From the NCBI RefSeq assembly GCF_900005615.1, contig NZ_LN832559.1, positions 898,837 to 962,836 of the forward strand: 64,000 nt of DNA, written 5' to 3'. The stretch is from Paracoccus aminovorans (GTDB lineage: Bacteria > Pseudomonadota > Alphaproteobacteria > Rhodobacterales > Rhodobacteraceae). This document shows, one piece after another, positions 1 through 64,000 of the stretch (its first letter is position 1; the number at the start of each line of letters is the position of its first letter). A program made the position numbers and the translations under genes. Under the pieces are notes generated by a model. It did no database searches. It was given only the letters and a program-made list of their open reading frames with translations, and was not told the DNA's origin.

Positions 1-712
1 TGTCGGCATGCCAGGCGTCGTCGGCCAGCGCCGCCGCGCCGATTTCCAGCGCCGGGCCGGCGACCGGCCAGGGTCCGGCGCGCTCGGCCAGCCGGGCCAG
101 CAGGTCGGGGGCGCCCAGTGCGAAGCCCAGCCGCAGACCGGCGAGGCCCCAGAACTTGCCGAAGCTGCGCAGCACGGTGACATTGTCCGGCCGCCGCGCC
201 GCCACCGACAGGTCGGGGCGGGCATCGGCAAAGCTTTCGTCCACCACCAGATGCGTGACCATGCCGGCCAGGTCCGCGATCTCGGAAGGCGTGAAGCTGC
301 GCCCGTCCGGGTTGTTCGGGTTCACGATCACCGCCAGATCGGCCGCGGCCAGCCGCAGCGGGTCGGTCACCTGCTGTACCTGCCAGCCGGCGGCGGAAAG
401 GCTGGCCGCGTGTTCGTTATAGGTCGGCGACAGCACCGCCGCGTGATAGCCGGTCAGCACATGCGGCAGCAGCTGGATCGCGGCCGAGGCCCCGGCCAGC
501 GGCAGCACCTGGTCCTGGGGGCAGCCGAAGCGGCGGGCGGCGGCGGCGCGCAGCCGCGCCTGATCCGCACCCGTGGGCAGGTCCGCCAGCGCATGGGCCG
601 AGAGCGGCGCCGGCACCCAGGCCCGGCGGTTGATCCCGGTCGAGAGGTCGATCCAGTCGCCGCGACCGAAGCGTCCCGCCGCCCAGTCCGTATCGCCGCC
701 ATGGTCGCGCAT
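1..712 (-). CDS. cobC: Threonine-phosphate decarboxylase CobC (3' truncated by window edge)
   Basis: PLP enzyme of the cobalamin pathway (called CobD in enterobacteria) that decarboxylates L-threonine-O-3-phosphate to (R)-1-aminopropan-2-ol phosphate, the linker of the nucleotide loop. About 237 codons are visible, starting MRDHGGDTDWAAGRFGRGDW. The substrate loop DLSTGINRRAW is at about residues 21-31. The aminotransferase fold I motif NPNNPDGR is present, and SFGKFWGLAGLRLGF carries the presumed PLP lysine. The family is usually about 320-340 residues, so roughly the last 90-100 are outside the window. The gene diverges from the YbjN-domain gene across 232 bp. I saw no cobalamin riboswitch upstream, so if this gene is B12-controlled the element is not here. 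A histidinol-phosphate aminotransferase-like role is the main alternative, but the N-terminal STGIN motif favours CobC. Confidence 0.85.
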   Translation of the reverse strand, partial: MRDHGGDTDWAAGRFGRGDWIDLSTGINRRAWVPAPLSAHALADLPTGADQARLRAAAARRFGCPQDQVLPLAGASAAIQLLPHVLTGYHAAVLSPTYNEHAASLSAAGWQVQQVTDPLRLAAADLAVIVNPNNPDGRSFTPSEIADLAGMVTHLVVDESFADARPDLSVAARRPDNVTVLRSFGKFWGLAGLRLGFALGAPDLLARLAERAGPWPVAGPALEIGAAALADDAWHAD

Positions 713-828
713 CCCGGTTTCTCCTGCCGCCTGTTGCCCGGCGGTTGAAGCCTGCCGGCCCGGCCGGGTCAAGCGTCCGCCGCCGGGTCGGGTGCCGGCA
801 GTAACGGAATTTTCGCTTTACACCCTCA

Positions 829-841
829 TGGAACGGTTCCA
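829..841. promoter_or_regulatory. Palindrome in the cobC / YbjN divergent intergenic region
   Basis: The 232-bp spacer between cobC and the YbjN gene contains the perfect dyad TGGAAC-G-GTTCCA, which could be an operator for either gene. An AT-richer stretch around 805-850 is the likely promoter area, but I could not place a convincing -35/-10 pair. The dyad does not match the GTTC-N7-GTTC SOS box. Confidence 0.3.
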
Positions 842-944
842 CGATATATGGTAGGCGCACCGGGCGGGTCACGCCGGGTGTAGTCCGCGCCACAACGGAT
901 TGGGGATAACTTCGATCCAAGCGCAGGCAGGCAGGGGGACAGGC

Positions 945-1445
945 ATGGCACAGATGGACTTCATCCACAGCGACGACATCCATCCCATCGACATCGTCGA
1001 GACGGTCGCCGCGCATCACGCATGGGACTTCGACCGCCTGGCCGAGGACCAGATCGCCATGGTGGTCGAGGGCCAGTGGCGCAGCTATTCCATCACGCTG
1101 GCCTGGTCGCCGGGCGAAGAGGTGCTGCGGTTGATCTGCACCTTCGACATGGACCCTCCGTCCGAGCGGCTGCCGGCGCTCTACGAGGTGCTGAACCTGG
1201 CCAACGACCAGGTCTGGGACGGCGGCTTCACCTTCTGGGCGCCGCAGAAGCTGATGGTCTGGCGCTATGGCCTGGTTCTGGCGGGCGACGCCATGGCCGC
1301 GCCGGCGCAGATCGACCAGATGATCCGCAGCGCGGTCGAGAACGCGGAACGCTTTTATCCCTGCTTCCAGCTGGCCTGCTGGGGCGATGCCACGCCCGCC
1401 GCCGCCATGGACATCGCCATGGCCGAAGCCTACGGTCGCGCCTGA
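945..1445 (+). CDS. YbjN domain-containing protein
   Basis: A 166-residue soluble protein of the YbjN family (PF10722, annotated as a putative sensory transduction regulator), whose molecular function is not established. The family core is visible as a compact alpha/beta sequence with the run YEVLNLANDQVWDGGFTFW near residue 80 and a C-terminal helix beginning about AQIDQMIRSAVENAERF. An ATG at 900 in the same frame would add 15 residues. The start at 945 is preferred because AGGGGGA lies about 8 nt upstream and the protein then begins MAQMDFIHSDDIHPIDIVET, as family members do. proC follows after 24 nt, so the two are probably cotranscribed. Confidence 0.8.
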   Translation: MAQMDFIHSDDIHPIDIVETVAAHHAWDFDRLAEDQIAMVVEGQWRSYSITLAWSPGEEVLRLICTFDMDPPSERLPALYEVLNLANDQVWDGGFTFWAPQKLMVWRYGLVLAGDAMAAPAQIDQMIRSAVENAERFYPCFQLACWGDATPAAAMDIAMAEAYGRA

Positions 1446-1469
1446 AAGGCCAGGACACGGGGCAAGGAC

Positions 1470-2273
1470 ATGGATTTCTCGGATGTGAACGCGCGCGGGC
1501 TGGTGCTGGTCGGCTGCGGGCGCATGGGCGGCGCGCTGCTGGACGGCTGGCTGAAGGGCGGGCTGGCGGCGCGGGCGGTGCATGTGCTGGACCCGCATCC
1601 CCGGGCCGAACTGTCGGATCTGGGTATTTCAGTAAACGGAAAGTTGCCGGCGGACCCGGCCGTGCTGGTCATTGCCGTGAAGCCGCAGATGATGGCCGAT
1701 GTCCTGCCGCGGCTGTCGGTCGGGGCGGAGACGCTGGTGGTCTCGGTCGCGGCGGGGGTGACGCTGGGCGCCTATGAGGCCGCCTTTCCGGCCGCGCCGA
1801 TCGTGCGGACCATGCCGAACACGCCGGCGGCCATCGGGCAGGGCATCACCGCGATCATCGGCAACGCCCGCACCGGCGCGGCCGAGATGGCGCTGGCCGA
1901 GGCGCTGATGTCCGCCATCGGCCGCGTCGTGCGGCTGGAACGCGAGGATCAGATGGACGCGGTGACGGCGCTGTCCGGCTCGGGTCCCGCCTATGTCTTT
2001 CATATGATCGAGGCCATGGCCGCGGCGGGCGTCGCCGAGGGGCTGGCGCCCGCGCTGTCGCTGGCCCTGGCGCGCGCCACCGTGGCCGGCGCCGGCGCCC
2101 TGGCGGTGGCCGAGGACGAGGATCCGGCGAGGCTGCGCGAGGCCGTCACCTCTCCGGGCGGAACCACGGCGGCGGGGCTGCGCGCGTTGATGGACCCCGA
2201 CAGCGGCCTGCCGCCGCTGATGCGGCGCACCATCGCCGCGGCGGCCGCGCGCGGGCGCGAGTTGGGGAAATGA
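1470..2273 (+). CDS. proC: Pyrroline-5-carboxylate reductase
   Basis: Catalyses the last step of proline synthesis, NAD(P)H-dependent reduction of 1-pyrroline-5-carboxylate, in the cytoplasm. The 267-residue product has the usual family length. The N-terminal Rossmann motif [15 protein letters not shown] is at about residues 12-26 and the central motif [16 protein letters not shown] is intact. The C-terminal dimerisation and active-site block contains [17 protein letters not shown] and the signature [16 protein letters not shown]. The TGA stop overlaps the ATG of csaA in an ATGA arrangement, so the two are translationally coupled. The codon use looks native. Confidence 0.95.
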
Positions 2274-2602
2274 TCGGCTACGAGGATTTCGCCAAGGTCG
2301 ATATCCGCGTCGGCCGCATCATCCGGGCCGAGTCCTTTCCCGAGGCGAGGAAGCCCGCCTTCAAGCTGTGGGTGGATTTCGGCCCCGAGATCGGCGAGCG
2401 GCGCTCTTCGGCCCAGCTGACCGCGCATTACACGCCCGAGACGCTGGTGGGCCGGCAGGTGCTGGGGGTGGTGAACTTTCCGCCGCGCCAGATAGGCCCG
2501 GTGCGATCCGAGGTGCTGGTGCTGGGCCTGCCCGATGCGGCGGGCGATGTGGTGCTGATCGCGCCCGAACGCGAGGTGCCGCTGGGCGGCCGGATGTATT
2601 GA
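2270..2602 (+). CDS. csaA: tRNA-binding / chaperone-like protein CsaA
   Basis: A single tRNA-binding OB-fold domain (Trbp111/CsaA family) of 110 residues, the full length of this family. The N-terminal segment [21 protein letters not shown] and the C-terminal [20 protein letters not shown] are characteristic. Bacillus CsaA has chaperone and export-related activity, and related domains bind tRNA structure; the function in alphaproteobacteria is not settled. It overlaps proC by 4 nt (ATGA) and is 52 nt upstream of the CorA gene, so it probably belongs to the YbjN-proC-csaA transcript. Confidence 0.88.
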
Positions 2603-2654
2603 GGCGCGGGATTGCCGGGCCGGTGCGCAGGCGCCGGGACCGGATGGGGGCGGG

Positions 2655-3614
2655 ATGCTTTACAGCTATGTCAGCCAGGGTTTGGGGCTTGTGCCGCAGC
2701 CGCAGGGCGCGGTGCTGGCCGATGCGATCTGGATCGACCTCTATCGCCCGCTGGAGTCGCAGGTGCGGGCGGTCTCGGCGCTGGGCTACGACGTGCCGAC
2801 GCTGGCCGACATGGAAGAGATCGAGATCTCGAGCCGGCTTTATACCGACAACGGCCGGATCTACATGACCGCCGTGCTGCCGGGGCAATTGCCCGACGGC
2901 ACCCAGGTCGCCATGCCGGTGACCTTCATCCTGGACCAGCACCGGCTGGTCACCGTGCGCCACCACGCGCCCCGTCCCTTCGAGACCTTCCCGCCCCGCG
3001 CCGACCGTTCGAGCAGCGGCTGCGGCTCGCCCGCCCGGGTGTTCCTGGGGCTGATCGAGGACATCGTCGGCCGGCTCGCCGACCTTTCCGAGGGCGTCGC
3101 CCGGGCGCTGGACGCGACGGCGGCAAAGGTTCTGACCATGAGCTCGGCCCGGGACGCGGGCTCGTTGCAGGTCTCGCTGGTGACGGTGGGCCGGCAGGCC
3201 GAACTGATGAGCCGGGTGCGCATGGGGCTGTTGTCGATGGAGCGCATCCTGGCCTATCACGCCGCCAATTCCGCGCATCAGCCCGACAGTTCCGTGCTGC
3301 GCCCGCTGCACGGCGCGCTGCAACGCGACATCCAGGCGCTGGAGGTGCATGCCGATTTCCTGGGCTCGCGCATCGCCATGACGGTGGATGCGACCATGGG
3401 CATGATCGGATTGCAGCAGAACGACCGGGTGCGCATCCTGTCGGTGGTGGCGGCGCTGTTCCTGCCGCCGACGCTGATCGCCAGCATCTACGGCATGAAC
3501 TTCTCTCATATGCCGGAGCTGGAGCTGACCTGGGGATTCCCCATGGCGCTGGGGCTGATGGTCGGCTCGGCCGTCGTCACCTTCCTGGTGCTGAAATGGA
3601 AGAACTGGCTCTAG
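2655..3614 (+). CDS. CorA family divalent cation channel
   Basis: A 319-residue inner-membrane protein of the CorA/ZntB family. A long cytoplasmic N-terminal domain (to about residue 250) leads into two C-terminal transmembrane helices, the first starting near ILSVVAALFLPPTLIASIYG and the second near GFPMALGLMVGSAVVTFLVL. The signature GMN tripeptide that forms the selectivity loop is present in YGMNFSHMPE. The length and GMN motif fit a Mg2+/Co2+ or Zn2+ channel; the sequence alone does not distinguish these. Its TAG stop shares the tetranucleotide CTAG with the stop of the convergent DUF1045 gene. Confidence 0.88.
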   Translation: MLYSYVSQGLGLVPQPQGAVLADAIWIDLYRPLESQVRAVSALGYDVPTLADMEEIEISSRLYTDNGRIYMTAVLPGQLPDGTQVAMPVTFILDQHRLVTVRHHAPRPFETFPPRADRSSSGCGSPARVFLGLIEDIVGRLADLSEGVARALDATAAKVLTMSSARDAGSLQVSLVTVGRQAELMSRVRMGLLSMERILAYHAANSAHQPDSSVLRPLHGALQRDIQALEVHADFLGSRIAMTVDATMGMIGLQQNDRVRILSVVAALFLPPTLIASIYGMNFSHMPELELTWGFPMALGLMVGSAVVTFLVLKWKNWL

Positions 3615-4285
3615 CCGCGCAGGGGCACCTCTTCGATCATGCGCAAGAAGCCGTCCTCGTCCTCGCCCATCAGTGCCACGGCGGCGACGGGCATGGGTGC
3701 CGCGACCAGCGGCGCCAGATGCGGCGCGAGCGCCTGCCGCAGCGCCTCGGCCCGGGGCGGGGGCAGTTGGCCGGAGAGGGTCAGGTGATACTGGAACAGG
3801 TCCAGCACGAAGGGATAGCCCCAGTGGTCCAGATGCGCGCGGGCCTGCGGGGGAAGGGCGTCGGGGTTGCGGCGGTCGCGCTCGGCCCCGGTCAGCGGCG
3901 CGCGCAGATCGTCGAGCCGCGTGACCAGCGCCGATTCCAGCGCCAGCAGTTCCGTCGGCTGATGGAGTGGGCGCAGCGCCAGGAAGCCCCAGTCGCAGCG
4001 CGGCTCCAGGTCCAGCGCGAAGGGCGCCAGATGGTCGCAGACCAGCCGCAGGCGGCGGGCCAGGTCCTCGGGCGTGCGGCCTTCGGCGAGATGAAAAGGG
4101 GCCTTCAGCGTGGCGTGGAAGCCGTAGCGGCGCGGCACGGTGGTGACGGTCTCGACGTCGGGGGGCAGGCCCTCGGGGCGCAGATGGACCAGCCCGTGCC
4201 GCGCGTCCCAGCCCAGCCAGGCGCTGCCGAAATCGCCCAAGGGTCCCTGGGGCAGGTGATAGACCGCATAGCGCCGGAACCGCAT
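3611..4285 (-). CDS. DUF1045 family protein, putative 2H phosphodiesterase
   Basis: A 224-residue cytoplasmic protein of the DUF1045 family, the one annotated in phosphonate operons as a phn-associated protein. It carries two HxT/S motifs of the 2H phosphoesterase superfamily, HATLKAPF near residue 60 and HLTLSG near residue 170, which would supply the two catalytic histidines. The ATG at 4285 (MRFRRYAVYHLPQGPL) is chosen because the alpha/beta fold begins there. No phosphonate or C-P lyase gene is nearby, so the substrate is unknown. It converges on the CorA gene with stops sharing CTAG and diverges from DUF475 across 88 bp. Confidence 0.82.
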   Translation of the reverse strand: MRFRRYAVYHLPQGPLGDFGSAWLGWDARHGLVHLRPEGLPPDVETVTTVPRRYGFHATLKAPFHLAEGRTPEDLARRLRLVCDHLAPFALDLEPRCDWGFLALRPLHQPTELLALESALVTRLDDLRAPLTGAERDRRNPDALPPQARAHLDHWGYPFVLDLFQYHLTLSGQLPPPRAEALRQALAPHLAPLVAAPMPVAAVALMGEDEDGFLRMIEEVPLRG

Positions 4286-4316
4286 GAACCCTCTTTCCGC
4301 CCCTGAAAGGCTTGCC

Positions 4317-4345
4317 TTGCCCGTCTTGCCGGCAAAGCCTATGAC
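4317..4345 (+). promoter_or_regulatory. Putative sigma-70-type promoter for the DUF475 gene
   Basis: TTGCCC (4317-4322), 17-nt spacer, TATGAC (4340-4345). The predicted transcript would start about 20-25 nt before the ATG at 4374. Pattern match only. Confidence 0.45.
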
Positions 4346-4373
4346 CGGGGAAGCAGCGGCACAAGGACGGCGC

Positions 4374-5444
4374 ATGAGATCGACCCTCAGCTATATGACC
4401 TGGCCCTTCATCGTCACCGGCCTCGGCCTCGGGCTGGCAGCTGCTCTGGGCTGGCAATACAGCGGCACCGGCTCGGGCGCGCTGGGCTTTTTCCTGATCG
4501 CGGCCATCCTCGCGGTGCTGGAAATCTCGCTCTCCTTCGACAATGCCATCGTGAATGCGCAGAAGCTGAAGCAGATGACGCCGAAATGGCAGCACCGCTT
4601 CCTGACCTGGGGCATCGTCATCGCGGTCTTCGGGATGCGGGTGATCTTTCCGCTGCTGGTGGTGGTGATCGCCGCCCGGCTCGCGCCGTGGGAGGCGCTG
4701 CGCCTGGCCGCGACCCGGCCGCAGGAATATTCCGAGATCATCCACCAGGCGCATCTGCCCATCGCGGCCTTCGGTGGTGCCTTCCTGATGCTGGTGGCGC
4801 TGAACTATTTCTTCGACGAGGCCAAGGATGTCGACTGGATCAAGGGCGTCGAATCCTTCCTGCGCCGCCTGGGCGAGATCCGCGGCATGGAGATCGGCTT
4901 CGTGCTGGTCTGCATGCTGGCGATCCTGCACTGGCTGCCGGATGCCAGCGAACATACCTTCATCATCGCGGCGATTTGGGGCGTGATCACCTATCTCGGC
5001 GTCGACATGCTGGGCCATGTGCTGGACCGCTGGGGCGGCGGGCCGACCTCGGGCGATATGGCGCGCGGCGGCCTCGGCGCCTTCCTCTATCTCGAGGTGC
5101 TGGACGCCTCCTTCAGCTTCGACGGCGTGATCGGCGCCTTCGCCCTGACGCAAAACCTGTTCCTGATCGCCATCGGCCTGGGCATCGGCGCGATGTATGT
5201 GCGCTCGATGACGGTGATGCTGGTCGAGCGCGGCACGCTGGCCGCCTTTCGCTACCTCGAGCATGGCGCCTTCTGGTCGATCCTGGTGCTGTCGGTGCTG
5301 ATGTTCGTCCAGACCCTGCGCCCGATCCCCGAGGCCGTGACCGGCCTTCTGGGCGCCTGCTTCATCGGCATGGCCTTCCTCAGTTCGCTGGCCTGGCGCC
5401 GCCGCCACCCCGAGGCGGCCGAGGAAACCATCGACGAAGACTGA
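4374..5444 (+). CDS. DUF475 family membrane protein (TerC superfamily)
   Basis: A 356-residue polytopic inner-membrane protein of the DUF475 family, distantly related to TerC (tellurium resistance / metal handling). About nine hydrophobic helices are visible. Two conserved acidic membrane motifs stand out, SLSFDNAIVNA (near residue 54) and LDASFSFDGVIGAF (near residue 243), as expected for the duplicated TerC-like core. The ATG at 4374 is preferred over one at 4284 because AAGGA precedes it by about 8 nt and the upstream extension is not membrane-like. It stands alone with its own promoter and ends at a strong inverted repeat. The transported substrate is unknown; Mn2+ export by TerC relatives is the nearest precedent. 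Confidence 0.85.
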   Translation: MRSTLSYMTWPFIVTGLGLGLAAALGWQYSGTGSGALGFFLIAAILAVLEISLSFDNAIVNAQKLKQMTPKWQHRFLTWGIVIAVFGMRVIFPLLVVVIAARLAPWEALRLAATRPQEYSEIIHQAHLPIAAFGGAFLMLVALNYFFDEAKDVDWIKGVESFLRRLGEIRGMEIGFVLVCMLAILHWLPDASEHTFIIAAIWGVITYLGVDMLGHVLDRWGGGPTSGDMARGGLGAFLYLEVLDASFSFDGVIGAFALTQNLFLIAIGLGIGAMYVRSMTVMLVERGTLAAFRYLEHGAFWSILVLSVLMFVQTLRPIPEAVTGLLGACFIGMAFLSSLAWRRRHPEAAEETIDED

Positions 5445-5462
5445 ACCGGCCTCGGTTTCTTC

Positions 5463-5522
5463 GTTCCCAAAATACTCCCTTGGCCGCGCATCCGGGCACG
5501 GCCACAGGAGTATTTGGGGAAC
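5463..5522. terminator. Bidirectional hairpin between convergent DUF475 and aminopeptidase genes
   Basis: A 16-nt arm GTTCCCAAAATACTCC (5463-5478) pairs with GGAGTATTTGGGGAAC (5507-5522) with a single mismatch. A smaller GGCC/GGCC stem lies in the loop. Its position between two convergent genes suggests a two-way terminator. A single arm of the same sequence recurs at 50455-50468. Confidence 0.65.
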
Positions 5523-5548
5523 AGAGAAGCCCTGCGACGGGGCCGTCG

Positions 5549-7366
5549 TCAGGCGACCCCGCCCAGGGGTCGCGTCGCCAGGAACAGCCAGTCGCGCGCC
5601 TCGACCGTGACCAGGGGCGCGATCTTTTGCCAGACCTCGGCGTGATAGGCGTCGAGCCAGTCGCGCTCGTCCTGCGACAGCAGCGCGGGGTCGATTAGCC
5701 GACGGTCGATGGGGGCGAAGGTCAGGGTCTCGAAGCCCAGCATGGCGCGGCCGTCGGCGCCTTCGCGCGGTTCGACCACGATCAGGTTCTCGATGCGGAT
5801 GCCGAATGCGCCCTCGCGGTAATAGCCGGGTTCGTTCGACAGGATCATGCCGGGGGCCAGCGGGATCTCGGAGATGCGCGAGATCCGCACCGGCCCTTCG
5901 TGCACCGACAGGCCCGCGCCGACGCCGTGGCCGGTACCGTGGTCGTAGTCCATGCCCTCGGACCAGAGCGGCGCCCGCGCCAGCGCGTCGATGTGGCAGC
6001 CCGCGACCCCTTGCGGGAATTGCACCCGCGACACCGCGATCATGCCTTGCAGCACCCGGGTATAGGGGCGGCGCACGGCGGCATCGACCGGGCCCATCGG
6101 CAGGGTGCGGGTGATGTCGGTCGTGCCCATGGCATATTGGCCGCCGGAATCGACCAGCAGCACCTGGCCGGGCAGGATGCGCAGGTCGCTGGCGCGACTG
6201 ACGTGGTAATGCGGGATCGCCGCATGCGGGCCGGTGGCCGCGATGGTGTCGAAGCTGATGTCGAGGATGCCGCGCGCCCGGCGCAGTTCCTCGAGCTTTT
6301 CGGCGACGTCGATCTCGGTCAGCGGCTGCTCGTCCAGCTGCGGGGCGCGGGCGTCGAGCCAGTGCAGCAGTTCGGTCGCCGCCGCGCCGTCCAGCAGATG
6401 CGCCTCGCGCATGCCGGCGACCTCGGCCGGGTTCTTCTGCGCCTTCGGCAGGATCACCGGGTCGGGGCCCTCGGCGATGGGGGTGTTCATGCTTTCGATC
6501 AGCGTGAAGACCTGATCCGGCGCGCTGGCCGGGTCGACCCGCACCGGACCGGAGAGATTGGTCAGCGCCGGGATCAGCGCCTCGGGCGGCAGGACCGAGA
6601 CCGCGTTGCCGAGCGCCGCCCGCACCTCGGCGTCGAATTTCGCCGGATTGGCGAAGACCGCGACATGGCCGTTGTCCTCGATGATGGCGAAGCCCTGCAC
6701 CACCGGGTTCCGGGGCACGTCGGCGCCGCGGATGTTCAGAAGCCAACTCAGCGAATCGGGCAGGGTCAGCACCGCCGCGCGCTGGCCCGCCGCGCGCAGG
6801 CCGGCGGCGATGCGGGCGCGCTTGTCGGCGGCGCTTTCGCCGGCCACCGCATCGGGCCACAGCCGCACCGCGCCCGCCGGAGGTTCGGGCTGGTCGGGCC
6901 AGATCGCATCGACCGGATTATGCTCGACCGCGATCAGCGCGATGCCCGAGCCGGTCAGGCCCTGTTCCAGTATGCGGATCTCGGCCCGCGTATGCAGCCA
7001 GGGGTCATAGCCGATGCGGCCGCCCTCGGGCAGGGCGTCGCGCAGCCAGGCGGCGGGTTTGACCTCGGGCCAGGGCACCGGGGTGAAGGTCGACGTGTCG
7101 ACCTCTGCTTTGACCTGGACGCGGTAGCGGCCGTCGATGAAGACGCCGGCGCGGTCCGGGGCGACGATGCAGAAGCCGGCGCTGCCGGTGAAGCCGGTCA
7201 GCCAGGCCAGCCGCGCGTCCCGGTCCGCGACATATTCGCCCTGATGCGCGTCGGCCCGGGGCACCAGGAAGCCGTCCAGATCGCGCGCCGCCAGCTCGCG
7301 CCGCAGCGCGGCCAGCCGCGGCGGGTGGCGGGTCGGGTCGGAATCGCTGTCGTAATCCTGGAACAT
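5549..7366 (-). CDS. Xaa-Pro aminopeptidase (M24B family)
   Basis: Releases N-terminal residues preceding proline from peptides, in the cytoplasm. The 605-residue protein has the three-part architecture of long aminopeptidase P: two creatinase-like N-terminal domains (about 1-300), a pita-bread M24 catalytic domain and a short C-terminal extension (DWLDAYHAEVWQKIAPL). Dinuclear metal ligands are visible: the two aspartates in LLVDSGGQYAMGTTDITRT, the histidine in HGTGHGVGAGLSVHEGP and the glutamates in SNEPGYYREGAFG and GIRIENL. It lies 24 nt downstream of the GT4 gene and is probably the last gene of that transcript. Confidence 0.93.
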   Translation of the reverse strand: MFQDYDSDSDPTRHPPRLAALRRELAARDLDGFLVPRADAHQGEYVADRDARLAWLTGFTGSAGFCIVAPDRAGVFIDGRYRVQVKAEVDTSTFTPVPWPEVKPAAWLRDALPEGGRIGYDPWLHTRAEIRILEQGLTGSGIALIAVEHNPVDAIWPDQPEPPAGAVRLWPDAVAGESAADKRARIAAGLRAAGQRAAVLTLPDSLSWLLNIRGADVPRNPVVQGFAIIEDNGHVAVFANPAKFDAEVRAALGNAVSVLPPEALIPALTNLSGPVRVDPASAPDQVFTLIESMNTPIAEGPDPVILPKAQKNPAEVAGMREAHLLDGAAATELLHWLDARAPQLDEQPLTEIDVAEKLEELRRARGILDISFDTIAATGPHAAIPHYHVSRASDLRILPGQVLLVDSGGQYAMGTTDITRTLPMGPVDAAVRRPYTRVLQGMIAVSRVQFPQGVAGCHIDALARAPLWSEGMDYDHGTGHGVGAGLSVHEGPVRISRISEIPLAPGMILSNEPGYYREGAFGIRIENLIVVEPREGADGRAMLGFETLTFAPIDRRLIDPALLSQDERDWLDAYHAEVWQKIAPLVTVEARDWLFLATRPLGGVA

Positions 7367-7390
7367 GGTCCTCTTGTCCTTGCTGCCCGA

Positions 7391-8689
7391 TCAGGCGCCG
7401 GCGGCGGCCGCGGAGGCCGGGGCGGCGGTGGGGCGCGCCGCCCCCATCGCCTCGGCCGCGCCGGGCACGGTGCGCGCAAGCCCGTCGGCCACCGCCTGAG
7501 CGCTGCGGCGGTGGTGGAAATCGGCTGCCACCCGGGCGCGCGAGGCCTGGGCCAGCCGCCGCGCCTCTTCGGGGTCGGCATGGAGCCGGGCGATCTCGGC
7601 CGCCATGGCCGCGGGGGCCTCGGCCGGGACCAGGATCGCGTCGCGCCCCGAGGTGATCAGCTCGTGGTTGCCGCCGACATCGGTCACGACCACCGGCATC
7701 TCCATCGCCATGGCTTCCATGATGGCGACCGCGATGCCTTCGTTCAGGCTGGCCAGCGCGAAGACATGGGCATTTTCCAGCCCCTCGCGCACCCGCGCCT
7801 CGCCGACCGCGCCCAGCAGGGTCACGGCGTCGCCCAGGCCCTTTTCGGCGATCAGCGCGTCGATCTGGCGGTGATAGCCGCTGCCGCCCTGTTCGTCCTC
7901 GCCGGCGATCTCCAGCCGGGCGTCGATGCCCTGCGCGCGCAGCAGCCGCACCGTCTCGATCAGGTGGTCGTGGCCCTTGACCGCGTTCAGCCGGCCGCAG
8001 CTGAAGATCCGCAGCGGCTCGCCGGGGGCGGGCGGCTGCCAGGGTGTGCTGCGCCGGATCTGGGCCAGATCAACGCCCATCGGCGCGATATTGACCACCG
8101 GCGGCAGGTCGTCGCCGATGTCGCGCTGCGCCACGCCCATCAGCAGGCGCGAGATGATGGTGGCGAAGCGCGCATGCCGCCATTTCTGGCGCTGGTTCGG
8201 GCCGTAGCCGTCCAGAGTCGGCCCGTGCAGGGTCAGGCTGTAGCCGGGGCCGCCCAGCCGCTCGGCGAACATGGCGATATTGGCGCTGTCGGCGCAGGAA
8301 TGCACGTGCACATGCGTCCAGCCGCCTTCGCGCGCGATGCGCTTGAGCTGCGCGCCCATGGCCAGCAGCGCCAGCAGCCGCAGCCGCTGCTTGGGTCCGC
8401 CCGGGGCCTCGGCCCGCAGCAGCGCACCCAGCGCGCGCAGGGTCCCCGCCGGGGCGCGCAGCAGCTCGGCCAGGATGCCCGCCAGGGCCGGGCCCGAGAC
8501 CGGCATCAGGTAGCGCGTCTGCCCCTGCGCCTCGGCCGCCCAGCTGTGCGAGGCGATGGCGCGGGGCGGGCGCCGGGTCGAGACCAGCTGCGCCTCGACG
8601 CCCAGCTCGGCCAGGGCCTGCCGCTCGCGCCACAGGAAGATATGGGTCTGCCCGGGAAATTCGGGAATGAAGAAACCAATGCGCAACAC
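7391..8689 (-). CDS. Glycosyltransferase family 4 protein
   Basis: A 432-residue GT-B glycosyltransferase. The N-terminal acceptor domain starts MLRIGFFIPEFPGQTHIFLW. The C-terminal nucleotide-sugar domain contains FSCGRLNAVKGHDHLIE and ends in the family's E-x7-E region, seen here as ALASLNEGIAVAIMEAMAMEMPVVVTD. The last roughly 25 residues are Ala/Pro-rich low complexity. No other polysaccharide gene is adjacent: it sits between cobT (80 bp upstream) and the aminopeptidase (24 bp downstream), so its acceptor and product cannot be inferred. It resembles exopolysaccharide GT4 enzymes (EpsE/WcaC-like). Confidence 0.88.
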   Translation of the reverse strand: MLRIGFFIPEFPGQTHIFLWRERQALAELGVEAQLVSTRRPPRAIASHSWAAEAQGQTRYLMPVSGPALAGILAELLRAPAGTLRALGALLRAEAPGGPKQRLRLLALLAMGAQLKRIAREGGWTHVHVHSCADSANIAMFAERLGGPGYSLTLHGPTLDGYGPNQRQKWRHARFATIISRLLMGVAQRDIGDDLPPVVNIAPMGVDLAQIRRSTPWQPPAPGEPLRIFSCGRLNAVKGHDHLIETVRLLRAQGIDARLEIAGEDEQGGSGYHRQIDALIAEKGLGDAVTLLGAVGEARVREGLENAHVFALASLNEGIAVAIMEAMAMEMPVVVTDVGGNHELITSGRDAILVPAEAPAAMAAEIARLHADPEEARRLAQASRARVAADFHHRRSAQAVADGLARTVPGAAEAMGAARPTAAPASAAAAGA

Positions 8690-8769
8690 GTCAACCTCCG
8701 GCGTTGCCGCCTTGGTCGCACGAGGCGGGGCCGCAAATCAAGCGATCCCGCCGCGGGGCAGGGACCATC

Positions 8770-10632
8770 TCAGCCGGCCCGGCGCTGGTTCATCGCCCGG
8801 GCGCGCTTGCGGGGGTCGGATTCGAACAGCGCCGCCAGTTGCTCGGTCATGGCACCGGCCAGCTGTTCGGCGTCGGTGATCGTCACCGCACGCTGGTAAT
8901 AGCGCGTGACGTCGTGGCCGATGCCGATGGCCAGCAGTTCGACCTGCTTCTTGCGCTCGATCATGGCGATCACGTCGCGCAGGTGCTTTTCCAGGAAATT
9001 CGCCGGGTTGACCGACAGCGTGCTGTCATCGACGGGCGCCCCGTCCGAGATCACCATCAGGATGCGGCGCTGCTCGGGCCGGCGGGTCAGCCGCCGATGC
9101 GCCCATTCCAGCGCCTCGCCGTCGATGTTTTCCTTGAGCAGACCTTCCTTCATCATCAGGCCCAGGTTCGGCCGCACCCGGCGCCAGGGCGCGTCGGCCC
9201 CCTTGTAGATGATGTGGCGCAGGTCGTTCAGCCGGCCCGGTTGCGCCGGGCGGCCCTCGGCCAGCCATTTCTCGCGGCTCTGGCCGCCCTTCCAGGCGCG
9301 GGTGGTGAAGCCCAGGATCTCGACCTTGACCTGGCTGCGTTCCAGCGTGCGCGCCAGCACGTCGGCGCAGATCGCGGCGATCGAGATCGGCCGGCCGCGC
9401 ATCGAGCCGGAATTGTCCAGAAGCAGCGTCACCACGGTGTCGCGGAACTCGGTATCCTTCTCGACCTTGAAGGACAGCGGCGTCGTCGGGTTCGCGACCA
9501 CGCGGGCCAGGCGGCCGGCGTCCAGCACGCCCTCTTCCTTGTCGAATTCCCAGCTGCGGTTCTGCTGCGCCTGCAACCGCCGTTGCAGCTTGTTGGCCAG
9601 GCGCGAGACAGCGCCGCGCAGCGGTTCCAGCTGCTTGTCCAGATAGGCGCGCAGGCGTTCCAGCTCGGCCGGGTCGGCGAGGTCCTCGGCGCGGATCTCC
9701 TCGTCGAATTCCTGGGTATAGACCTTGTAGTCGGGGCTGGCCTCGCTGACCTGCGGCGGCAGCTCCTGCGGGCTGTCGGCCTCGGTGGTCTCGGCCTGGT
9801 CGGCCAGCTCCTCGTCGGACTGGTCGTCCATGCTGACCTGGGCCTGGCGCTGCTCCTCGGTCTGCTCCTGGCTGCGTTCGGGCGAGGCCTCGGCATCCTC
9901 GTCGGGGCTCTGGTCGCGGGACTGGTTGTCGCCGGCTTCCTCGTCCTGTTCGGCGTTCTCCTCGGATTCGTCCTCGGCGGGCTGGTCGGGGTCCTCGCCC
10001 AGCTGGTCGCCGTAGCCGAGGTCCGAGATCACCTTGCGCGCCAGCCGGGCAAAGGCCGCCTGGTCGTCCAGCACCGCCTTGACCTCGTCCAGATCGGCGC
10101 CGGCCTGTTCCTCGACGAAGGGCCGCCACAGGTCGGCGACATGCTGCGCCGGGCCGGGCAGGGCGCGGCCCGAGGCCATCTGGCGCACGATATAGCCCGC
10201 CGCGACGGCCAGGGGCGCGTCGGCGGGGGACTTGATCTGGCCGTAACCCTTGCGCTCGGCCTCTTGCCCCAGCTTGGCGTCGATGTTCGACAGCGCCCCG
10301 GGCATGTCGCGCGCCCCCAGAGCCTCGCAGCGCGCGGTCTCCATCGCCTCGTAGAGGTCGCGCGCCATCGGCCCGGCGGGGACGTATTTCGCATGGGTGG
10401 CGGCGTCGTGGTGGCGCAGCTTCATCGCCAGCGCATCGGCGGTGCCGCGCGCCATCAGCACCTCGTCGCGGGTCATGCGGCGGCTGACCTGGGGCAGGCG
10501 CATGGTGTCGCCCGAGACGCCCGAGGGATCGGCGCTGAAGGTCACGTTCAGCTCGTGATCCTCGGCCATGGCGCGGGTGGCCTCGGTCAGGGCCTTCTTG
10601 AACGGATCGGCGGGGTTGTCGGATTTTTTCAT
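8770..10632 (-). CDS. cobT: Aerobic cobaltochelatase subunit CobT
   Basis: With CobN and CobS, CobT inserts cobalt into hydrogenobyrinic acid a,c-diamide in the aerobic B12 pathway; CobS-CobT form the chaperone-like ATPase complex. The 620-residue protein has the expected layout: an N-terminal helical domain, a very acidic Glu/Asp/Gln-rich linker (about residues 205-300) and a C-terminal von Willebrand A domain with the MIDAS motif DNSGS at about residues 404-408. Its ATG overlaps the stop of the upstream low-GC gene (ATGA). cobS lies just beyond that gene. No cobN is in the window. Confidence 0.95.
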
Positions 10633-11150
10633 GGTTTATTGAGGCTCCTCAGAGCTCGGACAACTGCACGTCTATCTGCCCAATGTGTGTGACCAAACGT
10701 GTCGGAGAAGCCGAATAGTTTTAGTTCCGAATAGTTATTCGGAGATGGGCGTAAGAACATCTGATACACCTCGCCAACCTCAAGCTTTCTTGGCAGGCCC
10801 TCTCCGCCGATGCAGTAGCCGTCCAGGTCGTACGGCCAATTTGTGTAGCTCTTTAGGACAGCTTCCATCGGCTTTTTCCAGAGCTTCTTCCGCTTAAAGC
10901 GACCAACAGCCGAGCTGAGAATGACTGGCCCAGGACCATGATTGATGGCAGTCATTCCTAGAGCTTGCAAGGCAGGACTCTCACGGTCATGAACCGGAAA
11001 CGATATCATGTTCGCAAAGCCTACTGTCACTTTTGGCTTGGGGAAAATGAATTTGGACCAGATGTTCCATAGGAACGAAGCCAAAGAAATGGCTGCTGAA
11101 CAAAGACTAATTATCAGAGCATAATCAGCCGTGGTCCAGCCTGTCCCCAT
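10629..11150 (-). CDS. Hypothetical membrane-anchored protein inserted between cobS and cobT
   Basis: A 173-residue protein I do not recognise. The start is [20 protein letters not shown]. One transmembrane helix is predicted at about residues 8-28, followed by a basic stretch (KFIFPKPKV) and a roughly 140-residue domain that would lie in the cytoplasm. That domain looks beta-rich, with motifs [16 protein letters not shown] and [12 protein letters not shown]. By hand count the gene is about 50% GC against nearly 70% for its neighbours, and it uses codons rare here (ATA, TTA, AGT). Its ATG overlaps the cobS stop (TGATG) and its TGA overlaps the cobT start (ATGA), so it is translationally coupled at both ends. 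The composition indicates recent acquisition; the function is unknown. Confidence 0.78.
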
Positions 11151-12124
11151 CACCCCGCCTTGACCGCCGCACTCTCCGGCAGTTCCTCGTCGAACAGGCG
11201 CTGATAGAACTCGGCCACGGTCTGGCGCTCCAACTCGTCGCATTTGTTCAGGAAGGTCAGCCGGAACGCATAGCCCACATTGTCGCCGAAGATGCGGGCG
11301 TTCTGCGCCCAGGCGATCACAGTGCGCGGCGACATGACCGTGGACAGGTCGCCCTGCATGAAGGCGGTGCGGGTCAGGTCGGCCAGCGTCACCATCTGGT
11401 TGATGATCTTGCGGCCCTTTTCGGTGTTGTAGGTCGGGTTCTTGGCCAGCACGATGGCGGCCTCGGCGTCATGGCTGAGGTAGTTCAGGGTCGAGACCAG
11501 CGACCAGCGGTCCATCTGGCCCTGGTTGATCTGCTGCGTGCCGTGATAGAGGCCGGTGGTGTCGCCCAGACCCACGGTGTTCGCGGTGGCGAACAGGCGG
11601 AAATAGGGGTTCGGGGTGATGACCTCGTTCTGGTCCAGAAGGGTCAGCTTGCCGTCGGCCTCCAGCACGCGCTGGATCACGAACATCACGTCCGCACGGC
11701 CGGCGTCGTATTCGTCGAAGACGATGGCGGTCGGGTTGCGCAGCGCCCAGGGCAGGATGCCTTCGTGGAAGACCGTGACCTGCTTGCCGTCCACCAGCTT
11801 GATCGCGTCCTTGCCGATCAGGTCGATGCGGCTGACGTGGCTGTCCAGGTTCACCCGCACGCAGGGCCAGTTCAGCCGCGCGGCGATCTGCTCGATATGG
11901 GTGGATTTCCCGGTGCCGTGATAGCCCTGGATCATCACCCGGCGGTTGTAGGCAAAGCCCGCCAAGATCGCCAGCGTGGTGTCCGGGTCGAATTTGTAGG
12001 TGGAATCGATGTCGGGCACGCGGTCGCTGCGCTCGGCAAAGCCCTTGACCTTCATGTCGCTGTCAAGGCCGAAGGTCTCGCGCAGGTCGATTTCCTCGGT
12101 CGGTTTTGCGTTCTGATCCAGCAT
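11150..12124 (-). CDS. cobS: Aerobic cobaltochelatase subunit CobS
   Basis: AAA+ ATPase partner of CobT that powers cobalt insertion by CobN. The product is 324 residues. The Walker A motif GYHGTGKST is at about 67-75, the Walker B-type stretch [11 protein letters not shown] at about 132-142, and arginine-finger and sensor regions follow ([26 protein letters not shown]). The start [19 protein letters not shown] at 12124 is preferred over an in-frame ATG at 12181, whose extra 19 residues are unlike the family. It is the first gene of the cobS - hypothetical - cobT - GT4 - aminopeptidase run and diverges from DUF808. Confidence 0.95.
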
Positions 12125-12216
12125 CGGCGCGGCCCTTTCGTTTGTTCCACGCTTGATGAATGATTCGGCAGGCGGGCGCAAGCCGCGTGGCCGGGAACCA
12201 ATGCCGCGCCGGCGAA

Positions 12217-12245
12217 TTGCGCTGTCGCGCGGCGCCGCCTAGAGT
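12217..12245 (+). promoter_or_regulatory. Putative promoter for DUF808 gene
   Basis: TTGCGC (12217-12222), 17-nt spacer, TAGAGT (12240-12245), about 30 nt upstream of the ATG at 12275. It lies in the 150-bp divergent region shared with cobS. Confidence 0.4.
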
Positions 12246-12274
12246 GCTGCATCTGGGCAAAAGGACGGTGTTGC

Positions 12275-13243
12275 ATGAGCGGACTTCTGGCGCTGCTGGA
12301 CGACGTGGCGGGAATCGCCAAGATCGCGGCGGCTTCGGTCGACGACGTGGCCGGGCAGGCGGCCAAGGCCGGCGCCAAGGCCGCGGGCGCGGTGATCGAC
12401 GACGCGGCGGTGACGCCGAAATACGTGCACGGCTTTTCGGCCGCGCGCGAGGTGCCGATCGTGCTGAAGATCGCCCGCGGCTCGCTGTTCAACAAGCTGG
12501 TGATCCTGCTGCCGATCGCGCTGCTGCTTTCCGCCTTTGCGCCGTGGCTGATCACGCCGCTGTTGATGCTGGGCGGCAGCTACCTTTGCTTCGAGGGCGC
12601 CGAGAAGATCTTTCACGCCCTGGCCCACGACCATGGCAACGACCCGCATCTGCAGGTGACCGCCGGGGGCGCGGCCGGCCTTGAGGAAGAACGCGTCAAG
12701 GGCGCGATCAAGACCGATTTCATCCTCTCGGCCGAGATCATGACCATCGCCCTGGCCGCGATCCCTACCGGCGACGCGATCTGGATGAAGGCGCTGATCC
12801 TCGCCGTGGTGGCGGTGGGCATCACTGTCGCGGTCTATGGCTTCGTGGCGCTGATCGTGAAGGCCGACGACTTTGGGCTGCACCTGGCGCGGCGGGGCGG
12901 CGCCACGGCGGCGCTGGGGCGGGGCATCGTGCATGTGATGCCGGGCTTCATGAAGGTGCTGACCGTGGTCGGCACCGCCGCGATGATCTGGGTCGGCGGG
13001 CAGATCGTCGTCCACGGGTTGCACGTCCTGGGCCAGCATCAGCCCTATGAGTGGATCCACCATATGGCCGAATCCGCAGCCCAGGCCGTGCCCGCCGCAC
13101 CCGGCGCCGCCGCCTGGGCGACCACGGCCTTTTTCGACGGCATCTTCGGGGTGATCCTGGGCATGATCCTGATCCCGGTCGTGCATTACGTCGTCTCGCC
13201 CGCGATAGGGGCGGTCAAGGGGCTGTTCGGCGCCCGGGCCTGA
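12275..13243 (+). CDS. DUF808 family inner-membrane protein (YedI-like)
   Basis: A 322-residue membrane protein of the DUF808/YedI family, with no assigned biochemical function. The family N-terminus MSGLLALLDDVAGIAKIAAA is followed by the helical segment SVDDVAGQAAKAGAKAAG and the conserved VTPKYVHGFSAAREVPIV. Further hydrophobic segments include LVILLPIALLLSAFAPWLI, the stretch after LCFEGAEKIFH and several towards the C-terminus. AAAAGGA lies upstream of the start as a weak ribosome site. The FAD oxidase gene follows after 62 nt and has its own possible promoter. Length and order of segments match the family. Confidence 0.88.
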   Translation: MSGLLALLDDVAGIAKIAAASVDDVAGQAAKAGAKAAGAVIDDAAVTPKYVHGFSAAREVPIVLKIARGSLFNKLVILLPIALLLSAFAPWLITPLLMLGGSYLCFEGAEKIFHALAHDHGNDPHLQVTAGGAAGLEEERVKGAIKTDFILSAEIMTIALAAIPTGDAIWMKALILAVVAVGITVAVYGFVALIVKADDFGLHLARRGGATAALGRGIVHVMPGFMKVLTVVGTAAMIWVGGQIVVHGLHVLGQHQPYEWIHHMAESAAQAVPAAPGAAAWATTAFFDGIFGVILGMILIPVVHYVVSPAIGAVKGLFGARA

Positions 13244-13250
13244 ACCCGAC

Positions 13251-13280
13251 TTGCGGGCGGCGGGCGGGGGGTCCTAGAAC
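13251..13280 (+). promoter_or_regulatory. Putative promoter for the FAD-linked oxidase gene
   Basis: TTGCGG (13251-13256), 18-nt spacer, TAGAAC (13275-13280), followed by AGGAGG about 6 nt before the ATG at 13306. Confidence 0.4.
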
Positions 13281-13305
13281 TGCCATACCAAGCCAGGAGG
13301 AGCCG

Positions 13306-14685
<1,380 letters not shown>

Positions 14686-14714
14686 GCCGGCCCTGCCCGG
14701 CATGGGAGCATGCC

Positions 14715-14776
14715 CGCGCGTCAGGCAGTGCGGCCTGCCCGTCGCGCCGGGCGGCGCCCGCATTGCCTGACGCGCG
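14715..14776. terminator. Long near-perfect inverted repeat downstream of the FAD oxidase
   Basis: Arms 14715-14733 and 14758-14776 are 19 nt each and complementary except for one G.T position; the core is GCGCGTCAGGCA / TGCCTGACGCGC. The 24-nt loop contains a second GCCCG/CGGGC stem. It sits between the convergent oxidase and the RTX remnant, so a two-way terminator is the simplest reading. There is no T tract. Confidence 0.55.
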
Positions 14777-14823
14777 GCCTTGGCCATCCGCCCTGCGGCG
14801 CTGAACCGCGCTGAGACATCCGC

Positions 14824-15262
14824 TCAGGCAAAGACGAAAATCGCCTGCGCCCAGCGTGGCCGCGCTGACGCCCGCCAGCAGGATTTCGCCCCCGCTCGCC
14901 AGACTGATCCGGCAATCGGCACCGATATCGGTCAACACCAGATCGCCGAACCCCGCGCCGCCGGAATTGGTGAATCGGATCTTGTCATTGCCGTCGCTGT
15001 AATCCTGAATCCGGTCGGAGCCTTGGTTCAGGCTGTAACTGAACTGGAAAACGTCGCTGCCGGTATATCCAGTCAGCGTATCATTACCGGCATCGCCCGA
15101 CAGCGTATCGTCTCCGGCCATGCCGAAGAGATAATCATTCCCGCCCATGCCATTGATCGAGTCGTTGCCGCTGCCGCCGGTAATCGTGTCGCTATGCCAG
15201 GAAAAATCGAAGCGTTTGATCGTGCCATTTCCAGAGCCACCCCAAGTTTGACCAAGAGAACC
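14824..15262 (-). pseudogene. Remnant of an RTX / hemolysin-type calcium-binding protein, frameshifted
   Basis: About 145 codons of the C-terminal part of an RTX protein. Nonapeptide-type repeats GGSGNDSINGMGGNDYLFGM and GDDTLSGDAGNDTLTG are followed by the usual C-terminal module (GSDVFQFSYSLNQGSDRIQDY, GGEILLAGVSAATLGAGDF). Such proteins typically end DFVFA-stop. Here four A's at 14837-14840 (TTTT on the coding strand) give DFRLCL instead; with one base fewer the frame reads DFVFA and stops at 14824-14826. No start codon or N-terminal domain is recognisable upstream of about 15262. The fragment is lower in GC than its neighbours. A truncated, frameshifted relic of a type I-secreted protein is the best reading; a sequencing indel could explain the frameshift but not the missing N-terminus. 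Confidence 0.7.
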
Positions 15263-15400
15263 GCCCGCGGTCGACCCGGCTTCGCTGGATCCCGTGCCCC
15301 TCTCTGCCCGATACCAGGCGGACAGGCCGGCGGTGCGGCGATCCGGCCGCGGGCCGGATGGAAAGCCTTCGGTCGAAAGACGTGCCCCCGGGGTGGCCGG

Positions 15401-15428
15401 AAAAAGGGCCCGGCATCGCGCCGGACCC
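15401..15428 (-). terminator. Rho-independent terminator of the PRC-barrel gene
   Basis: On the minus strand GGTCCGGC (15427-15420) pairs with GCCGGGCC (15414-15407), with one G.U pair, and is followed directly by TTTTT (15405-15401). It lies 30 nt past the PRC-barrel stop codon. Confidence 0.75.
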
Positions 15429-15457
15429 CTGTTGGCTGTCCGCCTTGCTTGCGGTCG

Positions 15458-15889
15458 TTACTGCGCGCCCTTGTATTCGGGCAGCGCCTTCAGCTCGTCC
15501 TTGGTCAGCGGTGTATAGGCGCGGAACTCCTTCTTGTTGGCGTTCTTGTAGACCTGCAGCTGGTCGGGCTTCAGCTCGACCTTGTGCGCGCCCAGGCCAA
15601 GGAAGCCGCCCACGTCGACCAGAACGCCAGCGACCTTGTCGTCGGGGCCGATCACGATGTCCTCGACCTTGGCGATCTTGTCGCCGGCGAGGTCGTAGAG
15701 ATGGATGCCCTTCATCTCGTCGCCCGTGACCGCGCTGCTCTCGACATAGACGAACCCCTCGGGCAGGCCGACGACCGCGACCGGGGCGGCGGGCGATTCC
15801 GTCGTCTGGGCCAGGGCCGGGGTCAGCATCGCGGGCGCCGTTGCGAGCATGGCGGCGCTGAGCAGGGCGAATTTCACGTGTTTGCGCAT
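15458..15889 (-). CDS. Exported PRC-barrel domain protein
   Basis: A 143-residue periplasmic protein. An N-terminal signal peptide MRKHVKFALLSAAMLATAPA leads to a cleavage site near ALAQ|TTES (about residues 25-28). One PRC-barrel domain follows, about residues 55-112, with core KGIHLYDLAGDKIAKVEDIV and VLVDVGGFLGLGAHKVEL. PRC-barrels occur in photosynthetic reaction-centre H subunits and RimM; small exported versions are common in alphaproteobacteria with unknown, possibly stress-related, roles. AGGAGGC lies about 8 nt before the ATG at 15889. The gene is monocistronic, with its own terminator, and diverges from the GH25 gene. Confidence 0.85.
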   Translation of the reverse strand: MRKHVKFALLSAAMLATAPAMLTPALAQTTESPAAPVAVVGLPEGFVYVESSAVTGDEMKGIHLYDLAGDKIAKVEDIVIGPDDKVAGVLVDVGGFLGLGAHKVELKPDQLQVYKNANKKEFRAYTPLTKDELKALPEYKGAQ

Positions 15890-16206
15890 CTTGTTGCCTC
15901 CTTGGCTGAATGCTGCCGGAAGAACCCGCCGGCCCGATCCGCGGTTGCCGGCGATGCTCATCACCTTCCTGCGCGCGCCGCGTGATGGCGGCGTGCGCGG
16001 CGCCCGGAGCCGTCGGCGCGGCGCGCCCGGGACCTGTCCGTTCGCGCGCCGCGCAGGCAAAAGGCACCGCGGATGCGAGGCATTTCCGCGCCTTTCCATC
16101 GACTTGGAGGCCTGAAGGGCCGCTTGCACAAACTCGTGACTGTCACGCCATCGTGACAGTGCGCGCGACCTTTGCGATAAGAGGGCAAAGCGCCGAGGAC
16201 AGGCGC
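15890..16206. other. 317-bp divergent intergenic region, PRC-barrel / GH25
   Basis: The region holds the ribosome site of the PRC-barrel gene (AGGAGGC around 15897-15903) at one end and the GH25 promoter with its operator-like dyad (16139-16181) at the other. The middle (about 15920-16120) is GC-rich without a convincing small gene, RNA or repeat. Confidence 0.5.
16139..16181 (+). promoter_or_regulatory. Promoter and operator-like dyad upstream of the GH25 gene
   Basis: A perfect inverted repeat ACTGTCAC-N6-GTGACAGT (16139-16160) overlaps a candidate -35 box GTGACA (16153-16158), which is spaced 17 nt from GATAAG (16176-16181). A dyad covering the -35 element would suit a repressor. Pattern match only. 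Confidence 0.5.
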
Positions 16207-17010
16207 ATGGGGCAGAGGGCAAAGATGAAACTCCTGGGCAGGATATTGACGGTTTTGTTGCTGGTCGCGGTGGCGGCCTGCGGGCGGGGGCCGTCGCAGA
16301 GCCGCGCGGTCATGGCGGGGCAGGGCGTCGGTCCCAAGTTCGGGGACTCCGCCCCCCACGCCTGGGTCGGCGGGCATCCCTACGACCACCCGGTGCACGG
16401 CATCGACATTTCCCGCTACCAGGGCAATATCGACTGGAACGCGGTGCGCGGATCGGGCGTCAGCTTCGCCTTCATCAAGGCGACCGAGGGCGGCGACCAT
16501 GCCGACCCCAACTTCCGCCGCTACTGGGCCGAGGCGGCGCAGGCCCGCGTTCCCCGCGGCGCCTATCACTATTTCTACTTCTGCCGCTCGGGCACGCAGC
16601 AGGCGGCCTGGTTCATCCAGAACGTGCCGCGCGAACGCGGCGCCATGCCGCCGGTCATCGATCTGGAATGGACGCCCTCCAAGACCTGCCCGCGCCGCCC
16701 GCCGGCCGACGAGGTCCTGCGCGAGGCCAGGATCTTCAAGGACATCCTGCAGCAATATTACGGCCAGCGCCCGATCATCTATACGACGGTGGACTTCTAC
16801 CGCGACAACAACCTCGCCAGCTGGCGCGAGGAGTTCTGGCTGCGCTCGGTCGCCGGCCATCCGCGCATCGTCTATCCCGGCCAGCCCTATACCTTCTGGC
16901 AATATACCGGGACCGGCGTGGTGCCCGGCATCGGCGGCAACGTGGACCTGAACGTCTTTTCCGGCTCGCCCGCGCAATGGCGCATGTGGCTGAACCGGAG
17001 GCTGCAATAG
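16207..17010 (+). CDS. GH25 family lysozyme-like lipoprotein
   Basis: A 267-residue secreted glycoside hydrolase family 25 (muramidase) domain on a lipoprotein anchor. The signal LGRILTVLLLVAVAACG contains the lipobox VAAC near residue 26. The GH25 barrel follows: HGIDISRYQGNIDWNAVRG supplies the conserved first-strand aspartate, PPVIDLEWTP the catalytic DxE pair, and PYTFWQYTGTG the C-terminal WQY motif. The ATG at 16207 (GAGGA 7 nt upstream) and the ATG at 16225 are both possible; either leaves the signal peptide intact. The CPBP protease gene starts inside its 3' end. It probably cleaves peptidoglycan; its substrate and timing are unknown. Confidence 0.88.
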   Translation: MGQRAKMKLLGRILTVLLLVAVAACGRGPSQSRAVMAGQGVGPKFGDSAPHAWVGGHPYDHPVHGIDISRYQGNIDWNAVRGSGVSFAFIKATEGGDHADPNFRRYWAEAAQARVPRGAYHYFYFCRSGTQQAAWFIQNVPRERGAMPPVIDLEWTPSKTCPRRPPADEVLREARIFKDILQQYYGQRPIIYTTVDFYRDNNLASWREEFWLRSVAGHPRIVYPGQPYTFWQYTGTGVVPGIGGNVDLNVFSGSPAQWRMWLNRRLQ

Positions 17011-17642
17011 GCCGCGGCCTGCTTTGGGCCGAATTCGCGGCGCTCTATGTCGGGGCGCCGCTGGCCATTGCCGTCTTCATGCCGCCGCGCCTGCTGTTCC
17101 CGGCGCTTTTCGTGTTCTCGCTGGCCGGGCTGGCGCTGCTGTGGCGCACCGGCGGGTTCGAGTGGCACGGGCTGATCCGCGGCTGGCGCGCGGTGCCGCC
17201 CTGGCAGATCCTGGCCTTCGGCCTGGTCGTGGCGCTGATCGGCTGGAGCATCGTCCAGCTTGCCCGCCCCGAATATTTCCGCCCGCTGACGCCCGAGCGG
17301 TTGCGTTTCCTGGCCGTGATCTGGCTGCTCTACCCGCTGCTTTCGGCCCTGCCGCAAGAGCTGATCTTCCGGGCGCTGTTCTTCCACCGCTTTTCCAGCC
17401 TGTTCCCGGACCGGGCGACGGCGGTGTTGGCGAATGCGGCGGTCTTTTCCTTCGCGCATCTGATGTATTGGTCGCTGGTGGTGGCGGTGCTGACCTTCGT
17501 CGGCGGCTGGATCTTCGCCCGCGCCTACCTGCTGCGCGGCTTCCCCTCGGCCTGGCTGCTGCACGCCATCGCCGGCAACGTGCTGTTCACGGTGGGGATG
17601 GGGGCCTATTTCTGGTCCGGCGGCGTGGTGCGGCCGTTCTGA
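16986..17642 (+). CDS. CPBP family intramembrane metalloprotease-like protein
   Basis: A 218-residue polytopic membrane protein of the CPBP (CAAX protease / bacteriocin-processing, PF02517) family. The three motifs are present but the first is degenerate: PQELIFRALFF at about 121-131 (normally EExxxR, here QE), FSFAHLMYW with the second-motif histidine near 156, and HAIAGN near 193. The only in-frame start upstream of the first hydrophobic segment is a GTG at 16986, which overlaps the GH25 coding end by 25 nt and implies coupled translation. The linkage to a peptidoglycan hydrolase suggests envelope work, but the substrate is unknown. Confidence 0.8.
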   Translation: MAEPEAAIGRGLLWAEFAALYVGAPLAIAVFMPPRLLFPALFVFSLAGLALLWRTGGFEWHGLIRGWRAVPPWQILAFGLVVALIGWSIVQLARPEYFRPLTPERLRFLAVIWLLYPLLSALPQELIFRALFFHRFSSLFPDRATAVLANAAVFSFAHLMYWSLVVAVLTFVGGWIFARAYLLRGFPSAWLLHAIAGNVLFTVGMGAYFWSGGVVRPF

Positions 17643-17646
17643 TCGC

Positions 17647-17675
17647 TTGACTTCCCCCGGATCACGCGGTTCATG
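17647..17675 (+). promoter_or_regulatory. Putative aspS promoter
   Basis: TTGACT (17647-17652), 17-nt spacer, TTCATG (17670-17675). The -35 is good and the -10 weak. It would give a roughly 20-nt leader before the ATG at 17703. Confidence 0.4.
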
Positions 17676-17702
17676 CGTGGCCGATACGCAAGGGGAAAAG
17701 TG

Positions 17703-19478
17703 ATGAGCGCCTATCGCAGCCACACCTGCGGCCAGCTGACGGCCGTCAATGCCGGTGAAACCATCCGCCTGTCGGGCTGGGTGCACCGGGTCCGAGATCA
17801 CGGCGGCGTCCTGTTCATCGACCTGCGCGACCATTACGGCATCACCCAGGTCATCGCCGACAGCGACAGCCCGGCCTTTTCCGCCCTGGAAAAGCTGCGC
17901 GCCGAAACCGTGATCCGCATCGACGGCAAGGTGAAGCTGCGCGACGCCAGCCTGGTGAACCCCAAGCTGCCCACCGGCGAGATCGAGGTCTATGCCACCG
18001 CGATGGAGATCCTCGGCCCCTCGGACGACCTGCCGCTGCCGGTCTTCGGCGACCAGGACTATCCCGAAGAGACGCGGCTGGCCTATCGCTTCCTCGACCT
18101 GCGCCGCGAGTCGCTGCATCAGAACATCATGCTGCGTTCGCGCGTCGTCAAATGGCTGCGGGACGCGATGTGGAACCAGGGCTTCACCGAGTTCCAGACC
18201 CCGATCATCACCGCGTCCAGCCCCGAGGGCGCGCGCGACTTCCTGGTGCCCTCGCGGCTGCATCCGGGCAAGTTCTACGCCCTGCCGCAGGCGCCGCAGC
18301 AGTTCAAGCAGCTGATCATGGTCGCGGGCTTCGACAAGTATTTCCAGATCGCGCCCTGCTTCCGCGACGAAGACCCGCGCGCCGACCGTTCGCCCACCGA
18401 TTTCTACCAGCTCGACCTGGAAATGTCCTTCGTCGAACAGGAGGACGTCTTTGCCGCCATCCAGCCGGTGATCCAGGGCCTGTTCGAGGAATTCGGCAAT
18501 GGCCGCCCGGTCGATGCCGTCTGGCCGCGCATCCCCTATGCCGAGTCGATGCTGAAATACGGCAGCGACAAGCCCGACCTGCGCAACCCGATCGAGATGC
18601 AGGTGGTCAGCGACCATTTCCGCGGCTCGGGCTTCGCGATCTTTGCCAAGCTGCTGGAGCAGGAGGGCACCGAGGTCCGCGCCATTCCCGCGCCCACCGG
18701 CGGCTCGCGCAAGTTCGCCGACCGCATGAACGCCTTTGCCCAGAGCCAGGGCCTGCCCGGAATGGGCTATATCTTCTGGCGCAAGGCCGAGGACGGCTCG
18801 ACCGAACCCGCCGGTCCCATCGCCAAGGCGCTCGGCCCGGAAAAGACCGAGGCGATCCGCCTGCAGCTGGGCCTGGGCGAGGGCGACGCAGCCTTCTTCC
18901 TCGGCGGCAAGCCCGAGGCCTTCGAGGCCGTCGCCGGCCGTGCCCGCAACGAGATCGGCCGCGAATTGGGCCTGACCGACGAGAACCAGTTCAAATTCGC
19001 CTGGATCGTCGATTTCCCGATGTATGAGAAGGGCGAGGACGGCCGCATCGACTTCAGCCACAACCCGTTTTCCATGCCGCAGGGCGGGCTAGAGGCGCTA
19101 TCGGGCGATCCGCTGGCGGTCAAGGGCTATCAATACGACCTGGCCTGCAACGGCTACGAGCTTATCTCGGGCGCGATCCGCAACCACCGCCCCGAGATCA
19201 TGTTCAGGGCCTTCGAACTGGCCGGCTATGGCCATGACGAGGTGGAAAAGCGCTTCGGCGGCATGGTCAAGGCCTTTCGCTACGGTGCGCCGCCGCACGG
19301 CGGCTGCGCGGCCGGCATCGACCGCATCGTCATGCTGCTGGCCGACGAGCAGAACATCCGCGAGGTCATCATGTTCCCGATGAACCAGCGCGCCGAGGAC
19401 CTGATGATGGGCGCGCCCAGCGAACCCACGAACGAGCAGCTGCGCGAATTGCGGCTGCGCGTCCTGCCGCGGGAATAG
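17703..19478 (+). CDS. aspS: Aspartyl-tRNA synthetase
   Basis: Charges tRNA-Asp with aspartate in the cytoplasm. The 591-residue product is the full bacterial-type AspRS. The N-terminal OB-fold anticodon-binding domain includes [20 protein letters not shown]. The class II catalytic core has motif 2 around [19 protein letters not shown] and motif 3 as [19 protein letters not shown]. The large bacterial GAD insertion lies between, about residues 290-420. The ATG at 17703 follows AGGGGAAAAG; an earlier in-frame ATG at 17673 adds only 10 non-conserved residues. Whether it is discriminating or also charges tRNA-Asn cannot be told here. Confidence 0.97.
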
Positions 19479-19543
19479 GCGCGACGGGACGGCGGCGATG
19501 CGCGGGCCTTTGCCGCAACGCCGCAATTTGAAGAAAGCGTGAA

Positions 19544-19595
19544 CTGACCTTTCGCGCCGGGCATGTCATAACCGCTGCGGGGGACGATCCCCCGC
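19544..19595 (+). promoter_or_regulatory. Promoter and 5' hairpin of the DUF1800-DUF1501 operon
   Basis: CTGACC (19544-19549), 17-nt spacer, CATAAC (19567-19572). A perfect hairpin GCGGGGGA-CGA-TCCCCCGC (19577-19595) starts about 5 nt after the -10 and ends just before AAGGA and the ATG at 19610. The hairpin would form the extreme 5' end of the mRNA, or act as an operator. Confidence 0.45.
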
Positions 19596-19609
19596 CAAGG
19601 AAGACATGC

Positions 19610-20977
19610 ATGAGTTTTGGCTTTCCTGAACTGGCGGCGATCCGGCTGGGCTTCGGCCTGTCGCCGCTGATGCCGCCGCCCGCCGATGCCGCGGCGGTGC
19701 TGGCCGGTCCCGTCCATGCCGGCCCGGGGCCCGAGGCCTGGACCACGGCCGAGGCCAGCCGCCTGGCCCTCGCCTCTCGCGAAGGGGTCAAGGCCCGCCG
19801 CGAAGGCCGCCCCGAGTCGTCCGAATCCGTCGAGGCCGATCGCCGGCTGGGCGCGCTGCCGGCCGAGGACCTGCGCCGCCGCGTGATCCGCGCCGTGGAC
19901 GATCCCGCAGGCTTCGGCGAGCGGCTGGTGCAATTCTGGTGCGACCATTTCACCGCCCGCGCCGTCAACAAGGTCAATACCGGCCTGGCGCTGGCCTATC
20001 AGGACGAGGCGATCCGCCCGCATGTGAACGGCCGCTTCGAGGACATGCTCTTCGCGGCCGAGACGCATCCGATGATGCTGGTCTATCTCGACCAGATTTC
20101 CAGCCGCGGTCCGAACTCGCCCTTCGTCAAGCGCCGGCCCGAGCGCACCCTGGGCCTGAACGAGAACCTGGCGCGCGAGGCGATGGAGCTGCATACGCTG
20201 GGCGTCGGCGCCAGCTACAGCCAGAAGGACGTGCGCCAGCTGGCAGAGCTGCTGACCGGGCTCAGCTTCTCGCATGCCGAGGGGTTTTCCTTCAAGCAGG
20301 TCATCGCCGAGCCGGGCGCCGAGACGGTGCTAGGCAAGAGCTACGGCGGCAACCGCCGCGGCGGGCTCGAGGACATCCGCGCCGCCTTTCGCGACCTCGC
20401 GCGCCGGCCCGAGACGGCGCTTTACGTCTCGGGCAAGCTGGCGGTGCATTTCGTCTCGGACGACCCGCCGCAGGACCTGGTGCAGGCCATGGCCGATGTC
20501 TGGCGCGACACCGACGGCGATCTGCCGCAGGTCTATCGCGTGCTGGTGACGCATCCGGCGCTGGCCTCGACCCTGCGCGCCAAGGTGCGCCAGCCGTTCG
20601 ACCTGACGGTGACGGGGCTGCGCGCGCTGGGGGTGACCGGACAGCAGATCGCGGCGCTGGACGACCAGACCTTTCGCCGCGCGGTCTGGAACCATCTGCC
20701 GCTGATGGGCCAGCCCTGGAACCAGCCGAAAGGCCCGGACGGCTGGCCCGAGGATGCCGAGGCCTGGATCGCGCCCCAGACCATGGCCGCGCGCATCAAC
20801 TGGGCGCTGCGCATGCCGCGCCTGATGCTGCCGGAACTGCCCGACCCGCGCGAGATGCTGGTCTCGGCCTTCGGCGGCACGCAATCCGAACAACTCGCCT
20901 GGGCGGTGCCCAAGGCCGAAAGCGCGGCCGAGGGCGTGGTGCTGATCCTCGCCTCGGGCGACTTCAACCGGAGGTAG
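19610..20977 (+). CDS. DUF1800 domain-containing protein
   Basis: A 455-residue protein of the DUF1800 family (PF08811), of unknown function and commonly paired with a DUF1501 gene. Family landmarks are LVQFWCDHFT near residue 105, NENLAREAMELHTLGVGASY near 185, followed directly by SQKDVRQLAELLTGLSF. No signal peptide is visible at MSFGFPELAAIRLGFGLSP, although its partner has a Tat-type signal. It could be exported as a hitch-hiker complex or stay in the cytoplasm. The DUF1501 gene starts 3 nt after its stop. Confidence 0.87.
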   Translation: MSFGFPELAAIRLGFGLSPLMPPPADAAAVLAGPVHAGPGPEAWTTAEASRLALASREGVKARREGRPESSESVEADRRLGALPAEDLRRRVIRAVDDPAGFGERLVQFWCDHFTARAVNKVNTGLALAYQDEAIRPHVNGRFEDMLFAAETHPMMLVYLDQISSRGPNSPFVKRRPERTLGLNENLAREAMELHTLGVGASYSQKDVRQLAELLTGLSFSHAEGFSFKQVIAEPGAETVLGKSYGGNRRGGLEDIRAAFRDLARRPETALYVSGKLAVHFVSDDPPQDLVQAMADVWRDTDGDLPQVYRVLVTHPALASTLRAKVRQPFDLTVTGLRALGVTGQQIAALDDQTFRRAVWNHLPLMGQPWNQPKGPDGWPEDAEAWIAPQTMAARINWALRMPRLMLPELPDPREMLVSAFGGTQSEQLAWAVPKAESAAEGVVLILASGDFNRR

Positions 20978-20980
20978 GCG

Positions 20981-22162
20981 ATGCTGCACCTGGACCGCAG
21001 GCTGTTTCTGAAAAGCGCGGCGCTGCTCGGCTGCTCGGCCGCGGCGCATCCCCTGATGAACAGCATGACCTTTGCCGCGTTGCCCTCGGACAACCGGCTG
21101 GTGGTGATCATCCTGCGCGGCGCCATGGACGGGCTGGACGCGATCCAGCCTTATGGCGATCCGATGCTGCGCAAGCTGCGCCGCGACCTGTCGCTGGGGC
21201 CGGAGGCGGGGGCGCTGGACCTCGACGGCTTTTATGCGCTGCATCCGCGGCTGGGGCCGCTGCTGCCCCTTTGGCAAAAGGGCGAGCTGGCCTTTGCCCA
21301 TGCCGTCTCGACCCCCTATCGCGACAAGCGCAGCCATTTCGACGGCCAGGACGTGCTGGAGGCCGGGACCGGCAACGACCTGCCGGTGGACCGGCGCCTG
21401 GGCGGCTGGCTGAACCGGCTGTTGCAGGCGGTGCCGGGCGCCACCTCGGAAACCGCTTATGCGGTCGGGATCGAGCAGATGAAGATCCTGGAAGGCAAGG
21501 CCGCGCATATGAGCTGGGCGCCGCGCGCCGCGCTGAGCCTGTCGCCGCAGGCGCAGCTGCTGCTGGAGCATGTCTATCACGACGACCCGCTGTTCCGCGA
21601 TGCCGCCCGCGACGCGGTGCACATCGGCGCCGAGAGCCCGGCCATGGAAAAGACCACCGGCCCGACCGGCGACGCGCAGTCGCTGGGCGCCTTTGCCGCC
21701 AACCGGCTGAACGCGGAAAGCCGCATCGCCGCCTTTTCGATCCCGGGCTGGGACAGCCACGCCAATCAGGGGCCGGTGATCGGCCGCGGGCTGGACCGGC
21801 TGGCCGCCGCGATCCTGGCGTTGCGCGACGGGCTGGGCGCGAACTGGCAGCGGACGACGGTGCTGGCGATGACCGAATTCGGCCGCACCGTGCGCGAGAA
21901 CGGCTCGGGCGGCACCGACCACGGCACCGGCGGCGCGCTGATCATGGCCGGCGGCGCGATCAAGGGCGGCCGCGCCTACGGCGACTGGCCGGGCCTGGGC
22001 GAGGGCCAGCTTTACGCCGACCGCGACCTGATGCCCCTGCGCGACATCCGCGCCTATGCCGCCTGGGCGATGCGCGGGCTGTTCGGGATCGAGCCCGGGG
22101 TCTTGGAACGCGCGGTGTTTCCGGGGCTTGACCTGGGCGGCGATCCGAAGATGCTCGCCTGA
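20981..22162 (+). CDS. DUF1501 family protein, Tat-type signal
   Basis: A 393-residue DUF1501 protein (sulfatase/alkaline-phosphatase-like fold, PF07394). The N-terminus MLHLDRRLFLKSAALLGCSA has the twin-arginine pattern RRLFLK followed by a hydrophobic stretch, so folded export to the periplasm is likely. Characteristic segments are LVVIILRGAMDGLDAIQPYG, HAVSTPYRDKRSHFDGQDVL and TEFGRTVRENGSGGTDHGTG near residue 297, the last with the conserved H-G metal-site pattern. It is the second gene of a two-gene operon with DUF1800. The family's activity is not established. Confidence 0.87.
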   Translation: MLHLDRRLFLKSAALLGCSAAAHPLMNSMTFAALPSDNRLVVIILRGAMDGLDAIQPYGDPMLRKLRRDLSLGPEAGALDLDGFYALHPRLGPLLPLWQKGELAFAHAVSTPYRDKRSHFDGQDVLEAGTGNDLPVDRRLGGWLNRLLQAVPGATSETAYAVGIEQMKILEGKAAHMSWAPRAALSLSPQAQLLLEHVYHDDPLFRDAARDAVHIGAESPAMEKTTGPTGDAQSLGAFAANRLNAESRIAAFSIPGWDSHANQGPVIGRGLDRLAAAILALRDGLGANWQRTTVLAMTEFGRTVRENGSGGTDHGTGGALIMAGGAIKGGRAYGDWPGLGEGQLYADRDLMPLRDIRAYAAWAMRGLFGIEPGVLERAVFPGLDLGGDPKMLA

Positions 22163-22180
22163 GGTTTCAGGGAGAGCAGC

Positions 22181-22864
22181 ATGTCAGAACGTCCGACCGG
22201 CCCGGTCGTCACCGGATTCGCTCCGCCCCCCGCCCCCGACCTGCCGCGGATCGAGGGCCGTTTCGTCGATCTTGAGCGGCTGGACCCGGCGCGCCATGCC
22301 GAGGATCTGTTCGCGGCGAACCAGGGGCAGGACTGGGTCTGGGACTATCTGGGCTATGGCCCCTTCGCCGCTTTGGCCGATTATCGCGACTGGCAGGCGC
22401 GCATGGCGGCCAGCACCGATCCGGTGTTCTATGCGCTGCGCGACCGCGCCGGCGGCAGGGTCGGGGGCGTGGCGTCCTTCATGCGCATCGACCGCGCCAA
22501 TGGCGTGATCGAGATCGGTCATATCGAGATCGCGCCGCCGATGCAGCAGACCCCTGCCGCGACCGAAGCCATCTCGCTGATGATCGGCTGGGCCTTCGCG
22601 GCGGGCTATCGCCGCGTCGAATGGAAATGCGATGCGCTGAACGCGCCGTCGCGCCGGGCGGCGCAGCGCTACGGCTTTGCCTACGAAGGCATCTTCCGCC
22701 AGCACATGCTCACCAAGGGACGCAACCGCGACACCGCCTGGTATGCGATCATCGACCGCGACTGGCCGCGACTGGCCGAGGCGCATCGGGCCTGGCTTTC
22801 GCCCCAGAACTTCGACGACCAGGGCCGCCAGCGGCAAAGCCTGTCGGCGCTGACCGGGTCTTGA
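22181..22864 (+). CDS. GNAT family N-acetyltransferase (RimJ/RimL type)
   Basis: A 227-residue GCN5-related acetyltransferase of the RimJ/RimL subgroup. Visible features are an N-terminal strand RIEGRFVDLERLDPARHAED, the central ligand region EIGHIEIAPPMQQTPAATEA, and the C-terminal RRAAQRYGFAYEGIFRQHM, where the Y-G-F turn and arginines resemble RimL enzymes. A bulky-aromatic block WDYLGYGPF follows the first strand, as in members acting on small amines. AGGGAGAG precedes the ATG by about 8 nt. It is 18 nt downstream of the DUF1501 gene and may share its transcript. The substrate is unknown. Confidence 0.85.
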   Translation: MSERPTGPVVTGFAPPPAPDLPRIEGRFVDLERLDPARHAEDLFAANQGQDWVWDYLGYGPFAALADYRDWQARMAASTDPVFYALRDRAGGRVGGVASFMRIDRANGVIEIGHIEIAPPMQQTPAATEAISLMIGWAFAAGYRRVEWKCDALNAPSRRAAQRYGFAYEGIFRQHMLTKGRNRDTAWYAIIDRDWPRLAEAHRAWLSPQNFDDQGRQRQSLSALTGS

Positions 22865-22879
22865 GACGGGCCGGCCCCC

Positions 22880-23611
22880 TCAGGACACGCGCACCGCGGC
22901 CAGCCGGTCCTGCACCAGCCCGCTGATCCGGGCCAGGTCCGTGGCCAGCGCCCGGCCGTGGGCATGGTCGCGCGCGAGCGCCGTCGCCGCGTCCTCAAGC
23001 ATGCGGTCATGCGCCGAACGCGCCACCCCGGCCAGGAAGCGGGCGATATATTCGATGGCCTCGGTATCGTCGGCCTGGGACAGCGCATCCGCGACCTGGG
23101 TCAGGTCGTCGCGCAGCGCGGCCGGATCCGCCGCGATCACATCGTCGGGCAAGAGCCGCAGGCCCTGCGGGCGGGCCTCGGCCGGCAGCGCGGACAGGAT
23201 CGCCTGCTGGAACACCGCCAGGCTTTCGATGGGCTTGACCAGAAAGCCGTCGGCGCCGGCCCGCATGGCCGCCGCGCGGTTGTCGGGGTCGCCCGAGATG
23301 CCCAGGACCACCGGCACCCGGGGCATGGCGCGGGCAATGGTCGCGATCATCTGGGCGCCGTCGCCGTCGGGCAGGCCCATGTCGATGATGACCGCACCCG
23401 GACGGTAGGTCTGGAGATGCCGCAGGGCCGCGCGGATGCTGTCGGCCCGACGGATGCGTGCGCCCGAGCGCAGGCACAGCAGGCGCACCGCCTCGGAGGC
23501 GATCCGCGAATCCTCGACCACCAGCACCGTCAGGCCGGTCAGCGGGCGGTTGGGCAGGGTGACCCGCCAGGTGGGGAATTCTTCCTCACCGATTCTATCC
23601 TGTTCCGTCAT
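22880..23611 (-). CDS. Response regulator with N-terminal extension and helical C-terminus
   Basis: A 243-residue protein. A roughly 25-residue leader precedes a complete receiver domain (about 27-145): acidic pair E33-D34 in VVEDSRIASE, phospho-acceptor D77 in AVIIDMGLPDGDG, a serine at the Thr switch position (VLGISGDPD, about 106) and K126 in GFLVKPIES. The remaining 90 or so residues are predicted helical (for example LTQVADALSQADDTEAIEYI). They match no output domain I recognise: there is no DNA-binding, GGDEF or clear HPt motif. It probably signals through protein contact. No cognate kinase is adjacent. A CtrA-like site lies upstream at 23665-23680. Confidence 0.8.
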   Translation of the reverse strand: MTEQDRIGEEEFPTWRVTLPNRPLTGLTVLVVEDSRIASEAVRLLCLRSGARIRRADSIRAALRHLQTYRPGAVIIDMGLPDGDGAQMIATIARAMPRVPVVLGISGDPDNRAAAMRAGADGFLVKPIESLAVFQQAILSALPAEARPQGLRLLPDDVIAADPAALRDDLTQVADALSQADDTEAIEYIARFLAGVARSAHDRMLEDAATALARDHAHGRALATDLARISGLVQDRLAAVRVS

Positions 23612-23664
23612 CGCTAAAATCCTTACCGGGAATCGTCTTGCCGGTTCAGGATTGCGCGATTGTC

Positions 23665-23680
23665 CTAAGAAGGGGTTAAC
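23665..23680. promoter_or_regulatory. CtrA-like site upstream of the response regulator
   Basis: On the plus strand CTAA-N7-TTAAC; read toward the response regulator it is GTTAA-N7-TTAG. This is one base away from the alphaproteobacterial CtrA consensus TTAA-N7-TTAA. It lies 54-69 nt upstream of the regulator's ATG. Confidence 0.35.
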
Positions 23681-23747
23681 GCCCGCGTGTTTTCCTTTCC
23701 CCTGTCGCCGGTCCGGCCTAGAAGGGCGGGAAACGACGGAGGACCAG

Positions 23748-24151
<404 letters not shown>

Positions 24152-24152
<1 letters not shown>

Positions 24153-24412
24153 TGAGCCTGACCGGAGCCATCGTCCTTTATTCCGTGCTGTGGTTCCTGG
24201 TGCTGTTCGTGCTGCTGCCCTTCGGCCAGCAAAGCCAGGCCGATGTCGGGCAGGTGACCCCCGGTACCCCGGCCGGCGCCCCGCATGAACCGAAGCTGAA
24301 GAAGAAGATGCTGTGGGCGACCGTGATCGCGGCGCTGATCTGGGCCGCGATCGCCTATGTGATCATCGCCGGCGTCATCACCCGCGCCGATCTCGAGGCC
24401 TGGACGCGCTGA
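24152..24412 (+). CDS. DUF1467 family small membrane protein
   Basis: An 86-residue protein with two transmembrane helices, about residues 6-22 and 53-73, joined by a polar loop (PFGQQSQADVGQVTPGTPAG). It fits the DUF1467 family. Its start codon overlaps the mce stop (TGATG), so it is coupled to mce. Its 3' end overlaps the convergent EI24-family gene by 35 nt. No function is known for the family. Confidence 0.85.
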
Positions 24413-25079
24413 TCTGATAGAGGTGGGTGAAACCCGCCGCCGCAAGCACCGGCACCACCACGTTCAGCACCGGCACCGTCAGCAGCAGCGCGATCAGCAC
24501 CCCTAGCGCCGTGGCCTGCACCGCCAGATTGCGGCGCAGTTCGGTCGCCTGCGGTTCGTGCAGGTGGCGGCGCGCGGCCATCTGGAAGAACTCGCGCCCC
24601 AGCAGCCAGCCGTTGCCGCCATAGAACAGCACCGAGGCCAGCGGCCCCAGGAAGGGCGTCAGCAGCAGCGTGACCAGCGTAACCAGGATCACCGCCCCCA
24701 TCACCGCCAGCGATTCCCACAGCCCGTCCCAGAAATCGACCGGCAGGCCCTTGGCTTGGGGATAGTGGATCTCTTCCACCGCATCCGCGACCCGGTCGGT
24801 GAACAGCCCCGAGAAGCCCGCCGCGACCGGCGCCATCAGGAAGATGCTCATCAGCGGAAACAGCAAGAGCGAGCTCCAGGACAGGGCAGGGGCCAGCGGC
24901 ACGGCGCCGATCCAGGGCAGGGTCAGGCTCTCGGGCGCGAAATGGCCGGCCGCCCAGAAAACCAGCGCCTGCAGCGCGACGAAGAGCAGCAGCGTCAGCC
25001 CGACGCCAAGCGCCACCACCCCGAAGATGCGCGGGCGCAGAAGGTCGCCCCAGGCGAGGAACAGCGCCTTCAGCACCAT
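24378..25079 (-). CDS. EI24 domain-containing membrane protein (CysZ-like)
   Basis: A 233-residue inner-membrane protein of the EI24/CysZ superfamily. It starts MVLKALFLAWGDLLRPRIFG, with an early amphipathic segment and then hydrophobic helices around LLLFVALQALVFWAAG, LLLFPLMSIFLMAPVAAGF and VILVTLVTLLLTPFLGPLA. The family motif region FYGGNGWLLGREFFQMAARRH (about 155-175) is intact. CysZ imports sulfate in enterobacteria, but no sulfate-assimilation gene is adjacent here, so the substrate is open. The ATG shares one base with the stop of the upstream nitroreductase (TAATG). Confidence 0.85.
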   Translation of the reverse strand: MVLKALFLAWGDLLRPRIFGVVALGVGLTLLLFVALQALVFWAAGHFAPESLTLPWIGAVPLAPALSWSSLLLFPLMSIFLMAPVAAGFSGLFTDRVADAVEEIHYPQAKGLPVDFWDGLWESLAVMGAVILVTLVTLLLTPFLGPLASVLFYGGNGWLLGREFFQMAARRHLHEPQATELRRNLAVQATALGVLIALLLTVPVLNVVVPVLAAAGFTHLYQISASRPRDRRG

Positions 25080-25645
25080 TACAGGAACTGGGTCTTGGCC
25101 GCGACGTCGGGGCGGGGGCGTTCAGGAGGCGCGGCGCCGCGCTGGCCGATATGGATCAGGCCGACGACGCGCTCGCCCTCGGCAAGGCCCAGATGCGCGC
25201 GGGCGAATTCCGGCTCGGCCGCGGGTCCGGTCAGCCAGGCCGCGCCATAGCCCGCCGCCAACGCGGCGTTCAGCAGTTCCAGGCAGACCGCGCCGGCCGA
25301 GAGGAACTGTTCCCATTCCGGCACCTTGGGGCTGGCGACCGGGGCCGAAACCACGGCCACGATCAGCGGGGAATCGAAGGCCGAGCGCGCCTTTTCCGCC
25401 GCCGCCTCGTCCCCGCCCGCGGCGCGCACCTGTGCGGCCAGCAGCGGCGCCAGCCGGTCCAGCGTCGCGCGCTCCAGCACCAGGAAGCGCCAGGGCTCCA
25501 GCTTGCCGTGGTCGGGAACGCGGGCGCCGAGTTCCAGCAGGTTCATCAGTTCCTGACGCTCGGGCGGCGGGCCGGACAGCAGCTTCGGCGGATGCGAACG
25601 GCGATGGCGCAGGAAGGCCAGGGTGGCGGGGTCGGTGTGCTGCAT
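25079..25645 (-). CDS. Nitroreductase family protein
   Basis: A 188-residue FMN-dependent oxidoreductase of the small nitroreductase/YdjA subgroup. RHRRSHPPKLLSGPPPERQE gives the N-terminal FMN-phosphate contact. VPDHGKLEPWRFLVL is the conserved strand-helix that contacts FMN, and AGYGAAWLTGPAA and VVGLIHIGQRGAAPPERPRP are the C-terminal FMN elements. The start MQHTDPATLAFLRHR at 25645 is preferred; an ATG at 25675 would add 10 residues. It is coupled to the EI24 gene by a one-base overlap. The physiological substrate is unknown. Confidence 0.9.
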   Translation of the reverse strand: MQHTDPATLAFLRHRRSHPPKLLSGPPPERQELMNLLELGARVPDHGKLEPWRFLVLERATLDRLAPLLAAQVRAAGGDEAAAEKARSAFDSPLIVAVVSAPVASPKVPEWEQFLSAGAVCLELLNAALAAGYGAAWLTGPAAEPEFARAHLGLAEGERVVGLIHIGQRGAAPPERPRPDVAAKTQFL

Positions 25646-25746
25646 CGGTCGTCTCCGGTTCGCGCTGTTGCCCATCAGATAGACACGGGCGACGGGGGAT
25701 GCCAGCCGGGATTGCCTTTTTCGCCGCGCGGCGCTTCAACGGGCGC

Positions 25747-26013
25747 ATGACCGACCTCAGCCACCTTGCCCTTCCCGGGGCCGAGATCGCCGTGCGGGTG
25801 ACGCCGCGCGCCTCGCGCAATGCGGTGGTGCTGGACGGCGAGATCATCCGCGTCCTCGTCACCGTGGTGCCCGAGGACGGCAAGGCCAATGCCGCCGTGG
25901 TCAAGCTGCTGGCCAAGGCGCTGGGGGTGACGAAATCGCGGCTGGCGCTGGTGCGCGGGGCCACCTCGCGCGACAAGCTGTTCCGCCTGGATCAGCCGCG
26001 TTCCAGCCGATAG
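25747..26013 (+). CDS. DUF167 domain-containing protein (YggU family)
   Basis: An 88-residue small alpha/beta protein of the DUF167 family. EIAVRVTPRASRNAVVLDG and the C-terminal DGKANAAVVKLLAKALGV with SRLALVRGATSRDK are the family signature. The function is unknown. The ATG at 25747 is the first in frame near a plausible leader, though no strong ribosome site is visible. Its 3' end overlaps the convergent small acidic gene by 22 nt. Confidence 0.88.
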   Translation: MTDLSHLALPGAEIAVRVTPRASRNAVVLDGEIIRVLVTVVPEDGKANAAVVKLLAKALGVTKSRLALVRGATSRDKLFRLDQPRSSR

Positions 26014-26243
26014 TTGCCTTCGGGCAGGTTCAGCGCGGCGCGCAATTCCTCAAGCTGCTCGATGGTCAGCACGATCTGCGCCAGCTCGCCGGTGTCGGGG
26101 TCGAACTGCTCGACCACCACGCGGTCGTCGAAGCTCTGGATCACCACGTCCTCGTTCAGCGGGCGCGAGCCGGCGGCGCCTTCGGGCAGTTCGTCGATCA
26201 GGGTGATGACGGTGGCGTCGAAATCGTGCTCGATGGTGAACAT
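25992..26243 (-). CDS. Small acidic hypothetical protein
   Basis: An 83-residue protein with strongly acidic character and a beta-then-helix pattern: MFTIEHDFDATVITLIDE, then VIQSFDDRVVVEQFDPDTGE, then an amphipathic helix QIVLTIEQLEELRAALN. I do not recognise a named family, although it looks like a conserved small protein rather than a spurious frame. It converges on DUF167 with a 22-nt overlap and diverges from the M48 lipoprotein gene. There is no signal peptide or membrane segment. Confidence 0.65.
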   Translation of the reverse strand: MFTIEHDFDATVITLIDELPEGAAGSRPLNEDVVIQSFDDRVVVEQFDPDTGELAQIVLTIEQLEELRAALNLPEGNYRLERG

Positions 26244-26309
26244 GCGGCCCTTCCCGGTTCAGCTTTTCTCAACAATCGCGTGATAAGGCTGGCAGGGCAA
26301 GAGCGGGGC

Positions 26310-26339
26310 TTGGCGGCGCGGCGGCGGCGCGGCTAAAGT
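26310..26339 (+). promoter_or_regulatory. Putative promoter for the M48 lipoprotein gene
   Basis: TTGGCG (26310-26315), 18-nt spacer, TAAAGT (26334-26339). The predicted start of transcription is near 26346, which argues against the upstream candidate start codons at 26338 and 26347. Confidence 0.4.
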
Positions 26340-26373
26340 GGCGCGAATGAAAAAAGCGGGTATGAGGCGGCAG

Positions 26374-27117
26374 ATGGGCAGAACCTGGCAAGCGGCGGCG
26401 GCGATCCTGCTGGTCCTGGCGGGCTGCGTCGCGGCCCCGGTCCCGCAACCCGGGGGCACGCGGCCGCTGCCGGATCTGGCCACCGCGCCCGACACGCCGG
26501 CGGGCGCGCAAGCCTCGGCCCGGGCCTTCATCTCGGTGATCAACCGGATGGAGCCGGCGGTGGAACGCGAATGCGTCGCGCGCCGCAAGCAGCCGATCAA
26601 CTGCGATTTCCAGTTCGTCGTCGACGACCGGCCGGGGTTGGAGCCGAACGCCTTCCAGACCGTGGATGCGACCGGGCGGCCGGTGATCGGCTTCACGCTG
26701 GCGCTGATCGGCGAGGCGCGCAACGCCGACGAACTGGCCTTCGTCGTCGGGCATGAGGCCAGCCACCACATCCTTGGCCATATCAACCGCAAGACCAGCG
26801 CCGCCTCGGTCGGCGCCGTGATCCTGGGCGGGCTGGCCAGCGCCTATGGCGGCAATTCCGAGGCCATCAAGTCGGCGCAGGACTTCGGCGCCCAGTTCGG
26901 CGCCCGCTACTATTCCAAGGATTGGGAGCTCGAGGCCGACTACCTGGGCGCGGTCATCGCCCTGAACGCCGGATTCAACCCGCAGCACGGTGCGCAGTTC
27001 TTTGCCCGAATCCCCGATCCGGGTGACAAGATTCTGGGCACCCATCCCTCGAACGCCGCCCGCATGGCGCAGGTGGCCCGCGCGGTGTCGGACTATCGCG
27101 CCGGACGGACCCGATAA
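26374..27117 (+). CDS. M48 family metallopeptidase lipoprotein
   Basis: A 247-residue envelope zinc protease. The start MGRTWQAAAAILLVLAGCVA gives a compact lipoprotein signal with lipobox LAGC. The zinc motif HEASHH (HExxH) lies in AFVVGHEASHHILGHIN at about residues 119-135, and the third ligand is in the downstream ELEADYLGAVIALNAGF (E-x3-D). In-frame starts exist at 26347 and 26362, but GAGGCGG lies just before 26374 and the putative promoter is too close to the earlier ones. It probably does envelope quality control like LoiP/BepA, though it lacks the TPR repeats of BepA. Confidence 0.87.
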   Translation: MGRTWQAAAAILLVLAGCVAAPVPQPGGTRPLPDLATAPDTPAGAQASARAFISVINRMEPAVERECVARRKQPINCDFQFVVDDRPGLEPNAFQTVDATGRPVIGFTLALIGEARNADELAFVVGHEASHHILGHINRKTSAASVGAVILGGLASAYGGNSEAIKSAQDFGAQFGARYYSKDWELEADYLGAVIALNAGFNPQHGAQFFARIPDPGDKILGTHPSNAARMAQVARAVSDYRAGRTR

Positions 27118-27370
27118 ATTCTGCGATTGTGGTATTCCTGCATCACTGGAACGTGATTGTCCAAAACAGTGGGTTAACCAATCTTGCCGGTTCTTTTCGG
27201 GCTTTTGGCAGACATATTTGCCCAATGACTGGTCGTTTTGCCCAGGCGCGCGGAAACGACCTCGGGGTGCCGGAAAAAATTTGCTTTTATAGGCGAGAAA
27301 CTGCCGATAGTTTCCGTCCTGGGTTGTGCAACGTCCCGGTCGGCGGACGGATTGGTGTTTAGGAGCTTTC
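27118..27370. other. AT-richer 253-bp intergenic region before a small gene
   Basis: Clearly lower in GC than its surroundings (about half by eye). It contains TTAACCA at 27174-27180, a CtrA-type half site inside the palindrome GGTTAACC. It also has a small hairpin GAAACT-N6-AGTTTC (27297-27314), and AGGAG just before the ATG at 27371. I found no convincing gene in it; a long regulated leader or a small RNA is possible. Confidence 0.4.
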
Positions 27371-27712
27371 ATGATCGGGGTCATTCTGTGGAGCAGTTCT
27401 GCCAAGGAAAAGGCGGTGATCTGGTGCGAGGACCATGGCGCCCTGGCCTATCTGCAAGGGCGGGAAAATCTAGCTTTTCCAGGAGATTGGCCCGAGGCTG
27501 GCGATCTGGTCGAGCTTGAGATCGAAAGCATGAAGGAACTGCGCCATGCGCGCTGCGTCAGCCTTGTCTCCGGCAACCGGCGCTCGGAATTGCCCGGCCT
27601 GCTGCGCGGCATGGGCGAAAAGCCCGCGCCGGCCCGTCCGGTGCTGCGGGTGATCTCGAATCACGATTGCGAGACGCAAGAGCGGCCGCTGAAGCTCGCG
27701 GCCGCCCGCTGA
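27371..27712 (+). CDS. Conserved-looking hypothetical protein (113 aa)
   Basis: A 113-residue soluble protein starting MIGVILWSSSAKEKAVIWCE, with AGGAG 6 nt upstream of the ATG. The N-terminal half (SAKEKAVIWCEDHGALAYLQG, then WPEAGDLVELEIESMKELRH) looks like a small beta-barrel, OB/cold-shock-like in pattern. The C-terminus is basic and Pro-rich (MGEKPAPARPVLRV). I do not recognise the family and assign no function. It converges on ilvH with 6 nt between stops, and its long AT-richer leader suggests regulated expression. Confidence 0.65.
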   Translation: MIGVILWSSSAKEKAVIWCEDHGALAYLQGRENLAFPGDWPEAGDLVELEIESMKELRHARCVSLVSGNRRSELPGLLRGMGEKPAPARPVLRVISNHDCETQERPLKLAAAR

Positions 27713-27718
27713 ACCGAA

Positions 27719-28279
27719 TCAGGCGCCGCGCGCCAGCGCGGCGACCCCGGTGCGGGCCTGGTCGGACAGGCCCAGGGGCCGCATCAGATCGGCGAAGGCG
27801 TCCAGTTTCTCGGATGTGCCGGTGATCTCGAAGACGAAGCTTTCCAGGGTCGAATCCACCACGCTGGCGCGAAAGATTTCCGCGATGCGCAGCGCTTCGA
27901 CCCGCTTGTCGCCCTTGCCCGAGACCTTGAACAGCCCCAGCTCGCGCTCGACGCTGCGGCCCTCGACGGTCAGGTCGTGGACCTCGTGCACCGGCACGAT
28001 GCGGCCCAGCTGCGCCTTGATCTGTTCGATCACGGCGGGCGTGCCCCGGGTCACGATGGTGATGCGCGAGCGGTGGCCCAAGTGATCGACCTCGGCCACG
28101 GTCAGGCTGTCGATGTTGTAGCCGCGTCCGGAAAACAGCCCGATCACGCGTGCCAGAACGCCGGGCTCGTTCTCCACCAGCACGGCCAGGGTGTGGGATT
28201 CGATGATCTCGGCATTCGGGTCGCGCAGGTCATAGGCCGAATGGCTGGACGCGCCCTTCTGGATGTTCAGTGCCGCCAT
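27719..28279 (-). CDS. ilvH: Acetolactate synthase small (regulatory) subunit
   Basis: Regulatory subunit of acetohydroxyacid synthase, the first common enzyme of branched-chain amino acid synthesis; it confers activation and valine feedback on the large subunit. The 186-residue protein has an N-terminal ACT domain, HTLAVLVENEPGVLARVIGLF followed by GRGYNIDSLTVAEVDH. A second ferredoxin-like domain follows, with VVDSTLESFVFEITGTSEKL. It lies 22 nt downstream of ilvI in a two-gene operon. An approximately 20-residue N-terminal leader before the ACT domain is typical of alphaproteobacteria. Confidence 0.95.
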   Translation of the reverse strand: MAALNIQKGASSHSAYDLRDPNAEIIESHTLAVLVENEPGVLARVIGLFSGRGYNIDSLTVAEVDHLGHRSRITIVTRGTPAVIEQIKAQLGRIVPVHEVHDLTVEGRSVERELGLFKVSGKGDKRVEALRIAEIFRASVVDSTLESFVFEITGTSEKLDAFADLMRPLGLSDQARTGVAALARGA

Positions 28280-28301
28280 GTTCTTCTCGCTTTCCTAAAA
28301 C

Positions 28302-30056
<1,755 letters not shown>

Positions 30057-30123
30057 GCCCATTCTCCATCTGTAAGCCATGCGCAGACGGGGCCGGGCCG
30101 ACCCGGCCATGCTGCGCCGCAGG

Positions 30124-30152
30124 AAACTATGGGCGCGGCGCGGCAGGGTCAA
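30124..30152 (-). promoter_or_regulatory. ilvIH promoter
   Basis: On the minus strand TTGACC (30152-30147), 17-nt spacer, TAGTTT (30129-30124). The leader to the ilvI start is about 60 nt. I found no branched-chain-rich leader peptide or attenuator hairpin. Confidence 0.6.
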
Positions 30153-30228
30153 TGCCGATTATCCAAGAAAATGACCGGGCACCGGCAGATCTTGAAATAT
30201 AATTACCGGAATGGCCGATTTTCAGCAA

Positions 30229-31071
30229 TCATTTTGGATTTTGCGGCAGGGTGATGCGCGCCACTTGCTCGACGATTGGGTCGATGGACAGCGGATGGAT
30301 GTCCGAACTGTGCTGCTCGGGGTCGCCGATCGGCTGCCAGACCCCGCCCTTGTAGATCTCCAGCGCCGAAAACCGCGCCTTGTAATCCATCTTGCGGCTG
30401 CCCGGCACCCAATAGCCCAGATAGACGAAGGGCAAGCCGGCGCTGCGCGCCAGTTCGATATGGTCCAGGATGATATGGGTGCCCAGGCTGTGATCCTCGT
30501 GCGCGGGATCGTAGAAGCTGTAGACCAGGCTCAACCCGTCATCCAGCACATCGGTCAGGCAGACCGCGACCAGCCGGTCCGCGCCGGGCGGCGGCGGCAT
30601 CTGGCCCCCGCCCTCATGCGCGCGATATTCGATGACGCGGGTGCGGACCGGGGTTTCCTCGATCATCGCGGCGAATTCGAAGATGTCCATGTCGGCCATG
30701 CCGCCGTCGGCGTGGCGTTCGTCCAGATAGGCGCGGAACAGCTCGTATTGCTCCTCGGTCGCCCAGGCGCTGGTGGCCAGCCGGCGCAGATGCGCGTTCT
30801 TGCGCGCCACCCGGCGCTGCGTGCGCGAGGGCTGGAATTCCGAGACTCGGATCCGGGCCGACATGCAGGCGACGCAGCTTTCGCAGCTGGGCCGATACAG
30901 CACGTTCTGCGAGCGGCGGAAACCCTGCCGCGACAGCGCGTTGTTCAACTCGTTGGCCGAATCGCCGGCCAGGGCGGTGAACAGCTTGCGCTCGGCCCGG
31001 CCGTGCAGATAGGGGCAGGGCTGCGGCGCCGTGACATAGAACTGCGGGGCATGGGGAAGGCTGTGCCGCAT
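30229..31071 (-). CDS. bpt: Aspartate/glutamate leucyltransferase (Bpt)
   Basis: Transfers leucine from Leu-tRNA to N-terminal Asp or Glu, marking proteins for ClpS/ClpAP (bacterial N-degron pathway). The 280-residue protein belongs to the ATE1-like fold. The N-terminal domain carries [15 protein letters not shown] and the cysteine cluster [12 protein letters not shown]. The C-terminal GNAT-like domain has [20 protein letters not shown] and [20 protein letters not shown]. The start [20 protein letters not shown] at 31071 is preferred over a long upstream in-frame extension. It is monocistronic, lying between glnE (divergent) and ilvI (same strand, separate promoter). Confidence 0.93.
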
Positions 31072-31266
31072 CAGCCGCGCCCCCAGAGGCCCGGACGCAG
31101 CGCGCTGGCGGCTGCACGCGGTCGGTTCATTGCGGTTTCGGCGCGCATGGGCGGCAGCCTGGCCTGATCTCTGGTTGCACTGGGGCCAGAGCCTAGCAAC
31201 AGATGCCCCCTCGTGCCAAGCACCGAAAACCGTAAGATTCGACACGGAGGCCCGGCCCGCGCGGCA

Positions 31267-31294
31267 TTGACGCGGCGCCGGCTGCGGCTAGGCT
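31267..31294 (+). promoter_or_regulatory. glnE promoter with -10 only 6 nt from the start codon
   Basis: TTGACG (31267-31272), 16-nt spacer, TAGGCT (31289-31294). The ATG at 31301 would coincide with the expected transcription start, and no Shine-Dalgarno sequence is visible, so the mRNA may be leaderless. Confidence 0.5.
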
Positions 31295-31300
31295 GCGGCC

Positions 31301-34141
31301 ATGGATTTCGCCGCCCGCATCACCCGCCTTCCGATCCCCGCCGACCCGGCCCGCGGCCAGTCCGCCCTGCAGGCCACCGGCATCGCCGACCCGCGCCTGG
31401 GCGATCTGATCCGCGGCACCGCCGGATGCAGCCCCTATCTTGCCGGCCTGATCGAGCGCGAGGCCGGCTGGCTGCCCGACGCCCTGGCGCATGAGGATGT
31501 CGTCGCGCGCGAGACCGCCGGCTTCGAGACGTTGACGCCCGACCAGCTTGGCCCGGCGCTGCGCCGGGCCAAGCGCCGGGTGGCGCTGTGGGCGGCGCTG
31601 GCCGATCTGGGCGGTGTCTGGCGGCTGGAGCAGGTGACCGGGGCGCTGACCGAGCTGGCCGACCGGGCCACCGACCTGGCGCTGCGGGCCCATGTCGCGG
31701 CCGAGGCCGCGCGCGGCAAGCTGCCCCCGACCGCGGCCGATGCCGGCGGCATCGTCGCGCTGGCCATGGGCAAGATGGGCGCGGGCGAGTTGAACTATTC
31801 CTCGGACATCGACCTGATCGTGCTTTACGACGACAGCGCCTATGACCGCGACGATCAGCACGAGGCCCGCGCCAGCCTGATCCGCGCCACCCGCAAGGCG
31901 GCGGCGACGATTTCGGACAACACCGACCAGGGCTATGTCTTCCGCACCGACCTGCGGTTGCGGCCGGATGCCTCGGTCACGCCGGTCTGCGTGCCGATCT
32001 CGGGCGCGCTGGCCTATTACGAGGCCGAGGGCCGCACCTGGGAACGCAGCGCCTATATCAAGGCCCGGCCCTGCGGCGGCGATCTGGCTGCCGGCGCGCG
32101 TTTCCTGCGCGAACTCGATCCCTTCGTCTGGCGCCGCCACCTGGATTTCGCCACCATTCAGGACGCGCATGACATGCGGCTGCGCATCCGCGACCACAAG
32201 GGGCTGCACGGCCGCATCGAGGTGCCCGGCCACAACATGAAGCTGGGCCAGGGCGGCATCCGCGAGATCGAGTTCTTCACCCAGACCCGGCAGCTGATCG
32301 CGGGTGGGCGCGACCCGGACCTGCGGGTGCGCGGCACGGTCGAGGGGCTGGCCCGACTGGCCGAAAAGGGCTGGGTGCCGTCCGAGGTCGCGGCCGAGCT
32401 GACCGATCACTATCGCGAACACCGCGAGATCGAGCATCGCATCCAGATGGTGAACGACGCCCAGACCCATTCGCTGCCGGTCGCGCCCGAGAGCATCGAC
32501 ACCATCGCCCGCATGATGGGCGCGCCCGACACCGCCGCCTGGTCGGCGCGGCTGGCCGCGCGGCTGCAGCGGGTCGAGGCGCTGACCGGCGATTTCTTCG
32601 CCCCCGGCGAGCAGCGCGAGCGGCCGCAGCTGTCTTCGGAGGCGCAGGCGCTGGTCGACGGCTGGCGCAGCTACCCGGCGCTGCGTTCGGCGCGCGGCCG
32701 CGAGGTTTTCGCCCGCATCGAGCCGGAGCTGCTGACCCGGCTGACCGCGGCCGCCCACAGCGATGAGGCTCTGGCCCGGTTCGATGCCTTCCTGTCGCGG
32801 CTGCCTGCAGGCGTGCAGCTCTTTTCGCTCTTCGAGGCCAATCCGCAGCTGATCGACCTGATCGTGGACATCTGCGCCACGGCGCCGGGCCTCGCCGCCT
32901 ATCTGGCGCGCCACCCCGAGGTGCTGGACGCGGTGCTGGGCGGCAGCTTCTTCTCGGAATGGCCGGGGGCAGAGGATCTGCGCCGGCAGCTGGAGGCGAT
33001 GCTGGCGCATGTGCTGGCCGCGCCCGACGGCGGCTACGAGCGGGCGCTGGATGCGGCCCGGCGCTGGGCGCATGAATGGCAATTCCGCACCGGCGTCCAT
33101 CACCTGCGCGCCCTCATCGGCGCCGAAGAGGCCGGGGCGCAATATGCCGACATCGCCGATGCGGCGGTCGCGGCGCTGTTTCCGGTGGTCGCCGCCGATT
33201 TCGCCCGCCGGCACGGGCCGCCGCCCGGGCGCGGCGCGGTGGTGCTGGGCATGGGTTCGCTGGGGGCGCGGCAGTTGAATGCCGGCTCGGACCTGGACCT
33301 GATCGTGATCTACGACGCGGCGGGGCAGGACGCCTCCGAGGGACCGAAGCCGCTGGCGACGCGGGCGTATTATGCGCGGCTGACCCAGGCGACGATCACG
33401 GCGATCTCGGCGCCGACCTCGGCCGGGCGGCTCTACGAGGTCGACATGCGGCTGCGTCCCTCGGGGCGGCAGGGGCCGGTGGCGACCTCGGTGCAGAGCT
33501 TCCGCGACTACCAGCTGACCGAGGCCTGGACCTGGGAACATCTGGCCCTGACCCGGGCCCGCGTCATCGGCACCTGCGGCGCGGATGCCCAGTCGCTGGC
33601 GCAAGAGGTCGAGGCGCTGCGCGTCGAGGTTCTGGCGGCGCGCGGCGGCGATGCCCGTGTCCTGCCCGACCTGGCCGAGATGCGGGCGCGGATCTTTGCC
33701 GCCAAGGCTTCGGATGGCGCCTGGGAGGCCAAGACCGGCCGCGGCCGGTTGCAGGACATCGAACTGCTGGCGCAGAGTTTCGCGCTGCGTGCGGCCGTGC
33801 CGGCCCGGGCGACGCCCGCGCAGTTGCGGGCCGGGCCGCGCGCCGGGCTGATCGCGCGCGATCTGGCCGAGACGCTTGCCGCGGCCCGGCGGTTCCTGTG
33901 GAACCTGCAATGCGCCGGACGCCTGCTGACGGAACGGCCGCTGGACATGCAGAACCTCGGCAAGGGCGGCCAGGCTTTCCTGCTGCGCGAGACCGGATGC
34001 GAGACCCTGGACCAGTTGGCCGCCCGCCTGGCCGAGACTGCCGAGATCACCGGCACCATCATAGATGCGGCCATCGCCGAGGGGGGCGGGGAAGCCGGTG
34101 CCGAAGCTGCGCAAGCCGCGGCGCAGGCGCGGGCGGAATAG
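31301..34141 (+). CDS. glnE: Bifunctional glutamine-synthetase adenylyltransferase / deadenylase
   Basis: Adds and removes AMP on glutamine synthetase in response to PII and glutamine. The 946-residue protein has the duplicated nucleotidyltransferase layout. The N-terminal (deadenylase) active site is LAMGKMGAGELNYSSDIDLI at about residues 154-173. The C-terminal (adenylylase) site is LGMGSLGARQLNAGSDLDLI at about 648-667. Each is followed by its helical GlnD/PII-response region (DMRLRIRDHKGLHGR; WEAKTGRGRLQDIELLAQ). The length matches the family. The C-terminus trails into an Ala-rich helix (AGAEAAQAAAQARAE). It converges on the MshEN-GT2 gene with 13 nt between stops. Confidence 0.96.
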   Translation: MDFAARITRLPIPADPARGQSALQATGIADPRLGDLIRGTAGCSPYLAGLIEREAGWLPDALAHEDVVARETAGFETLTPDQLGPALRRAKRRVALWAALADLGGVWRLEQVTGALTELADRATDLALRAHVAAEAARGKLPPTAADAGGIVALAMGKMGAGELNYSSDIDLIVLYDDSAYDRDDQHEARASLIRATRKAAATISDNTDQGYVFRTDLRLRPDASVTPVCVPISGALAYYEAEGRTWERSAYIKARPCGGDLAAGARFLRELDPFVWRRHLDFATIQDAHDMRLRIRDHKGLHGRIEVPGHNMKLGQGGIREIEFFTQTRQLIAGGRDPDLRVRGTVEGLARLAEKGWVPSEVAAELTDHYREHREIEHRIQMVNDAQTHSLPVAPESIDTIARMMGAPDTAAWSARLAARLQRVEALTGDFFAPGEQRERPQLSSEAQALVDGWRSYPALRSARGREVFARIEPELLTRLTAAAHSDEALARFDAFLSRLPAGVQLFSLFEANPQLIDLIVDICATAPGLAAYLARHPEVLDAVLGGSFFSEWPGAEDLRRQLEAMLAHVLAAPDGGYERALDAARRWAHEWQFRTGVHHLRALIGAEEAGAQYADIADAAVAALFPVVAADFARRHGPPPGRGAVVLGMGSLGARQLNAGSDLDLIVIYDAAGQDASEGPKPLATRAYYARLTQATITAISAPTSAGRLYEVDMRLRPSGRQGPVATSVQSFRDYQLTEAWTWEHLALTRARVIGTCGADAQSLAQEVEALRVEVLAARGGDARVLPDLAEMRARIFAAKASDGAWEAKTGRGRLQDIELLAQSFALRAAVPARATPAQLRAGPRAGLIARDLAETLAAARRFLWNLQCAGRLLTERPLDMQNLGKGGQAFLLRETGCETLDQLAARLAETAEITGTIIDAAIAEGGGEAGAEAAQAAAQARAE

Positions 34142-34154
34142 ACCGCGGGCAAGC

Positions 34155-36248
34155 TCAGCCGATCTTGCCCAACAGGGGCAGCTGCGCGGTGTCGCCGAGA
34201 GGGATGGCCGGCGCGCGGGCCGCGGTCTTGCCCGTCGCCGCAAGCGGGGCGTCCAGCGCCTCGCGCAGCGGCACCAGAGCGGCAGCAGCGGCGGGCGTCG
34301 CGACAGGCGTGTCTTCGGGCCCGGCCTCGAAGATGCCGTGCTGGGTCTTGTCCCAGTAGAAGGGTTTCGCCACCACCTCGTAGATCGCCTTCCAGGCGGC
34401 CAGGCAGCCCAGCGGGAAATACAGGTGCAGCATCGGCACCCAGGGCAGCAGGTGGCGGTGCCGGGGACCGCGCACGGCCCAAAGGCCGACGGCGATGTTC
34501 AGGATCTCGGACAGCACGAAAAGCGTGAACAGAATGGCGATGGCGTTGCCGCCCAGCATCCCCGACAGCACGCCGCGCATCGGATGCGGCAGGCCGAGGC
34601 TGAGCAGCCAGAAGCTCCACAGCACCGGCGCCAGCAGATATTGCGACAGCGAGGCGAAAAGCTGCACCTGCAATCCCAGGAAGCGCCGCGTGCCCAGGTC
34701 GCGCCACAGCGCCACAGGGTCGCGCATGTGCACGCCCCAGGTCATGGCGAAGCCCTTGAGCCAGCGCGAGCGCTGCTTGACCCAGGGGAGCAGCCGGCAA
34801 TTCGCCTCTTCATGCGTGACCGTGTCCAGCATCTGCGTGCGATAGCCCCGCCGGGTCAGACGCACGCCCAGATCGGCGTCTTCGGTCACGTTCCAGGCGT
34901 CCCAGGCGCCGACCTCTTCCAGCTTGTCGCGGCGGAAGAACAGCGTCGTGCCGCCCAGCGGCACCACCAGGTCCAGCGCCGCCGCGCCGGCCAGCGTGCC
35001 GCGGAACCAGGACGCATATTCGATGGTGAAGGCGCGGGCCAGCCAGTTGGTGCGCGGGTTGTAATAATCCAGCACGCCCTGCAGGCAGACCACATCGGGG
35101 GCGGCGAAATGGAAGCCGCGCGCGACCTTGTGCAACTGGTCCGGTTCGGGGCGATCCTCGGCGTCCCAGACCCCGATGATCGAGCCGCGGCAGAAGTTCA
35201 GCGCATAGTTCAACGCCCGCGGCTTGGTGCGGATCGGCCCGTCGGGCACCTTCACCACCCGCATCCAGCGCGGCAGGCGTGCGGTTTCCAGCGCCTCGCA
35301 GGTGACGCGGTCCGTGTCCTCGACCACCAGCAGGATGTCCATCAGTTCGCGCGGGTAATCCAGCTGCGACAGCCGGCCGATCAGCTTGTCGGCGATGTTG
35401 GCCTCGGCGAACAGCGGCACCATGACCGAGATCACCGGCAGCGGCGCCTTCATTTCGGGGCGCGGGATCGCGCCGAGGGCCATGGCGCGGGCCTCTTGCC
35501 GCTCTTGATGGGTGCGGCGCAGGATCGCCTGGAACGACAGCAGCTTCAGCGCGGCCGAGGCCAGCAGCGTCAGCACCGCCCAGACCGTCAGGGCCGTGAT
35601 CACGGCGATGGGCGCCAAAAGCATCCCCAGCGTCGCCGCCCCCACCGATGCGACGACGAGCCGGCCGAAGCGCCGCTCGTTGCGGGTGCGGCAGCTTTCG
35701 GTGGCGGGAACGCGGGTCTCGGCCTGGCGAATCAGCGCGGTGCGGCGCAGGCCCATGATCGCTTCGCGGGCGGCGGTTTCCGAACACAGCAACATGCGCA
35801 CCGCGCCGAAGCCCGCGGGCATGCGGTCGCGCAGGGCGTCGAATTCATCCGGACGCGCGGTGGCGATGAAGGTGACGCCGCCGACCCGGCGCCAGGGCAC
35901 CAGACCCTGCGCCAGGCAGAATTGCGCCCCTAATGCATCGACCAGCCGGGGGTCCGGGGGCAGCGCGGCCAGGTCCAGCACGCTGCTGCGCCATTGCCGG
36001 GACAGGGCGCGGGTCAGGGCCTCTTCCTGGACCCAGCCGTTGGCCAGCAGGATCTCGCCCAGCCGGGCCTGCTGGCGGCGGCGCATGACCACGGCCCGAA
36101 GCAGGTTGCGCGGATCGACCGCGCCGTCCTCGATCAGGATCTGGCCCAGCGGGCGCAGGTCGCGGGGGGCGACCAACGTATCCTGCGGCGCGGGCGCGGC
36201 GGGTGCCGGCGCGGGACGACGGGGTTTGAGAAGGGCGATGCCGGCCAT
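34155..36248 (-). CDS. GT2 glycosyltransferase with N-terminal MshEN (c-di-GMP-type) domain
   Basis: A 697-residue membrane synthase. An Ala/Pro leader precedes an MshEN/GspE-N domain at about 32-165, with two repeats PLGQILIEDGAVDPRNLL and RLGEILLANGWVQEEALTRA followed by LDLAALPPDPRLVDALG. Two transmembrane helices lie at about 195-236. A processive GT2 domain runs about 268-500: LLVVEDTD, DxD-type WDAEDRPEPDQL at 361-372, acceptor TED at 455-457 and QRSRW at 492-496. Four or so C-terminal helices follow. MshEN domains bind c-di-GMP in MshE-type ATPases and in the NfrB glycosyltransferase, so allosteric control by c-di-GMP is inferred. A CtrA-like site lies upstream. The polymer made is unknown. 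Confidence 0.85.
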   Translation of the reverse strand: MAGIALLKPRRPAPAPAAPAPQDTLVAPRDLRPLGQILIEDGAVDPRNLLRAVVMRRRQQARLGEILLANGWVQEEALTRALSRQWRSSVLDLAALPPDPRLVDALGAQFCLAQGLVPWRRVGGVTFIATARPDEFDALRDRMPAGFGAVRMLLCSETAAREAIMGLRRTALIRQAETRVPATESCRTRNERRFGRLVVASVGAATLGMLLAPIAVITALTVWAVLTLLASAALKLLSFQAILRRTHQERQEARAMALGAIPRPEMKAPLPVISVMVPLFAEANIADKLIGRLSQLDYPRELMDILLVVEDTDRVTCEALETARLPRWMRVVKVPDGPIRTKPRALNYALNFCRGSIIGVWDAEDRPEPDQLHKVARGFHFAAPDVVCLQGVLDYYNPRTNWLARAFTIEYASWFRGTLAGAAALDLVVPLGGTTLFFRRDKLEEVGAWDAWNVTEDADLGVRLTRRGYRTQMLDTVTHEEANCRLLPWVKQRSRWLKGFAMTWGVHMRDPVALWRDLGTRRFLGLQVQLFASLSQYLLAPVLWSFWLLSLGLPHPMRGVLSGMLGGNAIAILFTLFVLSEILNIAVGLWAVRGPRHRHLLPWVPMLHLYFPLGCLAAWKAIYEVVAKPFYWDKTQHGIFEAGPEDTPVATPAAAAALVPLREALDAPLAATGKTAARAPAIPLGDTAQLPLLGKIG

Positions 36249-36300
36249 GCGCGATTCCCGATCCTGGGCTGTTCCTCGCCCCTCTGTTGCATGCTCGGGG

Positions 36301-36315
36301 TTAAGAAGCCGTTAA
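36301..36315. promoter_or_regulatory. CtrA-type binding site upstream of the MshEN-GT2 gene
   Basis: Perfect TTAA-N7-TTAA (spacer GAAGCCG on the plus strand), 53 nt upstream of the synthase ATG. It matches the alphaproteobacterial CtrA consensus and is conspicuous in this GC-rich DNA. Confidence 0.5.
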
Positions 36316-36340
36316 TCGCGCGGGCGCGCCCCGCGGGCCG

Positions 36341-37489
36341 TCAGCCGCGGCGCGCGCGCATCGCCTCGGCGAAGCGGTCGAAGAGATAGGCGCTGTCCTG
36401 CGGGCCGGGGCTGGCCTCGGGGTGGTACTGCACCGAAAACACCGGCTTTTCCGCCATGCGCAGCCCGCAGTTCGAGCCGTCGAACAGGCTGACATGGGTC
36501 TCGATGACGCCCTCGGGCAGGGTCTGGGCATCGACCGCGAAACCGTGGTTCATCGAGGTGATCTCGACCTTGCCGGATTCCAGGTCCTTGACGGGGTGGT
36601 TTGCGCCGTGGTGGCCGTGGTTCATCTTGATGGTCTTGGCGCCAAGCGCCAGCGCCAGCATCTGGTGACCCAGGCAGATGCCGAATATCGGCAGGTCCTT
36701 CTCCAGTAGGTCGCGGATCATCGGCACGGCATATTCGCCGGTCGCGGCCGGGTCGCCCGGGCCGTTCGACAGGAAGACGCCCTCGGGGTCGTGGGCCATC
36801 ACCTCTTCGGCGGAGGCGGTGGCGGGCAGGACCGTGACCTCGGCGCCGCTCTGCGCCAGCGAGCGCAGGATGTTGCGCTTGGCGCCATAGTCCAGCGCCA
36901 CGACGCGGAACGGCGTCTGCTCGGGGACGGAGCCGAACTGGCCCGGCCATTCCCACAGCCCCTGGTCCCAGCGATAGCTTTGCCGCGTGCTGACCTCTTT
37001 CGCCAGGTCGAGCCCGACCAGCCCCTGCCAGTCGCGGGCGCGCGCCACCATGGCGGCGATGTCGAAATCGCCCTGCGGATCATGGGCCAGCACCACATGG
37101 GGCGAGCCCTGCTGGCGGATGGCGCGGGTCAGCCGGCGGGTGTCGATGCCGCCGATGCCGATGCGGCCGCGCTTTTCCATCCACGCCACCAGCTCGGCCG
37201 TGGCGCGCCAGTTCGAGGGCTCGGTCGGGTCCCATTTCACCACGATGCCCGAGGCGACGGGGTCGGCCGCCTCGTCGTCCTGTTCGGTGACGCCGGTGTT
37301 GCCGATATGGGGGAAGGTGAAGGTGACGATCTGGCTGGCGTAGGAGGGATCGGTCATGATCTCCTGATAGCCGGTCATGGCGGTGTTGAAGACCAGCTCG
37401 GCCACCACCTCGCCGGCCGCGCCGAAGCCCTGGCCGTAGAAAACGGTGCCGTCGGCAAGCGCAAGACAGGCGGTGGGCTTCTGGGGCAT
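36341..37489 (-). CDS. carA: Carbamoyl-phosphate synthase small subunit
   Basis: Glutaminase subunit of carbamoyl-phosphate synthetase, supplying ammonia to CarB for arginine and pyrimidine synthesis. The 382-residue protein has the CPSase small-chain N-terminal domain (LALADGTVFYGQGFGAAGEV) and a C-terminal class I glutamine amidotransferase. The catalytic cysteine is in IFGICLGHQMLALAL and the His-Glu pair is in VQYHPEASPGPQDS. carB is not in the window. It has its own promoter (37517-37545) and lies 92 bp upstream of the MshEN-GT2 gene on the same strand. Confidence 0.96.
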   Translation of the reverse strand: MPQKPTACLALADGTVFYGQGFGAAGEVVAELVFNTAMTGYQEIMTDPSYASQIVTFTFPHIGNTGVTEQDDEAADPVASGIVVKWDPTEPSNWRATAELVAWMEKRGRIGIGGIDTRRLTRAIRQQGSPHVVLAHDPQGDFDIAAMVARARDWQGLVGLDLAKEVSTRQSYRWDQGLWEWPGQFGSVPEQTPFRVVALDYGAKRNILRSLAQSGAEVTVLPATASAEEVMAHDPEGVFLSNGPGDPAATGEYAVPMIRDLLEKDLPIFGICLGHQMLALALGAKTIKMNHGHHGANHPVKDLESGKVEITSMNHGFAVDAQTLPEGVIETHVSLFDGSNCGLRMAEKPVFSVQYHPEASPGPQDSAYLFDRFAEAMRARRG

Positions 37490-37516
37490 CGTCGACTCTC
37501 CGGGTAAATCGGCGGG

Positions 37517-37545
37517 AACCTAGGGAAAGGGGGTGCGGGCGTCAA
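37517..37545 (-). promoter_or_regulatory. carA promoter
   Basis: On the minus strand TTGACG (37545-37540), 17-nt spacer, TAGGTT (37522-37517), with about 28 nt to the carA start. Same architecture as the ilvI and lexA promoters. Confidence 0.6.
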
Positions 37546-37645
37546 GGCGGGAACGGGGGCTTGCGGAACTTTGGCGCCGGGCCCAGGTTGACGCCGGGGA
37601 CCAGGCGGGGCATCCGCGCTGCCGAACCAATCCAGCGAGGAACAC

Positions 37646-38110
37646 ATGGGACTGCGCGAACGCATTCTGGCCGACACCAAGGACGCGATGAAGGCCAAGG
37701 AGACGGCGCGGCTGTCGACGCTGCGGCTGATCTCGGCCGCGATGAAGGACCGCGAGATCGCCGCCCGGACCGAGGGCGGCGACGAGGCCGAACTGGGCGA
37801 GGCCGAATTGACCGCGATCCTGTCGAAGATGGTCAAGCAGCGCCAGGAATCCGCCAAGGCCTATGAAGAGGGCGGCAGGCTGGAACTGGCCGAGCGCGAG
37901 CTGGACGAGATTAGGGTGATCCAGTCCTACCTGCCGCGCCAGCTGGACGCAGACGAGACCCGCGCCGCCATCGACAAGGCCATCGCCGACCTGGGCGCGG
38001 AAAGCATCCGCGACATGGGCCGGGTCATGGCCGAGCTGCGCAACCGCCACGCCGGCCAGATGGACTTCGGCGCCGTCGGACCGATGGTCAAGGAAAGGCT
38101 GATGAAGTAA
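37646..38110 (+). CDS. GatB/YqeY domain-containing protein
   Basis: A 154-residue protein of the YqeY family. It has the helical domain found at the C-terminus of GatB (tRNA-dependent amidotransferase subunit B), but free-standing. Typical segments are LRERILADTKDAMKAKETAR, ILSKMVKQRQESAKAYEEGG and the C-terminal GAESIRDMGRVMAELRNRHAG with MVKERL. It is thought to bind tRNA, but the function of the free form is not established. GAGGAA precedes the ATG. It diverges from carA, an arrangement I recall as common in alphaproteobacteria. Confidence 0.92.
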   Translation: MGLRERILADTKDAMKAKETARLSTLRLISAAMKDREIAARTEGGDEAELGEAELTAILSKMVKQRQESAKAYEEGGRLELAERELDEIRVIQSYLPRQLDADETRAAIDKAIADLGAESIRDMGRVMAELRNRHAGQMDFGAVGPMVKERLMK

Positions 38111-38158
38111 CGGCCCGCCCGCCGCGCCGCATGGCGTTCCGCCGCCGTATCTGATAGG

Positions 38159-38179
38159 TTTGCCCGAAGTTCGGGCAAA
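38159..38179. promoter_or_regulatory. Perfect dyad upstream of the polyol dehydrogenase operon
   Basis: TTTGCCCGAA and its exact complement TTCGGGCAAA flank a single G. It sits 42 nt before the ATG at 38221 and just after an AT-richer TATCTGATAGG that could be a -10 region. An operator for a sugar-responsive repressor is the likeliest reading; the dyad could also end yqeY transcription, though only AAAA follows. Confidence 0.5.
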
Positions 38180-38220
38180 AGCCCACCCGCTGGGGTCGGC
38201 GATCGGAAAGGGATGAGGCG

Positions 38221-39258
38221 ATGAAGGCATTGGTGCTTGAGGAAAAGGGCCGTCTGTCGCTGCGGGAGTTCGACGTTCCCGGGGTGATGGGGCCGCGGGA
38301 CGTGCGCATCCGCACACATACGGTCGGCATCTGCGGCTCGGACGTGCATTATTACACCCATGGCAAGATCGGCCATTTCGTGGTCCGTCAGCCGATGGTG
38401 CTGGGGCACGAGGCCTCGGGCACGGTGATCGAGGTCGGCGAAGAGGTCCGGCACCTGCAGCCCGGCGACCGCGTCTGCATGGAGCCGGGGATTCCCGACC
38501 CGACCTCGCGCGCCTCAAAACTGGGCATCTACAACGTCGATCCGGCCGTGACCTTCTGGGCGACGCCGCCGGTGCACGGCTGCCTGACGCCCGAGGTGAT
38601 CCATCCGGCCGCCTTCACCTACAAGCTGCCCGACACCGTCAGCTTCGCCGAGGGCGCCATGGTCGAGCCCTTTGCCATCGGCATGCAGGCGGCCCTGCGC
38701 GCGCGCATCCAGCCGGGCGACATCGCGGTCGTCACCGGCGCCGGCCCCATCGGCATGATGGTGGCGCTGGCCGCGCTGGCCGGCGGTTGCGCCAAGGTCG
38801 TGGTCGCCGACCTGGCCCAGCCCAAGCTGGACATCATCGGCGCCTATGACGGCATTCAGACGGTGAACATCCGCAACCGTCCCCTCGCCGAAGCCGTGGC
38901 CGAGGCGACCGAGGGCTGGGGCGCCGACATCGTCTTCGAATGCTCGGGCGCGGCGCCGGCGATCCTGTCGATGCACCAGTTGGCCCGGCCGGGCGGCGCC
39001 ATTGTGCTGGTCGGCATGCCGGTCGATCCGGTGCCGGTCGATATCGTCGGGCTTCAGGCCAAGGAACTGCGGGTCGAGACCGTCTTTCGCTATGCCAATG
39101 TCTACGACCGCGCCATCGCGCTGATCGCCTCGGGCAAGGTGAACCTGCGGCCGCTGATCTCGGCCTCGATCCCCTTCGCGGACAGCATCGCCGGCTTCGA
39201 CCGCGCCGTGGAGGCGCGCGAGACCGACGTGAAGCTGCAGATCGTGATGCCGGAGTAA
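38221..39258 (+). CDS. Zinc-type polyol (xylitol/sorbitol-like) dehydrogenase
   Basis: A 345-residue NAD-dependent medium-chain dehydrogenase close to xylitol/L-iditol dehydrogenases; adjacency to xylulokinase favours xylitol (or D-arabitol) to D-xylulose. The catalytic zinc site is complete: C38 in [11 protein letters not shown]63-E64 in LGHEASG and E149 in [10 protein letters not shown]. The Rossmann motif is [16 protein letters not shown]. The loop at about 88-112 ([19 protein letters not shown]) has lost all four structural-zinc cysteines, as in vertebrate sorbitol dehydrogenase. AAAGGGATGAGG lies before the ATG. xylB starts 5 nt after its stop. Confidence 0.9.
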
Positions 39259-39263
39259 GCGCC

Positions 39264-40709
39264 ATGTATCTGGGCATCGACCTCGGGACCTCGGGCATCA
39301 AGGCCATGCTGCTGGGCCAGGATTTCGCCGTGCTGGGGGTGGCCCACGCCCCGCTGACCGTCAGCCGCCCCCATCCCGGCTGGTCCGAGCAGGACCCGGC
39401 CGACTGGATCGCCGGCTGCGATTCGGTGATCGAGGCGTTGCTGCGCGCCCATCCCGACCAGATGGCGCGGTTGCGGGGCATCGGCCTGTCGGGGCATATG
39501 CATGGCGCGGTGCTGCTGGACGCCTCGGATCGGGTGCTGCGGCCCTGCATCCTGTGGAACGACGGCCGCTCGGGCCCGCAATGCGCCGAACTGGAGGCGC
39601 GGGCCGATTTCCGCGGCATCGCCGGCAATCTGGTCATGGCGGGCTTCACCGCGCCCAAGCTGCTGTGGGTGCAGCAAAACGAGCCGGAGCTCTTTGAAAA
39701 GACGGCCAAGGTGCTGCTGCCCAAGGATTACCTGCGGCTGTGGCTGACCGGCGGGCATGTGGCAGAGATGTCCGACGCGGCCGGGACGCTGTGGCTGGAC
39801 GTGGAGCGCCGCGACTGGTCGGACGAGCTGCTGGCCGCGACCGGGCTGACGCGCGCCCAGATGCCGGCGCTGGTCGAGGGCAGCGATGTGTCCGGCCATC
39901 TGCGCGCCGATCTGGCGGACCGCTGGGGCATCCCGCGCGTGCCGGTGGCGGGCGGCGGCGGCGACAATGCCGCGACCGCCTGCGGCATGGGGGTGATGAC
40001 GCCCGGCACCGGCTTTTTGTCGCTGGGCACCTCGGGCGTGCTGTTCGCCGCGACCGAATCCTATGCGCCGAACACGGCCGAGGCGGTGCATACCTTCTGC
40101 CACGCGGTGCCGGACACCTGGCACCAGATGGGGGTGATCCTGTCCGCCACCGACAGCATGGCCTGGCTGTGCGAAATCACCGGCCGCTCGGTGCCCGAAC
40201 TCGCGGCGCTGGTCGCCGGGGTGACGGCGCCGTCGCCGGTGACCTTCCTGCCCTATCTCTCGGGCGAGCGCACGCCGCTGAACGACCCGGACGCCACTGC
40301 CGCCTTCCTGGGCCTGCGCCGCAGCCACGGCCTGCCCGAACTGGCGCAGGCGGTGATGGAGGGCGTGGCCATGGCCTTTGCCGATTGCGTCCACGCCCTG
40401 CGCAAGGCCGGCACCGAGCTTGAGGCCGCCTATGCCGTCGGCGGCGGCGCGCGGTCGCGGGAATGGCTGCGGATCATCGCTTCGGCCACCGGGCTGGTGC
40501 TGCTGGAACCCGAGGACGGCGATTTCGGCGCCGCCTTCGGCGCGGCGAAGCTGGCGGCGGCCTGCGTGACCGGCGACCGCTCGCAACGCGTCTTCGCCCG
40601 CCCCGCCATCCGTGCCGAGATCGCCCCCGATCCGGCGCTGGCCGAGGCCTATGCCGCGCGCCACGCCCGGCATCGCGCCGCCTATTCCCGGTTGCGCGAC
40701 CTGGATTAA
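39264..40709 (+). CDS. xylB: Xylulokinase
   Basis: Phosphorylates D-xylulose to D-xylulose 5-phosphate for the pentose phosphate pathway. The 481-residue FGGY kinase starts MYLGIDLGTSGIKAMLLGQD with the phosphate-1 motif. The conserved HGAVLLDASDRVLRPCILWNDGR (about 77-99) is present, as are the GTSGVLFAATESY region and the C-terminal FGGY-type segment AYAVGGGARSREWLRIIAS. It is the second gene of the dehydrogenase-xylB pair; together they convert xylitol to xylulose 5-phosphate. No transporter or regulator gene is adjacent. A hairpin follows its stop. Confidence 0.93.
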   Translation: MYLGIDLGTSGIKAMLLGQDFAVLGVAHAPLTVSRPHPGWSEQDPADWIAGCDSVIEALLRAHPDQMARLRGIGLSGHMHGAVLLDASDRVLRPCILWNDGRSGPQCAELEARADFRGIAGNLVMAGFTAPKLLWVQQNEPELFEKTAKVLLPKDYLRLWLTGGHVAEMSDAAGTLWLDVERRDWSDELLAATGLTRAQMPALVEGSDVSGHLRADLADRWGIPRVPVAGGGGDNAATACGMGVMTPGTGFLSLGTSGVLFAATESYAPNTAEAVHTFCHAVPDTWHQMGVILSATDSMAWLCEITGRSVPELAALVAGVTAPSPVTFLPYLSGERTPLNDPDATAAFLGLRRSHGLPELAQAVMEGVAMAFADCVHALRKAGTELEAAYAVGGGARSREWLRIIASATGLVLLEPEDGDFGAAFGAAKLAAACVTGDRSQRVFARPAIRAEIAPDPALAEAYAARHARHRAAYSRLRDLD

Positions 40710-40713
40710 AGCG

Positions 40714-40739
40714 CGGGGGCGGCATGGAACCCGCCCCCG
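40714..40739 (+). terminator. Hairpin after xylB
   Basis: CGGGGGCGG (40714-40722), 8-nt loop, CCGCCCCCG (40731-40739), starting 4 nt after the xylB stop. The stem is perfect but no T tract follows, so it may be a weak or Rho-assisted terminator, or an mRNA 3' end. Confidence 0.5.
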
Positions 40740-40794
40740 GTGCTGTGGCGTTTCCGACTGGGTCCCGCACCATGCGGGGCAGGGGACAGTCGCC

Positions 40795-41361
40795 ATGCTC
40801 GAGGAACTTCGCCGCATCCTGATGCACGATCAGGATTTCAGCTTTGCGCTGGAAATCCTGTTCCGCACCACCATCGTCTATTTCTATACGCTGATGCTGA
40901 TGCGCTGGCTGGGCGGGCGCACGGTGGCGCAGCTGTCCATCGTCGAATTCCTGCTGGTGATCGCCATCGGCTCGGCGGTGGGCGATTCGCTGTTCTACGA
41001 CGACGTGCCGCTGCTGCCGGCCATGTTCGCCATCCTGCTTGTCTCGGTCTACAATAAGGCGCTGGACAAGGCGATCCTGTCCTCGAAGTTCATGTCGCGG
41101 CTGTTCGAGGGTCGGCCGCGCATCGTCATCACCGACGGACAGGTCCACGACGACCGCCTGGTGCGGCAGGGCATCGGCATGGACGAGCTCTACAGCAAGC
41201 TGCGGCAGGCCGGGGTCGAGGACCTGGCGCAGGTGAAATTCGCCATCCTGGAGCCCAACGGCGGGCTGTCGGTGCTGACCCGCGACGGCCGCGGCTCCGA
41301 GGGGCTGTATCGTTCGCCCGCGCTTCCCGGCGACGAAATGGTCTGGGCGGAACGCCGATGA
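40795..41361 (+). CDS. DUF421 domain-containing membrane protein (YetF-like)
   Basis: A 188-residue protein. Three N-terminal transmembrane helices (about residues 18-85, including LEILFRTTIVYFYTLMLMRW and QLSIVEFLLVIAIGSAVGD) are followed by the DUF421/YetF cytoplasmic domain with RPRIVITDGQVHDDRLVRQG and MDELYSKLRQAGVEDLAQVK. The family is widespread and of unknown function. The start is MLEELRRILMHDQDFSF at 40795. Its stop overlaps the start of the FAD oxidoreductase (ATGA), a strict coupling that suggests joint function. Confidence 0.87.
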   Translation: MLEELRRILMHDQDFSFALEILFRTTIVYFYTLMLMRWLGGRTVAQLSIVEFLLVIAIGSAVGDSLFYDDVPLLPAMFAILLVSVYNKALDKAILSSKFMSRLFEGRPRIVITDGQVHDDRLVRQGIGMDELYSKLRQAGVEDLAQVKFAILEPNGGLSVLTRDGRGSEGLYRSPALPGDEMVWAERR

Positions 41362-42581
41362 CCCCGTCGCGACGCACCCTCAAGCGCGACCTGCGCAGCG
41401 GCCGCCCGTTCTGGGCCGAGACGCCGCATATCTCGGCCGCGCATCTGGCCGCGCCCTCGGCCCGGCGCTGGGACGTGGTGATCGTCGGCACCGGCATTTC
41501 CGCCGCCCTGCTGGCCGAACGGCTGACCCGGCGCAAGCGGCGGGTGCTGATCCTAGACCGCCGGCCGCCGCTGCGCGGCTCGACGCTGGCCTCGACCGCG
41601 ATGATCCAGCACGAGATCGACGTGCCGCTGTCGCGGCTGGGCCGGCAGATCGGCCCGGACAAGGCGGCGCGGGCCTGGCGGCGTTCGGTCCAGGCGGTCG
41701 AGACGCTGCTGCGGTTGTCGCGCCGGCTGGGGCTGGACTGCCAGATGCAGCGCAAGCGGGCGCTGTATCTGGCCGGGGACGAGATGGGCTTTCGCGCCCT
41801 GGAGGCCGAGGCCGAGGCCCGCGCCGCCGCCGGCATCCCGGCCGAATTCCTGAACCGGCAGCGGCTGATGGCGGAATTCGGCATCGACCGCACCGGCGCC
41901 ATCGTCTCGCCCGCCTCGGCCTCGGCCAATCCGGGCCAGCTGACCGCGGCGCTGCTGCGGGTGGCGCAGGAACGCGGGGCCGAGATCGTCTCGCCCTTCG
42001 AGGTCGCCGATTTCGCCGAGCTTGCAGACGGGGTGGCGCTGGCCTCGGCCGCTGGGCAGGTCGTGGTCGCGGGCCATGCGGTCTTCTGCACCGGCTACGA
42101 GTTCCTGCCGCAGATGGTCTCGCCGCATCACCGCATCATCTCGACCTGGGCCATCGCCTCCGAGGACGGCGTGGCGCAGCCGCCTTGGCTCAAGGATTTC
42201 CTGGTCTGGGAGGCGTCGGACCCCTACCTGTATTTCCGCTCGACCCCCACCGGCCGGATCATCGCCGGCGGCGAGGACGAGGACACCTCCGGCGCGCATG
42301 AAGACCCGGCGAAGCTGCGCCGCAACGCCGCCGAGATCGCCCGCAAGCTGCGCCGGCTGACCGGCATCCGCTTCCGTCCCGCCTATGCCTGGGCCGCGGC
42401 TTTCGGCGACAGCGACGACGGCTTGCCGATCATCGACGCGGTGCCGGGCTGCAAGCGCAGCCTGGCGGTGATGGGTTTCGGCGGCAACGGCATCACCTAT
42501 TCCGTCATCGCCGCCGAGGTCGTGGCCCGGCGCATCGACGGCCGCCGCGACCCCGACGCCGATCTCTACCGCTTCCGCTAG
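41358..42581 (+). CDS. FAD-dependent oxidoreductase (DAO family)
   Basis: A 407-residue flavoprotein of the D-amino-acid-oxidase/GlpO-like family. About 30 residues precede the dinucleotide-binding motif VVIVGTGISAALLAERLTRR (about 36-55). The second FAD signature LILDRRPPLRGSTLASTAMI is followed by a substrate cap domain. The C-terminal FAD closing motif is LPIIDAVPGCKRSLAVMGFG plus GGNGITYSVIAAEVVA. The active-site segment RIIAGGEDEDTSG is typical of DAO-type enzymes acting on amines. It overlaps DUF421 by 4 nt and shares CTAG stops with the convergent GNAT gene. The substrate is unknown. Confidence 0.87.
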   Translation: MTPSRRTLKRDLRSGRPFWAETPHISAAHLAAPSARRWDVVIVGTGISAALLAERLTRRKRRVLILDRRPPLRGSTLASTAMIQHEIDVPLSRLGRQIGPDKAARAWRRSVQAVETLLRLSRRLGLDCQMQRKRALYLAGDEMGFRALEAEAEARAAAGIPAEFLNRQRLMAEFGIDRTGAIVSPASASANPGQLTAALLRVAQERGAEIVSPFEVADFAELADGVALASAAGQVVVAGHAVFCTGYEFLPQMVSPHHRIISTWAIASEDGVAQPPWLKDFLVWEASDPYLYFRSTPTGRIIAGGEDEDTSGAHEDPAKLRRNAAEIARKLRRLTGIRFRPAYAWAAAFGDSDDGLPIIDAVPGCKRSLAVMGFGGNGITYSVIAAEVVARRIDGRRDPDADLYRFR

Positions 42582-43282
42582 CCCAGCAGATAGGCGCAGG
42601 CCTGCGTGTCGAAGCCGGTGATCCGCAATCCGCCGGCAAAACCGGCGGTCAGGACGTCGCGCAGGGCCAGCCGCGCCTGCAGCGCCGCCTCGGGCGCCTC
42701 GCGCAGCAGCGCGTCCAGATCGCGCGGGATCGGCACCCGCTGCGCGACCGCCGTCTCGGGCGGCGCCCGCCCGGCGGCGCGCGCGGCGACGCCCGGGCTG
42801 TCCAGCGGCCAGTCCAGCAGCAGCCGGTCCGAGGGCAGGCCGGCGTTGATCCCCGGCATGGCGCCGTAATAATCCGGCAGGTAGGTGTCCGAGACGCCCC
42901 CCAGCGCGCCCACGTTCAGCCCCGCGTTCACCGCGCGCAGCGGGTCGTAGGTCCAGCGCACATGGCGGATGCCGCGGGCCAGGCACCAGTCGCGTTGGAA
43001 CCATTTCAGCCGCAGCCCCAACCGCAGCCCGCGCGCCTGCGGCAGCACCGCCAGCCGGTGCGAATGCTGCACCCCCGGCGTGGCCGAGGGGAAGGCGAAC
43101 AGGAATCCCAGCATATGCGCGCCGTCGAAGGCGCCGGCGACCAGACCGCCCTCGTGCTGGATGGCCAGCATCAGATCGGCATTGTCGGCCGGATCGTCCG
43201 GGCCCCAGACGATGCGTTGCAGGTCTTCGGACCGCTTCAGCTCGGCCAGGCCGTCCAGTTCGCGGATGACGGGATCGCTCAT
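42578..43282 (-). CDS. GNAT superfamily protein (COG3375-like), candidate N-succinyltransferase
   Basis: A 234-residue GNAT protein starting MSDPVIRELDGLAELKRSED. The acyl-CoA fold is suggested by GGLVAGAFDGAHMLGFLFAF, the SHRLAVLPQARGLRLGLRLK segment carrying the pyrophosphate-binding R/Q-x-x-G-x-G/A-like loop, and HVRWTYDPLRAVNAGLNVG. The pattern resembles COG3375 proteins, some of which are encoded beside N-succinylamino acid racemases. Its ATG overlaps the stop of the upstream enolase-superfamily gene (ATGA), so they form a coupled pair. Its stop shares CTAG with the convergent FAD oxidoreductase. Confidence 0.78.
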   Translation of the reverse strand: MSDPVIRELDGLAELKRSEDLQRIVWGPDDPADNADLMLAIQHEGGLVAGAFDGAHMLGFLFAFPSATPGVQHSHRLAVLPQARGLRLGLRLKWFQRDWCLARGIRHVRWTYDPLRAVNAGLNVGALGGVSDTYLPDYYGAMPGINAGLPSDRLLLDWPLDSPGVAARAAGRAPPETAVAQRVPIPRDLDALLREAPEAALQARLALRDVLTAGFAGGLRITGFDTQACAYLLG

Positions 43283-44424
43283 CGGAAAAATTCGGGCGCG
43301 TCGCTGACGGTGGCGAGATAGGCGCGGTCCAGGGTCACCCCCAACCCCGGCCCGTGGCGCGGCACCGCCATCAGCCCGGCCTCGGCTTCGAGCGGCTGCT
43401 CGACGATGTCGCGGCGGAAATAGCGGCTGGCCGAGGAAGTGTCGCCGGGCTTGGTGAAATTCGGCAGCGTCGCCAGGTGGATGTTCTGCGCCCGGCCGAT
43501 GCCGGATTCCAGCATGCCGCCGCACCAGACCGGCACGCCGAAGGCCGCGCAAAGGTCGTGGATGGCGCGGGCGGGACCGAAGCCGCCGACGCGGCCGACC
43601 TTGATGTTGACCACCCGCGCCGCATCGGCTGTCAGCGCCTGCCGCGCATCGGTGGCCGAGCGGATGCTTTCGTCCAGGCAGATCGCGGTCAGCATCTGCG
43701 CTTGCAGCTTCGCATGGTCCTGGATGTCGTCGAAGGCCAGCGGCTGCTCGATATAGTCCAGCCCGAACCGGTCCATGGATTTCAGCAGCGGCAGGTCGCC
43801 CAGCCCGTAGTCGGTATTCGCGTCCACCGTCAGCTTCGCGTCCGGAAATTCGGCCCGGACGGCGGCCAGCAGCGCCAGGTCGTGGCCGCGCCGGATCTTA
43901 AGCTTGACGCGGCGATAGCCGGCCTCCAGCGCCGCGCGCACGCGGTCGAGCGTCGCGGGAATGTCGGTGATGCCCAGGCTGACGCCGACCTCGACCGTCT
44001 CGCGCACGCCGCCCAGTGCCGCGCAAAGCGGCAGGTCCAGCGCCTTGGCCCACAGGTCCCAGACCGCCATCTCGACCATGGCCTTGGCCATCCGGTGCCC
44101 GCGCCAGGGGTCCAGGATCGGGGCCAGCTGCGCCGGGCTCTCGAAACGCTGGCCCACGACCTGCGGCAGCACCGCCTGGCGCAGGAAGGGCAGGGCGGCG
44201 GGCAGCGTTTCCTCCAGGTAGTCGGGCAGCGGGTCCATGACGCCCTCGGCATGGCCTTCCAGCCCCTCGGCCCGCAGCGTCAGCAGCGGGAACAGCTTCT
44301 CGGTCACGGTGCCGGTCGAGATCACGAAGGGCGTCAGCAGCGGCAGTCGCACCAGCCGCAGCTCGGCCGCCTCGATGCGGATGCCGGGAAAGAGGCGGGG
44401 CTTGTCGGGGGCGGGTGTGGTCAT
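43279..44424 (-). CDS. Enolase-superfamily enzyme: N-succinylamino acid racemase / o-succinylbenzoate synthase
   Basis: A 381-residue protein of the MenC/NSAR group of the muconate-lactonizing subgroup. Catalytic features are all visible: the K-x-K motif K174/K176 in RRVKLKIRRG; metal ligands D201 (VDANTDYG), E226 (YIEQPLAF) and D251 (CLDESIRS); and the opposite lysine K275 in NIKVGRVGGFG. The start MTTPAPDKPRLFPGIRIEAA at 44424 follows a non-conserved upstream frame. Paracoccus-type bacteria use ubiquinone and no other men gene is visible, so a racemase role with the coupled GNAT is more likely than menaquinone synthesis. Confidence 0.82.
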   Translation of the reverse strand: MTTPAPDKPRLFPGIRIEAAELRLVRLPLLTPFVISTGTVTEKLFPLLTLRAEGLEGHAEGVMDPLPDYLEETLPAALPFLRQAVLPQVVGQRFESPAQLAPILDPWRGHRMAKAMVEMAVWDLWAKALDLPLCAALGGVRETVEVGVSLGITDIPATLDRVRAALEAGYRRVKLKIRRGHDLALLAAVRAEFPDAKLTVDANTDYGLGDLPLLKSMDRFGLDYIEQPLAFDDIQDHAKLQAQMLTAICLDESIRSATDARQALTADAARVVNIKVGRVGGFGPARAIHDLCAAFGVPVWCGGMLESGIGRAQNIHLATLPNFTKPGDTSSASRYFRRDIVEQPLEAEAGLMAVPRHGPGLGVTLDRAYLATVSDAPEFFR

Positions 44425-44574
44425 GGCGCGCAGATTGCGGCGTGACCCGCCCGGTCGCAAGTGGAACCTGCGCATACGCCGGGCCGGGCTGACCTTTTCG
44501 GCAGCCGCAGGACGCGGGCGCGGGCAAATTCCCCCTTTGCGGCGGCCGGTCGCGGTCGAAGCGACAGAAGCCAG

Positions 44575-44603
44575 TTGCAATCCGCAAGCGCCGCCGATTA
44601 GTC
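44575..44603 (+). promoter_or_regulatory. Putative promoter for the polyamine-type ABC operon
   Basis: TTGCAA (44575-44580), 17-nt spacer, TTAGTC (44598-44603), with about 44 nt to the GTG start at 44648. The -10 is weak. Confidence 0.35.
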
Positions 44604-44647
44604 TGAAACCGCGGAATGAAGAACCAATAGAAACAGGGGGCCGCATC

Positions 44648-45751
44648 GTGACATCGCAACCCGGCAACGACGCGTTCGTTGTCTTCGATCACGTCCAAAA
44701 GAGCTATGACGGTCAGACCCTCGTGGTGAAGGATCTGAACCTGAGCATCGGCAAGGGCGAATTCCTGACCATGCTTGGACCCTCCGGCTCGGGCAAGACC
44801 ACCTGCCTGATGATGCTGGCGGGATTCGAGACGGCGACGCATGGAGAAATCCGGCTGGACGGCCGCAATATCAACGACGTGCCGCCGCACAAGCGCGGCA
44901 TCGGCATGGTGTTCCAGAACTACGCGCTGTTCCCGCACATGACGGTGGGGGAAAACCTGGCCTTCCCGCTGGAGGTCCGCGGCATGGGCAAGGCCGAGCG
45001 CGAGGAACGCGTGACCCGCGCGCTGGACATGGTGCAGATGGGCAAGTTCATCAGCCGCCGCCCGGCGCAGATGTCCGGCGGCCAGTGCCAGCGGATCGCG
45101 CTGGCCCGGGCGCTGGTCTTCGACCCCAAGCTGGTCTTGATGGACGAGCCGCTGGGCGCGCTCGACAAGCAGCTGCGCGAGCATATGCAGTTCGAGATCA
45201 AGGCCCTGCACGACCGCTTGGGCATCACCGTGGTCTATGTCACCCACGACCAGGGCGAGGCGCTGACCATGTCGGACCGCATCGCCGTCTTCAACGACGG
45301 CCGCATCCAGCAACTGGCGCCGCCGCCGGTGCTGTACGAGCAGCCCGAGAACAGCTTCGTCGCCGGCTTCATCGGCGAGAACAACGCCCTGCGCGGCACC
45401 ATCGAGCAGCTTCAGGGCGACAAGGCCCTGGTCAGGCTGCAGAACGGCGAGGTGATCGACGCCACCGCCGTCAATATCCGCGAAAGCGGCCAGACCACCA
45501 CGGTCTCGATCCGGCCCGAGCGGGTCGAGTTCAAGCCCGACCTGATGCCCGCCGGCGCCCATACCGTCGAGGCCCAGGTCCGCGACGTGGTCTATATGGG
45601 CGACATCCTGCGGGCCCGGCTGAACGTCGCCGGGCAAGAGGATTTCGTGATGAAATACCGCAATACGCTGGGCCAGGTGAAACTGTCGCCCGGCCAGACG
45701 ATCAGGATCGGCTGGCATCCCGAGGATGCCCGCGCGCTGGATCCGGTCTGA
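44648..45751 (+). CDS. ABC transporter ATP-binding protein, spermidine/putrescine type
   Basis: A 367-residue PotA-like ATPase that energises the importer encoded downstream. Walker A is GPSGSGKTTCLMM (near residue 45), the Q-loop is in MVFQNYALFPHMTV, the signature is MSGGQCQRIALARAL and Walker B is LVLMDEPLGALDKQLREH. The H-loop VTHDQGEALTMSDR is intact and a C-terminal TOBE domain occupies the last roughly 90 residues. The start is a GTG at 44648, preceded by AGGGGG; no closer ATG fits. It is the first gene of the ATPase - SBP - SBP - permease - permease operon. Confidence 0.93.
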   Translation: MTSQPGNDAFVVFDHVQKSYDGQTLVVKDLNLSIGKGEFLTMLGPSGSGKTTCLMMLAGFETATHGEIRLDGRNINDVPPHKRGIGMVFQNYALFPHMTVGENLAFPLEVRGMGKAEREERVTRALDMVQMGKFISRRPAQMSGGQCQRIALARALVFDPKLVLMDEPLGALDKQLREHMQFEIKALHDRLGITVVYVTHDQGEALTMSDRIAVFNDGRIQQLAPPPVLYEQPENSFVAGFIGENNALRGTIEQLQGDKALVRLQNGEVIDATAVNIRESGQTTTVSIRPERVEFKPDLMPAGAHTVEAQVRDVVYMGDILRARLNVAGQEDFVMKYRNTLGQVKLSPGQTIRIGWHPEDARALDPV

Positions 45752-45796
45752 CCCCGCACCGACAAGAACGACGCATCGAAACACAAGGAAGCCAAG

Positions 45797-46876
45797 ATGA
45801 AGAGATTGCTCATCCTGACCTCGGCGCTGGTGGCCGTGGCAGCGACAGCCCAGGCCCAGGACAAGCAGCTGAACCTGCTGTCCTGGGGCGGGGCCTATGG
45901 CAACAGCCATGTCGAGGCCTATGCCAAGCCCTTCGAGGCCAAGACCGGCATCAAGGTCAGCGTCGCGGATGCCGACAACCCGGCCACGCCGCTGAAGGCG
46001 CAGGTCGAGGCGGGCAACGTCTCGACCGACGTGGCCTCGGTGGAATATGCCGATGCGGTCCGGCTGTGCGACGAGGGGCTGCTGGAAACCATCGATCCGG
46101 CGATCCTGGCCCCGGCGGCCGACGGCACCTCGGCGATGGATGATTTCATCGACGGCGCGGTGACCGACTGCTTCGTCGGCACCGACGTCTATTCGATGAT
46201 CCTGGCCTATGACGACGGCAAGTTCCCGGACGCCAAGCCGGCCGGCGCGGCCGATTTCTTCGACACCGCCAAGTTCCCGGGCAAGCGCACCATGCGCAAG
46301 GGCGCCAAGTTCAACCTGGAATTCGCGCTGATGGCCGACGGCGTGGCGCCGGATCAGGTCTATGAGACGCTGGGCACCCCCGAGGGCGTGGACCGCGCCT
46401 TTGCCAAGCTCGATGCGATCAAGAAGGACGTGATCTGGTGGGAAGCCGGCGCCCAGCCGCCGCAGCTGCTGGCGGATGGCGAGGTCAGCATGGCCTTCGC
46501 CTTCAACGGCCGGATCTTCGACGCCGCCCAGAAAGAGGGCAAGCCGTTCAAGATCGTCTGGGACGGCCAGATCTACGAGATGGAGGGCTGGGTGATCCCG
46601 AAAGGCGCCCCGCATCCGGATGCCGCCAAGGAATTCGTGACCTTCTCGACCTCGCCCGAGCATCAGGCCCGCGCCGCCGAGTTCATCAGCTACGGCCCGC
46701 CGCGCAAGTCGGCCGCCGCGCTGGTCGGCAATATCGAGGGCACCGACGTGCCGATGGGTCCGAACCTGCCGACCTTCGCCGAGAACATGAAGCAGGCGCT
46801 GGCCTCGAACCTGGACTTCTGGGTCGATCACGACGCGGAACTGCAAGAGCGCTTCAACGCCTGGCTGGCGAACTGA
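45797..46876 (+). CDS. Periplasmic substrate-binding protein 1 (PotD/F-like)
   Basis: A 359-residue extracellular solute-binding protein. The signal peptide MKRLLILTSALVAVAATAQA is cleaved before QDKQLNL. The mature domain starts with LNLLSWGGAYGNSHVEAY, typical of the polyamine/opine-binding group. Two cysteines, in VRLCDEGLLE and AVTDCFVG, are conserved in the neighbouring paralogue and could form a disulfide. Aromatic ligand-box residues occur at DVIWWEAGAQPPQLL. AAGGAAG precedes the ATG. The next gene is a paralogue of the same length, about 60% identical by eye, so they arose by tandem duplication. Confidence 0.92.
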   Translation: MKRLLILTSALVAVAATAQAQDKQLNLLSWGGAYGNSHVEAYAKPFEAKTGIKVSVADADNPATPLKAQVEAGNVSTDVASVEYADAVRLCDEGLLETIDPAILAPAADGTSAMDDFIDGAVTDCFVGTDVYSMILAYDDGKFPDAKPAGAADFFDTAKFPGKRTMRKGAKFNLEFALMADGVAPDQVYETLGTPEGVDRAFAKLDAIKKDVIWWEAGAQPPQLLADGEVSMAFAFNGRIFDAAQKEGKPFKIVWDGQIYEMEGWVIPKGAPHPDAAKEFVTFSTSPEHQARAAEFISYGPPRKSAAALVGNIEGTDVPMGPNLPTFAENMKQALASNLDFWVDHDAELQERFNAWLAN

Positions 46877-46884
46877 CGCCTTGG

Positions 46885-46907
46885 CCGCGGCGGCATCTCC
46901 GCCGCGG
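46885..46907 (+). repeat. Perfect intercistronic hairpin after binding-protein gene 1
   Basis: CCGCGGCGG-CATCT-CCGCCGCGG, starting 8 nt after the stop, extended outward by TTGG/CCAA-type pairing. There is no T tract. It probably stabilises the upstream mRNA end or partly attenuates transcription. Confidence 0.6.
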
Positions 46908-46969
46908 CACGCCAAAGCCCGAACGGGCAGAACCGGCCAACGCGCCGACACATCAACGGGGAGTTGAAC

Positions 46970-48052
46970 ATGAAAAGACTGATCATCCTGACCACGGCGC
47001 TTTGCGGGTTGGGCTTCGCCGCGCATGCCCAGGACAAGGAAGTCAACGTCGTCTCTTGGGGCGGCGCCTATGAAAAGTCGCAGGTCGAGGCCTATAACAC
47101 CCCCTTCACCAAGGAAAAGGGGATCAAGGTCAACATGGTCGCCGCCGACGACCCCGCCACCCCGCTGAAGGCGCAGGTCGAGGCCGGCAACGTCACCGGC
47201 GACGTCTTCGACGTGGCCATGGCCGACGCGATCCGCATGTGCGACGAAGGCGCGCTGGTCGAATTCGACCCGGCGACGCTGCCCCCGGGCGCGGACGGCA
47301 CCCCCGCGGTCGATGATTTCGTGGCCGGTTCGCTGACCGATTGCGCGGTCGGGAACATCGTCTGGGGCACGGTGATCGGCTTCGACACCACCAAATTCGC
47401 CGACGGCGCCCCGGCGACGGTCGCGGATTTCTTCGACACCGCGAAATTTCCCGGCAAGCGCGGCCTGCCGAAATCGCCCAAGCGCACGCTGTATCTGGCA
47501 CTGATCGCCGACGGCGTGCCGGCGGCCGAGGTTTATGACACGCTGGGCACCCCCGAGGGCGTCGACCGCGCCTTCCAGAAGCTCGACACCATCAAGAAGG
47601 ACGTGGTCTGGTGGGAGGCGGGCGCCCAGCCCATGCAGCTTCTGGCCGATGGCGAGGTCTCGATGACCACGGTCTACAACGGCCGCCTGTTCGACGCCAT
47701 CGTCGGCGAGGGCAAGCCCTTCGACACCATCTGGGACGGCCAGTATCTGGAGATCAACGCCTTCGTGGTGCCCAAGCAGGCCCCGCATCCCGAGGCGGCG
47801 CTGGAATACGTGAACTTCGCCACCGGCACCCAGCCGCTCGCCGACCAGGCGAAATGGATCAGCTACGGCCCGGCGCGCAAATCCTCGGCGCCGCTGGTCG
47901 GGCTCTACAACGACGGCAAGACCGAGATGGCGCCCTTCATGCCCACCAGCGACGAGCACATGAAGACCGCCGTCGTGGACGACCCCGAGTTCTGGGCCGA
48001 CCATTCCGCGGAGCTGGCCGAGCGCTTCAACAACTGGCTGGCCGCCAACTGA
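46970..48052 (+). CDS. Periplasmic substrate-binding protein 2 (PotD/F-like paralogue)
   Basis: A 360-residue paralogue of the preceding gene, with signal peptide MKRLIILTTALCGLGFAAHA and mature start QDKEVNVVSWGGAYEKSQVE. It shares the cysteine pair (IRMCDEGALV, LTDCAVG) and long identical blocks such as TLGTPEGVDRAF and GAQP-QLLADGEVSM. It differs at presumed ligand-contact positions: MTTVYNGRLFDAI versus MAFAFNGRIFDAA, and QYLEINAFVVPK versus QIYEMEGWVIPK. That divergence suggests the two feed different ligands to one permease. The ATG at 46970 follows GGGGAG. Confidence 0.92.
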   Translation: MKRLIILTTALCGLGFAAHAQDKEVNVVSWGGAYEKSQVEAYNTPFTKEKGIKVNMVAADDPATPLKAQVEAGNVTGDVFDVAMADAIRMCDEGALVEFDPATLPPGADGTPAVDDFVAGSLTDCAVGNIVWGTVIGFDTTKFADGAPATVADFFDTAKFPGKRGLPKSPKRTLYLALIADGVPAAEVYDTLGTPEGVDRAFQKLDTIKKDVVWWEAGAQPMQLLADGEVSMTTVYNGRLFDAIVGEGKPFDTIWDGQYLEINAFVVPKQAPHPEAALEYVNFATGTQPLADQAKWISYGPARKSSAPLVGLYNDGKTEMAPFMPTSDEHMKTAVVDDPEFWADHSAELAERFNNWLAAN

Positions 48053-48058
48053 TCCAAC

Positions 48059-48083
48059 GCCGCCCGGCCCGATGCCGGGCGGC
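48059..48083 (+). repeat. Perfect intercistronic hairpin after binding-protein gene 2
   Basis: GCCGCCCGGC-CCGAT-GCCGGGCGGC, starting 6 nt after the stop and 36 nt before the permease ATG. It has the same placement as the hairpin after binding-protein gene 1, with unrelated sequence. Confidence 0.6.
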
Positions 48084-48119
48084 CGCCCTTGACCAAGCCC
48101 TTGCTGACGAAGGATCGTG

Positions 48120-49421
48120 ATGTCCAACGCGCTTGACCCCCATGCCGCCATCGTGACCGAGGCCGGCGGCCTCGACCAGGGCGGAACCCTGCGGACGGCC
48201 GACGGCCAGCCACTGACTCGGGCGCTGGCGCGCAGCTCGCGCCGGGCTCGGCGCCGGGCGTTCCTGCTGGTGCTGCCGCTGTTGCTGTTCATCCTGCTGA
48301 CCTTCGTGCTGCCGATCGGGCAGATGCTGCAGCGCTCGGTCAAGAACGACGGCTTTTCCGCGAACATGCCGCAGCTTTCGGCCTGGTTCCACGACCATCC
48401 GCACGGCACCCAGCCGGACGACGCCGCCTGGGCGGCGCTGGCCGCGGACCTGACCGCCGCGGCCGAGTCGCGCACCATCGGCATCGTCGGCACCCGCGTC
48501 AACTACGACATGCCGGGCACGCGCTCGCTCTTCACTTCGGCCGGGCGCAAGGCGCGCGGCGGGTTGGAGCCGCCCTATCGCGAGTCGATCCTCGAGATGG
48601 ACGCCAAATGGGGCGATCCCAAGCTGTGGTCGGTGATGCGCGAGGCTTCCTCGGCCTATACGGCGAACTTCTATCTGGCCGCCGTCGACCGCACCCGCGA
48701 CGACGACGGCAAGATCGTCCAGGCGCCCGAGCAGCAGCGCATCTATCTCAAGCTGTTCCTGCGCACCTTCTGGCTGTCGCTGGTGATCACCGGCACCACC
48801 TTCCTGCTGGGCTTTCCCATCGCGCATCTGCTGGCGACGCTGCCGATGCGCAAGTCGAACCTGCTGATGATCCTGGTGCTGCTGCCGTTCTGGACCTCGC
48901 TGCTGGTCAGGACCACGGCCTGGATGGTGCTGCTGCAGCAGCAGGGGGTGGTCAACGACATCCTGGTCTGGCTGGGGGTGATCGGCAACAACCAGCGGCT
49001 GCAGATGATCTTCAACCAGACCGGCACGATCATCGCCATGACCCATATCCTGCTGCCCTTCATGATCCTGCCGCTCTATTCGGTGATGCGCACGATCAAT
49101 CCCAGCTATGTGCGCGCGGCGCGCAGCCTGGGCGCGACCAGCTGGACGGCGTTCCGGCGCATCTATTTCCCGCAGACCCTGCCGGGGCTGGGGGCGGGGG
49201 CGCTTCTGGTCTTCATCCTGGCGGTGGGTTACTACATCACCCCGGCGCTGGTCGGCGGCTCGTCGGGGCAGCTGATCTCGAACCTGATCGCGATGCACAT
49301 GACCCAGACGCTGAACTGGTCGATGGCGGCGGCGTTGGCCTCGCTGCTGCTGGCCGGGGTGCTGATCCTCTACTGGGTCTATGACCGCCTCGTCGGCATC
49401 GACAACCTGAAACTGGGGTAA
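48120..49421 (+). CDS. ABC transporter permease (PotB-like)
   Basis: A 433-residue inner-membrane permease. A roughly 45-residue cytoplasmic leader precedes the first helix (FLLVLPLLLFILLTFVLPIG). A long non-membrane loop of about 140 residues follows (about 68-208), and then the five-helix MetI-type core. The EAA loop that contacts the ATPase is seen as YVRAARSLGATSWTAFRRIYF. The large loop between helices 1 and 2 is longer than in E. coli PotB (about 275 residues in total) but is usual for this alphaproteobacterial subgroup. The next permease starts 5 nt after its stop. Confidence 0.92.
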   Translation: MSNALDPHAAIVTEAGGLDQGGTLRTADGQPLTRALARSSRRARRRAFLLVLPLLLFILLTFVLPIGQMLQRSVKNDGFSANMPQLSAWFHDHPHGTQPDDAAWAALAADLTAAAESRTIGIVGTRVNYDMPGTRSLFTSAGRKARGGLEPPYRESILEMDAKWGDPKLWSVMREASSAYTANFYLAAVDRTRDDDGKIVQAPEQQRIYLKLFLRTFWLSLVITGTTFLLGFPIAHLLATLPMRKSNLLMILVLLPFWTSLLVRTTAWMVLLQQQGVVNDILVWLGVIGNNQRLQMIFNQTGTIIAMTHILLPFMILPLYSVMRTINPSYVRAARSLGATSWTAFRRIYFPQTLPGLGAGALLVFILAVGYYITPALVGGSSGQLISNLIAMHMTQTLNWSMAAALASLLLAGVLILYWVYDRLVGIDNLKLG

Positions 49422-49426
49422 TCGCC

Positions 49427-50380
49427 ATGGCGCTTCCGACTTACGCATCCCCGCTGGAAAAGATCTGGCACTATGCCTATCTGGCGATCTGCGCGGCGAT
49501 CTTCTTCTTCCTGATCGCGCCGATCGTGGTGGTCATCCCGCTGTCCTTCAACGCCGAGCCCTATTTCACCTTCACCGAGAAGATGCTCTCCTTCGACCCC
49601 GAGGGCTATTCGATGCGCTGGTACAACAGCCTGCTGACCTTCGGCATGACCAACCCGGGCGCGCCGAAGGACCTGAGCTGGTGGGCCGACGCCTGGCAGA
49701 ACGCGAAATGGATCAAGGCGGCGAAGTCGTCGATCATCATCGGCTTCTTTTCGACCATCCTGGCCACGGTGCTGGGCACGCTGGCGGCGCTGGGCCTGTC
49801 GCGGCCGGAAATGCCCTTCCGCCGCGTCATCATGGCGGTGCTGATCTCGCCGATGATCGTGCCGATCATCATCACGGCGACGGGGATGTTCTTCTTCTAT
49901 TCGAACCCCTGCGCGCCGCTCAGCTGGATCGGGCTCAACCCCAGCTGCGGCAAGCTGGCCGGAACCTATCTGGGCGTGATCCTGGCCCATGCGACGCTGG
50001 GCATCCCCTTCGTGATCATCACGGTGACGGCGACGCTGATCGGCTTCGACCAGTCGCTGGCGCGGGCGGCGGCCAGCCTGGGGGCCAATCCGCGGACGAC
50101 CTTCTTCCGCATCATCATGCCGCTGATCCTGCCCGGCGTGATCTCGGGCGCGCTCTTCGCCTTCGTCACCTCCTTCGACGAGGTGGTGGCGGTGCTGTTC
50201 ATCGCCGGCCCGGACCAGCAGACCATCCCGCGGCAGATGTGGAACGGCATCCGCGAACAGATCTCGCCAGCGATCCTGGCCGTGGCCACGCTGCTGGTGA
50301 TCTTCTCGATCGCATTGCTGGCGACGGTCGAGATGCTGCGCCGCCGCTCGGAACGGCTGCGGGGCATCACGCCGCATTGA
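49427..50380 (+). CDS. ABC transporter permease (PotC-like)
   Basis: A 317-residue permease, the partner of the preceding one. The first helix is YLAICAAIFFFLIAPIVVVI (about 16-35). An extracytoplasmic segment of about 55 residues (FTFTEKMLSFDPEGYSMRWY) follows, then five helices including VLISPMIVPIIITATGMFFF. The EAA motif is LARAAASLGANPRTTFFRII. It ends the operon and is followed directly by a canonical terminator with a UUCG loop. Confidence 0.93.
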   Translation: MALPTYASPLEKIWHYAYLAICAAIFFFLIAPIVVVIPLSFNAEPYFTFTEKMLSFDPEGYSMRWYNSLLTFGMTNPGAPKDLSWWADAWQNAKWIKAAKSSIIIGFFSTILATVLGTLAALGLSRPEMPFRRVIMAVLISPMIVPIIITATGMFFFYSNPCAPLSWIGLNPSCGKLAGTYLGVILAHATLGIPFVIITVTATLIGFDQSLARAAASLGANPRTTFFRIIMPLILPGVISGALFAFVTSFDEVVAVLFIAGPDQQTIPRQMWNGIREQISPAILAVATLLVIFSIALLATVEMLRRRSERLRGITPH

Positions 50381-50405
50381 GCGCCGCATGCCCCGGCCCT
50401 GAACC

Positions 50406-50429
50406 CGCCGCCCTTCGGGGCGGCGTTTT
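50406..50429 (+). terminator. Rho-independent terminator of the ABC operon
   Basis: CGCCGCCC (50406-50413), loop TTCG, GGGCGGCG (50418-50425), then TTTT. The stable UUCG tetraloop and T tract make this the clearest plus-strand terminator in the window. Confidence 0.85.
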
Positions 50430-50454
50430 CATGGCGGCCCCCCGCTTCTCCGTT

Positions 50455-50468
50455 TTCCCAAATACTCC
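50455..50468. repeat. Second copy of the CCCAAATACTCC motif
   Basis: TTCCCAAATACTCC matches one arm of the inverted repeat at 5463-5522. Here it lies between two convergent transcripts, just past the AEC transporter gene (stop at 50497). The second arm is reduced to a GCCGG-type stem, so this copy would not form the long hairpin. Confidence 0.5.
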
Positions 50469-50496
50469 CGCCGGAGGCCAGCCGCCGTGCGCCCGC

Positions 50497-51441
50497 TCAG
50501 GGCAGCAGCCAGATCCAGAACCAGATCGACAGGATCGACAGCACGGTCGAGACCAGCACCGTGGAAGCCGCCACCCGCTTCGCCGCATCATAGATCGAGG
50601 CGAACAGATAGGCGTTCACCCCCGGCGCCATGCTGGCGGTGATCACCGCCGAGCGCAGCGGCGGCGCCGGCAGCTGGAACAGCTGCCCCAGCGTCCAGGT
50701 GATGGCCGGATGGATCAGCAGCGAGGCCACGCAGCACAGTGCGATGGCCTTGCCGTCGCCCTCGGGGCGATAGCGGTAAAGCACGCCGCCCAACCCGAAC
50801 AGCGCCGCCGGCAGCGCCGCACGCGCCATCATGTCGACGGCGGCCCAGAAGCCCTCGGGCATCACCAGCCCGGCTTGCATCAGCAGGTTCATCGCCGCCC
50901 CGCAGAGGATGCCGATGATCAGCGGCGTATGCAGCACCCCCGACAGCGCCCGCAGCGCGATGCGGCCGGGGGCAAGGCTTTGCCCGCGCGCGCGCGCCAC
51001 CTCCATCATGGTGATGCCGAACGTGTAGAGCAGCGGCGAATGAAGAGCGATGATGGCGACGTTGCCGGCGATGGCCTCGGCGCCATAGGCGCGTTCCATG
51101 ATCGGAATGCCCAGCAGCAGCGAGTTCGAGAACAGGCAGCAGAAGCCGATGGCCACCGCGTCCTCGGGGCTGCGTTTCAGCCGGAACAGCGCCAGCGACC
51201 AGCCGATGAAATAGGACGCGAAGGCGCCGCTGTAGAAGGCGATCCACATGCCCGGGTTGAAGTTTCCGGCCATGTCCAGCCGCGCGACATTGGCGAAAAG
51301 CAGCACCGGCACGGCGAAGCTCTGCGCGAAGCGCATCAGCCCGTCCACCGCCAGCTCGGAAAATATCCGCCGCCAGGCCGCCAGCGATCCGAAGCCGATG
51401 ATGATGAACACCGGCAGGATCACGTCGAAGAGAATCGTCAT
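50497..51441 (-). CDS. AEC family transporter
   Basis: A 314-residue membrane protein with about ten hydrophobic helices in two inverted repeats. It fits the auxin efflux carrier family, whose bacterial members export or exchange small organic acids such as malate or malonate. The repeats start at MTILFDVILPVFIIIGFGSL and near ALPAALFGLGGVLYRYRPEG; the discontinuous helix motif SLLLGIPIMERAYG is present. Its ATG overlaps the stop of the MBL hydrolase (ATGA), making it the last gene of the tmk-holB-tatD-MBL run. The substrate is unknown. Confidence 0.88.
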   Translation of the reverse strand: MTILFDVILPVFIIIGFGSLAAWRRIFSELAVDGLMRFAQSFAVPVLLFANVARLDMAGNFNPGMWIAFYSGAFASYFIGWSLALFRLKRSPEDAVAIGFCCLFSNSLLLGIPIMERAYGAEAIAGNVAIIALHSPLLYTFGITMMEVARARGQSLAPGRIALRALSGVLHTPLIIGILCGAAMNLLMQAGLVMPEGFWAAVDMMARAALPAALFGLGGVLYRYRPEGDGKAIALCCVASLLIHPAITWTLGQLFQLPAPPLRSAVITASMAPGVNAYLFASIYDAAKRVAASTVLVSTVLSILSIWFWIWLLP

Positions 51442-52238
51442 ATCAGCTCGATGCGCAGCCCGTCATGGGCCGGAACCACGTTCTCGGGGGTTTCGCGCAT
51501 GACCGCGTCGTAATCCAGTTCGATATGCATGTTGGTGATGATGCCCTGGCCGCAGCCCGAGCGCGCGATCCACTCCAGCGCCAGCGCCAGATGGGCGTGG
51601 CTGGGGTGCGGGGTCCGGCGCAGCGCATCGCAGATGAACACGTCGCAGCCCAGGATGCTGGGCCAGGACTCCTCGGGGATGGCCAGCGCGTCGGGCAGAT
51701 AGACCAGGCTCTGCTCGACCCCGCCGATGCGATAGCCGAGCGCGGGGATGTCGCCGTGATCGACCTCGAAGGGCCCGAATTCGATCGGGCCGCCGGCGCC
51801 CTCGACCTCGAACGGCCCCCGAACCCTCCTGATCTCGCAGACCGGAGGATAGGAGGACCCCGCGGGCGTCTCGAAGACATAGCCGAAGCGGCTGCGCAAC
51901 GCGGCCTCGGTCTGCGCATCGGCCCAGACCGGCATGATGCGGCGCATGTTGAAGACGATCTGCCGCAGGTCGTCGATGCCGTGGATGTGGTCGGCATGGG
52001 GATGGGTATAGACCACCGCGTCCAACTCGCCCACGCCGGCATCCAGCATCTGCGGCACGAAATCCGGGCCGGTGTCGACCAGCACCCGCGTCACCCCGTC
52101 ATGGCCGAAACGCTCGACCAGCAGGGAGCAGCGCCGGCGCCGGTTGCGGGGGTTGGCCGGGTCGCATTCGCCCCAGCGGTTTCCCAGCCGCGGCACCCCG
52201 CCCGAGGACCCGCAGCCCAGGATGGTGGCCCGGATCAT
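51438..52238 (-). CDS. MBL fold metallohydrolase (PhnP-like)
   Basis: A 266-residue metallo-beta-lactamase-fold hydrolase. The main zinc motif HxHxDH is in VVYTHPHADHIHGIDDLRQI near residues 76-95. Further ligands are the His in VDHGDIPALGYR, the Asp in DVFICDALRRT and the terminal His in ITNMHIELDYD. It resembles PhnP (phosphoribosyl cyclic phosphate phosphodiesterase) but is linked to tatD and holB rather than to phosphonate genes, so a nucleic-acid-related phosphodiesterase role is plausible. It overlaps tatD and the AEC gene by 4 nt each. Confidence 0.9.
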   Translation of the reverse strand: MIRATILGCGSSGGVPRLGNRWGECDPANPRNRRRRCSLLVERFGHDGVTRVLVDTGPDFVPQMLDAGVGELDAVVYTHPHADHIHGIDDLRQIVFNMRRIMPVWADAQTEAALRSRFGYVFETPAGSSYPPVCEIRRVRGPFEVEGAGGPIEFGPFEVDHGDIPALGYRIGGVEQSLVYLPDALAIPEESWPSILGCDVFICDALRRTPHPSHAHLALALEWIARSGCGQGIITNMHIELDYDAVMRETPENVVPAHDGLRIELI

Positions 52239-53032
52239 GCCGCGGCCTTGGTGAACAACCGGTCGAAATTGGCGCTGGTCAGCGCGGCGAATTCGGTCTC
52301 GGTCAGGCCCAGGGCCTGCGCGCCGGCCCGGGCGGTATGGGCGACATAGGCCGGCTCGTTGCGCTTGCCGCGATAGGGCGGCGGGGCGAGATAGGGGGCG
52401 TCGGTCTCGACCAGGATGCGGTCGCGGGGCGCGGCGGCGAAGATCTCGCGGATCTCGGCCGAGCGGGGAAAGGCGGCGATCCCCGACATCGACAGGTAGA
52501 AGCCCAGGTCCAGCGCGGCCTGCGCCAGTTCAGGGCCGCTGGTATAGCAATGCATCACGCAGGAATAGGCGCCGGCACGGTGTTCCTCGGCCAGGATGCG
52601 GGCCATGTCGGCGTCCGCATCGCGCGAATGGACGATCAGCGGCAGGCCGGTCCGGCGCGCGGCCTCGATATGAAGGCGCAGGCTCTCGGCCTGCACGGCG
52701 GCGCTTTCGGCGGTATAGTGATAGTCGAGCCCGGTCTCGCCGATGCCGACGAATTTCGGATGCGCGGCCAGGGCGACCAGGTCCTCGACCGTGGCCAGGG
52801 GCTCTTCGGCGGCATACATCGGGTGGGTGCCGGCGGCATACCAGACCTCGGGATGGGCCTCGGCGATGGCGCGGACGCGGGGTTCGTTGCGCAGCCGGGT
52901 GCAGATCGTCACCATGCGGGTGACGCCGGCGGCGCGGGCGCGTGCCACCAGTTCGGCCTGCTGGCCATCGAAATCGGGAAAGTCCAGGTGGCAATGGCTG
53001 TCCACCAGGGCGGGAAGGGGGGTCTCGGACAT
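52235..53032 (-). CDS. TatD family metal-dependent hydrolase
   Basis: A 265-residue TIM-barrel hydrolase; family members act as 3'-5' exonucleases or D-aminoacyl-tRNA-related hydrolases. Metal-site motifs in order are VDSHCHLDFPDF (near residue 10), KFVGIGETGLDYHYT, LPLIVHSRDAD, VMHCYTSG and ILVETDAPYLAPPPYRGK. The ATG at 53032 starts MSETPLPALVDSHCHLDF. A GTG at 53047, overlapping the holB stop as GTGA, is a real alternative and would add 5 residues. Its stop overlaps the MBL gene. Confidence 0.93.
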   Translation of the reverse strand: MSETPLPALVDSHCHLDFPDFDGQQAELVARARAAGVTRMVTICTRLRNEPRVRAIAEAHPEVWYAAGTHPMYAAEEPLATVEDLVALAAHPKFVGIGETGLDYHYTAESAAVQAESLRLHIEAARRTGLPLIVHSRDADADMARILAEEHRAGAYSCVMHCYTSGPELAQAALDLGFYLSMSGIAAFPRSAEIREIFAAAPRDRILVETDAPYLAPPPYRGKRNEPAYVAHTARAGAQALGLTETEFAALTSANFDRLFTKAAA

Positions 53033-53043
53033 CGGCGGATCCG

Positions 53044-54126
53044 TCACAGGGCGGGCTGGTTCGCAAGCCCGATCAGCATATCCAACACCATCGCGGAAGG
53101 GTCAAGGTTGACCGCCCGGCCGGCGCGGGCGCGGGCGGAGAGTTCGGCCTGGGCACCGGCCCAGAGTCGCGCGGCCTCGGGGCCATGGGCAAGGCGGGTC
53201 AGCACCTCGGCCTCGCCCGCGGCGGCCTCGGGCAGCGGCGCGCCCAAAAGGCCGGTCCGCGCGGCCCGGGTCAGGAATCGGTCAATGAGCGTCACCACCA
53301 GGTCGAAGGGATCGCCATCCGCCCCGGCGCGACCCGCCGCAAGATCGGCAAGCTGCGCCGCGGCGCGGCGGTCCATGCGCGGATAGTCGGCGAAAAGTGC
53401 GATGATGCGGCGATAGACCTCCAGCCCGTCCTGCCCCGCCAGCCGCAGCGCCTCGCCGACCGAGCCGCCCGAGAGCGCCGCCAGTTGCGCCGCGTCGTGA
53501 TCGAGGCCCAGATCGGCCAGCACGCGGCCCAGGTCCTCGGGGGCCAGCGGATGCAGCCGCAATTCGCGGCAGCGCGACCGGATGGTCGGCAAGAGCCGGC
53601 CCGGCTGATGCGCGACCAATAGCAGGACGGCCTGGGCCGGGGGCTCCTCCAGCAGCTTCAGCAGCGCATTGGCGGCGGCCGGGTTCATTTCGTCGGCGGC
53701 GTCGATGATGGCGATGCGCCGGCCGCCCTCGGCCGCGCTCATGTGGAAGAAACCCTGCAGGCGCCGGATCTCGTCGACGGTGATCTCGGTCCGCAGCCGT
53801 TGGCTTTTCTCGTCGACCGGGCGGCGGACGAGATGCAGCCGCGGCTCGGAGAGGGCGCGGATGCGGCGCACCACGGGGTCCTCGGGTGGTGCGGTCAGGT
53901 CCGACGTGCCGGCGTCGCTGAGCAGCCATTTCGCGATGTTCCAGGCCAGCGTCGCCTTGCCGGTTCCGCGCGGGCCCGACAGCAGCCAGGCGTGGTGCAG
54001 ACGATGCGCCTGGGCGGCGGCGATGAAATCGGCGACGGCGCCGTCCTGGCCGATGACCCGCGCCGCCTCGCGCGGGTGCGGGGCGCCGGGGACGCGGTCG
54101 GGTTCGGGCAGAGGCTCGTCGCTCAT
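53044..54126 (-). CDS. holB: DNA polymerase III subunit delta'
   Basis: Clamp-loader subunit of the replicative polymerase. The 360-residue protein has the AAA+ fold with the P-loop LLSGPRGTGKATLAWNIAKW near residue 48. Sensor and SRC regions follow (LLLVAHQPGRLLPTIRSRCR, with the SRC arginine-finger motif). An internal helical domain and a C-terminal collar region complete it. It overlaps tmk (ATGA) upstream; tmk-holB-tatD is a very common bacterial order. Confidence 0.92.
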   Translation of the reverse strand: MSDEPLPEPDRVPGAPHPREAARVIGQDGAVADFIAAAQAHRLHHAWLLSGPRGTGKATLAWNIAKWLLSDAGTSDLTAPPEDPVVRRIRALSEPRLHLVRRPVDEKSQRLRTEITVDEIRRLQGFFHMSAAEGGRRIAIIDAADEMNPAAANALLKLLEEPPAQAVLLLVAHQPGRLLPTIRSRCRELRLHPLAPEDLGRVLADLGLDHDAAQLAALSGGSVGEALRLAGQDGLEVYRRIIALFADYPRMDRRAAAQLADLAAGRAGADGDPFDLVVTLIDRFLTRAARTGLLGAPLPEAAAGEAEVLTRLAHGPEAARLWAGAQAELSARARAGRAVNLDPSAMVLDMLIGLANQPAL

Positions 54127-54722
54127 GCCAGGGTCGCCCGGACGCGAGCCGCGACCTCGTCCTCGCTGCCGCTGCCATCGATGACGCGGAAACGGGCGGG
54201 GAATTCGGCGGCCAGCGCCCGGAAACCGTCGCGGAGCCGGCGCTGGAAATCCAGGCCCAGCGTCTCGAACCGGTCCTCGACCCCGCCGCGGGCCTGGCCG
54301 CGGGCCAGCGCGATCTCGGGGTCGAGGTCGATCAGGAACGTCCGGGCGGGTTCGATGCCGATGGTCAGACGGTGCAGCTCCTCGACCAGCTGGCGCAGAT
54401 CGGCACGGACGAGGCCCTGGTAGACCCGGCTGGAATCGGCGAAACGGTCGGTGATCACGCTGGCCCCGCGCGCCAGAGCCGGGTGGATCAGGCGCTCGAC
54501 ATGGTCGCGGCGCGCGGCGGTGAAGAGCAGCAGCTCGGTTTCGGGCGACCAGCGTTCACCGCGCCCCTCGACCAGCAGCCGGCGGATCTCTTCGGCCCCT
54601 TCGCTGCCGCCGGGTTCGCGGGTCAGCACCGTCTCGGTGCCGGCGTCGGCCATCGTTCGGGCCAGGCGCCGTGCCTGGGTCGATTTTCCCGATCCGTCGA
54701 TGCCCTCGAAGCTGATGAACAT
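54123..54722 (-). CDS. tmk: Thymidylate kinase
   Basis: Phosphorylates dTMP to dTDP. The 199-residue protein starts MFISFEGIDGSGKSTQARRL with the P-loop. The DR(F/Y)xxSS motif is TDRFADSSRVYQGLVRADLR, and the lid region QARGGVEDRFETLGLDFQRR carries the basic residues of the lid. The length is typical. It lies 12 nt downstream of the D,D-carboxypeptidase gene and is coupled to holB. Confidence 0.96.
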   Translation of the reverse strand: MFISFEGIDGSGKSTQARRLARTMADAGTETVLTREPGGSEGAEEIRRLLVEGRGERWSPETELLLFTAARRDHVERLIHPALARGASVITDRFADSSRVYQGLVRADLRQLVEELHRLTIGIEPARTFLIDLDPEIALARGQARGGVEDRFETLGLDFQRRLRDGFRALAAEFPARFRVIDGSGSEDEVAARVRATLA

Positions 54723-54734
54723 GGAGCGCCGGGG

Positions 54735-55892
54735 TCAGTTCCGCACCGATTGGAACGCGCGCTCGCCCAGCCGCAGGGCGGCGCTTTGCATGCGGCCGAA
54801 GACGCCGCTGCGGGCCACGTCCGAGGCGGCGAAGAGCGGCAGCCGCGACTGTCCGGTGCCGGGAATGTCGACGACTAGTTCGCCCAGCCGGTCGCCCCGG
54901 GCGATCGGGGCTTCGATCGGGCCGTTGAACACCGCCTCGGCGGTGACACCGGCATGCGAGCCGGCCGGGATCAACACCCGCACGCCGTCGCTGGTGGTCA
55001 GGCCGACGCGGCGGCTTTCACCCAGCCAGACCGGGGCCTGGGTGACCGTCTCGCCCTTGGGGATGATGGTGCGCATGGTGAACTGACGATAGGCCCAGTT
55101 CACGATCCGCTCGGCTTCCTCGGCGCGCGCCTTGTCGCTGGGCAGGCCGGCGATTACGAAGACGATGCGCCGGTCGCCCTGCATCGCCGAGCCGACCAGG
55201 CCATAGCCCGCCTCCTGCGTGTGGCCGGTCTTCAGCCCGTCGGCCTTCCACTCGCCGGTGCCGAGACGCAGCAGCGGATTGCGGTTGTTCGCATTCGCGG
55301 GGACCCGGCCCTTGTAGTTATATTCGGTCAGCGCGAAGTTCTTGTAGAGTTCCGGGAATTCGGTGATCAGCCGCGTGGCGAGAATGCCAAGATCGTGCAT
55401 CGACATGCGATGTTCGGGCGCGGGCCAGCCCGAGGAATTCACGAAATGCGAATTCGTCATGCCCAGCTGTCGGGCGCGTTCGTTCATCGCCCGGGCAAAG
55501 GCCTCTTCGGTGCCGGACAGTCCTTCGGCCACCACCACGCAGGCGTCGTTGCCGGAGTTGATGATGATGCCGTGGATCAGTTCCTCGACCGTGGGGCGGT
55601 CGGCCGGCTCGACGAACATCTTCGAGCCGCCCATGTGCCAGGCCTTTGTCGAGACCGGAAAAGTGGTGTCCATCGCCACCCGGCCCTCGTGCAGCGACTC
55701 GAACAGCATGTTCAGCGTCATCAGCTTGGACATCGAGGCCGGCGGCAGCGGCTCTTCGGCGTTCTTCTGCATCAGCACGGTGCCGGTGGCGACGTCATAG
55801 ACCCAGGCCGCGCGGGCATTGGTGTCGAAGGCCCGCGCCGGCAGCGCCAGCACCATGACCAGAGCGAAGATGCGGAACGTCAGAGCACGCAT
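54735..55892 (-). CDS. D-alanyl-D-alanine carboxypeptidase (PBP5/DacC type)
   Basis: Trims the terminal D-Ala from peptidoglycan pentapeptides in the periplasm. The 385-residue protein starts MRALTFRIFALVMVLALPARA, a cleavable signal. Catalytic motifs are SMSK (SxxK, near residue 53), SGN in IINSGNDACVVVAEG, and KTG in ADGLKTGHTQEAG. A C-terminal beta domain and an amphipathic anchor helix (RMQSAALRLGERAFQSV) finish it. The in-frame extension to 56000 is rejected because the signal peptide must be N-terminal. Confidence 0.94.
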   Translation of the reverse strand: MRALTFRIFALVMVLALPARAFDTNARAAWVYDVATGTVLMQKNAEEPLPPASMSKLMTLNMLFESLHEGRVAMDTTFPVSTKAWHMGGSKMFVEPADRPTVEELIHGIIINSGNDACVVVAEGLSGTEEAFARAMNERARQLGMTNSHFVNSSGWPAPEHRMSMHDLGILATRLITEFPELYKNFALTEYNYKGRVPANANNRNPLLRLGTGEWKADGLKTGHTQEAGYGLVGSAMQGDRRIVFVIAGLPSDKARAEEAERIVNWAYRQFTMRTIIPKGETVTQAPVWLGESRRVGLTTSDGVRVLIPAGSHAGVTAEAVFNGPIEAPIARGDRLGELVVDIPGTGQSRLPLFAASDVARSGVFGRMQSAALRLGERAFQSVRN

Positions 55893-55923
55893 GGATTGTC
55901 CTTGACCAGTCGCCTTTGGGTCA

Positions 55924-55952
55924 TGGTTAGCGCAGAGGGCCACCGCCTGCAA
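55924..55952 (-). promoter_or_regulatory. Putative promoter for the carboxypeptidase-tmk-holB operon
   Basis: On the minus strand TTGCAG (55952-55947), 17-nt spacer, TAACCA (55929-55924), with about 30 nt to the ATG at 55892. Confidence 0.4.
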
Positions 55953-56015
55953 CGCCGGTCGGGTGCATCTGCCCCGCAAGTGAACGACCGGCGGTTGCAC
56001 ATGCCGCCGGGTCGA

Positions 56016-56711
56016 TCAATAGCTGCGGATCAGCCCGACCAGCCGGCCCTGGACGCGCACCTTGTCCTCGGGCAGGACCCGGGTTTCATAGGCGGGGTTC
56101 GCGGCCTCCAGCGCGATCATGCCGCCCTTGCGGCGATAGCGCTTCAGCGTCGCCTCGGACCCCTCGACCAGAGCGACCACGATATCGCCGTTCTCGGCCG
56201 TGTCCTGTTCGCGGATCACCACGACATCGCCGTCGTTGATCCCGGCCTCGATCATGGAATCGCCCTTCACTTCCAGCGCATAATGCCGCTCCTTGCCCGC
56301 AAGCATCGAGCCGGGGACGGCGATGTGATGCGATACTTCCGAGATCGCCTCGATCGGCACGCCGGCGGCGATGCGGCCCATCACCGGCAGGTCTACGGCC
56401 GAGGCCGAGACCTCGAACGCGCCGCGCGGCAGCGGGGCGGCGGGTCGGGCATCGCCGTCGATCACGCGGGGCTGGAAACCCGGCCCCTTGCTGAGGCTGT
56501 CGGGCAGGCGGACGATTTCCAGCGCCCGGGCGCGATGCGGCAGGCGGCGGATGAAGCCGCGTTCTTCCAATGCGGTCACGAGGCGATGAATTCCCGATTT
56601 CGAGCGCAGGTCCAGCGCGAGCTTCATTTCGTCGAACGAGGGCGGCACCCCGTCTCGGGCCATGCGGGCTTGAATGAATTCAAGCAGCTGGATTTGCTTT
56701 CTGGTCAGCAT
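56016..56711 (-). CDS. lexA: LexA repressor
   Basis: SOS-response repressor and self-cleaving serine protease. The 231-residue protein starts [21 protein letters not shown] winged-helix DNA-binding domain (1-65) includes the recognition helix around [18 protein letters not shown]. The linker holds the cleavage site A116-G117 in [10 protein letters not shown]. The catalytic dyad is S152 (GDSMIEAGI) and K190 (SEATLKRY). An SOS box overlapping its promoter shows autorepression. It is downstream of moeA but separated by 102 bp and has its own promoter. Confidence 0.97.
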
Positions 56712-56744
56712 GGTTCGTCCCTGCTCTGCTGCGAGTGCCATCAT

Positions 56745-56759
56745 GTTCCTTGAATGTTC
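56745..56759. promoter_or_regulatory. LexA operator (SOS box)
   Basis: GTTC-CTTGAAT-GTTC on the plus strand, equal to GAAC-N7-GAAC toward lexA. This is the exact direct-repeat SOS box of alphaproteobacteria. It overlaps the -10 box and lies 34 nt upstream of the lexA start. Confidence 0.88.
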
Positions 56760-56784
56760 TAGCGCGACCGATCTCCTGCGTCAA
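56756..56784 (-). promoter_or_regulatory. lexA promoter
   Basis: On the minus strand TTGACG (56784-56779), 17-nt spacer, TAGAAC (56761-56756). The last four bases of the -10 are the first GAAC of the SOS box, so LexA binding would block RNA polymerase. Confidence 0.75.
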
Positions 56785-56813
56785 CGATTAAGCCGATTCG
56801 GGTAAACAGGCGG

Positions 56814-57986
56814 TTAAAACGGCAGGAATTCCACGGTTTCCCCCGCGCGGCGCGCCGGATCGTGGGCCGGGCGCATCAGCAGCGCGTCCGCCTCGGCCAG
56901 CACCCACAACCGGGCGCTGTCCTGGTCGGTGAACGGGTCGATCCGCGGCAGGCCGTCGCCGGGGGCAAGCCGCGCGCGCAGGTAGTGCTGGCGGTCGCCC
57001 TCGGGCGGCAGGTCGCGGGCCAGCACGGCGCGGGCAAGCTGGGGGCCTGGCGGCAGACCCTGCATGGCGCGGATCAGCGGCTGCATGAAGAGTTTCGCGC
57101 AAACCATGGCAGAGACCGGGTTTCCCGGCAGCCCCAGCATCGCGGCCTTGCCCATCCGCCCCGCCATCAGCGGCTTGCCCGGCCGCATCGCCAGCTTGTA
57201 GAAGCTGCGCTGCATTCCCAGGTCGGCCGAGACCTTGGCGATCAGGTCGTGGTCGCCGACCGAGGCGCCGCCGATGGTCACGATCAGGTCGCAGCCCTCG
57301 GCCTGGGCAAAGCGCTCGCGCAGGCTTGCCTCGGTGTCGCGGGCCAGCGGCAGCACCAGTGGCTCGGCCCCGACCTCGCGCGCCAGCGCGGCGATGGCGA
57401 TGTCGTTCGAGCTGACGATCTGGCCCGGTGCCGGCTGGCTGCCGGGGGGCACCAGCTCGTCGCCGCCGGCCAGCACCGCGACGCGCGGGCGGCGCGCGAC
57501 CGTGATGCGCGGCACGTTCATCGCCGCCAGCAGCGCCAGGTCTGCGGGGCGCAGAGGGCGCGGCGGGTGAAAGACGGACCCTTGCGAAAAATCATTGCCT
57601 TTCGCGCGGATATTCAGGTTGCTGCCCGCGCCGTCGACGGTGATCCGGTCGCCCTCTCGCGTCACGATCTCCTGGATCATCACGCGGTCGTAGCCGGCAG
57701 GAACCGGGGCGCCGGTGAAGATGCGGATGGCGCTGCCGGGGGGCGTCTCGCCCTCGTAGGGAACGCCCGCGGCCGCGGTGCCGATCACCGTCAGCGGCCC
57801 GGGCAGATCGGCCGAGCGCAGCGCATAGCCGTCCATGGCCGAGGCGTCGAAGGGCGGTTGCGTCAGCCGTGCCAGCGCAGGCGCCGCCATGGCGCGGCCG
57901 AGCGCCTGATGCAGCGGAATCTCCTCGGTTTCCGGTGGGTTGGCGAGCGCCAGGACAAGGGCGCGGGCTTCATCGACGCTGATCAT
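56814..57986 (-). CDS. moeA: Molybdopterin molybdenumtransferase
   Basis: Inserts molybdate into adenylylated molybdopterin in molybdenum cofactor synthesis. The 390-residue protein has the usual four domains. ALARLTQPPFDASAMDGYAL (near residue 41) starts domain II, VVLAGGDELV-type sequence VAVLAGGDELVPPGSQPAPG marks domain III, and VTIGGASVGDHDLIAKVSAD carries the catalytic Asp region. A domain IV beta-barrel ends the protein. It lies 9 nt downstream of moaC. Confidence 0.95.
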   Translation of the reverse strand: MISVDEARALVLALANPPETEEIPLHQALGRAMAAPALARLTQPPFDASAMDGYALRSADLPGPLTVIGTAAAGVPYEGETPPGSAIRIFTGAPVPAGYDRVMIQEIVTREGDRITVDGAGSNLNIRAKGNDFSQGSVFHPPRPLRPADLALLAAMNVPRITVARRPRVAVLAGGDELVPPGSQPAPGQIVSSNDIAIAALAREVGAEPLVLPLARDTEASLRERFAQAEGCDLIVTIGGASVGDHDLIAKVSADLGMQRSFYKLAMRPGKPLMAGRMGKAAMLGLPGNPVSAMVCAKLFMQPLIRAMQGLPPGPQLARAVLARDLPPEGDRQHYLRARLAPGDGLPRIDPFTDQDSARLWVLAEADALLMRPAHDPARRAGETVEFLPF

Positions 57987-57995
57987 TCTTCCCCC

Positions 57996-58466
57996 TCAGG
58001 GCGCGCGGAAGTCGCCCGATTTGCCGCCGGTCTTGGAGAGCAGGCGGATGCCCTCGATCCGCATGTCCTTCTGCGCCGCCTTGAGCATGTCATAGACGGT
58101 CAGGCAGGCGGTGGTGACTGCGGTCAGCGCCTCCATCTCGACGCCGGTCTTGCCGGCGGTGCGGACGGTCGCGGTGACGCGGATGCCGGGCAGGGCCGGG
58201 TCGGCGGCCAGATCGACGGAAACCTTGGTGATCGGCAGCGGATGGCAGAGCGGGATCAGGTCCGAGGTGCGTTTCGCCCCCATGATCCCCGCCAGCCGCG
58301 CCACGCCCATGACGTCGCCCTTGGCCGCGCCGCCCTGCGCCAGCGCCAGCGTCTCGGGCGCCATCAGCACCAGCCCCTCGGCCACCGCTTCGCGCGCGGT
58401 CTCGGGCTTGGCCGAGACATCGACCATATGCGCCTGGCCCTGGGCGTCGAAATGCGTCAGGCTCAT
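57996..58466 (-). CDS. moaC: Cyclic pyranopterin monophosphate synthase
   Basis: Converts 3',8-cyclo-7,8-dihydro-GTP to cPMP, the second half of the first step of molybdenum cofactor synthesis. The 156-residue protein starts [20 protein letters not shown]. It contains the active-site blocks [40 protein letters not shown] and [17 protein letters not shown]. moaA is not adjacent. Its ATG overlaps the trpC stop (ATGA), linking it to the tryptophan genes. Confidence 0.96.
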
Positions 58467-59254
58467 GCCGCGAGGCCCAGGATCTGGCGTGTGGCGCCGG
58501 TCACGTCCGCCTGCCGCATCAGGCTTTCGCCGATCAGGAAGCGCTTCACCCCGGCATCGGCCATGCGGTTCAGGTCGGCGGGCGTGAACAGCCCGCTTTC
58601 GCAGACCAGGTCGCGATCCGCCGGCACATGCGGCGCCAGGTCCAGCGTCACCTCCAGGCTGACCTCGAAGGTCTTGAGGTTGCGGTTGTTCACCCCGATC
58701 AGCGGCGATTTCAGCCGCAGCGCGCGGTCGAGTTCGGCGCGGTCATGCACCTCGACCAGCGCATCCATGCCCCAATGGGCCGCCGCGTCCTCAAGCTCGG
58801 CGGCAAGGGCGTCGTCGACCGAGGCCATGATGATCAGGATGCAATCGGCGCCCCAGGCCCGGGCCTCGGCCACCTGATAGGTGTCGTAAAGGAAATCCTT
58901 GCGCAGCGCCGGCAGGTCGCAGGCGGCGCGGGCGGCGGTCAGGAACCCGGGCGCGCCCTGGAAGCTGGGGCCGTCGGTCAGCACCGAAAGGCAGGCCGCG
59001 CCGCCCTGCTGATAGGCGCGGGCCAATGCCGGCGGGTCGAAATCCGGGCGGATCAGGCCCTTGGAGGGGCTGGCCTTCTTGATCTCGGCGATCAGCGCAT
59101 GGCCGGTCGCGGCCTTGTCGGCCAGCGCGCGGGCGAAGCCGCGCGGGGGGTCGGCGGCGCGGGCCTCGGCCTCGACGCCCGACAGCGGGCGAGCGGATTT
59201 GGCGGCGGCGATTTCGTCAAGCTTGTAGGCCTTGATGCGGTCGAGAATATCCAT
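58463..59254 (-). CDS. trpC: Indole-3-glycerol phosphate synthase
   Basis: Fourth step of tryptophan synthesis, closing CdRP to indole-3-glycerol phosphate. The 263-residue TIM barrel starts [20 protein letters not shown]. It has the catalytic lysine motif [20 protein letters not shown] near residue 56, [20 protein letters not shown] with the second lysine, and [15 protein letters not shown] with the phosphate-site asparagine. It is preceded by ung with a 9-nt gap and coupled to moaC. Confidence 0.96.
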
Positions 59255-59263
59255 GGCCGTGGT

Positions 59264-59929
59264 TTACCCCGCGACAGAGGTTTCGGAAAGGGTCCAGTCG
59301 ATCGGCGCCTCGCCCCGCGCCCGCAGCCAGTCGTTCACCCGGCTGAAGGGGCGCGAGCCGAAAAAGCCGCGCCGCGCCGACAGCGGCGAGGGATGGGCGC
59401 TTTCGATCACCAGGTCCTGCGGACGCGGCAGCCCGGCCACGGCCTTTTGCGCATGGGCGCCCCAGAGGATGAAGGCCAGCGGGCGCTCCGCCTGCGCACG
59501 GGCCACGGCCTGGCGCACCAGCTTGTCCCAGCCCCATTTCGCATGGGCGCCGGCCTGTCCGGGCAGGACCGAAAGCGAGGTGTTCAGAAGCAGCACCCCC
59601 TGCCGCGCCCAGCCCGACAGGTCGCCGTTCGGCGGCGCGGCGCCCAGGTCCTCGCGCATCTCGGCATAGATGTTCTTCAGCGAGCGCGGCAGCGCGGTCT
59701 GCGGCGTGACCGAGAATGCCAGCCCGTTGGCATGGCCCGGCGTGGGATAGGGGTCCTGTCCCAGCAGCACGACGCGCGCCGCGTCGGGGGGCGTCAGTTC
59801 CAGCGCGGCGAAGACGCGGCCGGGGCCGGGCAGCCAGTCGCGCTCGGTCAGCCGGGCGGCGATTCCGGGCCAGTCCTGGCGAAAGAACGGCAGGTCGGCC
59901 CAGGCGGCGGGGACCTGCGGGTCAGGCAT
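59264..59929 (-). CDS. ung: Uracil-DNA glycosylase (family 1)
   Basis: Excises uracil from DNA in base-excision repair. The 221-residue protein has the family 1 motifs: the water-activating Asp in [37 protein letters not shown], and the leucine-intercalation loop [16 protein letters not shown] with the catalytic His. It lies between trpD and trpC, overlapping the trpD 3' end by 8 nt, and so is cotranscribed with tryptophan genes. I saw no SOS box near it. Confidence 0.95.
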
Positions 59930-60956
59930 TGGGCTCGGGCGCGCCGACCTGGGCTGCCAGCGCGGCCAGCTTGGCCCCGGCCTTGCCGCTGTCGATGGAT
60001 TCGGCGGCCATCAGGGCGCCTTCGCGCAGGTCGGCGGCCTTGCCGGCGATCAGCAGGGCGGCACCGGCGTTCAGCAGCACCGCATCCCGATAGGCGCTTT
60101 TTTCACCCGCCAGCAGCGCCCGCAGTGCGCTTGCGTTCTGGGCTGGGTCGCCGCCCAGGATCGCCTCGAACGGGTGGAGGGGCAGGCCGGCATCCTCGGG
60201 CGAGACCTCGAACTCGGTGATCTCGCCGTCCTTCAATTGCGCCACCCAGCTTGGCGCGGCGATGGACAACTCGTCCGTGCCGTCGCCGCCATGGATCAGC
60301 CAGGCCGCTTCCGAGCCCAGTTCGCGCAGCGTCTCGGCCATGGGGCGGTTCCAGACCCGGTCGAAGGTGCCGGTCAACTGCCGCCGGACGCCGCCGGGAT
60401 TGGTCATCGGACCCAGCAGGTTGAAGATCGTGCGGGTGCCAAGCTCGGTCCGGGCGGGGCCGACGTGGCGCATGGCGGGGTGATGCACCGGCGCCATCAT
60501 GAAACAGATGCCGGTCGCGGCCAGCGCGCGCTCGGCCACCTCGGGCGTGGACATGACGTTCAGCCCCAGATGGGTCAGCGCATCGGCCGAGCCCGACTTG
60601 GACGACAGGTTGCGGTTGCCGTGCTTGGCGACCGGCACGCCCGCGCCCGCCACGACGAAGGCCGCGGCGGTCGAGATGTTCAGCGTGCCCTTGCCGTCGC
60701 CGCCGGTGCCGACGATGTCCATCGCGCCCTCGGGCGCCCGGATGCGGTTCATCCGCGCGCGCATGGCGCGGGTGGCGGCGGCCATTTCCTCGACCGTCTC
60801 GCCGCGCACGCGCATCGCCATCAAGAGCCCGCCGATCTGCGCCGGCGTCGCCGCGCCCTCGAACAGTGCGCCGAAGGCCGCTTCGGCCTCGGTTCCGGTC
60901 AGGGGACGGGTGGCGGCAAGGCCGATCAGCGGTCGGATGTCGGTCGCGGCGCTCAT
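59922..60956 (-). CDS. trpD: Anthranilate phosphoribosyltransferase
   Basis: Joins PRPP to anthranilate, the second step of tryptophan synthesis. The 344-residue protein contains the PRPP motif [20 protein letters not shown] near residue 79, the [20 protein letters not shown] anthranilate-site stretch, and [19 protein letters not shown]. Its ATG overlaps the trpG stop (ATGA); ung starts 8 nt before its stop. Confidence 0.96.
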
Positions 60957-61543
60957 GCGGCGGCGTCCACGTTCTGGCAGCGGCGCAGGAAGTTGCGGAT
61001 CATGTCGTGGCCGTATTCCGAGGCGATGCTTTCGGGGTGGAACTGCACGCCCTCGATGGGCAGGGTCCGGTGCACCAGCCCCATGATGGTGCCGTCCGCC
61101 GTGGTCGCGGTGACGCGCAAGCAGTCGGGCAGGCTTTCCGGCTCGACCGTCAGCGAATGGTAGCGCGTCGCGGTCAGGGGCGAGGGCAGGCCGGCAAAGA
61201 CCCCGGTGCCGTCGTGGCTGACCGCGTCGGTCTTGCCATGGACGATGCGGCTGGCGCGCACCACCTTGCCGCCGAAGGCCTCGCCGATGGCCTGGTGGCC
61301 CAGGCAGACGCCGAACAGCGGCACGCCCGTCTCGGCCGCCGCCCGGATCAGCGGCACGATGATGCCGGCCTGCGCCGGGTCGCAGGGGCCGGGCGAGATG
61401 ACGATGCCCTGCGCGCCCATCCCCAGCGCCTCCTCGACGGAAAGCACGTCGTTGCGGCGCACGACCACCTCGGCCCCGGCCTCGCCCATGTAATGCACGA
61501 GGTTCCAGGTGAAGCTGTCGTAATTGTCGATGAGCAGGATCAT
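60953..61543 (-). CDS. trpG: Anthranilate synthase component II (glutamine amidotransferase)
   Basis: Supplies ammonia to TrpE for anthranilate formation. The 196-residue class I amidotransferase starts [20 protein letters not shown]. Its catalytic cysteine is in [19 protein letters not shown] (near residue 80) and the His-Glu pair is in [17 protein letters not shown]. The ATG at 61543 is preferred to one five codons upstream. trpE is not adjacent, so it is encoded elsewhere. A PabA-like dual role in folate synthesis cannot be excluded. It heads the trpG-trpD-ung-trpC-moaC-moeA run. Confidence 0.95.
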
Positions 61544-61671
61544 GGCGGGGCCTTGCATTGGGGGGTGAACCCCGGAAAATCTGCGGCTATAGATGGGCTA
61601 AAGCCTTGCGGCGGGTCAAGCCCGTGGGCAAGAAAAACAGGCGCGAAAGCCAAGGGCGGGACGGTCGAGGC

Positions 61672-62703
61672 ATGGCAAGGGGATTTGCGGCAGGACTGGT
61701 TCACGGCGCGCTGGTCTGCGGCGCCGCCCTGGTGGCGCTGTCCCTGGCGCTGCCGCAGCCGCCGCGGCCCGAAGCATCGGGCATGGCCGGGGACGATCCC
61801 GGCGAGGCCGTGCCGCATTCCGCCGCGCCGGCAGCCGGTTCGGACGCGGCGGCAACGCCCGCCGGCGAGGACGCACCGCAGGCAGCCGCCGCAGCCGGGG
61901 AAAGCGCGCCCTCCGCGGTTTCCGTGCCCACCGATTCCGTGCCCGTCGAGGTGCGTCCTGCCGCGATCGAACGCGCGCCGGGCGTGGCGGCAGGCGATTC
62001 CGGCGCGGATGCGTCGCATTCCCCCGCGCTGGCAGCTGGTCCGGGTGACGCGGCGGTGCCCGCAACCGCCGGACCCGAAGAGGCACCGCCCGAGCCGCCT
62101 GCAGCGACCTCCGGGCCCGCCGACGCGCCTGCTGTCTTGGCCGAGCGCGCGCCGGAGTCCGCGGCCGAGGCCACGACAGTGCCCCTTGCCGCCTCCGACC
62201 CGCCTCCGCCTGCCGAGGCGCCTGTCGAACCCGCCGCCGCCGCATCGGTGACCGAGGCGCTGTCGGTTCCGGCGGGATCGGGTTTTGCCGAAGCCTCGGA
62301 CCGGCAGCCGCAGGCACCGGCGCCCCTGGCCGCGGATGCTCCCCGCGTTGTCGCGCCCGCCGCCGCGCCGCGTCCGGCCGGCGAGACCGGCCCGGCCGGA
62401 ACCGACGCCTCCGGCGCCCGCCCCGAGCCCCCGGCCCAATCCCCCGCCGCGCCCGAGATGGCGCTGCCCGGGCCCGATCCCATCGACCTGCCGGCGCCGG
62501 CGGGCGAAGCGCCGATCCCGGTGCCTCCGCCCGGCATGGTGGTGACGCCGGGCCTGGACCGCGCCCCGGAACGCGGCCCGGCCGCCGCAGCCGCCACCGT
62601 CGCGCAGGCCGCCGCCGCGGAACCGGCCCGGCAGGCGGCCGACGCCCGCGCCGCGCCAGACCTGTCGCTGCCGCCGGATCTCGGCGGCCTCGGGCTCGAA
62701 TGA
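61672..62703 (+). CDS. Ala/Pro-rich protein with N-terminal membrane anchor
   Basis: A 343-residue low-complexity protein. The start MARGFAAGLVHGALVCGAAL is a membrane anchor or uncleaved signal (about residues 5-27). It is followed by roughly 300 residues dominated by Ala, Pro, Gly, Glu and Ser with no recognisable domain, presumably disordered and periplasmic. The N-terminus resembles the anchor and linker of alphaproteobacterial divergent polysaccharide deacetylases (YibQ-like), but no catalytic domain follows. Its stop overlaps the aminotransferase start (ATGA), so the junction is a genuine gene boundary. The third-position GC pattern supports coding in this frame. Confidence 0.65.
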   Translation: MARGFAAGLVHGALVCGAALVALSLALPQPPRPEASGMAGDDPGEAVPHSAAPAAGSDAAATPAGEDAPQAAAAAGESAPSAVSVPTDSVPVEVRPAAIERAPGVAAGDSGADASHSPALAAGPGDAAVPATAGPEEAPPEPPAATSGPADAPAVLAERAPESAAEATTVPLAASDPPPPAEAPVEPAAAASVTEALSVPAGSGFAEASDRQPQAPAPLAADAPRVVAPAAAPRPAGETGPAGTDASGARPEPPAQSPAAPEMALPGPDPIDLPAPAGEAPIPVPPPGMVVTPGLDRAPERGPAAAAATVAQAAAAEPARQAADARAAPDLSLPPDLGGLGLE

Positions 62704-63884
62704 CCGCGCCGGGGCCGCTGAACCCGGCCATCGCCGTCACGCCCCGGCCCCCGGTCATGGAGGCGCGGCGCTGGCTTCAGGGCGTAGCCTTTCCGGCCGA
62801 GCGTCCGCTGATCAACCTCAGCCAGGCCGCCCCGGCCGAGCCGCCGCCCGAACCGCTGCGCCGCGCCATGGCCGAGGCGGTGCTGAACCGGGCCGACGCC
62901 CATCTCTATGGCCCGGTGCTGGGCCGGCCGGAGTTGCGCGAGGCGGTGGCGGACGCATGGTCCCGCGCCTATGCCGGCGCCATCCGCCCCGAAGAGGTCG
63001 CGATCACCCAGGGCTGCAACCAGGCCTTTTGCGCCGCCGTCCAGACCCTGGCGGCGGCGGGCGACGAGGTGATCCTGCCCGCGCCCTGGTATTTCAATCA
63101 CAAGATGTGGCTCGACATGCAGGGCATCCGCGCCGTGCCGCTGCGTTGCGGCCGGGGGATGCTGCCCGACCCGGCCGAGGCCGCGCGCCTGGTCACCGAC
63201 CGCAGCCGCGCCGTCGTGCTGGTCACCCCCAACAATCCGGCGGGCGCGGAATATCCGGCCGGGCTGCTGCGCGCTTTCCTGGATCTGGCCCGGTCGCGCG
63301 GCCTGGCGCTGATCGTGGACGAGACCTATCGCGACTTCGACTCGCGCCCGGGGGCGCCGCATGACCTGTTCGCCGATCCCGACTGGGGCGACACGCTGAT
63401 CCATCTCTACAGCTTCTCGAAGGCCTATCGGCTGACCGGCCACCGCGTCGGCGCGCTGATCGCCAGCCCCGCCCGCATGGTCCAGGTCGAGAAGTTCCTC
63501 GACACCGTCGCCATCTGCGCCAGCCAGATCGGCCAGATCGGCGCCGGCTGGGGGCTTGCGCATCTGCAGGACTGGCTGGCCGGCGAGCGCGCCGAGGTGC
63601 TGGCCCGGCGCGCGGCGATGGCGCGGGGCATGTCCGCGCTGCCGGACTGGCGTCTGGAGGGCTGCGGCGCCTATTTCGCCTGGGTCCGGCACCCGTTCGA
63701 CCTGCCCGCGCCGGAACTCGCCCGCCGGCTGGTGGCCGAGGCGGGGGTGCTGCTGCTGCCCGGCACGATGTTCATGCCCGGGGGCGATGCCGAGGCCGCG
63801 CGCCATGTCCGCATCGCCTTTGCCAATGCCGGCGCAGCCAGCATCGCCGCGCTGATCGAGCGGCTGCGCGGCTTTCGCCCCTGA
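62700..63884 (+). CDS. PLP-dependent aminotransferase (class I/II)
   Basis: A 394-residue fold I aminotransferase. Features are the N-terminal INLSQAAPAEPPPEPLRRAM, YGPVLGRPELREAVADAWSR, TQGCNQAFCAAVQTLAAAGD, the PLP asparagine in VLVTPNNPAGAEYP, the aspartate in LIVDETYRDFDSR and the Schiff-base lysine in LYSFSKAYRLTGHRVGALIA. Residue patterns are close to aspartate/aromatic aminotransferase-like enzymes of unassigned specificity. It overlaps the Ala/Pro-rich gene by 4 nt, so the two are coupled. Confidence 0.9.
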   Translation: MTAPGPLNPAIAVTPRPPVMEARRWLQGVAFPAERPLINLSQAAPAEPPPEPLRRAMAEAVLNRADAHLYGPVLGRPELREAVADAWSRAYAGAIRPEEVAITQGCNQAFCAAVQTLAAAGDEVILPAPWYFNHKMWLDMQGIRAVPLRCGRGMLPDPAEAARLVTDRSRAVVLVTPNNPAGAEYPAGLLRAFLDLARSRGLALIVDETYRDFDSRPGAPHDLFADPDWGDTLIHLYSFSKAYRLTGHRVGALIASPARMVQVEKFLDTVAICASQIGQIGAGWGLAHLQDWLAGERAEVLARRAAMARGMSALPDWRLEGCGAYFAWVRHPFDLPAPELARRLVAEAGVLLLPGTMFMPGGDAEAARHVRIAFANAGAASIAALIERLRGFRP

Positions 63885-63925
63885 GCCTTGCGGCATTGTG
63901 AGGCGGTGCGGCCCGCCGCATCGGC

Positions 63926-63963
63926 CCGCGGCCCTTGCCGCCGGGGCCGCGGCACCCTAAAGA
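63926..63963 (+). promoter_or_regulatory. Hairpin and promoter at the window end
   Basis: A perfect stem CCGCGGCCC (63926-63934) / GGGCCGCGG (63944-63952) follows the aminotransferase gene. TTGCCG in its loop (63935-63940) is spaced 17 nt from TAAAGA (63958-63963), a plausible promoter for a gene whose start would fall at or just beyond 63999 (AT at the last two bases, purine-rich AAGGACAGGG upstream). The hairpin may also end transcription of the aminotransferase gene. Confidence 0.45.
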
Positions 63964-64000
63964 CTCGCGACAGACAAGGACAAGGACAGGGCGGCATCAT

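Follow-up and report, generated by a model that had tools for sequence, protein, structure and literature searches.

A CtrA-type box precedes a conserved MshEN–GT2 gene that may encode a c-di-GMP-gated surface-polysaccharide synthase in Rhodobacteraceae

Introduction

What does a glycosyltransferase gene do when it stands outside any polysaccharide cluster, carries a putative c-di-GMP sensor at its N-terminus and follows a CtrA-type site? We analysed such a gene in Paracoccus aminovorans, using a 64,000-nucleotide stretch of contig NZ_LN832559.1 (positions 898,837 to 962,836), which we refer to as the window. With a probability of about 0.58, we read it as a single-gene surface-polysaccharide synthase of Rhodobacteraceae, for which CtrA would time the making of the enzyme and c-di-GMP its working. 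Among openly licensed papers, judged by title or by the start of the abstract, we found no study of this gene.

An MshEN domain with a mostly intact putative c-di-GMP site

The gene (34155..36248, minus strand), delimited by its open reading frame, profile matches and a predicted structure, encodes 697 amino acids from an ATG start. A sequence-only reading of this DNA had placed an MshEN domain N-terminal to the GT2 glycosyltransferase domain and had suggested a PF05157 profile search and structure prediction, both of which returned MshEN. The domain (GSPII; residues 31-170, 35739..36158, minus strand) scored above the cut-off at residues 33-85 with NCBIfam NF053729, a model of the MshE-related c-di-GMP motif (48.2 bits; cut-off 38), and at residues 90-164 with Pfam PF05157 (32.1 bits; cut-off 23.1), and its predicted structure is a four-helix bundle with an alpha/beta subdomain. 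In the whole genome, this protein gave the single MshEN match.

MshE is described as carrying two 24-residue motifs, with RLG at the start and LxxxLxxQ at the end (PMC5013675). In the window protein, motif II is intact, with all 6 key residues in place (R62, L63, G64, L78, L82 and Q85), while motif I reads P33, L34, G35, L49, V53 and R56 and keeps 3/6 by strict scoring. The two repeats first noted from the sequence are both present, but motif I starts with PLG in place of RLG and has Arg where its last Gln would be. Overall, 11/12 key positions are compatible with known c-di-GMP binders. The first position of the motif appears tolerant, since Lys and Leu occupy it in GSPII-B, which is reported to bind tightly, and one motif of GSPII-C, also reported to bind c-di-GMP, starts with Pro (P335) (PMC11731258, PMC12002112). 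Likewise, the Leu-to-Val change in motif I (V53) should be mild, given that two Leu-to-Ile reversions combined are reported to cost 2.4-fold (PMC12002112). The change that would be doubtful for c-di-GMP binding is Gln-to-Arg at R56. Binding by GSPII-A is described as restored only with Gln at these positions (PMC12002112); a Q190E mutant of GSPII-B was crystallised with c-di-GMP, according to the title of the structure entry.

We scored MshEN content per residue in 90 aligned orthologues; some others match the query only after residue 80. By both of two scorings, 28/90 have 8 or fewer of the 12 binder-compatible residues, and mean column identity is lower in MshEN_N (0.51) than in the GT2 core (0.74). 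The sensor thus appears less constrained than the enzyme, because its binder positions vary and its column identities are lower, whereas the catalytic residues are kept in 90/90. The c-di-GMP motif looks evolutionarily labile, and its loss has probably weakened the proposed gating in roughly a third of these 90 proteins. We considered whether PilZ makes up for a decayed motif and rejected this, finding no significant link among 17 PilZ-positive and 73 PilZ-negative orthologues (p = 0.14; labels from a search that missed one positive genome, G014).

It is possible, if somewhat unlikely, that CtrA control is real and that the MshEN part is a docking or structural domain rather than a c-di-GMP sensor, so that expression or a protein partner governs the synthase. 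Against this stands the retention of all 12 binder-compatible residues in 27/90 orthologues (29/90 by the second scoring) and of at least 10 in 59/90 (61/90), together with a collapse of the score from 9.5 to 0.7-4.0 when the motif register is shifted. Moreover, the closest folds to the MshEN part in a fold comparison are c-di-GMP-bound structures, there is no PilZ match in this genome, and Q190 of GSPII-B is reported to contact the ligand (PMC11731258).

A GT2 domain of the processive type

The GT2 catalytic core (residues 261-505; 34734..35468, minus strand) matched Pfam PF13632, PF13641, PF00535 and PF13506, all over their cut-offs, with GT2 matches lying within residues 272-574. Every residue of its DAED (362-365), TED (455-457) and QRSRW (492-496) motifs is conserved in 90/90 aligned orthologues. 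A plain hydropathy scan marked stretches at about residues 194-243 and 559-594, as well as two weaker ones within the core (268-286 and 419-438), and the predicted structure contains long helices at 191-257, 511-538, 569-591 and 598-627. On the basis of hydropathy and model helices, we placed N-terminal membrane helices at about residues 191-243 (35520..35678, minus strand) and C-terminal membrane or interface helices at about residues 506-640 (34329..34733, minus strand). The structure matches listed for the full-length model correspond to the GT2 part. Profiles, motifs and model agree with the earlier assignment to a processive-type GT2 bearing D,D, TED and QxxRW motifs and flanking helices, and a profile search gave no match to a PilZ domain in the protein, as had been claimed.

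Motifs and fold point to a polymerising enzyme, and we infer that its product is an exopolysaccharide. We consider it unlikely that the enzyme, rather than building a polymer, transfers one sugar or a small number of them to an acceptor in the envelope, such as a lipid carrier or lipopolysaccharide.

The gene stands alone behind carA

The nearest upstream gene, which from its sequence we take to be carA (carbamoyl-phosphate synthase small subunit; 36341..37489, minus strand), ends 92 nt upstream of the MshEN–GT2 open reading frame on the same strand and lies beside it in 222/229 relatives. Downstream, a convergent open reading frame that we take, again from its sequence, to be glnE-like (31301..34141, plus strand) ends 13 nt from the GT2 stop and was matched in 14/90 loci. 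With these two as its flanks, the gene is on its own, and the claim that no polysaccharide cluster adjoins it held. Relatives have carA upstream in common and a HAD-like or glnE-like gene downstream, and 73/90 loci form one downstream-similarity group. In loci without the glnE-like neighbour (L017, L028, L071, L086 and L100), the downstream open reading frame is presumably a HAD-type hydrolase (VFDLDNTLYPP), and one that we presume to be of GntR type also occurs in the downstream flanks of several of six loci inspected.

Close proteins are found in Paracoccus sp. DMF (85% identity), Paracoccus denitrificans (83%) and Paracoccus yeei (82%). Spread by plasmid was considered and set aside: 11 plasmid records match, only 1 covering at least 80% of the query, and the window's copy lies on a 3.1-Mb contig. 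Separately, the match at G079:C5:86727-92616 is split in two by a gap of about 4 kb, suggesting an insertion.

The CtrA-type box is conserved with the carA-linked gene

A CtrA-type box, TTAAC-N6-TTAA(C), occupies 36301..36315 on the minus strand. The site, TTAACGGCTTCTTAACC, starts at 36315. The perfect TTAA-N7-TTAA match reported earlier is present, and between its end and the ATG lie 52 nt, not 53. It is the sole copy in the window, where 0.01 would be expected in shuffles. Across the whole genome there is no enrichment, with 11 TTAA-N7-TTAA sites as against 18 matches to a reversed control pattern, so the case for a function of the box rests on its conservation in relatives.

We found a perfect TTAA-N7-TTAA upstream of the gene in 85 of the first 90 orthologous loci, with other spacings in 0-2 and no TTAA-N7-TTAA elsewhere in those loci (416,736 bases). 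These 90 were the best-scoring part of the list, and 49, 12 and 78 loci were added to lessen this bias. The second batch alone had a perfect box in 43/49, and a set of twelve, chosen for unusual CtrA matches or for kinship with such loci, in 7/12. In total, of the 236 genomes with the gene in the order sample, the census covered 229 (left out: G077, G083, G084, G095, G171, G191 and G214) and yielded a perfect box in 191/229 loci, 184 by the carA anchor and 7 by the GT2 anchor. A one-mismatch site, often TTTAC, was present in 28 others. Mononucleotide-shuffled gaps, by comparison, gave a perfect box in 1/1110 and one mismatch or fewer in 37/1110. By the carA anchor, ten loci were without a site, three of which (L096, L195 and L275) were positive from the GT2 end, as were four of the seven loci without a carA match; this second search was confined to those 17 loci, and L266 stops at a contig end. 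Among named records, whose species overlap with the census, the box was found in 74/80 on the 5' side and 0/80 on the 3' side.

This conservation is not mere sequence similarity, since all spacer bases but the first vary, and the assigned start codon lies at a varying distance of 12 to 80 nt (median 46). Alignment of 85 sites gave the consensus TTAAC-N6-TTAACC in a -35-like placement, with a -10-like element at a fixed offset (A at offsets 27 and 28 in 48/85 each, T at 32 in 49/85). The window has a weak form of this element, AACAGA (36283..36288, minus strand), at the conserved offset of 27-32 from the box start and without the T at offset 32. Twenty-five loci from other alphaproteobacterial families, several of which match the GT2 part only, had no perfect box and two one-mismatch sites. 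Second MshEN–GT2 copies, 33-34% identical, occur in G039 (L149), G066 (L150) and G236, and those in G039 and G066 have neither a carA neighbour nor a box. We therefore regard the box wiring as a property of this family's carA-linked orthologue.

CtrA and its other candidate sites

This genome encodes one CtrA homologue, 72% identical to a Caulobacter CtrA query. Together with the 191/229 conservation, this places the proposed CtrA-type site on far stronger evidence than that on which it was first put forward. In a survey that scored the seven best first-look candidates per genome, 387/390 genomes of the order had a CtrA match. Two of the three exceptions, G232 and G658 (2.5-2.6 Mb), have neither CtrA nor the GT2 gene, and their same-genus relatives have both. 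The third, G133, carries the gene behind a perfect box but gave no CtrA match at E 1e-50; CtrA may have escaped the search, it may be absent from the assembly, or another factor may use the box. G074, G144 and G215 keep the gene with weak CtrA matches only (E 1e-54 to 1e-58), accompanied in G144 and G215 by perfect boxes, and seven other genomes have CtrA without the gene. G133, G074, G144 and G215, all of which keep the gene, speak against strict co-loss of CtrA and the gene.

The remaining perfect boxes of this genome are found close to a CckA-like kinase, ComM/YifB, a holin-associated muramidase and a large terminase, and further ones near weakly tail-like, PAS, RTX and UPF0093 proteins; two are on contig C4, one of them near a sugar-isomerase-like open reading frame and the other unassigned. 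NCBIfam gave no name for the terminase or the tail-like protein at these boxes. A perfect TTAA-N7-TTAA lies no further than about 400 bases from the start of each of the genes for the muramidase (L036:1320-1943), large terminase (L034:2427-3836) and ComM/YifB (L037:2035-3567), and these three form a candidate compact regulon for gene transfer agent (GTA) and competence functions. An RTX-repeat open reading frame of this genome (L039:984-2018, contig C1 near 3050772) has a perfect box inside the first 46 bases of its called sequence; in Rhodobacter capsulatus, the major GTA repressor is reported to be an RTX-type protein, Rcc00280 (PMC13420450).

In relatives, CckA, DivL, competence and GTA genes are described as CtrA-controlled or as predicted targets (PMC6473078, PMC4046655, PMC2877005, PMC12363192), and we read the box as CtrA's because the same box lies near such kinds of gene here. 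Neither of two CtrA regulon papers uses the word stem 'polysaccharide' in its main text, and 'glycosyl' (PMC4046655) and 'glycos' (PMC12363192) are likewise absent there. That the box belongs to another regulator or element is very improbable: its TTAAC half is common to a Dnr/Fnr-type site (PMC7232146), the pattern is unenriched genome-wide, and perfect boxes occur in G133, which gave no CtrA match, and in G144 and G215, whose matches are weak, but both TTAA halves and their spacing match the published CtrA motif, the placement is -35-like, and the same perfect site lies near CckA, ComM/YifB, large terminase and muramidase matches, kinds of gene published for relatives as under CtrA control or as predicted targets.

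Distribution of the gene, PilZ and GGDEF

An MshEN–GT2 orthologue was present in 236/244 sampled genomes of the order. PilZ was matched in 63/244, a lower bound, as G014 was positive in a smaller search, and the 181/244 without a PilZ match are accordingly an upper bound. The P. aminovorans genome has two GGDEF matches. Among 30 chosen genomes, a small and non-random set comprising all 8 without the gene and 22 with it, the gene was present in 9/9 of those with GGDEF and without PilZ, and 7/7 gene-less genomes with GGDEF were PilZ-positive, six of these seven being of one genus. As co-loss markers, c-di-GMP enzymes were rejected, since GGDEF was found in 29/30 of the chosen genomes and was uninformative apart from G232.

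Comparison with known systems

One database gives the name 'glycosyltransferase XagB' to a close relative of the window protein (P0090). XagB of Xanthomonas has an N-terminal MshEN part. In X. oryzae pv. oryzicola, the xagB gene (xagABCD) is reported to contribute to the biofilm of an rpfG mutant (PMC3609779). Sfz2 of Zetaproteobacteria is described as an N-terminal EpsE-like domain (IPR007831) followed by a GT2 with DxD, TED and QxxRW (PMC8250860), and by that description its domain order, MshEN-type and then GT2, is the same as here. The genes for XagB and Sfz2 lie within polysaccharide or stalk clusters, whereas here the gene has no such cluster around it and follows carA and a CtrA-type box.

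NfrB of E. coli (NfrB-NfrA-YbcH) is likewise reported to fuse MshEN to a GT2 with DxD, TED and QxxRW, to bind c-di-GMP with a Kd of about 1 uM and to make a secreted exopolysaccharide (PMC8669469). Its MshEN part is C-terminal rather than N-terminal, however, and neither nfrA nor ybcH adjoins the gene here; in the NCBIfam NfrB model, the MshEN part alone was matched (38.9 bits against a cut-off of 1170). BcsA has a C-terminal PilZ, which the protein here lacks, and NCBIfam CelA gave 42.3 bits against a cut-off of 699.1. BgsA, the mixed-linkage beta-glucan synthase of Sinorhizobium, is described as an alphaproteobacterial glycosyltransferase that is c-di-GMP-activated without PilZ and has no predictable c-di-GMP domain, in contrast to the N-terminal MshEN found here. 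MshE, PilB and PilF are traffic ATPases, whereas here an MshEN-type domain is fused to a glycosyltransferase, and such fusions were already noted with the structure of the domain (PMC5013675). The GTA receptor capsule of R. capsulatus (rcc01081-rcc01086) was considered as a counterpart of this gene and rejected, being reported as a six-gene cluster that is absent from 37b4 (PMC10218006).

Proposed mechanism and implications

In the surface-polysaccharide synthase that we propose, phosphorylated CtrA would bind the TTAAC-N6-TTAAC box behind carA and activate the gene's transcription, as sequence conservation suggests. The inner-membrane GT2 domain would then polymerise sugars from a nucleotide-sugar donor and pass the chain through its own membrane helices across the inner membrane, while the N-terminal MshEN domain, positioned before the first membrane helices, would gate the catalytic domain on binding c-di-GMP. 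Comparative evidence argues strongly for the putative CtrA step; motifs and fold are consistent with the predicted polymer step, and the fold and mostly intact site with the predicted gating. The sequence-only reading thus stands in its MshEN fold, GT2 type, lack of PilZ, lack of a polysaccharide cluster and conserved CtrA-type site, while its 'exopolysaccharide' is best called putative.

A bolder version, which we hold to be quite unlikely, would make the MshEN–GT2 protein the main, perhaps only, effector from c-di-GMP to the envelope in PilZ-less Rhodobacteraceae, and its polymer a matrix or receptor of the GTA and competence programme. The link to that programme comes from the same perfect box near CckA, ComM, muramidase, large terminase and RTX matches. 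As a receptor, the polymer would resemble that of NfrB, which serves phage N4.

Dinoroseobacter shibae is described as having no identifiable PilZ gene, yet its c-di-GMP rises after quorum-sensing induction (PMC6473078), and the MshEN–GT2 family is a candidate c-di-GMP receptor for those sampled genomes that gave no PilZ match. Finally, a near-universal gene in a fixed position with a CtrA-type box suggests that the CtrA programme has an important output at the envelope, and that the gene's product may be an important surface polymer that has so far gone unstudied.
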